Assembly (NCBI GenBank): GCA_030248405.1
Contig: JARCMA010000277.1
Coordinates: 1-39,555, forward strand
Reading direction: 5' to 3'
Length of the DNA stretch: 39,555 bases
Origin: Microcoleus sp. MP8IB2.171
GTDB lineage: Bacteria; Cyanobacteriota; Cyanobacteriia; Cyanobacteriales; Microcoleaceae
Below, piece by piece: positions 1-39,555 of this stretch; within the stretch, counting starts at the first letter, position 1; the number at the start of each line of letters is the position of its first letter. The position numbers were made by a program, and so were the translations under genes. Under the pieces are notes generated by a model, which worked only from the letters and a program-made list of their open reading frames with translations, did no database searches and was not told the origin of the DNA.

Positions 1-144
1 GTTGGTGCATTTGGCTTTTGGGATTTTAAAATCCCAAAAGCCTTTCGATCCCAATTATTTACTTGCTACCCCTTGACAGTTCAAGACAGTATCTACAAGT
101 CTTCGGGTTGATTTACCTAACAATATCTAACACAAACAAACAAC

Positions 145-315
145 CTAGCCCCGATCGTGCTTGGTAATTACCCAAATGGCGTGGATCATACCCGGAAACC
201 AGAAAAAACAGGTTAGAAGCAGGTTGATCCAAAAATCTGTGCCGATGCCGACCGTCAAAAATACGCCCAGAGGGGGAATAAAAATGGCGGCGATTATGCG
301 AACTAAATTGCTCAT
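145..315 (-). CDS. Pmp3/YqaE-family small hydrophobic membrane protein (56 aa)
   Basis: Not in the ORF track (<60 aa). Reverse-strand translation MSNLVRIIAAIFIPPLGVFLTVGIGTDFWINLLLTCFFWFPGMIHAIWVITKHDRG*; the two-TM layout and IxxAIFxPPLGVFL...INxLLTxxxxxPGxIHAxWVI pattern are typical of Pmp3/YqaE. Confidence 0.93.
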   Translation of the reverse strand: MSNLVRIIAAIFIPPLGVFLTVGIGTDFWINLLLTCFFWFPGMIHAIWVITKHDRG

Positions 316-354
316 CTCAGTTACTCCAAACGACTTTTCTCTTTCAGTTTAACT

Positions 355-1302
355 TCACTGACTGACAGAACCTTTCCCGAAAAACTTAGGCGGTGCTGCC
401 ATAGTGTAAACTTCGGTTTCCTCGGCGATTACCCGCCGCAAGTGACCGGGAACTTGCATCAACCCCAACAGCGTAATCCCATCTAACATCCGAAACCCGC
501 CAGTTGTTTTTTCTGCCAGTATTTTGTCGGTAACTTCTGGTTCTGGCCGCGTGTTTATTTCCTGGTTTGAAGCTATGGCAAAACCCCAAGGAGCTCCGTA
601 GGTAGAAATAAAGCTGGTGCAGGATTGAACGTTGGGGAATACCGATTTCAGGGTGTTGACAATGCGGGCGTGCATTTTCATTTCTGCCGGAGAAACGGGG
701 CCTGCTTGTACTACAAAATATCCGTCAGGTGACAGTATCTTGCGGACTTTCTCAAAATACTCCTTGGTAAACAACTGGAAAGATGGGCCTTCTTCAATGG
801 GATCGGACAAGTCAGAAATGACAATATCCCAATCGCTGTCGGTATTGTCTAAATAGTCCAAAGCATCGCCGATTACTACTTCGCAGCGGGGATCGTCAAA
901 GGCATTTTGGTGCATTTCTGGCAGGTGTTCGCGGCAGGCTTCTACTACTTCGCCGTCAATGTCGATCATCACGACTTTTTCAACTGTTTTCCAGCGCAGC
1001 ACTTCTCTAATTGTAGCTCCTTCTCCGCCGCCGAGCACGAGCACTTTTTTGGGCGAACCGTGAGCAATCATGGCTGGGTGCACGAGGGGTTCGTGGTAGA
1101 GAAACTCGTCGCCGGTACAAGATTGCCATTTGCCGTCCAAAACTAAGCCTTTGCCGTAGGTACCGGTCTGAACTACGTACATTTCTTGATAGGCAGTTTT
1201 CTTGTAAGCGAGGACGCTGATGATGCCGTGAACGTAAATATCCCAGGGGGTAATGTACTCGCTCATCCAAAAGTCTGCACGAACTTCGCTACCTGACATC
1301 AA
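355..1302 (-). CDS. speE: Polyamine aminopropyltransferase (spermidine synthase)
   Basis: 315-aa ORF with LVLGGGEGATIREVLRW, VVMIDIDGEVVEACREHLP and DIVISDLSDP motifs of spermidine synthases. Confidence 0.95.
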   Translation of the reverse strand: MMSGSEVRADFWMSEYITPWDIYVHGIISVLAYKKTAYQEMYVVQTGTYGKGLVLDGKWQSCTGDEFLYHEPLVHPAMIAHGSPKKVLVLGGGEGATIREVLRWKTVEKVVMIDIDGEVVEACREHLPEMHQNAFDDPRCEVVIGDALDYLDNTDSDWDIVISDLSDPIEEGPSFQLFTKEYFEKVRKILSPDGYFVVQAGPVSPAEMKMHARIVNTLKSVFPNVQSCTSFISTYGAPWGFAIASNQEINTRPEPEVTDKILAEKTTGGFRMLDGITLLGLMQVPGHLRRVIAEETEVYTMAAPPKFFGKGSVSQ

Positions 1303-1909
1303 TTACTCTCCAAATATAGAATGCTTTGTCGATGTTGTCACAAGTAGTATTTCTTAGCACAAAATGGTGCGGGTGTGTGAGTACGATCGACACATTAAAG
1401 TGAGATTTCTCAGCAATGCTATAGTGTGATTGCGTTCTGGGAGAGAGCAATTAGCTTCTTACTTGAGATTGCTTGTGGGCGATCGCGCAGTCGATCGCAC
1501 TTTTCCCGTCGCCCCCGGTCGATCGCACTCACATTTAATATTTTCGCTTTGGGTTGCCGACGGGTTTTGTACAACGGTTGTCTGAATCGGGCAATTTTTC
1601 GCGCTGGGCCCGCCTTTATAAGTTTGCGATCGCCCTGCTTATTTATCAATAATCGGAGGAAAACGCCGCAAATGCGAGTGGGGGCAATAAAAGTTGCGAT
1701 CAGTTTTAACCAGACTTGTTATTAATATCTTGACATTTTGAATGTATATTAGATAAGATTTTTAGATCGACCAAAATAAAGGAAGTGTTTAATTTTTCGG
1801 ACACAATTGGCTAGGCGATGTGCGCCGAGATTCTAACTCGGTAAAGGGTGCAAGTAAATTTCTTCATAAAACTCTTCTGACACTATTTTTAGGTTCAAAA
1901 TAATAGCCG

Positions 1910-2980
1910 ATGGAACCAACCGACTGGGAAAACAGAATCAAAAAGCTGGAAAATGAAAATCGAATCCTGCGGGAAAAACTCGAAAATTCGGAAACCGAAC
2001 GCAGCCACTTACAAGCCATTAATCAAAAAAAAGAATCTTTGCTAAAAAAGCTCACTGAGGAAGTTAGAGATTCCGAAAATATTTTAAGAGCAAAAATGTC
2101 TACACTAGAAAAAGCTCTGGAAAACCAGCAAACAACGCAGATCAAATTGATCGAAGCCGAAAAAATGTCAGCTTTGGGCATTTTGGTAGCTGGTATTGCC
2201 CACGAAATCAACAATCCCGTTAACTTCATCTACGGCAATATTACCTATGTCAATGACTACGCAGGCGACATTTTAAAATTGCTCGCAATGTACCAGGATC
2301 GTTATCCCGAAACAGATGCAGAGATTGAAGCTTTTTTGGAAAAAATTGACATCGACTTTCTGCGGGAAGATTTGTTGAAAACTCTTTCGTCAATGAAAGT
2401 TGGCTCCGAGCGCATTCGCGAAATTGTGTTGACTTTACGCAACTTTGCGCGGGTAGATGAAGGTGAAAAGAAACCAGTTAATATTCACGAAGGAATTGAC
2501 AGCACTTTGTTAATCTTGCAGCATTTAACCAAAGAAAAACTAGGTCATTCGGCTATAAAGTTTATTAAAAACTATGGATCTTTGCCCAAGGTAGAGTGTT
2601 ATGCTGGGCAATTAAATCAGGTGTTTATGAACATCATTAATAATGCTGTTGATGCCCTGCGGGACCGAGACCAAAAGTCTTCACTGGACGAGATAGAAGC
2701 CAACCCTATCCAGATGACAATTACTACTTCTATTATTTTCGAAAATTGGGCAAGAATCAGCATCAAAGATAATGGTATGGGAATGAATGAATCTGTAAAA
2801 GCAAAAATTTTCGATCCGTTTTTCACCACCAAACCAGTTGGTCACGGGACGGGTTTGGGATTGTCAATTAGCTATCAGATTGTTGTGGACAAACACGGCG
2901 GGAGGTTGGAGTGCATCTCCGCAATTGGAGAAGGGACTGAATTGGTGATCGAGATTCCGATCGCCAATTCCCGCAGCTAA
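1910..2980 (+). CDS. Sensor histidine kinase, soluble, N-terminal coiled coil only
   Basis: H-box GILVAGIAHEINNPVNFI; N-box NIINNAVDAL; G-boxes DNGMGM and GTGLGLSIS; N-terminus is Glu/Lys-rich coiled coil with no TM, PAS or GAF seen. Confidence 0.93.
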   Translation: MEPTDWENRIKKLENENRILREKLENSETERSHLQAINQKKESLLKKLTEEVRDSENILRAKMSTLEKALENQQTTQIKLIEAEKMSALGILVAGIAHEINNPVNFIYGNITYVNDYAGDILKLLAMYQDRYPETDAEIEAFLEKIDIDFLREDLLKTLSSMKVGSERIREIVLTLRNFARVDEGEKKPVNIHEGIDSTLLILQHLTKEKLGHSAIKFIKNYGSLPKVECYAGQLNQVFMNIINNAVDALRDRDQKSSLDEIEANPIQMTITTSIIFENWARISIKDNGMGMNESVKAKIFDPFFTTKPVGHGTGLGLSISYQIVVDKHGGRLECISAIGEGTELVIEIPIANSRS

Positions 2981-3023
2981 GATCGATCGATCGAGCTAAA
3001 CTGAGAGATAATCAAAACGCCCT

Positions 3024-5621
3024 TTGATTGCGGCTCCTCCTAGTATGATGTGCAACCCTATGTCTACTGTCACTTTTGGTTTATCAACCCCCTCCGCGGC
3101 AGAGGCCGGGGCATCCTACGGTAGCAGCCAACCGCCGCAACGCCCCACCGTGCGCGCAGAGTGGATCGAGGTGTTGGTGGACTCTCCTTTCAGGGGCGCG
3201 GGGGACTCGCCTGGGGAGGAAAACAAGTTATTTACCTATCGCTTACCAGCCCAATTGAATGTGCAGCCGGGGGATATTTTGAGTGTACCCTTTGGCAGTC
3301 AACAGGTAGGGGCGATCGCGATTCGGTTCGTTTCTCAATTGCCAACCGACTTAGATCCGGCGCGGGTTAAAGATGTCGAAGATATTGTCAGCACTGGATT
3401 TTTCCCGCCTACTTACTGGGAATTGATCGAACGTGTATCCACCTATTATTGCACATCATTAATTCAAGTAATTAGAGCCTCGCTGCCGCCCGGTTTGTTA
3501 AGCCGTTCCGTGCGTCGAATTCGCTTAATTAAAGAAGCTATTTCTCCGAATGCCGAAACATTTCTCAATCCCGCCGCCAGTCAAATTTTGCAATTGCTGC
3601 AAGCTCAAAAAAACGGTGATTACACTTGGCAATATCTTCAGCGCCAAGTCAAGGGAAGTTATCGGGGATTGAAAGATTTATTGACACGCGGTTGGGTAGA
3701 AAGTTATTTAGAACCGCCCCATCCTCCCAAACCACAACTCAAACCGGCGGTGACATTAATTCCCAGTGCATTTGTTGTAGATTTAACCAAGCGACAACAA
3801 GAAGTATTAGAAGTTTTGCGGCTGGGCGGCGGTGAAATGTGGATGAATGATTTGCTGAGAATTTGCAGCGCAAGTTCTTCGGTTGTCAAAAATTTGGAGC
3901 AAAAAGGTAGTGTTGTAATTGACCAAAGGGAAGTGCTCAGGGCCGATCGCGGAATTGCTCAATTACCCGATGCACCCAAAAATTTAACTCATTTTCAAGC
4001 AGAAGCTTTAGCGTTTATTAACAGTTTTTCGGGATTCCGTCAAGTGCTATTGCATGGCGTTACAGGTTCTGGTAAGACTGAAGTGTATTTGCAGGCGATC
4101 GCCCCAATCTTAGCCAGCGGCAAATCCGCCCTCGTGCTCGTCCCCGAAATCGGGTTGACACCGCAACTTACAGACAGATTCCGCGCCCGTTTTGGCGAGC
4201 AAATTTGCGTGTACCACAGCGGGCTATCCGACGGTGAACGTTACGATACATGGCGGCAGATGCTCACAGGAACCCCGCAAATTGTCATCGGCACGCGATC
4301 GGCCATTTTCGCACCATTACCTCACCTCGGCTTAATTATCCTGGATGAAGAACACGACAGCAGCTTCAAACAAGACCAACCAGCGCCCTGCTACCACGCC
4401 CGCACCGTTGCCAAATGGCGCGCCGAATTAGAAAATTGTCCCTTAATTTTAGGTTCTGCAACGCCAGCTTTAGAGACATTGGTGGGGACGCGCCGAGATT
4501 ATGACTCATTACCAACTATCCATTATTTATCATTACCAAATCGCATTTATTCCCGCCCGATGCCGCCTGTGGAAGTAGTCGATATGCGGCAAGAATTGCG
4601 GCAAGGTAATCGCTCGATTTTCAGCGTTTCCCTGCAAAACGCCCTGGAACAATTGCAAGCAAAACAACAGCAAGGTATCCTGTTTATTCACCGCCGAGGA
4701 CACAGTACCTTTGTCTCTTGTCGGAGTTGCGGCTACGTGATGGAATGCCCGAATTGCGATGTTTCTCTTTCTTATCACCACATCGGCGAAGGAAGCGCCG
4801 AAATCTTGCGCTGTCACTACTGCAACCACACGGAACGACACCCTCAAAACTGTCCAGAATGCAGTTCTCCTTACTTCAAAAACTTCGGTAGCGGCACCCA
4901 GCGAGTGGAACAGGAATTAACGAGATTGTTTCCCGAATTGCGGGCGATTCGGTTTGATAGCGACACTACTAGAAATAAGGGCGACCACCGCCGATTGTTA
5001 ACTCAATTTGCTAATGGGGAAGCTGATATTTTGTTGGGTACGCAAATGCTGACGAAGGGCTTAGATTTAGCTGGAGTTACATTGGTGGGAGTTGTGTCTG
5101 CTGATGGGTTGCTGAATTTATCGGATTATCGGGCTAGCGAACGGGCTTTTCAAACATTAACTCAAGTGGCGGGCCGTGCGGGGAGAGGTGACGATCCGGG
5201 GCGGGTAATTATCCAAACTTACACTCCTGAACATCGGGTTATTCAAGCGGTGAGGCGGCACGAATATGCGGGTTTTGTGGAGACGGAATTAGCAGAAAGA
5301 GCGGCGCTGAATTATCCACCTTCGGGGCGGTTGATTTTGTTGCGGTTGAGTAGTGCTGATGCGGCGGAAGTTGCGGTGACTGCGGTACAATTGGCGGCTG
5401 TTTGTCGCGAATATATCGATCGACTTTCGGTGACTGGCTGCGAGATGTTGGGGCCTGCACCGGCGGCGATTATGCGGGTGGCAAATCGCTATCGGTGGCA
5501 GATTTTGCTGAAGTTACCTGTGGATGAGTCGGTGGATTTGTCGGATTTGATCGGGTTGCGCGATCGCACCCCGCGTTCTGTTAGTCTAACTATTGATGTC
5601 GATCCGTTAAATTTTGGTTGA
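3024..5621 (+). CDS. priA: Primosomal protein N' (PriA helicase)
   Basis: 865 aa; Walker A LLHGVTGSGKTEVYLQAI, DEEH box ILDEEHDSSFKQ, paired Cys zinc motifs CRSCGYVMECPNCDVSL...CHYCNH...CPECSS. Confidence 0.96.
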   Translation: MIAAPPSMMCNPMSTVTFGLSTPSAAEAGASYGSSQPPQRPTVRAEWIEVLVDSPFRGAGDSPGEENKLFTYRLPAQLNVQPGDILSVPFGSQQVGAIAIRFVSQLPTDLDPARVKDVEDIVSTGFFPPTYWELIERVSTYYCTSLIQVIRASLPPGLLSRSVRRIRLIKEAISPNAETFLNPAASQILQLLQAQKNGDYTWQYLQRQVKGSYRGLKDLLTRGWVESYLEPPHPPKPQLKPAVTLIPSAFVVDLTKRQQEVLEVLRLGGGEMWMNDLLRICSASSSVVKNLEQKGSVVIDQREVLRADRGIAQLPDAPKNLTHFQAEALAFINSFSGFRQVLLHGVTGSGKTEVYLQAIAPILASGKSALVLVPEIGLTPQLTDRFRARFGEQICVYHSGLSDGERYDTWRQMLTGTPQIVIGTRSAIFAPLPHLGLIILDEEHDSSFKQDQPAPCYHARTVAKWRAELENCPLILGSATPALETLVGTRRDYDSLPTIHYLSLPNRIYSRPMPPVEVVDMRQELRQGNRSIFSVSLQNALEQLQAKQQQGILFIHRRGHSTFVSCRSCGYVMECPNCDVSLSYHHIGEGSAEILRCHYCNHTERHPQNCPECSSPYFKNFGSGTQRVEQELTRLFPELRAIRFDSDTTRNKGDHRRLLTQFANGEADILLGTQMLTKGLDLAGVTLVGVVSADGLLNLSDYRASERAFQTLTQVAGRAGRGDDPGRVIIQTYTPEHRVIQAVRRHEYAGFVETELAERAALNYPPSGRLILLRLSSADAAEVAVTAVQLAAVCREYIDRLSVTGCEMLGPAPAAIMRVANRYRWQILLKLPVDESVDLSDLIGLRDRTPRSVSLTIDVDPLNFG

Positions 5622-5678
5622 TTGGGGATGGAATCTTCCGGTGCGTTAATTGTTGACCTAAATCAACGTCTCTCAGTG

Positions 5679-5735
5679 TCATTGCGAGGAACGAAGCAAT
5701 CTCAGTCTTTGCGATTGCTTCGTTCCTCGCAATGA
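5679..5735. repeat. Perfect 23-bp inverted repeat (TCATTGCGAGGAACGAAGCAATC ... GATTGCTTCGTTCCTCGCAATGA)
   Basis: Arms 5679-5701 and 5713-5735 are exact reverse complements with an 11-nt loop. Confidence 0.95.
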
Positions 5736-5748
5736 CAATTCTCGAATC

Positions 5749-5886
5749 GTAGGGTGTGTCAGCTTCGACAATTGTATCAATAATCGACAATCTCCAAGCT
5801 GACGCACCTGATACCTATTTCGCCCGGTGCGTCGCTATGAAATTGTCGATATTGAGTTAGAGATTGTTAATGGCGACACACCCTAC
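5749..5886. repeat. MITE/REP-like element with 12-bp terminal inverted repeats GTAGGGTGTGTC/GACACACCCTAC
   Basis: TIRs at 5749-5760 and 5875-5886; the internal segment tcaataatcgacaatctccaagctgacgcacc is shared with the element at 6565-6623. Confidence 0.85.
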
Positions 5887-5894
5887 AAGCTAAA

Positions 5895-6506
5895 TTACTG
5901 CTGATTTTGCTGCTGGCGAATAGCTTGACGAAAGTTCCTTGCCGCCGCATTTTGATCCTGGGAATTGACATAAGTTAGAAAAAGGTTTATATCTAAATTA
6001 GGCAAGAGATTGCTGGCAGCAATTGGCTGATCATTCTCAGCATTTAAATCATAGATAAACAACAGACTATTTTTCCAAAACCAGACCTCAGCAACGCCAA
6101 GTCTGCGGAACATTTCCCGGCGATTAAAGGTGCCACTGGTGATAATTACCTCTATCACCAAATCAGGGATAGCTTTTCTTTCTCCTAAACTGTAGGACTC
6201 ATCTGGTTCTCCCGATGCACCTTCATTCTCGCCTCCCATCGTAAAGCTACCTTGACGGTGGAAGTCAACATTTATCTCGTATAAGTAAACTTCTAGTAAA
6301 CGGCTAATCTGGCTCTTGATATATTCGTGTCTTTCGGATAAAGTCATAATCTCTACCTCTCCATCGAGGTAAGCAGTGCGAATACCAGGAGTATCATACA
6401 AGACGCCGCGCAAAAGTTGGTATTGCTGCCATCTGACTCCCGATAGCGATATCCGCTGTTCTTCTGAGGGTTTGAGGGGAATTTTATCTAAAACTCGGGG
6501 ATTCAT
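5895..6506 (-). CDS. Uma2 family (DUF820) PD-(D/E)XK endonuclease-like protein
   Basis: 203 aa with YLDGEVEIMTLSERHE, GEPDESY and IPDLVIEVI, characteristic of the cyanobacterial Uma2 family. Confidence 0.92.
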   Translation of the reverse strand: MNPRVLDKIPLKPSEEQRISLSGVRWQQYQLLRGVLYDTPGIRTAYLDGEVEIMTLSERHEYIKSQISRLLEVYLYEINVDFHRQGSFTMGGENEGASGEPDESYSLGERKAIPDLVIEVIITSGTFNRREMFRRLGVAEVWFWKNSLLFIYDLNAENDQPIAASNLLPNLDINLFLTYVNSQDQNAAARNFRQAIRQQQNQQ

Positions 6507-6564
6507 AGTTGGGGCATCCTTGCAGTATTCAATGTGTATTTAATATTGTAATCTCGAAATTTTT

Positions 6565-6623
6565 GGGTGCGTCAGCAGAGGGTTATTTTGTCAATAATCG
6601 AGAATCTCCAAGCTGACGCACCC
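6565..6623. repeat. 59-bp palindromic repeat, same family as 5749-5886
   Basis: Perfect 12-bp terminal inverted repeats GGGTGCGTCAGC (6565-6576) / GCTGACGCACCC (6612-6623). Confidence 0.88.
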
Positions 6624-6649
6624 TAGAACTAATTTGATTTGCAAAAATA

Positions 6650-6714
6650 AGGTTCGATCGTTCGGACTTTAGTCCGCAAGAAAAGAAAGGACTGAAGTCC
6701 GAACGATCGAACCT
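6650..6714. repeat. 26-bp-arm inverted repeat downstream of gltD; may act as a transcription terminator
   Basis: AGGTTCGATCGTTCGGACTTTAGTCC (6650-6675) versus GGACTGAAGTCCGAACGATCGAACCT (6689-6714), one mismatch, 13-nt loop. Confidence 0.9.
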
Positions 6715-6732
6715 ATCCGCCACATCAATCAA

Positions 6733-8217
6733 CTAAGGCAAATCGGTTTCACCCATCAAATAAAGGTCACACTCCCTGGCCACACCGCGCCCTTCATTAA
6801 TCGCCCAAACAACCAAACTCTGTCCCCGGCGACAGTCCCCCGCCGCAAAAACTCCCGGAATGCTGGTTGTATACTTTTCGTGCTCCGCCTTCACATTACT
6901 GCGCGCGTCGCGTTCCAATCCCAGCGCATCCAGCAGCGGCTGTTCCGGGCCCAGGAAGCCCATCGCCAACAGCACAAGCTGCGCCGGCAACACTTTCTCG
7001 GTACCCGCGATTTGCTTGGGAATGAACTGCCCTTTCTCGTTTTTCGCCCACTCCACCTCAACGGTGTGCACGGCTGTGACATTGCCGTTTTCGTCGCCCT
7101 CAAACCTTGTCGCCGTGGTGAGATAGCCGCGCGGATCATCCCCGAATTTCGCGGCCGCTTCTTCTTGGCCGTAGTCGAGGCGGTAGACTTTCGGCCATTC
7201 CGGCCAGGGATTGTTGGCGGCCCGTTCCGAGGGCGGTTTGGGCAGGATTTCGAGCTGTACTAGGCTGTTGCAGCCGTGGCGAATGGAGGTGCCCACGCAG
7301 TCGGTGCCGGTGTCGCCACCGCCGATAATCACGATGTCTTTGCCTTCGGCGGAGATGAAGTTATCGTTGGTGCTCTTGTCTAAAACTGCTTTGGTGTTGG
7401 CTGTCAAAAAGTCCATCGCGAAATGGATGCCTTTTAATTCCCGCCCTTCGATTCCTAAGTCGCGGGGTTTTGTCGCGCCAGTACAGAGGACAACGGAGTC
7501 GTATTCTTTTAGCAGTTGTTCGGCTGGTAAGTCTTTGCCGACTTCGGTGTTGCAGACGAATGTTACGCCTTCGGCTTCGAGGACTTTTAGGCGGCGCATC
7601 ACGACTTGTTCTTTGTCTAGCTTCATGTTGGGGATGCCATACATTAGCAGGCCGCCGGGTCGATCGGCTCTTTCGTATACAGTTACCAAATGACCGGCTT
7701 TGTTGAGTTGCGCCGCGGCGGACAAACCGGCGGGCCCGGAACCGATGACGGCGATTTTTTTACCAGTACGTTTGGCTGGCGGTTCGGCGGTAATCCAGCC
7801 TTCATCCCAGCCTTTATCGATAATCGAGGCTTCGATGTTTTTGATCGTGACTGGCGGGTTGTTGATGCCGAGCACGCAAGCGCCTTCGCAGGGGGCGGGA
7901 CATACTCTGCCGGTGAATTCGGGGAAGTTGTTGGTTTTGTGCAGTCTGTCTAGGGCTTCTTTCCACAGTCCCCGATATACTAAGTCGTTCCATTCGGGGA
8001 TCAGGTTGTTAATCGGGCAGCCGCTTGCCATGCCGCTAATCATGTTTCCGGTGTGGCAAAATGGGATGCCGCAGTCCATGCAGCGCGCGCCTTGGCTGCG
8101 GAGTTTGTCCTCGTCCATCGGTAGGTGAAATTCGTCCCAGTTGTGGACTCTCTCGACTGGTGAGAGTTCGGAGGGCAATTCGCGCAAGAATTCGATAAAG
8201 CCTGTTGGTTTTCCCAT
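6733..8217 (-). CDS. gltD: Glutamate synthase small subunit (NADPH-type, beta subunit)
   Basis: 494 aa; N-terminal cysteines [10 protein letters not shown]...[20 protein letters not shown]-binding [15 protein letters not shown] and [12 protein letters not shown]. Confidence 0.95.
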
Positions 8218-8673
8218 AGTGCTGTTTTGGTTAGAATTTACTATTCTGGTAGTTTGTCAAAGCTGAGGCCTGTAGGCTTCTGAAATAACTATTGTGATAC
8301 AAATTGCGGGCGATCGCACTTGCGATCGAGCAATTCGTACCTGAAATCTTCAATATCTCCCCGGCTACACATAATCTAGCTGCTAAGCCTGCCGACTGGA
8401 AGTCGGGGCTACACATACCAAGTCCGCCTGCGCGGACTGAAAACCATCAAAAGGGATTTGAGATAATTTTTCCCGCTTGTGCTGACGATGCTCGCACGCC
8501 ACCGATACTCCCACACCTGAAAACTTTCGAGCCCAGTCCCCATCAGCGGGGTCTCGAAATACGATACAAAAAGTTGCAGGCGTTGCAAAATATTATTTTA
8601 AGTATATACTACTGTAAATCGGTCAGATATGCGGAGTTAATATTGTCAACTCCTAAAATAGGTACACAAAATC

Positions 8674-9705
8674 ATGAGCATTACAGTTCAGAACGTATCG
8701 AAACACTTTGGGTCTTTTCACGCCATTGACAACGTGAATTTAGAAATCAAAAGCGGCTCTCTAGTCGCGCTGTTGGGGCCTTCCGGTTCCGGGAAATCGA
8801 CTCTGCTGAGGATGATTGCGGGGCTCGAACCGCCCGACAGCGGTCACATTTACCTGATCGGCGAGGATGCTACTCAGCAGTCGGTGCAGGAACGGAATAT
8901 TGGTTTTGTGTTTCAGCACTACGCTTTGTTTAAACACATGACTATTCGGAAAAATATTGCTTTTGCGATGGAAATTCGCAAAGCTCCTAAAGACTCTATT
9001 ACCAGGCGGGTTGATGAACTTTTGGATTTAGTGCAGTTGAAAGGTTTGGGCGAAAGATACCCTTCGCAACTTTCCGGTGGCCAGCGGCAGCGGGTGGCTT
9101 TGGCAAGATCTCTGGCAGTGCAACCGAAAGTGCTGCTGCTAGATGAACCTTTTGGAGCGTTAGATGCTAAAGTCCGCAAAGAATTGCGATCGTGGCTGCA
9201 CAACCTTCACAAAGAAGTTAATATCACTACAGTTTTTGTGACTCACGATCAAGAAGAAGCGATGGAAGTAGCTGATGAAATTGTGGTGATGAACCAAGGT
9301 AGAGTCGAACAAGTCGGCACTCCTGCTGAAATTTACGACAAACCGGCATCAGCTTTTGTGATGAGTTTTATTGGGCCGGTGAATGTGCTGCCAAATGCTG
9401 CGGGTTTGTTTGCCAGCAACGGTACAACTGCTCACAATAATGGCGCGGCTCATTCTGAAGTAGTCTTTTTGCGCCCCCACGATGTGGAAATTCAAACTAA
9501 GCCGGAGTCTGGTTTTACCTTAGCAAAAGTCAGCCGCATCATTCATTTAGGGCGGGAAATACAAACCGAGTTAGTGTTAGAATCCGAGCAGGTAGTAACA
9601 GCTTACGTGAGTCGCGAGCGCTTCGATTCTCTACAGTTAACGCGAGATCAGCAGGTTTACGTCAAGCCCAAACACGCGATGACTTTCCCTGCTTATTCTA
9701 TTTAA
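8674..9705 (+). CDS. cysA: ABC transporter ATPase, sulfate/thiosulfate (CysA) type
   Basis: Walker [10 protein letters not shown], signature [15 protein letters not shown], Walker [13 protein letters not shown]; '[11 protein letters not shown]...[13 protein letters not shown]' is CysA-like. Confidence 0.85.
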
Positions 9706-9771
9706 TCTCAGCGGCTGCATCTTGCTCAAAATACTATCGGGGAGCTTCTACAAAACACTGCTGCCACATCG

Positions 9772-9827
9772 TTACCAGGCTCGTGCCTGGTAATGCTGTC
9801 TCGTGGCTCCAAATCGGAGGCAGAGCC
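9772..9827. repeat. Two adjacent small palindromes (TTACCAGGC-TCGT-GCCTGGTAA; GGCTC...GAGCC)
   Basis: Read directly: 9772-9793, and 9805-9827 (ggctccaaatcggaggcagagcc). Confidence 0.8.
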
Positions 9828-9831
9828 GACT

Positions 9832-10134
9832 TCTTTTTGCTCTTACTGCATCAACCTGTAAATCTAACTCTTGTTTGAGAACTTCTTTATACAGAAATTA
9901 AATGGCACTTAAAGCCTGATTTTGAGTTGAAGCAGCGACATTTTCTTCAACGGCTAAATGAGTTAAAAATTGTTCAATTTCTTTTCCACCCATTTCTCTA
10001 GGATGTCGTTTATTATGGAATAAAATATAGCGTTTAATCCAATTAATGTAGCTTTTTTCCGTTTTGTAAGAGTAATGCTTCAGACGAATGACATCACTTA
10101 CTTGTTCAAGGAGTTTTTTGGGACGTTGTTCCAT
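9832..10134 (-). pseudogene. Integron-type (phage_int_SAM_4) tyrosine integrase remnant: in-frame stop plus 3' truncation, catalytic domain absent
   Basis: MEQRPKKLLEQVSDVIRLKHYSYKTEKSYINWIKRYILFHNKRHPREMGGKEIEQFLTHLAVEENVAASTQNQALSAI*FLYKEVLKQELDLQVDAVRAKRS; homology-like sequence continues in the same frame past TAA, then breaks at the palindromic repeat. Confidence 0.9.
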
Positions 10135-10145
10135 AAGATGAGATC

Positions 10146-10311
10146 CAGAATGTTTCTTGATAGTATGACTATCTGGTATGTTATCCAGAAAATTTCTGGT
10201 TGTCATCGGAGAATATACAGAATGTTTCTAGCTATCATCCTCCTATGGGGTGATTATCCCGAAAGTTTCGGCTTTTTGTTCCATTGGGGTTGACTATACG
10301 GAAAATGTCGG
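10146..10311. repeat. Array of five degenerate palindromic boxes (consensus about CMGAAAnTTTCkG)
   Basis: CAGAATGTTTCTTG 10146-10159; CCAGAAAATTTCTGG 10185-10199; CAGAATGTTTCTAG 10218-10231; CCGAAAGTTTCGG 10259-10271; CGGAAAATGTCGG 10299-10311. Confidence 0.8.
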
Positions 10312-10317
10312 TATAAT
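10290..10317 (+). promoter_or_regulatory. Near-consensus sigma70-type promoter (TTGACT - 16 nt - TATAAT)
   Basis: TTGACT 10290-10295, spacer atacggaaaatgtcgg, TATAAT 10312-10317; points toward the HNH gene; palindrome box 5 occupies the spacer. Confidence 0.7.
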
Positions 10318-10484
10318 AAATAGTTAGCTGGCTGCGTTTCAGGATAGTTACTTATTTGAATTTGGTAGGCAAAGCTTTCACAGGCGTTAACCTGGATAGT
10401 TCAATTAAACTACTTGTGCTATAACGTAGAAAATTATTGGAAAATAAAACGACAGCTTTTGTAGTGCGAAGAGGTTTTTGGAGC

Positions 10485-11324
10485 ATGCGCTGTATTTTTT
10501 GCAAAAGCGACTCAAGCAAATCCAAGAGTGTCGAGCATATTATTCCTGAATCCCTCGGTAACACCACGAAAGTGCTTCCAAAAGGAATTGTCTGCGATAA
10601 ATGTAACAACTACTTCGCACGTAAAGTGGAGCAACCTTTTCTTGAAGCTCCAGCGTTGAAGTCTCTCCGTTTTCACCAAGCTATTCCTAATAAAAGGCAG
10701 AGAGTACCGCCCTTGACAGGGATCTTTTCATCCGAATTTCCGGTGACTTCATATCGCTATTTAGAAGGGCCGTATGCAGGATTAGTAGATATGCCGCCGG
10801 AAGCTATCAAAGTCCTTTTTGAAAGAAAGGGTGGGGAAATAATCTTTTCGGGGCATGATGAGCCTCCACCAGACAGAATCGTCTCAAGGTTTTTGGCTAA
10901 AGTAGCTCTCGAATTGATGGCTTTACGTATCTTAGAAGCCTGCAAAGAGATTGACGACTTAAATGCTTCTGACGGAATCGACTACTTAGTCAATGAAGCA
11001 CAGCTAGATATTCTTAGGAACCACGCTCGTCGAGGAGATACACCTGATTGGCCATACAATTCACGTCGTATTTATAAGCCTAATGAGAAATGGATCGATG
11101 AATTTGGCTCGGATGTCCAAATCGTTCATGAGTCTGATATTCTTCAGACAAATTGGGGCGAATGGTTTTGCGTTTTGGCTATTTTCGGTTTAGAGCTTGT
11201 AATCAACTGCGGTGGTCCTGAGATAGAGGGCTATCACCGTTGGTTATCAGAAAATAATGGTGATAGCCCTTTATACTCTGGAAAAAATAAGATGTCCTCT
11301 AAGCTGAGACGAATGCCCAGCTAA
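10485..11324 (+). CDS. HNH endonuclease family protein (HNH_5-like N-terminus) with uncharacterised C-terminal region
   Basis: MRCIFCKSDSSKSKSVEHIIPESLGN...GIVCDKCNNYFARKVEQPFL: CxxC...EHIIPxSLGN...CxxCNxxF. The track's upstream TTG start at 10437 is less likely than ATG 10485. Confidence 0.85.
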   Translation: MRCIFCKSDSSKSKSVEHIIPESLGNTTKVLPKGIVCDKCNNYFARKVEQPFLEAPALKSLRFHQAIPNKRQRVPPLTGIFSSEFPVTSYRYLEGPYAGLVDMPPEAIKVLFERKGGEIIFSGHDEPPPDRIVSRFLAKVALELMALRILEACKEIDDLNASDGIDYLVNEAQLDILRNHARRGDTPDWPYNSRRIYKPNEKWIDEFGSDVQIVHESDILQTNWGEWFCVLAIFGLELVINCGGPEIEGYHRWLSENNGDSPLYSGKNKMSSKLRRMPS

Positions 11325-11342
11325 CACTTCACGGCTGATCTT

Positions 11343-11448
11343 GTAGGGTGCGTTAACGGAGTGTAACGCACCATCAAATATACACAAATGTAACGCACCA
11401 TCTTTATGTTAATTTAAGGTGTGTTACGCTGTCGCTAACACACCCTAC
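11343..11448. repeat. 106-bp inverted-repeat element with GTAGGGTGCGTTA/TAACACACCCTAC ends
   Basis: Termini 11343-11355 and 11436-11448; same terminal signature as 5749-5886; internal taacgcacc repeats. Confidence 0.88.
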
Positions 11449-11453
11449 GACTG

Positions 11454-11762
11454 CTAATCGTCGCAATATCCTTGAGGTTTTTCCTTTCTGCCATCTTTAC
11501 CCCAATCTGGCGGATAAATTCCCTGAGCGATAAACCGATGAACACTAGAATACTCGCAATCTTGGGGATTTTTACACAATCCATGTCGAACCGGATTATC
11601 ATGAATATAATCGCAATGAAGCTCAAAATTCCGTTCATCCCGAATTAAATGCTCCCAAAACCGACGTTGCCAAAGATTACTTTCCCCTCGCTTTTGTCGT
11701 GATTGAGAAACCTCCCGATTAACCCCTAATTCTTGTCCATAATGTGCAGATATTTCATGTTA
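11454..11762 (-). pseudogene. REP-associated tyrosine transposase (RAYT / Y1_Tnp) C-terminal remnant
   Basis: Reverse-strand frame reads EISAHYGQELGVNREVSQSRQKRGESNLWQRRFWEHLIRDERNFELHCDYIHDNPVRHGLCKNPQDCEYSSVHRFIAQGIYPPDWGKDGRKEKPQGYCDD*; 'WQRRFWEHxIRDExxFxxHxDYIHxNPVxHGL' is diagnostic. N-terminal half missing, stop codon just upstream. Confidence 0.92.
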
Positions 11763-12050
11763 ACATCTTAAGTCATTTTATCTCAGGTAAAATCATCAAA
11801 ATTATTAAATTTATCATAAATATTTATTTCCCCAATGGCGTAAGTTATCTGTCTCAAGAGAGAGGGAAGGACAGAGAGTTTTAGTAATATTTTTCGAGAT
11901 CAAAAAATTGGCAGTAGCCAATAAGTAAGCTGTACTGCATTTAAATTGTATGTTGCGATGACCATCAAAAATCCTCTCCCCCGCTCTCCATCGAACTCTC
12001 TCCCCTCATCGGACTCTCCAACACCATACACAATCTAGATGCAGTACAGC

Positions 12051-13253
12051 TTATTTCCCTTCTACCAACAACTGTTCAAAATCCGCTGCCGGCACAGGAG
12101 GGCTGAACAAATATCCTTGCATAGCATCGCACTCGTAGCGCCAGAGAAAATCTTTTTCTGCTTCCGTCTCAACTCCTTCGGCAATTACATCAAGACAGAG
12201 ACTGTGCGCCATTTCAATAATAGCTTTCACAATCGCTGCATTGGTGCAACCATCGGTGATATTGCTGATAAAACAGCGGTCTATTTTTAAAGTATCGAAG
12301 GGGTATTGCGTCAAATAACTTAAAGAAGAATACCCAGTTCCGAAATCGTCAAGAGATATACAAACTCCCAAATTTTTCAAGTGTTGCAAAGTGGCGATCG
12401 CACTTTCGGCATCTTCTACCATTAAACTTTCTGTCAGCTCTAATTCCAAACTGCTCGCTTGCAAACCAGTTTCTGCTAAAATTTGGGCAACTCTGGTGCT
12501 GAGATCCGGTTGGTGAAATTGGCGTGGCGACAGATTCACCGCTATCCGCAGCAAAAAACCAGCATTTTGCCAAACTTGCATTTGCCTGCAAGCTGTCTGC
12601 AAAACCCACTCGCCTAACTGTACAATGAAGCCAGTTTCTTCGGCATGGGGAATAAATTCTGCGGGCGAAATCAGCCCTTTTTCTGGATGCACCCAGCGCA
12701 CTAAAGCTTCTGCGCTCATAATCTTACCTGTCTGGACATTGACTTGCGGCTGATAGTAAACTTGGAATTCTTCTCGTTCCAGTGCGTTGCACAAACAAGT
12801 TTTTATGTGATCTAATTTGTCGGCAGTATTTTCGATAAATTCGCTGCCTTGCGATCGCAAAGTATTGTACTGTTCGGCGACAGCTTCTTGTTTTTTCAAT
12901 CGGCTCGATATCGCGCCCACAAGTTCAGCTTTACTAAAAGGTTTAGTCAGGTAATCATCTGCTCCCAATTCCATACCTTGCCGCATTTCAGAGCGATCGG
13001 CTTTACCGGTCAGAAAAACAAAAGGTACTGTAGCAGTAACAGGATTCGATCGCAAGGCCACCAGCACCCCATATCCGTCAAGTTCTGGCATCATCACGTC
13101 GCAAATAATCACATCGGGAAGATTTGATACCGCCGCATATAAACCTTTTGCTCCATTTTCTGCACCCGTCACGTCGAAACCTTCAGCTTTGAGGAGTTTG
13201 AGAATATTCTCCCGAATTACTTGCTCGTCCTCAATCACTAGAATCTTTTTCAT
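12051..13253 (-). CDS. Response regulator with C-terminal EAL (c-di-GMP phosphodiesterase) domain
   Basis: REC: ILVIEDEQVIRENILKLL...VIICDVMMPELDGYGVL...FLTGKADRSEMRQGMELGADDYLTKPF; EAL: SAEALVRWVHPEKGLISPAEFIPHAEETG...DDFGTGYSSLSYL...EGVETEAEKDFL. Confidence 0.95.
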   Translation of the reverse strand: MKKILVIEDEQVIRENILKLLKAEGFDVTGAENGAKGLYAAVSNLPDVIICDVMMPELDGYGVLVALRSNPVTATVPFVFLTGKADRSEMRQGMELGADDYLTKPFSKAELVGAISSRLKKQEAVAEQYNTLRSQGSEFIENTADKLDHIKTCLCNALEREEFQVYYQPQVNVQTGKIMSAEALVRWVHPEKGLISPAEFIPHAEETGFIVQLGEWVLQTACRQMQVWQNAGFLLRIAVNLSPRQFHQPDLSTRVAQILAETGLQASSLELELTESLMVEDAESAIATLQHLKNLGVCISLDDFGTGYSSLSYLTQYPFDTLKIDRCFISNITDGCTNAAIVKAIIEMAHSLCLDVIAEGVETEAEKDFLWRYECDAMQGYLFSPPVPAADFEQLLVEGK

Positions 13254-13673
13254 ACGTCATTCCCTGAAAGCGGTATAATTGATAGGCGTTACTGAACGCG
13301 ATAAGCGTGGCAATCACTGAGAACGCACAGCTCGATCGGCCCAACAACCGAATATTTTCCGACACAAATAGCAAACGCCTGAAAAACGCTAATTTTTCAA
13401 GCACAACTAGATTAATGTTTCTGTGCTTACTCAGTGCCGTCCGTATTATTACGAGGTTAATTAATAATCTCTAAACTAATTCTAGGCGATCGATAGTTAG
13501 CAGCGCCTTAAATAACTGCTAAACTAATTGTGCCACCTGAACGATTGTCTGCAAACAATCTCAGCCTATTTATACCAGTTGCCAAAAACAATGCAACTGC
13601 AAGCAAGTTCCAAACCCTTGCGGAGTCAGTCTTCCCCATTCTTCAATGTAAAATCTAAACTTTTAAATCTCAA

Positions 13674-14189
13674 ATGGTATTACCTACTGGATTCCCTGAA
13701 CCCGCACAGAATGGGGTCATAGAAGTTAAGCAATATCCTCACTACCGCGCTGTCACCTACACCCACGCGGGCGATTTGCGACAAGCAACTGGCATCGCCT
13801 TCAATCCCTTATTTCAACACATCAGCAACAACCAAATTGCGATGACAACGCCAGTAGAAGCGCGCTACACTGCAACTTCCGGGGAAATCGATGCAGTTCC
13901 CCAAGCAGAAGTTTCGTTCCTCTATCCCGAACCAAATATCGCCCCCAGCAGCGTTAACTCCGCTGTAGAAATCACGGATACTTCGCCGATGACGGTTGTC
14001 AGCATCGGCGTGGGCGGGGCCTACACTTGGGAAAGCTACGAAAAGAACCTCCAGAAACTCAAAGATTGGCTTCAAGAACATCCTGAATACGAAATAGTCG
14101 GGCCGCCGCGCCGCTTTTTTTACAATTCCCCGATGACACCGGAAGCAACTAAAATCAGCGAGGTACAAATTCCGATCAAGTGCCGCTGA
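13674..14189 (+). CDS. SOUL-family heme-binding-like protein
   Basis: 171 aa: IEVKQYPHYRAVTY...FNPLFQHISNNQIAMTTPVEARY...PRRFFYNSPMTPE, typical of SOUL/heme-binding family proteins. Confidence 0.8.
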   Translation: MVLPTGFPEPAQNGVIEVKQYPHYRAVTYTHAGDLRQATGIAFNPLFQHISNNQIAMTTPVEARYTATSGEIDAVPQAEVSFLYPEPNIAPSSVNSAVEITDTSPMTVVSIGVGGAYTWESYEKNLQKLKDWLQEHPEYEIVGPPRRFFYNSPMTPEATKISEVQIPIKCR

Positions 14190-14592
14190 CGTGAACAACT
14201 AATTCGCGAATGTTGCCCCGCTGGCGGTGTTCCCAGAGATAAATTCCTTGCCAAGTTCCTAACAATAATCTACCGCGTGCGATCGGGATTTGTTCGGAAG
14301 TATGGGTCAGCGCAGTGCGAATGTGCGCCGGCATATCGTCTGGGCCTTCGGCATCGTGAATGTAACTCGCACCCTCCGGTACCAGTTTAGCCAAAAAGTT
14401 AGCCAAATCCTTAAGTACATCCGGGTCAGCATTTTCTTGAATCACCAAGCTAGCAGAAGTGTGGCGTAAAAATAAGCTACAAAGTCCCGTTTCAATACCA
14501 GAATTCGCCACCGCATCTTCTATCTTAGGAGTGATGTTGCACAGAGATTTTCCTGTAGTTTTAATTTTGAGTATTTCCTGGTGATGAAGCAT
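14176..14592 (-). CDS. yjbQ: YjbQ family (UPF0047) protein
   Basis: 138 aa: SGIETGLCSLFLRHTSASLVIQENADPDVLKDL...HDAEGPDDMPAHIRTALT...GRLLLGTWQGIYLWEHR. Confidence 0.93.
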   Translation of the reverse strand: MLHHQEILKIKTTGKSLCNITPKIEDAVANSGIETGLCSLFLRHTSASLVIQENADPDVLKDLANFLAKLVPEGASYIHDAEGPDDMPAHIRTALTHTSEQIPIARGRLLLGTWQGIYLWEHRQRGNIRELVVHVSGT

Positions 14593-14594
14593 TC

Positions 14595-14626
14595 GATTTT
14601 AGATTTTAGATTTTAGATTTTAGATT
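14595..14626. repeat. Heptanucleotide tandem repeat (GATTTTA)x4.5
   Basis: gattttagattttagattttagattttagatt. Confidence 0.95.
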
Positions 14627-14776
14627 GTGGGTGAAATTTTAGCAATAATCTTCAGTCGGCGGAGGCCGACTTCGTTTGTGTAGGCGCGATTTCAATCGCC
14701 GTCATTCGATTTTAGATTTGGGATTTGGGAGTATTTTAGATGAGATTGTTTGCAAAAATCTGCAATCACCATCATC

Positions 14777-15886
14777 CTAATCGCCATCTTGAAAATATTC
14801 TACAACAGCTTGGGCGATCGCCTCCGTACCATTTTTATCCAACTTATCCGACAAACGCGGCGGATGCATAGGTTGTCGCAAAAACTCCCAATCCCCCTCA
14901 AAAAACTCCGCCGCCGTCACAACTTGATGTTCCGCATAATTTTTCAGCCATTCCAACAACACCGCAGCTTCCGCAAAACCATCTCTCATAATAGAAACAA
15001 CAGGTATTTCCAAGCGCAAAGCTTCCGAAAAAGTGCTGTATCCCGGTTTAGAAACCAAGCGCCCGCAGACAGGCATCACATCCACCGGGCGCGGTAAAAT
15101 TGGGAAAGATTGTGCAAACTCTTGACTTTTGACTCTAATCAAATTCGGCAAATTCGGAGCTCCCGCATCAAAAGTGATAAATTGCCAATCGCTAAATTGC
15201 TGTAGATTGTGATAAGGAATTGCCTCTAAACCCAGCCCACCGAAAGTCAGCAATACAGTTTTTTCTAGCGGTGATTCGATACCGAATACTTCCCTAATTT
15301 TATCATTACTATAACGAGGATTTCCACCAGTCAAGCCAACATCTTGAATATTTGGGAAAGCAGCCATCGGTTCGTGTAAAGGCAGACGAAAAAGCAAATC
15401 GCACATTCCGAAACATTCACCAATCCAATCTGCTATTTCTACAAACTCCCCGCCCCAATCTCGATAGATAAAATCCCAGCCAAAATTGCTCATCATCCAG
15501 CAAGGAACCCCAGCAGATGCGGCAATTCGCGTTGCCAAAGGAGGAATATCTGCCAACACCAAACCCACCCGATTTTGCTTGATAAAATTAACTTCGCCGG
15601 CAATTATCGAATTTTGGTTTTTCCGAATTTCGCGCAATTTTTCCAGCGTCGCCTCTTTATCCATATGCAAACTATCAGCTTGCACGACACCCACATCTAA
15701 AGCGCGGGGACGAAGGATAAAATCGCCAGTAATATAACATTCTAGCAGCCAGCGAGGCGCAGTTGTGGTGATAATTAGTAAAAGATCTGGATTTAATTCT
15801 TGAATTTTTGCAGCTACGGACGAAACTCGGACAGCGTGGCCGAATCCATGATTTGTGATGGCAATATATAATGTTGGTCGAGACAT
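14777..15886 (-). CDS. Glycosyltransferase-like protein (GT28/L-arabinokinase N-terminal-like fold)
   Basis: 369 aa: LYIAITNHGFGHAVRVSSVAAKIQELNPDLLLIITTTAP...VLLTFGGLGLEAIP...CGRLVSKPGYSTFSEALRLEIPVV. Confidence 0.75.
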   Translation of the reverse strand: MSRPTLYIAITNHGFGHAVRVSSVAAKIQELNPDLLLIITTTAPRWLLECYITGDFILRPRALDVGVVQADSLHMDKEATLEKLREIRKNQNSIIAGEVNFIKQNRVGLVLADIPPLATRIAASAGVPCWMMSNFGWDFIYRDWGGEFVEIADWIGECFGMCDLLFRLPLHEPMAAFPNIQDVGLTGGNPRYSNDKIREVFGIESPLEKTVLLTFGGLGLEAIPYHNLQQFSDWQFITFDAGAPNLPNLIRVKSQEFAQSFPILPRPVDVMPVCGRLVSKPGYSTFSEALRLEIPVVSIMRDGFAEAAVLLEWLKNYAEHQVVTAAEFFEGDWEFLRQPMHPPRLSDKLDKNGTEAIAQAVVEYFQDGD

Positions 15887-16206
15887 TGATAATTAGTAAT
15901 GGGTAATTGGGAATTGGGAATTAGAGGTAGAGACTGGAAGGCAACAATGCCAAGCTTCAAGCGACGCAAAACCAACAATGACACAATTAATAACTAATGA
16001 CTAATGACTAAGCTGTTGTGAATTTAAATTGCATATTCCGGGCGGTTCTGCGGAGCAACTGCCGAGAAGAGTTTTATTATTATTGACTATAATAAAATTA
16101 TTGTTTAATGATGAACGCCACTCCTCTCTTTATGAATAAGTTAAAACTAAAATTTTTCCTCCTAACTTAATTATAATTGTACAGGCATCGAATATGCAAG
16201 AACCCA

Positions 16207-17220
16207 TCAATCGCGCGCGCCCTCAGACCAAACAGGCAATTGATTAATCTTATCCAGCGTGATATCTACATACTTTTGACCGTTCCCCGCCAGATTTTCG
16301 CCAAAATATCCATCATCGCCGTCGTGCTTTTGGGGGCCGCTGACAGCTTCTGTATAGCGGCCTTGTAAACGAGCTTGATTTAACGGAGAAGTCGCTAGCC
16401 AATACCAGCGAGTCGGAAAAACTATGCCGCCAATATCCTCAATTGAATCGCGAGTGCCGCGAAAGTGGAAAATGCGATCGGCTTCTGCAAAACCATTTTC
16501 TCCCGAAAACACGCCCCCAACCGAAACAACCGTAATTTCTGCCTTCAGCCATTCTTTAAGATAGGGAGTAGCACCCAAAGCAACTTGTGCGCCGCCGCTA
16601 GTGCCAATTAAAATAACTTGCAAAGGTTTTTGAGGATTAGCTGAAATTGGAGATTTAGCATTCATTCGCTCGATAATTGCATGAGCAATTCCCTGATTGT
16701 ATGCAAAACCGTAGCGATAATCTAGAGAAATTGCAAACCTCCAAAGATTGCGAATTTTGATGAATGTACCCCCCCCAATCGACCCACTTTTTCCCTGTGC
16801 TGCAAACCGCCAAAAAGGAGCTAGCCACCGCTGTCCGCCTAAACTTTTGTTAGAAGCTGAATAAGGAAAAACATCCCCCACTGCTACGCACTGCGGGTGA
16901 CTTTCAACTAAATGCTTGAGAAAAAATGCTTCTCCCGGTGTTAGTTCGTCCCCCGAAAAATCGCCAACTCCCGGTAAAAAGATGATATAACAATTGATCG
17001 GTGAAGACTTGCGCGCTTCTGGGCTGCTGTCGTTTCCGGGCAATATCTCCGGTGAATTTTTCTTGAAACTCAAAGTTTGGTCACTTTGACCCAGCCACCA
17101 GATAACAGTTCCCACTGGCGAAAGAATGCCCCAAATTATCAGGACTATACCTGCGACGCTTAACAAATTTAAACTTCCCCCGCGCAGCCACGCAAGTATC
17201 TGTAAAATCAATCTTAGCAT
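16207..17220 (-). CDS. Membrane-anchored alpha/beta-hydrolase-like protein, uncharacterised
   Basis: N-terminal TM segment (LLSVAGIVLIIWGILSPVGTVIWWLG); VILIGTSGGAQVALGA nucleophile-elbow-like motif. Confidence 0.6.
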   Translation of the reverse strand: MLRLILQILAWLRGGSLNLLSVAGIVLIIWGILSPVGTVIWWLGQSDQTLSFKKNSPEILPGNDSSPEARKSSPINCYIIFLPGVGDFSGDELTPGEAFFLKHLVESHPQCVAVGDVFPYSASNKSLGGQRWLAPFWRFAAQGKSGSIGGGTFIKIRNLWRFAISLDYRYGFAYNQGIAHAIIERMNAKSPISANPQKPLQVILIGTSGGAQVALGATPYLKEWLKAEITVVSVGGVFSGENGFAEADRIFHFRGTRDSIEDIGGIVFPTRWYWLATSPLNQARLQGRYTEAVSGPQKHDGDDGYFGENLAGNGQKYVDITLDKINQLPVWSEGARD

Positions 17221-17342
17221 TTAAGAAAATCTGGTAGAATGCGAATTAATTACCTAATTACGTAGAAATAGTTGGGTGATTCTGCTGTATTAAAGCTGAT
17301 TTTGTCAAAGTTGTCAACTATCTTGAGGAGCAGGAGTTCAAC

Positions 17343-17909
17343 GTGAAGGGAGAAGATTCAATTGCAGGTTTGCGGGCAACGCTTTGGAACGCACTTTCTT
17401 TGAACGCCAATTTTTACGAAAAAACTCCCTACACTCGCAGAACTAAGCGGATAGCTTTAACGATTGTAATTTTAGCAACGGTGTCGCGCGTTTTGGGTAG
17501 TGCCGTCATTTTGTTAATCAATCGAACTGAGCTATCCGTGTTATTGTTAGCACTTTGGATAGATGCTTTGGCACTGGTGGGGGGTTATTATTTTTGGACT
17601 TTCACTATCTTTAAAATTGGGCAGTGGCTGAAACCCGGTCATGTAAGTTATGGGGAGTTGTTGGTTCCGATCGGATTTGCCTACGCCCCCCAAGTGCTGA
17701 ATTTTTTAACGTTAATTCCCTTGCTGGGAGAAGGGATAGAGCGGATATTAGCTGTGTGGAGTTTGCTATCTGTAATTGTGGCGGTTCGCCAAGGTTTGGA
17801 TATTAAAACTCGCTGGGCGGTGTTAATCTGTTTTGCGGGTTGGCCGCTGATTCAAATTGCGATCGGGTTTGTGAAAGTTATTAAACAGTTGCTTCCACAA
17901 TGGCTTTAA
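17343..17909 (+). CDS. Yip1-like integral membrane protein
   Basis: 188 aa, several TM segments, 'WTFTIFKIGQWLKPGHVSYGELLVPIGFAYAPQVLNFL...WSLLSVIVAVRQGLD' typical of Yip1-domain proteins; ATG is preceded by an in-frame GTG. Confidence 0.7.
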   Translation: MKGEDSIAGLRATLWNALSLNANFYEKTPYTRRTKRIALTIVILATVSRVLGSAVILLINRTELSVLLLALWIDALALVGGYYFWTFTIFKIGQWLKPGHVSYGELLVPIGFAYAPQVLNFLTLIPLLGEGIERILAVWSLLSVIVAVRQGLDIKTRWAVLICFAGWPLIQIAIGFVKVIKQLLPQWL

Positions 17910-18562
17910 ATTCAGGAAATTGTGATAGGTTTCAGGCAAAAATGACAAGGAAAATTCACGGTTTTAAGTCCCGATCGCAGATTTTGCAAGTAAGCGATTA
18001 ATAACAATTTCAAAAGGCAGCTAATTTGGGAATGGCGATCGCCCATAAGCCCCTTAACCTGTTGATTCCTGCACGCACTAAGCCCAAAGAAACCGGGTTT
18101 TGTACCAAATCTACAGGCTGCAACGAAGGATTTTAGTAAAAAAAACGGTTTCTGACCGATCGCGGGCAAGTCAAACTGTTACAATAAAATTGCATTGGGG
18201 TGCAATACTTTTGCTCAAAATACGTAATTTGAAACAAAAGCATTCCCCGATCGCCCGAAGAAACATTGTCGATAGCTCGCTTTAAGAGAATGCTTGACAG
18301 GGGAGCGGCAACACAGTAGATTGGGACATGAGTGATCTGGTGATTGATAACGTTAATTTGCCTTGGCACAGTTCGATCGCACAGCCAGACGGCAAACACA
18401 CCCCAACTATTCGGCTCTCCCCACTGTCCGCCTCCTCTTAGTAGCGATACATTGAATAAAAGGAAATACACAAAAATTTACATATATAATTTGTGTAGTG
18501 ATCCAAATCGCTCCTCACCAGCAGCGATACAGCCCTCGCCAAGACAGTAGGAAAGAAAAAAT

Positions 18563-21031
18563 ATGTTTGAACGCTTTACAGAACAAGCCATTAAAGCAAT
18601 AATGCTAGCCCAAGAGGAAGCGCGGCGCCTCGGCCACAATTTTGTAGGCACCGAGCAAATTCTTCTGGGGCTCGTCGGCGAAGGCACTGGCATCGCTGCA
18701 AAAGTATTACTGGATATGGGCCTCAACTTGAAAGAGGCGCGCAATGAAATCGAAAATATCATCGGCAGAGGTTCCGGGTTCCTCCCGCCGGAAATTCCGT
18801 TTACCCCCCGCGTTAAGCGCATTTTTGAGACGGCGCTGAACGAAGCGCGACAGTTAGGACACAATTACATCGGCACAGAGCACATCCTGCTGGGGCTAAT
18901 TCAAGACGATGAAGGGGTGGCGGCGAAGGTGCTGCAAAATCTGGGAATCGATCGCCAGAGAGTCCGCACGCAGGTAATTCGTGCCGTGGGAGAAGTCGCG
19001 GCGGTACCCGGAGGTAGGGGAGATAGCGGCGATCGCAAAATCCCGACTTTAGAAGAATTTGGCACAAACCTGACCAAGTTAGCCGCAGCCGGCAAACTCG
19101 ACCCCGTAGTGGGCCGCGAAAATGAAATCGAGCGCGTGATCCAAGTGCTAGGCCGCCGCACCAAGAACAATCCAGTGTTAGTAGGGGAACCGGGAGTAGG
19201 CAAAACCGCCCTCGCCGAAGGTCTAGCCCAGCGAATTGTTAACAGAAACGTCCCGGAAATTTTAGAAGACAAACAAGTAATCAGCCTCGATATGGGTTCG
19301 CTGATTGCCGGTACAAAATTCCGAGGCGAATTTGAGGAACGGCTGACGAAAATCATGGCAGAAATTCGCGCGGCCGGCAACATCATTCTGGTAATTGATG
19401 AAATTCATACCTTAGTTGGTGCAGGCGCGATTCAAGGCAGCATGGACGCTTCCAATATGCTCAAACCCGCCCTTGCCAGAGGCGAATTGCAGTGTGTCGG
19501 CGCAACTACCTTGGACGAATATCGCAAGCACATCGAGCGCGACGCAGCCCTAGAACGCCGCTTCCAACCGATTAAAATCGGCGAACCAACTGTGGCTGAA
19601 ACAATCGAAATATTGTACGGTTTGCGATCGGCCTACGAACAGCATCACAGATTGACAATTTCCGATGCAGCGATAGAAGCAGCGGCTACACTGTCGGATA
19701 GGTACATTAACGATCGATTTTTGCCAGACAAGGCGATCGACCTAATTGACGAAGCAGGTTCCCGCGTCCACGTCCTGAACTCGCAAACCCCGCCCGAAGT
19801 TAAAGAACTCAAAAAACAACTTCCGGCTGTCAGCAAAGAAAAAGATGCTGCTGTGCGGGAACAAGACTTTGATAAAGCTGGAAAATTGCGCGATCGCGAA
19901 TTAGAAATCGAAGCCCAAATTGCCGAAGCTACGATCAACAAAAGCCAGATCAGAATCTCTCCCATCGTCACCGAAGAAGACATCGCCCACATCGTGGCTA
20001 ATTGGACGGGAGTACCAGTCAGCAAGCTGACAGAATCCGAATCGGAATTGCTGCTGCACATGGAAGACACATTGCACCAGCGCTTGATCGGCCAAGAAGA
20101 AGCTGTCAGCGCAGTTTCTCGCGCCATCCGCCGCGCGCGGGTTGGCTTGAAAAATCCCAATCGCCCGATCGCCAGTTTCATCTTTTCCGGGCCCACAGGC
20201 GTCGGCAAAACAGAACTGACAAAAGCCTTAGCAACATATTTCTTCGGTTCCGAAGAAGCAATGATTCGGTTAGATATGTCCGAGTTTATGGAACGCCACA
20301 CTGTTTCTAAACTCATCGGTTCGCCTCCAGGTTACGTCGGCTACGACGAAGGCGGTCAACTAACAGAAGCAGTGCGTCGTCGTCCTTACACAGTGATCTT
20401 ATTCGACGAAATCGAAAAAGCTCACCCGGATGTCTTCAACATGATGCTGCAAATCTTGGAAGACGGCCGTTTGACCGATGCTAAAGGTCGGACGGTAGAC
20501 TTTAAGAATACGCTGCTGATCATGACATCAAACATCGGTTCGCGAGTAATTGAAAAAGGTGGCGGCGGGCTTGGTTTCGAGTTTGCTGAAGGTGCCGCAG
20601 ACGCGCAGTACAGCCGCGTTCGCAACTTGGTAAACGAAGAATTGAAACAGTTCTTCCGTCCCGAATTTATCAACCGCTTGGATGAAATTATCGTCTTCCG
20701 CCAGTTGAATAAGGAAGAAGTCAAGCAGATTGCAGATATCCTGTTGCAGCAAGTCTTCGGCCGCTTAACCGAACAGGGTATTACTTTGTCGGTGACAGAC
20801 AAGTTCAAGGACTTGTTAGTTACAGAAGGCTACAATCCTAGCTATGGTGCTCGACCTTTGCGCCGCGCTATCATGCGGTTGTTGGAAGATGTACTGGCTG
20901 AGGAAATGCTGTCTGGGAAGCTGAAAGAAGGCCAAAGTGCGATCGTAGATGTGGACGAAAACGGTCAGGTTAAGGTATTGCCGGGTGGCGAATCTGAACC
21001 GAAATTGCCGGAATTCGCATTAAGCCATTAA
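18563..21031 (+). CDS. clpC: ATP-dependent Clp protease ATP-binding subunit ClpC
   Basis: 822 aa; ClpN repeats ([37 protein letters not shown]), UVR-like linker, two AAA modules ([31 protein letters not shown]). Confidence 0.97.
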
Positions 21032-21060
21032 TGCACTCTACAAACGGATAAATACTGTTG

Positions 21061-21099
21061 ATTAAAAACCCGGTTTCTCTGAGAAACCGGGTTTTTAAT
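21061..21099. terminator. Strong hairpin downstream of clpC (19-bp arms)
   Basis: ATTAAAAACCCGGTTTCTC-T-GAGAAACCGGGTTTTTAAT; A/T flanks on both sides are compatible with a bidirectional terminator. Also resembles a dispersed repeat (half copy at 18088-18101). Confidence 0.8.
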
Positions 21100-21260
21100 T
21101 AAAAAATACCAGTCAAAAAAAAGCAACTTTAGGCAAGCACCAAATCCTTATATAATATGAAATCCGGTAGCATCGTCGGGCGTAAAATTCAGTCAACAGC
21201 GATGCCATGAGCGAAGCCGAAGGGTCAACAATCACGGACACTGCAACCGGAATTGATCTA

Positions 21261-21332
21261 ATTAATCTGCGTTAATCTGTGTTTATCTGCCCTCATCTGC
21301 GGTTAAAAAAAAGAATGTATTAACCGCAGATG
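21261..21332. repeat. 10-bp-period repeat (xxTxATCTGC)x4 followed by a 13-bp inverted repeat
   Basis: attaatctgc gttaatctgt gtttatctgc cctcatctgc; CATCTGCGGTTAA (21294-21306) versus TTAACCGCAGATG (21320-21332). Confidence 0.9.
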
Positions 21333-21422
21333 ACAATGGATTGACGCTGATTCACGCGCTTGTCGAGAAAAGATATATGAATAATTCCCATGCTAACAGA
21401 TTTGATATCATTCCTAATTCTT

Positions 21423-21447
21423 AAATCTCAAATCTCAAATCTCAAAT
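21423..21447. repeat. Heptanucleotide tandem repeat (AAATCTC)x3
   Basis: aaatctcaaatctcaaatctcaaat. Confidence 0.9.
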
Positions 21448-21466
21448 GGTATGAGTTCTGGCTCTT

Positions 21467-22030
21467 TTATCCCAACACATTATCTACCGCAATTTCTATA
21501 TCTGGAAAAGCTAGAATCGATAAAGTCTGACCTCGCTGGAATCTTTGAATATTTTGGTATCCCGAGGGAGAAGGTTCGCGATAAACTACTACACATTGCT
21601 CGTTAATATCTACCAGCCAAACTTCTACAATATTGTCTTCGGCATAAAGAGGAATTTTGATATTTCTGTCAGTTTCAGCGGTTGCATCCGCTACTTCCAC
21701 AATTAGTAAAATATCCTCAGACTGAGGATGTCCCGATTCGTAAAAATCATCGCGCCGCCGCAGCAAGGAAATATCCGGTTCGGGTTCGGAGTGATCGTCC
21801 AATTCTACCGGATCTTGAACTCCAATGGTTACTCTCGATAATAAGCGGATATAGAATAACTCTGTCAGACGCTTGACATGAGATGTATGCCTTCTACCGA
21901 CGGCGGCCATTTGAACAATTTCTCCTCGAATTAATTCAACTTTATCATCTTTTGTCAAGATGCCAGCTTCAATCATATGATGATATTCTTTTACTGTAAA
22001 TAACCGTTTGATTAACTGAGTTGTGCTCAT
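21467..22030 (-). CDS. Uma2 family (DUF820) PD-(D/E)XK endonuclease-like protein
   Basis: 187 aa: FTVKEYHHMIEAGILTKDDKVELIRGEIVQMAAVGRRH...PEPDISLLR...EDILLIVEVADATAETDRNIKIPLYAEDNIVEVWLVDI. Confidence 0.95.
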   Translation of the reverse strand: MSTTQLIKRLFTVKEYHHMIEAGILTKDDKVELIRGEIVQMAAVGRRHTSHVKRLTELFYIRLLSRVTIGVQDPVELDDHSEPEPDISLLRRRDDFYESGHPQSEDILLIVEVADATAETDRNIKIPLYAEDNIVEVWLVDINEQCVVVYREPSPSGYQNIQRFQRGQTLSILAFPDIEIAVDNVLG

Positions 22031-22150
22031 TGGTTCGTCCGGGAATATTAAAGTTTTTGTCTGCGACCGCAGGTTTAATAATGTGATTATACTACATCGA
22101 ACAGTAGTGCTTCAGTAGAGCCGATATTGGCCACCTTACAATCGATGAAT

Positions 22151-25100
22151 CTAATCCCAGGATTGTAATTGCACAACCCAATGCTGCACCAAAGCAGAAA
22201 TGCGATCGCGCCGCGTTTCAAAAGTAGCAGCAATCCAGATAAACGCAATCCCAAAAGCCAGACCAATCGCCCATTTAATCAGCGGATAATCGAAGATTAG
22301 AACCACCAACTGATAGAAAACATTGATTAAAAATACAGCCGTTCCCACAAACAAAAACGCCCGAACTCGCCGCGCCAAACCCGCTGCAATCGCCACTAAA
22401 CTAAAAGCTGCGGCAACTAAACCGTGGCTTTGCTGAGTCAAAAGAGGTATCCCGCAAATCAGCGCAGTTGCAAGCATTCGCAGAGTGTGGCGCAGCGGTT
22501 TTTGTACTGGTAATTTGAGAGTGCTATCGAACTGAGTAATGTAAAGTAAAGAAAGTCCTAAAGGAGTAACATAAAACTCCGGCTGAGTCAATCCTATTTG
22601 CCAGAACCACCGCAGCATTATCCAGTCAATTATCACCAAACTTACATAGGTAAAACGGACTTCCTGCCTTTCCCAAGCTAGGAAAACATAGAAGGCGGCA
22701 GCTATCAGCAAGCTAATCGGATAAAACTTAGCCGGACTTTCCAAAATAGTAACTATTGGAATCAGCGAAGCAATTACCTGCCAAGGTTTTTTTGACCAAC
22801 CCCAGTTGTCCCAAGGCAAAATGTAAATGAAATAGGCTAATAGAGAAGCGAGGGCAACTTTCCAAGGCCCCAGCGGCCCGGAAATATACTTAACTAAAGG
22901 TGTATTGATCCAGTAAAGCCGGATGCCAAAGGCTTCTAGCCATCCCAAGTAAATCCAAATTTCTGCCCATTGGCGATCGAGATTATTTCGCCCTTGCAAG
23001 AAAGCGTATTGAACTAATAAAGCACCAGTGACTAATCCTAAACTTAGGCCGGACTTAATATCATCGGCAGAAGCCCAAATCAGCAGCAAACTGCTCAAAA
23101 CCCAGTGCAGGTGAGCAAATATTTTTAACTCTGCATTAGTTAAATGTAAATAATTGCTGAGCCAAGGAGATAAAATGCGATAGATATATGTTAAAGTTGT
23201 GCCGAGAGTGGCCAGGACAATTAAGCCGTCGCTAAAAGCTCCTCCTGGTGTTTGAAAAAGTTGATATAGTAGCGATTCGTAAGCAGCAGCGGACGCGCCA
23301 ATTAATCCCAAATAAACCAAAGGTTTGAATTCTTGCTCCCGCCTACCAATGCCGATCGCAATTAAAGACGCACCCAACACAGTTAAACCCGTCCAATTCG
23401 CAAAAGTGTGCGATCGGAAAGTTAAACCCAATACCCCGTAAACCAAAGGTATAAAATGAATGCTAGGTAAAATTGTTGGATCGGGGTGGCGGCGCCGCCA
23501 CACATCGCCCAATAATTGCGTAGACAACCCGAGAGCGATATTAGCAACTGCCAAATTAATCGTAGTGCGATCGACAAAACTCAAACCGACTGCTGTCAAC
23601 AACTCCAAACTCCAAGCCAAGGCATAAATTGCCCGAGGGGAAAGTTGGCGTAAACTTCGGAAAATAATCGCAGCCATTATCACCAAAATAGCAGCCAAAA
23701 CTTCAGCAGAAGCCGGGGAACTCAAGGTACTGCCTGCGTAGAATTCAAAGGAATAAAAAGTAATTGTTGTTAACAGCAAGCCTGCCAGTAAGATGGCCCA
23801 AGCATCTAAAGCTCGATCGTAAATTTCTGCTAATTGAGAAGACTCAGGCAAACGGCTGGAAAAACGAACAATCATGCTGCGAAGCAACCACAGAGACAAA
23901 ACAGCGATCGCCCCGGCAATTGCCCAATCCCAACCCGACACAAAACCTAATTGATCGATCGCCGCAGCTACGAAACTCAAGCCAAACCCCACTGCAATCA
24001 CAGCCGCTGGTAGCTCTACTAAATAGTAAGTATTGACCAACATTAATACGGCTGCAAAGCCAAAACCAATTAACCGATATCCCGGAAAAGTAAAAATTAG
24101 AAATTGTGCGAATATTAAGGCGATCGCACTAAAGGTACTGGCAACTTGTTTGTGAGGAACCTCAGTATATTTAGCAACAGCAGTCAAAGCCAAAGGAGTC
24201 GCCAGCCAGAGCAAACTCCACTGAGGGCGATGAGTGGCAGTACCCGCAATTAAATAATTTTGCAACAATATAAAGCTGAATACTGCTAATACTAAGCCCA
24301 GATACCAGGAACTTTGAAACCATGCAGGATGCCAGCGGAAAAATGCAGAATTTTCTCGGTAATTTTCCGCTTTAATCCAGACATAAAATACCCATTCACT
24401 CGCCATGAATATTAATAATATTGCTGACCAAATATTGGGTGTCTGGTTGGGGAAAAATAAGTCAATTGCCGAAGCGATCGCGCATAAACCAATAATGTGA
24501 GTTAGGGGAACCAAAATAGCGGGATTTCCCTGTTGTTCAACAGCAGAAGCCTGCATCGCAACTCGCCGGGAATTCTCGGCACTTACGTATTTCCAAGTGA
24601 TCCAACCTAAAGTTAAAGTAGAGACGAATAAATTGAGCGATCGCCAAAACGGATTGACTAAACTAATAACAGTTAAAACAATCCCCAAAGCGAGAGCAAG
24701 GTTTTCGCCAAAACGGGCAAGTTGAAACTTTCGCTTGCGGTAGAGCCATTGGGCCACACTTACCATTAAAATTAAATAAGGCAACAGCAGAACACCCCAA
24801 AAAGCCCAAGGAGTTTGCTGAGAGTTTGTAAGCTGAGTTAAAAATGCCACAAATTGTGTTTTAATCCCTAAAGGAAGCACTCGCCAAAACAGCCAAATAC
24901 TCTGAAGTCCCACCGCCTCAAGCATTAGCAAATCAAACTCTTGCCAAAACCGCACTAAACGGTTATAAAAAAACCAAACAGCCAATCCGCTAACTGCGAT
25001 CGCCTGTAGCGGAATTTCGCGAAAACAAACCAGCCATCCCAAACCCACCAAACCCATTCCCCCTAATTGCCAGTTAAAAAAGTTGCTGGGATTTGGCTGG

Positions 25101-26200
25101 TCGGATATATTGTTTTCAAGAGTCCCAGATGCGAGGGGGTGCTGCCAATCTAGCCATGCTAAAAGCACGCCACAAATCGCCAAAGCTAAACCCATTTCAG
25201 CGATATTTACATCCTTGACAAATATCGCTCTACCCAGTAAAATTCCTAACGAATAAGCTACTAAAGCCGCTTTTTTGTAAGTCAGAAAATCTCTGCTCAA
25301 ACTGAAAGCAGCGGGGAATGTTTCAGTAGTTCCCCCACGTTGGATAAATTGCAATCGTTGTTGCTGAACTTGATAAACTGTAGCAGCAGCAGTTCCCACT
25401 GTACCCAAATAAACCGCAGCCAGGGAAAAGCTTCCAAATGCCCAACCCCAGTGCAAATAACTCAATCCCAAGTGATTTAGGGCGATCGAGCGAGTGATGT
25501 TTTTTCCTGAAAAGCTTTGATATTGATCTTTGATAATCCTGGCAGTTATCCAAGTCAAAATAAGTGCCGCTGCGATTGCTACCGCCCAATCCCAAGGATA
25601 CCGCCACAATCCAAAAGTATCCATCGCCCAAAAATTGATCGGCACTAGCAATAGCGTCACTTCTTGCAAAGTTTGAGCAGTCAAGTGCAAATTATGCTGT
25701 CTGTTTGCCCAACTGCTAATCGCCCAAAAAGTTAAAGTATAAGCTAACAATACTCCATATTGTCCGGCGGCCGGAAATCTTTCCCACTGACTGGCAGCTA
25801 AGACTCCTGAGGAGACAACTACCATGAACACTCCTAAAAACAACAGCCACACCACGCTAATTTCTGCCATTAGCGAGTGCAAAATTTGAGCGATAAAATT
25901 AGGGGTTTGAGTAGTTTCTGTGGGCGTAGCAACGCTTTCTCTGCTGCTAGGTAATGCTTGAGGCGTTGATAAGACAGGTACTTTTGGCTCGTTCCTAGGA
26001 GCTCGCGGGCCGTCAATTTCAGAAAGGTCTACAGCGGGATCTCTGAGTGGGCAGACTAAATACTGCCGACACAATTCCTCAACCTCAGCGGGGGAAAGCA
26101 AACCTAGCCGCAGCCACGCATCTAAACCTGTCAACAACTCAGGATGCGACGCTAAGACGCTCAATTCAATTTTGCTCGATCGACCTTTAGGAGACGACAT
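22151..26200 (-). CDS. Very large polytopic membrane protein (1349 aa), uncharacterised cyanobacterial family, DUF2157-like organisation
   Basis: Soluble ~110-aa N-terminus (ending in Pro/Thr-rich linker) followed by a long succession of hydrophobic segments to the C-terminus; uninterrupted 4-kb ORF. Confidence 0.85.
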   Translation of the reverse strand: MSSPKGRSSKIELSVLASHPELLTGLDAWLRLGLLSPAEVEELCRQYLVCPLRDPAVDLSEIDGPRAPRNEPKVPVLSTPQALPSSRESVATPTETTQTPNFIAQILHSLMAEISVVWLLFLGVFMVVVSSGVLAASQWERFPAAGQYGVLLAYTLTFWAISSWANRQHNLHLTAQTLQEVTLLLVPINFWAMDTFGLWRYPWDWAVAIAAALILTWITARIIKDQYQSFSGKNITRSIALNHLGLSYLHWGWAFGSFSLAAVYLGTVGTAAATVYQVQQQRLQFIQRGGTTETFPAAFSLSRDFLTYKKAALVAYSLGILLGRAIFVKDVNIAEMGLALAICGVLLAWLDWQHPLASGTLENNISDQPNPSNFFNWQLGGMGLVGLGWLVCFREIPLQAIAVSGLAVWFFYNRLVRFWQEFDLLMLEAVGLQSIWLFWRVLPLGIKTQFVAFLTQLTNSQQTPWAFWGVLLLPYLILMVSVAQWLYRKRKFQLARFGENLALALGIVLTVISLVNPFWRSLNLFVSTLTLGWITWKYVSAENSRRVAMQASAVEQQGNPAILVPLTHIIGLCAIASAIDLFFPNQTPNIWSAILLIFMASEWVFYVWIKAENYRENSAFFRWHPAWFQSSWYLGLVLAVFSFILLQNYLIAGTATHRPQWSLLWLATPLALTAVAKYTEVPHKQVASTFSAIALIFAQFLIFTFPGYRLIGFGFAAVLMLVNTYYLVELPAAVIAVGFGLSFVAAAIDQLGFVSGWDWAIAGAIAVLSLWLLRSMIVRFSSRLPESSQLAEIYDRALDAWAILLAGLLLTTITFYSFEFYAGSTLSSPASAEVLAAILVIMAAIIFRSLRQLSPRAIYALAWSLELLTAVGLSFVDRTTINLAVANIALGLSTQLLGDVWRRRHPDPTILPSIHFIPLVYGVLGLTFRSHTFANWTGLTVLGASLIAIGIGRREQEFKPLVYLGLIGASAAAYESLLYQLFQTPGGAFSDGLIVLATLGTTLTYIYRILSPWLSNYLHLTNAELKIFAHLHWVLSSLLLIWASADDIKSGLSLGLVTGALLVQYAFLQGRNNLDRQWAEIWIYLGWLEAFGIRLYWINTPLVKYISGPLGPWKVALASLLAYFIYILPWDNWGWSKKPWQVIASLIPIVTILESPAKFYPISLLIAAAFYVFLAWERQEVRFTYVSLVIIDWIMLRWFWQIGLTQPEFYVTPLGLSLLYITQFDSTLKLPVQKPLRHTLRMLATALICGIPLLTQQSHGLVAAAFSLVAIAAGLARRVRAFLFVGTAVFLINVFYQLVVLIFDYPLIKWAIGLAFGIAFIWIAATFETRRDRISALVQHWVVQLQSWD

Positions 26201-26414
26201 CGGCTTAAACTGGTACTAGCTACATTCCAGCTATAGTCTAGATTAATGTCGATCGAACATGGCAACATTCCGCCATCGAAATTGGCACAGTAAGTATTTA
26301 TGACTAAAGAGCTGTAGCAGCCAGTGTCAATTGATGAAAAAATCCCGCTGATGGGCCTACACCAGCGTGCATCAGCGGCTAAAAACTCCAAATTAGGACA
26401 CAGCAGCGGTGTCC

Positions 26415-26954
26415 TTACCGATCGACATATTTCAACAAAGTGTCCACACTAGCATTGTGGTCTATGAAAGAAAACAAATGTTTGAAGAGGAGTTTTCCCT
26501 CTGCATCCAAAACAAACTGAGCAGGCAAAGGAGCACCTAAAGCCTGACCGACTTGATAAGCCCGAAAAACTTGACAGCCTGGATCGGACAGCAGAGGCAT
26601 TTTTAAGCCTAAATCTCTAACCACCATTTGGCTTTGGCGATCGTCGGTACTGGCAACCATCAATAATTCTATATTGCGATCGGCAAATTTTTCCCAGTTT
26701 TCATTCAAAGCTTTAATGTGAGGAAAACAGAAAGGGCAATATTGCTTTTCAGTAAAAATCCTCGTAAAAGCCAGAACTACCGGCTTATCGCCCCGATAAT
26801 TCGACAGCCGCACCAATTTGCCATTATTAATATCCGGCAATTCAAAATCTGGCGTCCTCTGTCCCATGTTCAGAACATTAGTCGCCGGAACAGGCAATAA
26901 ATTTTGGAAAAACCGCTGATTTAACAAGCCGCTAAAATTAGTAGAAGTCAGCAT
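26415..26954 (-). CDS. AhpC/TSA-family peroxiredoxin-like / thiol-disulfide protein
   Basis: MGQRTPDFELPDINNGKLVRLSNYRGDKPVVLAFTRIFTEKQYCPFCFPHIKALNENWEKF: AhpC/TSA fold with CPFC motif. Confidence 0.88.
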   Translation of the reverse strand: MLTSTNFSGLLNQRFFQNLLPVPATNVLNMGQRTPDFELPDINNGKLVRLSNYRGDKPVVLAFTRIFTEKQYCPFCFPHIKALNENWEKFADRNIELLMVASTDDRQSQMVVRDLGLKMPLLSDPGCQVFRAYQVGQALGAPLPAQFVLDAEGKLLFKHLFSFIDHNASVDTLLKYVDR

Positions 26955-27169
26955 ATTTCCTAATTGGGTAATTGCTAATTGCTAAGCTGCTGTGCATCTA
27001 ATTTGACAGTCAATTCTTCTACAATTCTTGTGGAACGGGCATCCTGCCCGTCTCTTTATTCAATTTAGATGCGTAGCAGCTTGCTTAATTGGTAATTAAA
27101 AATCCGGTTCAATGAATGCCCCTGTGGGTACGGACACGGCAGCGCCGTGTCCCTACAAATATAATGTGC

Positions 27170-27769
27170 TTAAACTGCAGCAAAGAATACCTTAGACTTG
27201 ACCGGATCGGGAGTCATAGTCTTGTCACCGGGCTGCCAGCCGGCGGGACAAACTTCATCGGGGTGAGACTGGACGTGTTGGATAGCTTGCAGAGTGCGGA
27301 GAGTTTCGTCCACGTTGCGGCCGAAGGCAAGATTGTTGATAGTAGAGTGTTGGATGATGCCTTCTTTGTCGATGATGAACAGACCTCTGAGGGCAATGCC
27401 TGCTTCTGGGTCGAGGACGTTGTAGTCAGAACTAATTGTTTTTTTGAGGTCAGCCACTAAGGGATAGTTGAGGTCGCCGACACCGCCTAATTTGCGGTCT
27501 GTTTGTATCCAAGCGAGGTGAGAGAATTCACTGTCAACGGATACGCCGAGGATTTCGGTATCGATTTTCTTGAAGTCCTCGAAGCGATCGCTAAATGCTG
27601 TAATCTCAGTCGGGCACACAAAGGTGAAGTCCAAGGGGTAGAAGAACAGGACTACATACTTTTTGCCTTTATAGTCTGACAGTTTAACTGTCTTGAATTC
27701 CTGATCCACTACGGCTGTTGCTGCGAAATCGGGTGCAGCTTGACCAACCCGGAGGCATTCACTGGTCAT
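27170..27769 (-). CDS. 2-Cys peroxiredoxin (AhpC/Prx1 type)
   Basis: 199 aa: [25 protein letters not shown] (peroxidatic Cys) and [15 protein letters not shown] (resolving Cys). Confidence 0.97.
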
Positions 27770-27842
27770 AGATTTTGTTTCCTTTTTTACGAACTGTTAC
27801 AAATATATCATACTCATAACGACTACAAGTATCTTCTTGAGA

Positions 27843-27889
27843 AATCAAAAAAACACGCTCTCAATATTGAGAGCGCGGTTTTTTTGATT
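27843..27889. terminator. Bidirectional intrinsic terminator-like hairpin between tRNA and peroxiredoxin gene
   Basis: Core palindrome GCTCTCAATATTGAGAGC (27857-27874) flanked by AATCAAAAAAAC / GGTTTTTTTGATT. Confidence 0.85.
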
Positions 27890-27896
27890 AAATCAT

Positions 27897-27968
27897 GGCT
27901 CAGGCGGGATTTGAACCTGCGACCTTGGGCTTATGAGTCCCCTGCGCTAACCACTGCGCCACTGAGCC
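27897..27968 (-). tRNA. tRNA with CAU anticodon (elongator Met, or Ile2 if TilS-modified)
   Basis: Reverse complement GGCTCAG TG GCGC AGTGGTTA GCGC A GGGGA CTCATAA GCCCA AGGTC GCAGG TTCAAAT CCCGC CTGAGCC A; perfect 7-bp acceptor and 4-bp D stem; loop CTCATAA. Confidence 0.92.
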
Positions 27969-28106
27969 AAATCTACTTCACGATTTACTATCATAGCACG
28001 GTAGGGCTAGCTATGTCTTGTTTTCAAGCAACACTATTTCTAATGACTTCCAGTAAAAGTTATGAGTTTTGGTAATCATTCAAAACCCATAACTTCTGAC
28101 CAGTCG

Positions 28107-30584
28107 TTACCGAGAAGCGCTGGACGCATCGTCGGGCAGGAAAGCCATTGGGTTGATAGCACCCTGTCCGGCGGGATGAATTTCAAAGTGCAAGTGCGGC
28201 CCGGTACTGAAGCCAGTGCTGCCCATTTCTGAAATCTGTTCCCCTTGATCGACTCTCTGACCTTTTTGCACCAAAATTCGGCTGTTGTGGGCATAGACAG
28301 TCTCAGTGCCGTCGGGATGGGTAATTTCCACCAGATACCCGTAGCCGCCGTCGTTCCACTGTGCATAGGTCACCACCCCGTCTGAGGCTGCCACAATTGG
28401 CGTGCCGATCGGCCCTGCTATATCAATTCCTTTGTGCATCCGTCCCCACCGCCAGCCGTAGCCAGAAGTAAGAACGCCCTTAGACGGCCAAATAAACCGG
28501 TTAGCCGACTGTTGTTTGCCGTTAGGCAGATAAGTATCAGGGCTCGAAAGCGGAGGCAGTTCTGGAGAAACCATACGTCCCAAAGACGGGTTGCTTAGGG
28601 GATCGTAACCGTCGGCTCCCAAAGGAGCAGTTGCTACCACAGGCCGCTGCCCAGCAGAGGTCGGCGTCAGGTTGATCGGTTGCAGTTCCGCTGCGCGAGA
28701 GGGGTCTAAACGCTCTTGCTGCTGCTTCTGAACCTGCTCAGACCAGGCTCTCGATGGCGGTCTGCTGATTTCATTCTGCACCGCCTCAGTATAGTCGGGG
28801 GTGTAGAGATATGGATTGACACTTGGCATATCCTCAGACGGGTTGACCGAGGACCCGTCCGTTGGAGCCAGGGACACCGCATTGGCGCCGATCGAATTGC
28901 GCGAGGCACGATATTCCTCTCGCAGCCTGACAACTTCTGCCCTCAAACGTTCGGAATAAGGGTTGAGAGCTTCTGCAGTGGGGAGATACTCCGAATTCGA
29001 CTCTGGTAAAGCGCTAGTTGGATTGGCATTTGAACCCTGAGCGCTAGTATTTGGCACGAAGCTGATCGGCTGCGGGTATTCTCCCGTAGCGATGGCCGTA
29101 GCAGTTGCACTGGCTGGCCCAGGCAGGGCACTGGTGTCAACTGCACCTGTAAATGTTGGTTCGCCTTGAAGATCCAGCTTCCGTGGATCGCTAATGGTTT
29201 GGGAAACTTGAGTCAGCGGAATGCTGTTAATTTGGGGAACCATCGGCGCTGAAATATTGTTCAGACCTTCCAGGTTCGCCAGGGGAGACACAATTGGCAC
29301 TGTGGGCGCGGGTGCTGCAACGCCAGCACCGGCTATTTCCGGGGTAGACGAACTGGGGTTCAAAGATGCGGGAACCGAACTCGCCGCCCAGACAGATGTA
29401 GAGTTGGAGGCAGAATAAGAGGCTGCCGCCTGCACCGCTAGATTATTTGACCCAACTTGGGGAATTTTCAGCCGTTGATTTACATTCAGCAAGTTGGGGT
29501 TGCCGAGCTTGTTGACGGAGATCAGATCTGTGGGCGATACCCCATGACCTTTGGCGATCGCATCTACCGTATCTCCCGGACGCACGCTGTAGAGAACCTC
29601 AGCCGGCCGGGCGGTACTTCCCGCAGGGGGGACTAGCACAGCCGAGGGCAAACTGGGTGTTGCCAAAGACTGTTCAATTGACTCGAATGCTCGATCATCG
29701 GGCGATGCTGCTTGACCTTCCCCGGAATTGGGAATTACAGGTGTGGCATCGAGGTCAGGAATAGTTGTCCCAGTTGCATATCCGGGGGAGGTCAGCGTCG
29801 GTGCTGACTCGGGCAAAAATGCCGCAGGTGTAGATAAATTTGCTCCCCCCTCCGACCCGAACATAGTTCGACCCGATTCTGTGGTGCGGTTTTCCTGTTT
29901 TTTCAAACTGTCGATCGCCCCGTCTGCATTCGGGATTTCGATCAAACTCTGTTCCGGTACCGCCGTGACCAGCGGGGTCGCTGCGGTTGATGGCAGCGCT
30001 GTCATGGCTGCACTATCCAATGGCTCGGAGCCAGTCAGATTTAACTCTTGTTCGGGATTGACCGTCGCTGCGCGATCTAGCGAAGCCGATGTGCTATAGC
30101 CGGCGTTCTGTTGTGGTGTGGCTTCCGTCGCAGTCGGAATTCTGAGCTGTTGGCCAACTTGGAGTATGGTATCGGGTTTGATGTCGTTGGCAGTTGCTAG
30201 TGCCAACGGTTCAACTTCATAATCCCGAGAAAGCTCCCAAAGGCTTTGCCCCTCCTGCACCTTAACCGTCGCGGGTTCATAAGGTGATCCGGGCTGTTCG
30301 GCCCTGGAACCGTCAACTTGTGCCGATGTAGCGGACCCGTTGGCCGATACTGGCTGTACTTCAGCGGTGGATTCTGATGTCGGTGCGAGTTCAGACGCGC
30401 GAGCGCTGTCTCCATTTCTCGGTAGCAGGATGCCAGAAGCACCTACCGATATTGCCAGCCCGATCGTGGCGAGAGAGCGAACTCTGCCTGTGCTGAGCGT
30501 TGTCTGTTTGGACGGTTCCGCAGAACCGTCTCTGTCGATTTCACTAGCCTGAACAGGCTTAATTTGGGGATATGTTCGTTTCAA
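28107..30584 (-). CDS. Secreted/anchored LysM-repeat murein peptidase, M23 family
   Basis: 825 aa; two LysM-like modules (VQEGQSLWELSRDYEVEPLALATANDI..., YSVRPGDTVDAIAKGHGVSPTDLISVNKLGN...); C-terminal M23 GYGWRWGRMHKGIDIAGPIGTPIVAASDG...GPHLHFEI. Confidence 0.95.
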   Translation of the reverse strand: MKRTYPQIKPVQASEIDRDGSAEPSKQTTLSTGRVRSLATIGLAISVGASGILLPRNGDSARASELAPTSESTAEVQPVSANGSATSAQVDGSRAEQPGSPYEPATVKVQEGQSLWELSRDYEVEPLALATANDIKPDTILQVGQQLRIPTATEATPQQNAGYSTSASLDRAATVNPEQELNLTGSEPLDSAAMTALPSTAATPLVTAVPEQSLIEIPNADGAIDSLKKQENRTTESGRTMFGSEGGANLSTPAAFLPESAPTLTSPGYATGTTIPDLDATPVIPNSGEGQAASPDDRAFESIEQSLATPSLPSAVLVPPAGSTARPAEVLYSVRPGDTVDAIAKGHGVSPTDLISVNKLGNPNLLNVNQRLKIPQVGSNNLAVQAAASYSASNSTSVWAASSVPASLNPSSSTPEIAGAGVAAPAPTVPIVSPLANLEGLNNISAPMVPQINSIPLTQVSQTISDPRKLDLQGEPTFTGAVDTSALPGPASATATAIATGEYPQPISFVPNTSAQGSNANPTSALPESNSEYLPTAEALNPYSERLRAEVVRLREEYRASRNSIGANAVSLAPTDGSSVNPSEDMPSVNPYLYTPDYTEAVQNEISRPPSRAWSEQVQKQQQERLDPSRAAELQPINLTPTSAGQRPVVATAPLGADGYDPLSNPSLGRMVSPELPPLSSPDTYLPNGKQQSANRFIWPSKGVLTSGYGWRWGRMHKGIDIAGPIGTPIVAASDGVVTYAQWNDGGYGYLVEITHPDGTETVYAHNSRILVQKGQRVDQGEQISEMGSTGFSTGPHLHFEIHPAGQGAINPMAFLPDDASSASR

Positions 30585-31163
30585 AAAAACGACCTCCTAC
30601 TGAGAAGCGCTAACTGTCCTTGGAAACACTCAAGGGGATCGCATGACGCTGAGTTATCAACAAGCAAAAATATTCTGATTGTTGACAGCTATCATGCTTA
30701 GGCCAGATTACCTTGCTTTTTTAATTTAGACAAGCTCAAACCGTCAGAAATTTTAAAATTCTCGGTCAAACCTGCTGCAATTAACCCCACAAGCCTTACA
30801 CCGCAATAGCTGGAACGAATACATAAAATCTTCGTTCCGTTAAGGCTCTGAACTCTTACCTATTATCCGACTGTATGCTAATTTCCGGACACCCTACAAC
30901 CGTATATTTACTAGATATAGTGTTCTAACCCAAGCTGGTGCTCGCTGACGCCCTAAATCGCTAAAATCCTCGGTTTTTGTTGCTGAATCATCTTGCGAGT
31001 AATTTGGTGTTGCTGATAACAATCTGTTTTTGAATGAATAAAATATATTAATCTCGGCTATCTATATTTTCACTGCTTTGATACAAATTTCTTATATTAA
31101 AAATGAGATTTGGCAACCTCCGGCAGCTATTAAATATCTATATATTTATGTGTTGATAATGAT

Positions 31164-31625
31164 TTATCCCAGCTCGCCCAACTGTCGTTTAGCCTCAAAT
31201 AAACCCACAGCAGCGCTGACGGAGAGGTTCAAACTCCTGACTCCCGGCTGGCTCATCGGAATAAAAACTGTGGCGTCGCAGGCATCCAAGACGAATTGAG
31301 GAATGCCGACAGTTTCCGAGCCAAACATCAGCCAGTCGCTGGGCTGAAATTGGAATTGGGTGTAACTGCATCGCCCGCCAGTGCTGAATCCGATCGATCG
31401 CCCTCCGCGCTCCTGCCGACAAGCCAGAAAAGCCGCTAAGTCTTCGTGGCAGTGGAGATTGACGTAGGGCCAATAATCTAAGCCGGCCCGTTTCAGGTAG
31501 CGATCGCTAATTTCAAACCCCAGCGGGCCGACTAAATGGAGTTCCGTGCCTGTGGCAGCGCAAGTGCGGGCGATATTGCCAGTATTCGGGGGGATTTGCG
31601 GGTGAATCAAGACAAGTTGGGGCAT
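31164..31625 (-). CDS. trmL: tRNA (cytidine(34)-2'-O)-methyltransferase (SPOUT family)
   Basis: MPQLVLIHPQIPPNTGNIARTCAATGTELHLVGPLGF...LMFGSETVGIP...IPMSQPGVRSLNLSVSAAVGLFEAKRQLG. Start placed at MPQLV; the upstream extension in the track is read-through of a tandem repeat. Confidence 0.95.
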   Translation of the reverse strand: MPQLVLIHPQIPPNTGNIARTCAATGTELHLVGPLGFEISDRYLKRAGLDYWPYVNLHCHEDLAAFLACRQERGGRSIGFSTGGRCSYTQFQFQPSDWLMFGSETVGIPQFVLDACDATVFIPMSQPGVRSLNLSVSAAVGLFEAKRQLGELG

Positions 31626-31638
31626 GAAGCTAATACAA

Positions 31639-31668
31639 TTTGAGATTTGAGATTTGAGATTTGAGATT
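31639..31668. repeat. Heptanucleotide tandem repeat (TTTGAGA)x4
   Basis: tttgagatttgagatttgagatttgagatt; reverse complement of the AAATCTC repeat at 21423. Confidence 0.95.
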
Positions 31669-31871
31669 GGGGATAATTGATTACACAAGGGTTTGGAGCT
31701 TGCTTACCGTTACATTTTTTTGGGGGAACCAGTATAACTGAAAGCGCGAATTTACAGCCATTGGGAAATGTAGAAATCTACCCAAAGGTATAGAAAATTC
31801 ATAGCTTTTAGTTATATGGTATCCGTCCTCCCATTGATTAAATATTCTGATTTGTTTTTGATTGCCCCCTT

Positions 31872-33023
31872 TCAAGCAACTAACTGGGCGCACAAGTTGT
31901 CTTCGAGCTCGAATTCTTGGTGAGCCATGCCATCAATCCCTTGGAGAATAATACTGCGGGTGTCCAAACCGCGATCGTGAAGTTTCAACCACTGCTGGGC
32001 GGTGTTGCCTTCCCGGAGAATTTTTTTGAGCGGCGAGAGAAAGCAACTAAAGCCGCGTTTTTTGGCAAAAGGCCAGACTTCCTGGTAAATTTCCTCAATC
32101 CAATCTCGCGCCAAAATCTTTCTGCCATCTTGCCAGTGGGTAAGTTCAGCATCCAAACTTTGCCGCGATGCAGCAATTTCGTTGGCATCTGTGAGGGCAA
32201 CTAAGTCTTGGTTGCGGGTGGCTGCGGGCAAGGTGCTGAGTTCTAAGGGGTCTAAGCTGGGGTCTTCCATCATCTGCCAAATGCGAGCTTCTAGTAAGGC
32301 AGTGATGGCCAACAAAGCCAGAGGATTGACTTCGAGGTCGCAAATTCTCAGTTCGAGGCGGTTGAGACAGTAGGGACGACGATCGCCATTTGGGCGCACA
32401 GCAGACCACAAATGGCGGACATTTTGCATGGTGCCGAGTTCTAACTGTTCTTCAGTCCACTGGATGTAATGCTTGTGACTTTCAAACAGGGGGACGATGG
32501 CGGGAGTTTTGGGAAACAAACCCCACCGAGTGGAATGATAGCCGGTGACTTCGCCGTCGAGGAAGGGAGAAGAGGCGCTCATGGCAAGGTAAAGCGGTGC
32601 TTCTACGCGGGCGAGGCGGATGGCGCGCATCAGCATTTCTGGTTGGGAGATGCCGATGTTGATGTGAATGCTGGCGGTGACGACTTTGGTGCCGTAGGTT
32701 TGCTCGATGTAGGTGTGGTAGGGGTTGTTGGGATCGGATCGGTAAAATCGATCGCTCCCTCCGAGAGACAGGGTACTTCCCGGCAGCAAGGTATAGTCGC
32801 CCAATTGTTTTAAATACTCGCGCAGCCGGACTCGTGGCTTGACTAAGGCACACAACAGGCGATCGTAGCTGCACAGCGGGGCCGTCGTGTACTCCACATT
32901 GCGGCTATCAGGCTCCCGGACAAATCCCTCTAGATCGGCAACTATGCGATCGGAGAGACCGACAACCTCGCCTTCGGGCGTGCCGGTATACATTTCTACT
33001 TCAAAGCCTTTTGATAGCAGCAC
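31872..33023 (-). CDS. gshA: Glutamate-cysteine ligase, cyanobacterial type
   Basis: 383 aa: LLSKGFEVEMYTGTPEGEVVGLSDRIVADLEGFVREPDSRNVEYTTAPLCSYD...HINIGISQPEMLMRAIRLAR...RPYCLNRLELRICDLEVNPL. Confidence 0.9.
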   Translation of the reverse strand: MLLSKGFEVEMYTGTPEGEVVGLSDRIVADLEGFVREPDSRNVEYTTAPLCSYDRLLCALVKPRVRLREYLKQLGDYTLLPGSTLSLGGSDRFYRSDPNNPYHTYIEQTYGTKVVTASIHINIGISQPEMLMRAIRLARVEAPLYLAMSASSPFLDGEVTGYHSTRWGLFPKTPAIVPLFESHKHYIQWTEEQLELGTMQNVRHLWSAVRPNGDRRPYCLNRLELRICDLEVNPLALLAITALLEARIWQMMEDPSLDPLELSTLPAATRNQDLVALTDANEIAASRQSLDAELTHWQDGRKILARDWIEEIYQEVWPFAKKRGFSCFLSPLKKILREGNTAQQWLKLHDRGLDTRSIILQGIDGMAHQEFELEDNLCAQLVA

Positions 33024-33426
33024 GTTTGTTCCTCAGCTAAGTTGAGTGCTAGTTTCTAGTATCCCAAAAATTGACCGGTTCGTACTATCTGCCACAGGGC
33101 AGAGTTGAAATTTTGGGCGGCTGGCACTGAAACCGGGTGTTTCGGCGCCAACAAGTTCGATCGTTTGTGTGTTAGTTGCAGCCGTGCAAGGGGCAAATGC
33201 TGGCAGCGCAAAGAGTTTCCGAGGCGGTTTTCGGGTGCCAAAGGCTGTTTGTTTGATCGAGTTTGTGTTTGATTCGGCATTCGGGGCGATCGAACTTATG
33301 GTGAAGAGAACCCACTCCTGCCTCAGTTCGACATCTGTTTTCTGCCTTGAGAAGGATAGCCGCAGATATATCTTGGGTGCGATTCTAAAAGAGGACTCTG
33401 CAATATTTTTGAGCTATTATTAACTC

Positions 33427-34482
33427 GTGAGAACTCCTGTGAAAGAGCAAGAAAGAACCCCTCCCAATTTTTGGAATATGGTAAGCAATTTAGCCTTAGT
33501 CCGGTTTTTGCTTTTATTTGCTTCAGGTTGGGCTGGACTGCAACTTTTAGCTTACTTTGAAACCGCAGTCGCGGTTTTCACGATTGCTGCACTCGTGGCT
33601 TTTTTGCTCAACTATCCGGTGCGAACTCTCCAGCGATTGTTACCGAGAAGCTTAGCTGTCGCCTTGGTTGTCTTGTTCACCATTTTAGTTTTTGGCGGTC
33701 TCACCGTCACCGTAGGCGTCACTCTTTTATCTCAAGGACAGCAATTAATTGACAGCATGACTGAATTTTTGAATGCTCTGGCGCCTCTGTCGGACCGCAT
33801 CGAAGCATTCCTGCGGGCGAGAAACCTGCAAGTCAACCTGCAAGTTATTGAGGAACAACTGCGAAATCAAGCTTTGGCTGGAGTTGTGTCGAGTATTGCT
33901 TTTTTACAAGTATTTTTAACCAATTTATTGAATTTAATATTAATTATGGTGGTGGCTTCTTTCATGTTACTTGATGGAGAGAGGCTGTGGCTGTTAGTTC
34001 TCAAATTTATACCTCGACACCTCCACAGGCGTTTAAGTGTAACAATAGAGCGAAACTTTTTAGGATTTTTTCAGGCACAAATTTTGTTAATGTTATTTTT
34101 GACAACAGCAAGCTTTGTAGTTTTCCTGTTGTTAGGCGTGAAATTTCCTTTAATTTTAGCATTTATTATCGGATTGTTTGATTTAGTTCCGGGGATAGGA
34201 GCGACGCTGGGAATTAGCTTAGTTTGTTTTATTGTATTGTCTCAAAGTGTGTGGCTGGCTTTGAAAGTATTGGCAGCTTGCATTGTTTTGCAGCAAATTC
34301 AAGACAACTTTATTCATCCGAGACTGATGCAAAATTCGCTTAACCTCAATCCGGTAGTGGTATTTTTTGCACTGTTAGTAGGCGCGAGAGCAGCAGGACT
34401 TTTAGGTATATTTCTGGCGATTCCGCTAGCGGGAGTGATAGTTAGCTGGTTTGACATTGAAGAAATGCAAGCGGAAGGTTAA
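33427..34482 (+). CDS. AI-2E family transporter (PerM/TqsA-like)
   Basis: 351 aa, multi-TM; FPLILAFIIGLFDLVPGIGATLGISLV...QQIQDNFIHPRLMQNSLNLNPVVVFFALLVGARAAGLLGIFLAIPLAGV. Confidence 0.93.
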   Translation: MRTPVKEQERTPPNFWNMVSNLALVRFLLLFASGWAGLQLLAYFETAVAVFTIAALVAFLLNYPVRTLQRLLPRSLAVALVVLFTILVFGGLTVTVGVTLLSQGQQLIDSMTEFLNALAPLSDRIEAFLRARNLQVNLQVIEEQLRNQALAGVVSSIAFLQVFLTNLLNLILIMVVASFMLLDGERLWLLVLKFIPRHLHRRLSVTIERNFLGFFQAQILLMLFLTTASFVVFLLLGVKFPLILAFIIGLFDLVPGIGATLGISLVCFIVLSQSVWLALKVLAACIVLQQIQDNFIHPRLMQNSLNLNPVVVFFALLVGARAAGLLGIFLAIPLAGVIVSWFDIEEMQAEG

Positions 34483-34638
34483 TTGATACAGCCATCCTAT
34501 TTTATATCAAATCCGGCTGAAAAATTCGGTTTTAACTTACCGACTACAAGTCCCATGTTTCAAAAACTCTCCTGTACCCAACGCGAAACTAAAAGTAAAG
34601 AGAAAAAAGCAACGTATGGTACAAATTACTACCTAAAG

Positions 34639-35454
34639 TCAATGAATAAATTGCAAGTCAGTAGGAAATCTTTCTTCTTCTGGTTCTGGATCATAAATGT
34701 AATCGCAGTCAAAACGCAGAGCTTGAGAGTGGCGGCTGATAGAAAATCCGCAATTACTCACCATTTCTGTAGTAAAAGTTGCCATGACTAACTCAATGAG
34801 CCTTCTGTAGGAAATGTTAGGTAGTTGAACGTAATAGGTGCGTCTGGCAAAAAAGATTCTCTCGTCTTTCGGTAGAATTATGCCATTAATTCTATGTGCG
34901 TGTTGAATCGGCTTGATATAGGTTTCAATAAACTGGGACTGATTTTTTTGCAGTCTCGCTAATCTTTCGTGTTGCAACCAGCTCATTTGAAACACAATTT
35001 TAATAAATTCAAAGCCCAAAATGTAGTTAAAAACATTATTGCGTTCTTCTGTACTCAAGACGAAGCGGAGTGCAGATTCTAAATATTGGTCTGTTTCTCG
35101 GCGCGATTGTTGAGCTGAGTGGATATAAAATTGTTTGATGTAGCTTCTTAAATCTGATTCGTTTAATTGTTTTTTGACTCGGAATCTGATTAAATACTCT
35201 TTGACTCGGTGTAGAGTATCTACATCTTCAAACATTTTTGAAACTAAACCGTCGGCTGTATAATTATCTAAAAATTCGGCTTGCAAGTCGGGAGTAGAGG
35301 CGCACAATATGTAGCAGAGGGACAAGACATAGCGCCGTTGGTTCCAAGGCAAGCTTTGAGCCCAATCTTTAACTTCTACAGGGAGTTTTTGGAGCACGGT
35401 ATCTGTGTGGGGGAGTTGAGCAAGGTCGGCATATTTATGTTTTTGTTTAATCAT
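34639..35454 (-). CDS. Uncharacterised protein (271 aa)
   Basis: Long ORF without recognised domain; basic, helical-looking, acidic C-terminus (YDPEPEEERFP). Confidence 0.7.
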   Translation of the reverse strand: MIKQKHKYADLAQLPHTDTVLQKLPVEVKDWAQSLPWNQRRYVLSLCYILCASTPDLQAEFLDNYTADGLVSKMFEDVDTLHRVKEYLIRFRVKKQLNESDLRSYIKQFYIHSAQQSRRETDQYLESALRFVLSTEERNNVFNYILGFEFIKIVFQMSWLQHERLARLQKNQSQFIETYIKPIQHAHRINGIILPKDERIFFARRTYYVQLPNISYRRLIELVMATFTTEMVSNCGFSISRHSQALRFDCDYIYDPEPEEERFPTDLQFIH

Positions 35455-35778
35455 TGCCTGAAACCTTATATTAGTAAGTATACAGAGCAGTAGATCGCAG
35501 ATGATGGGAGAGGGGAGCTGCGAGGGAGGGCTGCAAGTTATTCTGTCTTATTTTATTGCCATCTATCTAAATATACATTCTGTAGGGAAGAGCGGGGGTG
35601 ATCTGTCTCACACTTTTGCGAATTTTAAATCACAAATGCTAGCTCTTCGCATCACATTTGGGGGTGGCGAGTGTCACCGATAAAACTTATTCACGTCACC
35701 GGAGCAACAGCGGGTTTCGTTGAGGATTAAGTCGGGTGATGCATAAGTTTTTGTTAGTAATGATTACTGAGATCAATC

Positions 35779-36092
35779 ATGAACTTGACTACAAGTATTT
35801 TCCCGGAAAATCAGTGCCAAGACTTAACTTTTCGCGATCGCCTCGTGCAACCAGTGCGACAGTGGCTCGATAGCATTGCAGTAGGAGAGCCACCAGTAAC
35901 TCAGTGGTGTGCCAACTTATACCCTGCGGGTATCATTGTGAGAGAGATATCTAGTTATTGGGACACCATCTTTTCTACATACCGCCTATATGCAAGCTTA
36001 ATCCTGTGTATGAGGAATTAGTGGGGTTGCGTTTTCGATTGCTCTCGTATTTGGCTGACGTATAGGGGGAAGATGTAACGCCGTACTGCTGA
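35779..36092 (+). pseudogene. Mo-dependent nitrogenase C-terminal family protein, frameshifted and with internal stop
   Basis: Frame 1: LVQPVRQWLDSIAVGEPPVTQWCANLYPAGIIVREISSYWDTIFST; then in another frame IPPICKLNPVYEELVGLRFRLLSYLADV*GEDVTPYC*, the family's usual ending. Confidence 0.85.
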
Positions 36093-36320
36093 TTGAGGGG
36101 TGTCATACCTCGATCGCCCATTGATATCAATTATTTATGGGGTCTGCGCTCTGGTAGTTGCGAGAGCCATAATTTAAGCCATAATTGTTGATAATATCAA
36201 TGGATGCCTCTCGATAGGAGTGGGTATCCATCGTGGCGCTTAAGCCAAAAATACATCAAACGGTAGCAGCAAAAACAATCACTATAAAAATAATTTAATA
36301 ATCTACGTGGGATCAGGGAA

Positions 36321-37190
36321 GTGAATATGTTTAACGCAACTGAACTGCTGATTAAGGCTTTTGTCAATCGCCTGATTGAAGGCTACTGCCACACTTACGG
36401 CGGGTTTAAATCTGACTATGGCGAGATTATTGCTTGGGTGGCGAGTATGGCTTTAGAAAATATTGCTAATAGCGATGCTCTTTACCATAATGTCGAACAC
36501 ACTATTTTAGTAACCTTGGTGGGACAAGCAATTCTGGGTGGGAAGCACATCCGCGAAGGGGGTGTTTCCTGCGAAGATTGGCTACACTTCCACATTGCTT
36601 TGCTATGTCACGATATCGGGTATGTTAAAGGTGTTTGCAGGCAAGATAGAACAGATTTGGGACTGTATGCGACGGGAATAGGCGACCTGAAATTAACGCT
36701 GCCTCTGGGGGCAACGGATGCTAGTTTGATGCCTTATCATGTCGATCGTGGAAAAATGTTTATTGACGAGCGTTTTGGCGGTCACAAACTGATTGATGCT
36801 GAGCTGGTTAAGCGTAATATTGAGCTGACTCGTTTCCCAGTTCCTGCAGATGAAGATTATCAAGATACTGTCAATTATCCAGGTTTAGTTCGCGCTGCTG
36901 ATTTAATTGGTCAGTTGAGTGATCCACGATATTTGCAAAAGATTGCGGCGCTGTTTTATGAGTTTGAGGAGACTGGGCAAAATCTGGTTTTGGGCTATCA
37001 GAACCCGGGGGAGTTGCGGGATGGTTATCCGAAGTTTTATTGGAATGTGGTTTATCGATATGTGAAGGATGCGATCGGCTATTTGGAACTGACGCAGCAG
37101 GGGAAACAAATTGTTGCTAATCTCAGCGCAAATGTGTTCCGGGTGGAGCATTCTGAGGCGGAAGTTGAGGAGGTGGCTGTAGTTCGTTAG
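36321..37190 (+). CDS. HD-domain metal-dependent phosphohydrolase-like protein
   Basis: 289 aa: YHNVEHTILVTLVGQAIL...LHFHIALLCHDIGYVKG (H...HD motif). GTG 36321 or ATG 36327 start. Confidence 0.85.
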   Translation: MNMFNATELLIKAFVNRLIEGYCHTYGGFKSDYGEIIAWVASMALENIANSDALYHNVEHTILVTLVGQAILGGKHIREGGVSCEDWLHFHIALLCHDIGYVKGVCRQDRTDLGLYATGIGDLKLTLPLGATDASLMPYHVDRGKMFIDERFGGHKLIDAELVKRNIELTRFPVPADEDYQDTVNYPGLVRAADLIGQLSDPRYLQKIAALFYEFEETGQNLVLGYQNPGELRDGYPKFYWNVVYRYVKDAIGYLELTQQGKQIVANLSANVFRVEHSEAEVEEVAVVR

Positions 37191-37409
37191 ACTTTGGGTT
37201 GAGTTGGGGCGATCCTTCTGGTTACTGATGCGATCGAAAGGGCGATCGTCCCATTTCAATGTTAAGCTTGTGAATTGTTCTCTGTAGGGCGATCGCAATA
37301 TAGTAAAATATGGCTATACCCGCAGCACCAAGCAAGTATTTAAATGTTTTGATTGTCATTGGCAGATAGATTGAGTCGTTAAAGCCCTAAAAGAGAGTGA
37401 AAACTAACC

Positions 37410-38390
37410 ATGAAATTCATTAATCCCAAAACCGACTTTGCCTTCAAAAAAATATTCGGTGGCAATGAAAGCAAACCAATCTTAATCAGCTTTCTCAATG
37501 CGATGATTTATGATGGCAATCCCACCATCACCGACTTAGAAATCATCGATCCGTATTTACCATCAAGAGTCTCCTATCTGAAAGATTCTTACCTGGATGT
37601 CAAAGCAAAGCTGGCACTAGGTCAAACTGTAATTATCGAGATGCAGGTTTTAAATGTGGCATCTTTTGCGAAGCGGGTGATTTACAATGCTGCGAAAACT
37701 TACTCAACTCAACTAGCTCGTGGGGATGGTTACTTTAGATTGAAACCAGTAATTGCTTTGACAATTACTGATTTTGAAATGTTTGATAATGACCGTGAAG
37801 TAATTTCTCACTTTGTCTTTAAAGAGAAACAGCGTTTGTTCGATTATGTCGATCCAGAGATTGAACTGATTTTTATTGAACTGCCCAAGTTCAATAAAAA
37901 AATAGATGAGTTAGAAACTTTGACTGATAAGTGGGTTTATTTTATGAAAAATGCTCCCAGTTTAGAAGTGGTACCGCAAACAATGGAAACAGTCTCGGAA
38001 ATACAGCAAGCTTTTGCTATTGCTGATGAAACTAACTTGAACCCCGAAGAGTTGAAAGATTTAGAAAGTCGCGAGAGGTATATTCAGGATCAACAAGGGG
38101 TACTTCTTAAAGGTATTGAAGAAGGACTTGTGCAAGGACTTGTGCAAGGACTTGTGCAAGGAAGAGAAGAAGGAAGAGAAGAAGGACTTGTGCAAGGAAT
38201 GCAGCAAGGAATGCAGCAAGGAATGCAGCAAGGAATGCAGCAAGGAATGCAGCAAGGAATGAGAGAAAAGGCTCTGGAAATTGCCAGACAACTTCTCAAT
38301 GTCCTTGACAATCAAACCATTAGTCAAACTACTGGTTTGAGTGTTGAAGATATCCAAAACTTGCGGGAGGGAACGAAGCAATCCCAATAA
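37410..38390 (+). CDS. Rpn/PD-(D/E)XK nuclease-family (putative transposase-like) protein with C-terminal tetrapeptide repeats
   Basis: MKFINPKTDFAFKKIFGGNESKPILISFLNAMI...SYLDVKAKLALGQTVIIEMQV...FAKRVIYNAAKTYSTQLARGDGY. Confidence 0.95.
   Translation: MKFINPKTDFAFKKIFGGNESKPILISFLNAMIYDGNPTITDLEIIDPYLPSRVSYLKDSYLDVKAKLALGQTVIIEMQVLNVASFAKRVIYNAAKTYSTQLARGDGYFRLKPVIALTITDFEMFDNDREVISHFVFKEKQRLFDYVDPEIELIFIELPKFNKKIDELETLTDKWVYFMKNAPSLEVVPQTMETVSEIQQAFAIADETNLNPEELKDLESRERYIQDQQGVLLKGIEEGLVQGLVQGLVQGREEGREEGLVQGMQQGMQQGMQQGMQQGMQQGMREKALEIARQLLNVLDNQTISQTTGLSVEDIQNLREGTKQSQ
38121..38264 (+). repeat. In-frame 12-bp tandem repeat array (12 units)
   Basis: gaaggacttgtg / caaggacttgtg x2 / caaggaagagaa / gaaggaagagaa / gaaggacttgtg / caaggaatgcag x5 / caaggaatgaga. 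Confidence 0.97.
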
Positions 38391-38412
38391 AATGCGTAAT
38401 TCATGATAGAAG

Positions 38413-39459
38413 TCAGCAATCCTGTTGATATTGAAGCGCTAAATCTTCGATGAGTTCAACCATTGCGCGAACCATCGGCATTTTAGTGAGAATTTCGATC
38501 CAATACCATTGTCCGTTGGGATTGAGTTCGATAAAATAAAGCGTATCGTCGTCGTCGCGAATGATATCGAATGCACCAAAATTTAAACCTAACTCATCAA
38601 GCATTTGATGCAGTTTGTTGAGGTAATCTATCGGCAGTTGATCGGGAACGTGAACGAGTTTGTCTGGTTCGGCGACGCGCCAATCTAAGGTCACGTCTGC
38701 ATCGTTGGTATGTTCGGCATCAATGCGGCAAACAAAACTTTGCTTACCAATTAACGTAACGCGATATTCTGCTTTCTTTTGAATGCGTTTTTGAATGAAA
38801 ACAGGTGCTAATCGAATGCTCTCTCGAAATGTTTCAAGTGTTTCTACATCAATGGGGCGAGTATAACACGAATACTGTTTTCCATCATGTAAGAATCCAG
38901 AATAGCACATCGGTTTGACAATGCACTTTCCCTGTTGTGTTACAAAGTTGCAAGCCGCTTCGTATGAATTGGTGACGAGTGTTGGAGGGATAGTAATTCC
39001 TAGTTTGTGAGCAATTGGGATTTGGTTGATTCGATGTGATGGTAATCTAATTTTGTAGTAGTGATTGACCCATCTGGCTTTGGGATAGAGTCCCGACAGG
39101 GAATAAATTAAAGATTCTGTTTCCTGTTGACAATACTTGATTGCCCACTCATCATTAACTTCTGGAAAAACTTGATAGTCTTCTGGTTTCCGCCACCAAA
39201 TTATGCCAACATCTTGAACTTCTTTCAAGGAGTCTTCAAAAGACAAAAAACTTTGACTGGGATTGCCAGAAGCTTGCCATTCATAAAAATACTGACTTTT
39301 TTGAATGAAACTTTCTGAGTTCAATCTAATTGCTTGAATCTTAGATTTTTGCAATTCTTGTCTAACGATAATCTTCGATTTTTGTAATTCTTGTAATTTT
39401 TGGATAACGATATCCGCATGAATGTCAGTCTCGGAAGTCACGATTAAAAGGTTGGTCAT
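38413..39459 (-). CDS. MvdC/MvdD-like ATP-grasp ligase (graspetide-type RiPP maturase candidate)
   Basis: 348 aa: LLIVTSETDIHADIVIQKLQ...VGIIWWRKPEDY...ARWVNHYYKIRLPSHRINQIPIAHKLGITIPPTLVTNS...FGAFDIIRDDDDTLYFIELNPNGQWYWIEILTKMPM. Confidence 0.85.
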   Translation of the reverse strand: MTNLLIVTSETDIHADIVIQKLQELQKSKIIVRQELQKSKIQAIRLNSESFIQKSQYFYEWQASGNPSQSFLSFEDSLKEVQDVGIIWWRKPEDYQVFPEVNDEWAIKYCQQETESLIYSLSGLYPKARWVNHYYKIRLPSHRINQIPIAHKLGITIPPTLVTNSYEAACNFVTQQGKCIVKPMCYSGFLHDGKQYSCYTRPIDVETLETFRESIRLAPVFIQKRIQKKAEYRVTLIGKQSFVCRIDAEHTNDADVTLDWRVAEPDKLVHVPDQLPIDYLNKLHQMLDELGLNFGAFDIIRDDDDTLYFIELNPNGQWYWIEILTKMPMVRAMVELIEDLALQYQQDC

Positions 39460-39555
39460 AACTCAATACGGTTTACTTAAGGCTTGGGAGGCTTTAAGAT
39501 ATTAAAAACAGGAGCATTCATTTTTATTCCAGTACCTCTGTGTTTAACTTTTTTA

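Follow-up and report, generated by a model that had tools for sequence, protein, structure and literature searches.

The attI sites of cyanobacterial integrons appear to carry a putative binding array for the integron integrase IntI, consisting of about 4–9 near-palindromic boxes that lie 40–41 bp apart (sometimes 32–33 bp) between the integrase gene intI and the crossover point. A 39,555-nt stretch of the Microcoleus sp. MP8IB2.171 genome (contig JARCMA010000277.1, positions 1–39,555; this whole stretch is referred to as the window) would then preserve such an attI together with the first cassette of a decayed chromosomal integron. We assign a probability of roughly 0.74 to these two statements jointly, based on comparative sequence analysis. 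The position of the array, its periodicity, the identity of its half-sites, its conservation with IntI and its restriction to cyanobacterial integrons were each directly observed. A first-pass annotation of the window had noted the boxes without recognising the integron, suggested attI-like recombinase sites as one possibility, and knew of no named element matching them. The position does have a name, attI, but the remark very nearly stands: of the array itself we found no published description in the open-licence literature on cyanobacterial or Microcoleus integrons or on tandem or palindromic attI sites, although an earlier account elsewhere is possible.

The 78-amino-acid open reading frame to the left of the boxes codes for an integron-integrase N-terminal domain (PF13495, E = 4e-28; TIGR02249, E = 5e-26), and the boxes therefore fill the attI position. 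The suggestion of attI-like sites was thus right in a more literal sense than proposed, the gene being a relic of intI and the array its attI. Transcription of intI is directed away from the cassettes. The relic matches the intact IntI of genome G053 across 96 codons, after which homology ends; it is interrupted by a single internal TAA (9898–9900) and the remainder of the gene has been lost. An intact IntI nearly identical to the relic in its N-terminal part is encoded at locus L030, whose attI has four boxes. In a genome-wide search for IntI, the relic was the only substantial match, the other (E = 7e-6) covering only the C-terminal part of the profile. Since the integrase is dead in this genome, the array of the window is itself a relic. 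The sister genome G014 has no intI at this locus but retains boxes 3–5, the putative cassette promoter Pc and the crossover.

All five boxes that had been annotated were recovered where they had been placed (10141–10316), as 23-mers with centres at 10152, 10192, 10224, 10265 and 10305 (Table 1), and the measured intervals of 40, 32, 41 and 40 bp agree with the original ones. The accompanying estimate of four helical turns between boxes is approximate, as 40–41 bp corresponds to 3.8–3.9 turns. Box 1 lies directly upstream of the integrase ATG (10134, minus strand). Each box comprises two inverted copies of a half-site, TTATMCmGAAA in the window, and the box consensus TTAGACGGAAAATTTCCGTCTAA is a perfect dyad. 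To score all 39,533 window positions we used a symmetrised matrix derived exclusively from other families' integrons, of which only the last attI box was taken. Boxes 3, 5, 2 and 4 took ranks 1–4 with scores of 10.9–19.7, compared with 9.1 for the best position outside the array, which shows that the array did not arise by chance.

Table 1 Coordinates of the intI relic, the box array and the first cassette in the window.
Feature	Position	Strand	Details
intI relic, N-terminal ~96 codons of an integron integrase	9826–10134	-	TIGR02249 E = 5e-26; 97% identity to G053 IntI
Box 1 (degenerate), AGATCCAGAATGTTTCTTGATAG	10141–10163	.	7/11 dyad pairs; matrix rank 99 of 39,533; conserved in L012 and L030
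Box 2, TTATCCAGAAAATTTCTGGTTGT	10181–10203	.	8/11 dyad pairs; matrix rank 3
Box 3, ATATACAGAATGTTTCTAGCTAT	10213–10235	.	7/11 dyad pairs; matrix rank 1
Box 4, TTATCCCGAAAGTTTCGGCTTTT	10254–10276	.	7/11 dyad pairs; matrix rank 4
Putative cassette promoter Pc, TTGACT-16-TATAAT	10290–10317	+	11/12 match to sigma-70 consensus; overlaps box 5
Box 5 (last box), CTATACGGAAAATGTCGGTATAA	10294–10316	.	8/11 dyad pairs; matrix rank 2
attI x cassette crossover, G^TTAGCT (R box)	10323–10329	+	Homology to related genome stops at the G; complement after HNH gene
First cassette gene, HNH_5-domain protein	10485–11324	+	PF14279 E = 1e-12; ATG at 10485, GGAG upstream
attC R'' of HNH cassette, CCAGCTAAC	11317–11325	+	Exact complement of GTTAGCTGG at 10323–10331; at HNH stop codon

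As had been proposed, box 5 is embedded in a near-consensus promoter sequence, occupying the spacer of the putative Pc. A Pc-like sequence is conserved in most copies of the window's attI family; overlap of Pc with the last box as a general feature was rejected, being confined to this family and not seen in others. Downstream of Pc, GTTAGCT fits the G^TTRRRY crossover motif with one departure from RRRY, and DNA homology to the orthologous locus in G037 ends at its G (10323). Beyond the crossover, relatives carry different, unrelated genes behind the same array. The complementarity between CCAGCTAAC and GTTAGCTGG is what an integrated cassette should show between its first nucleotides and its attC R'' box. 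The remaining parts of this attC (L' and R') were not found after R''; a dispersed GTAGGGTGCGTTA...CACCCTAC repeat, which may have inserted into the attC, starts about 17 nt beyond it. The repeat occurs within ~20–35 nt of attC R'' in two different relic cassettes (window 11342–11449; L015:2230–2344), and further copies (L013, L015) are present in other contexts.

The HNH gene is rare, occurring in 3 of 245 genomes of the order. Of its two homologues, one (L236) is the first cassette behind a boxed attI and the other (L237) abuts a C-terminal fragment of intI, which identifies this gene as a recurrent first cassette. The HNH_5 protein shares 44–46% identity with these two homologues from other cyanobacteria and is weakly similar to the PtuB defence nuclease (E = 0.01); it is possibly a cassette-borne defence gene. 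The first-pass annotation had alternatively read the boxes as an operator array for a regulator of the HNH gene. We rejected this, because the gene is a rare and exchangeable cassette, the boxes accompany intI and attI, and relatives have the array in front of unrelated genes.

Integron integrases scoring above the TIGR02249 cut-off are encoded by 124 of the 390 genomes sampled from the class and by 3 of the 62 from the family. Regions upstream of intI were collected from 120 loci, and the 102 that were non-redundant and sufficiently long were analysed. Their summed autocorrelation peaks at a lag of 41 (z = 19.3), closely followed by 40 (z = 17.5), and shows harmonics at 80 and 82, whereas the same sequences 400 bp further on gave z values of -2.3 (lag 40) and -1.2 (lag 41). 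Considered locus by locus, periodicity was significant in 59.8% of the 102 loci versus 2.1% of control stretches, and in none of 63 non-cyanobacterial integrons from Gamma- and Betaproteobacteria, Desulfobacterota, Chloroflexota and others. Palindromes numbered 2.6 per 350 bp upstream of intI compared with ~1.0 in shuffled sequences and controls, with 40 and 41 bp as the commonest spacings. In a tree of IntI, one branch sets apart a group that contains every cyanobacterial sequence plus 11 non-cyanobacterial ones (Chloroflexota, Desulfobacterota, PVC group and others) whose loci have no arrays. Arrays are found in nearly all members of one large cyanobacterial IntI clade and in several other clades; under the strict periodicity test some 40% of cyanobacterial loci are not significant, among them every member of a clade of eight from family f16, in which no array was found.

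Intact loci have approximately 4–9 boxes each, extending over 150–350 bp. Absence of the boxes from homologous loci, or comparable arrays in shuffled sequence, had been named at the outset as outcomes that would speak against the array; the boxes are conserved in homologous loci, and chains of at least four occur at 41 of 61 loci versus 21 of 1220 shuffles. Free searching returned box spacings of 40 (56 cases), 41 (40), 42 (16) and 39 bp (12), with a minor class of 32–33 bp (14). As the two spacing classes represent 3.8–4.0 (40–42 bp) and 3.0–3.1 (32–33 bp) helical turns, the boxes keep to roughly one helix face, making same-face binding by an oligomeric protein plausible. Crossovers were called automatically and then checked by eye, with 16 dropped and about a dozen set by hand; this curation affects the half-site, box-matrix, chain and divergence analyses, and the palindrome counts and periodicity tests are independent of it.

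Several further configurations were encountered among cyanobacterial genomes. Dispersed attI fragments lacking intI, comprising the last 1–4 boxes and mostly a Pc-like sequence and crossover, occur at L013, L015, L016, L017, L018, L023, L024, L026 and L028, and are possibly relics or deltaattI-type cassettes of the kind described previously (PMC12901181). G053 has one intact integron and partial attI copies without intI at three other places, and G046 has two attI fragments ~1.9 kb apart with a common left flank. Four intI copies, two open and two broken, lie within ~48 kb of the G009 genome (C1:4450106-4498212), which suggests tandem integron platforms. An integron integrase is also present on a 58,514-bp plasmid of Kovacikia minuta (G364:C3, NZ_CP083584.1), and cyanobacterial integrons are thus not solely chromosomal.

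The composition of the boxes links them to the recombination core. When 64 loci were aligned at the crossover, most read TTAGRCRGAAA-n-TTTCMGTCTAA, followed by 5–6 nt and GTTRRRY. The right arm of the last box (box 5 in the window) is the L half-site of the attI core, at a nearly fixed distance of 5–7 nt from the crossover (G^TTRRRY). Copies of this 12-nt half-site in a locus's own upstream array matched at 9.38 of 12 positions, compared with 8.02 in shuffles (p = 3e-10) and 8.48 in the arrays of other loci (p = 2e-7). They are located 58, 99–102, 140–142 and 180 nt from the crossover in the L orientation, and 69–73, 108–111 and 151 nt away in the opposite orientation. This recurrence in both orientations at steps of ~40 bp shows that every box pairs two core-type half-sites in inverted arrangement. 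The half-site itself differs between two lineages, TTAGRC... in one and TTATCCAGC... in the other.

Within arrays, box cores are 0.56–0.61 identical over the first three steps compared with 0.35–0.43 for their flanks. Spacer 4–5 between the boxes is also conserved within the window's family, making an alignment of that family uninformative, and constraint was therefore compared across families, using pairs of loci whose IntI sequences differ by at most 25%. In these pairs the proportion of differing positions was 0.27 in the L half-site, 0.34 in the left arm of the last box, 0.57 in the inter-box spacer and 0.68 in the cassette. Half-site difference correlates with IntI distance (rho = 0.35 and 0.46), whereas cassette difference does not (rho = 0.04). 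From the low divergence of half-sites and cores and their correlation with IntI distance, we conclude that the boxes are held by selection and shift with the integrase.

Likeness to the L half-site may also fit an operator of another protein that overlaps L. A separate dimeric, oligomerising regulator could bind the boxes and control both Pint and Pc, with its last operator overlapping the L side of attI, and such a protein would account for the perfect dyads of the consensus, the near-integral helical phasing and the overlap of box 5 with the promoter. However, a host regulator should retain a single motif throughout the cyanobacteria, whereas the box sequence co-varies with the L half-site and IntI between lineages, and the boxes travel with attI even into dispersed fragments without intI. 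The consensus also fits neither the cyanobacterial LexA (RGTACNNNDGTWCB) nor the NtcA (GTAN8TAC) motif. We consider an operator array of this type unlikely.

LexA and NtcA operators were accordingly rejected as identities for the boxes, and the LexA-like motifs that do occur are separate elements next to intI. The LexA-type sequence AGTACNNNNGTWCT had no match with two or fewer mismatches at 10135–10330 of the window. It is present 20–85 nt upstream of the matched intI start at 15 of 102 cyanobacterial loci (exact in L090, L094, L117, L132 and L042, with one mismatch in ten more), compared with 1.5 expected in shuffles and 0 of 63 non-cyanobacterial loci, which suggests SOS control of intI in some cyanobacteria. 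An earlier survey reported only Escherichia coli-type LexA sites in cyanobacteria (PMC3108266). A genome-wide regulator motif was likewise rejected, as perfect box matches elsewhere are isolated and the two inspected (C267, C634) lie in coding-like sequence without arrays.

It is improbable that the boxes are passive copies of a short attI unit, produced by slippage or unequal recombination, with function confined to the last box. The variable number of boxes (4–9) agrees with such a history, and a fusion of boxes 2 and 3 in G053 is compatible with recombination between repeats, but passive units would decay evenly, whereas the spacers are much less conserved than the boxes they separate and the pitch of 40–41 (or 32–33) bp is kept across distant families. 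It is similarly improbable that the palindromes act at the RNA level, folding into hairpins in transcripts from Pc or Pint that would serve, for instance, as terminators or in translational control: box 4 and the following CTTTTTG score as terminator-like, but most boxes lack a T tract, boxes within an array are alike in sequence and not just in pairing, and half-sites occur in both orientations at a set pitch from a DNA crossover. No Rfam family was detected in the region, the best hits (E = 0.5–0.9) being chance matches to animal miRNAs and lncRNAs.

An integrase-binding array has a precedent in class 1 integrons, where IntI1 binds L, R and the direct repeats DR1 and DR2 in attI1, and efficient attI x attC recombination needs all four (PMC12901181, PMC3518468). 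The attI1 core reads CCCTAAA-ACAAA-G^TTRRRY, and 32 nt separate the crossover from the start of its outer DR1 half-site (sequence verified in 2,961 records at ≥99% identity). In the window the corresponding distance to the left arm of the last box is 29 nt, which puts this arm where DR1 sits in attI1. Both systems have accessory copies resembling the core half-site upstream of L/R, and they share the L-to-crossover geometry (7-bp L, 5 nt, GTTRRRY) and an outer half-site 29–32 nt from the crossover. They differ in that attI1 has two accessory direct repeats, a layout absent from the cyanobacterial sites, where 4–9 inverted pairs at a pitch of 40–41 bp span 150–350 bp. Given the near-DR1 geometry of the left arm, the cyanobacterial attI looks like a DR1-L unit that was made into an inverted pair and then multiplied. 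The attIA site of Vibrio cholerae is reported to be without such repeats (PMC8946536). It is similar in being a chromosomal integron attI that adjoins intI and has a G^TTRRRY crossover. Arm-site arrays of phage lambda-type integrases also place several accessory recombinase-binding sites beside the core; there, however, a separate N-terminal domain recognises the arm sites, which are unlike the core sites, whereas the cyanobacterial boxes resemble the core half-site. IntI has just the usual SAM-like N-domain.

Returning to the integrase-binding array, we propose that it probably represents an L/DR1-type binding unit multiplied on the same face of the DNA, which would organise the insertion complex and control Pc. 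IntI dimers could bind the boxes cooperatively along about one helix face and form an extended complex that aids cassette insertion, as DR1 and DR2 do in attI1, and thereby promote productive attC capture at the terminal R box. In the window's family, this complex could compete with RNA polymerase at the Pc that overlaps box 5, and so couple cassette capture to expression.

Knowledge of attI recognition is said to be lacking (PMC4792948) and the structural elements of attI2 are still undefined (PMC12901181), leaving an acknowledged gap as to which double-stranded attI features beyond L and R matter and how an integrase recognises the attI that belongs to it. Of the cyanobacterial genomes sampled, a third have integron integrases above the cut-off, many with a natural attI of 4–9 repeats of the recognition unit. 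Because the repeat sequence shifts with IntI lineage by lineage, these sites provide a ready-made series for studying the number and phasing of accessory sites and the specificity of IntI, and the array is a signature for locating attI sites in unannotated genomes, including relics without intI. More tentatively, and at slightly less than even odds, most integron-bearing cyanobacterial lineages may possess a distinct class of attI in which IntI polymerises on a phased array of 4–9 paired half-sites, forming a large complex that would set the efficiency and directionality of insertion and switch the cassette promoter, a substitute for the DR1/DR2 or host-factor mechanisms known in Proteobacteria.
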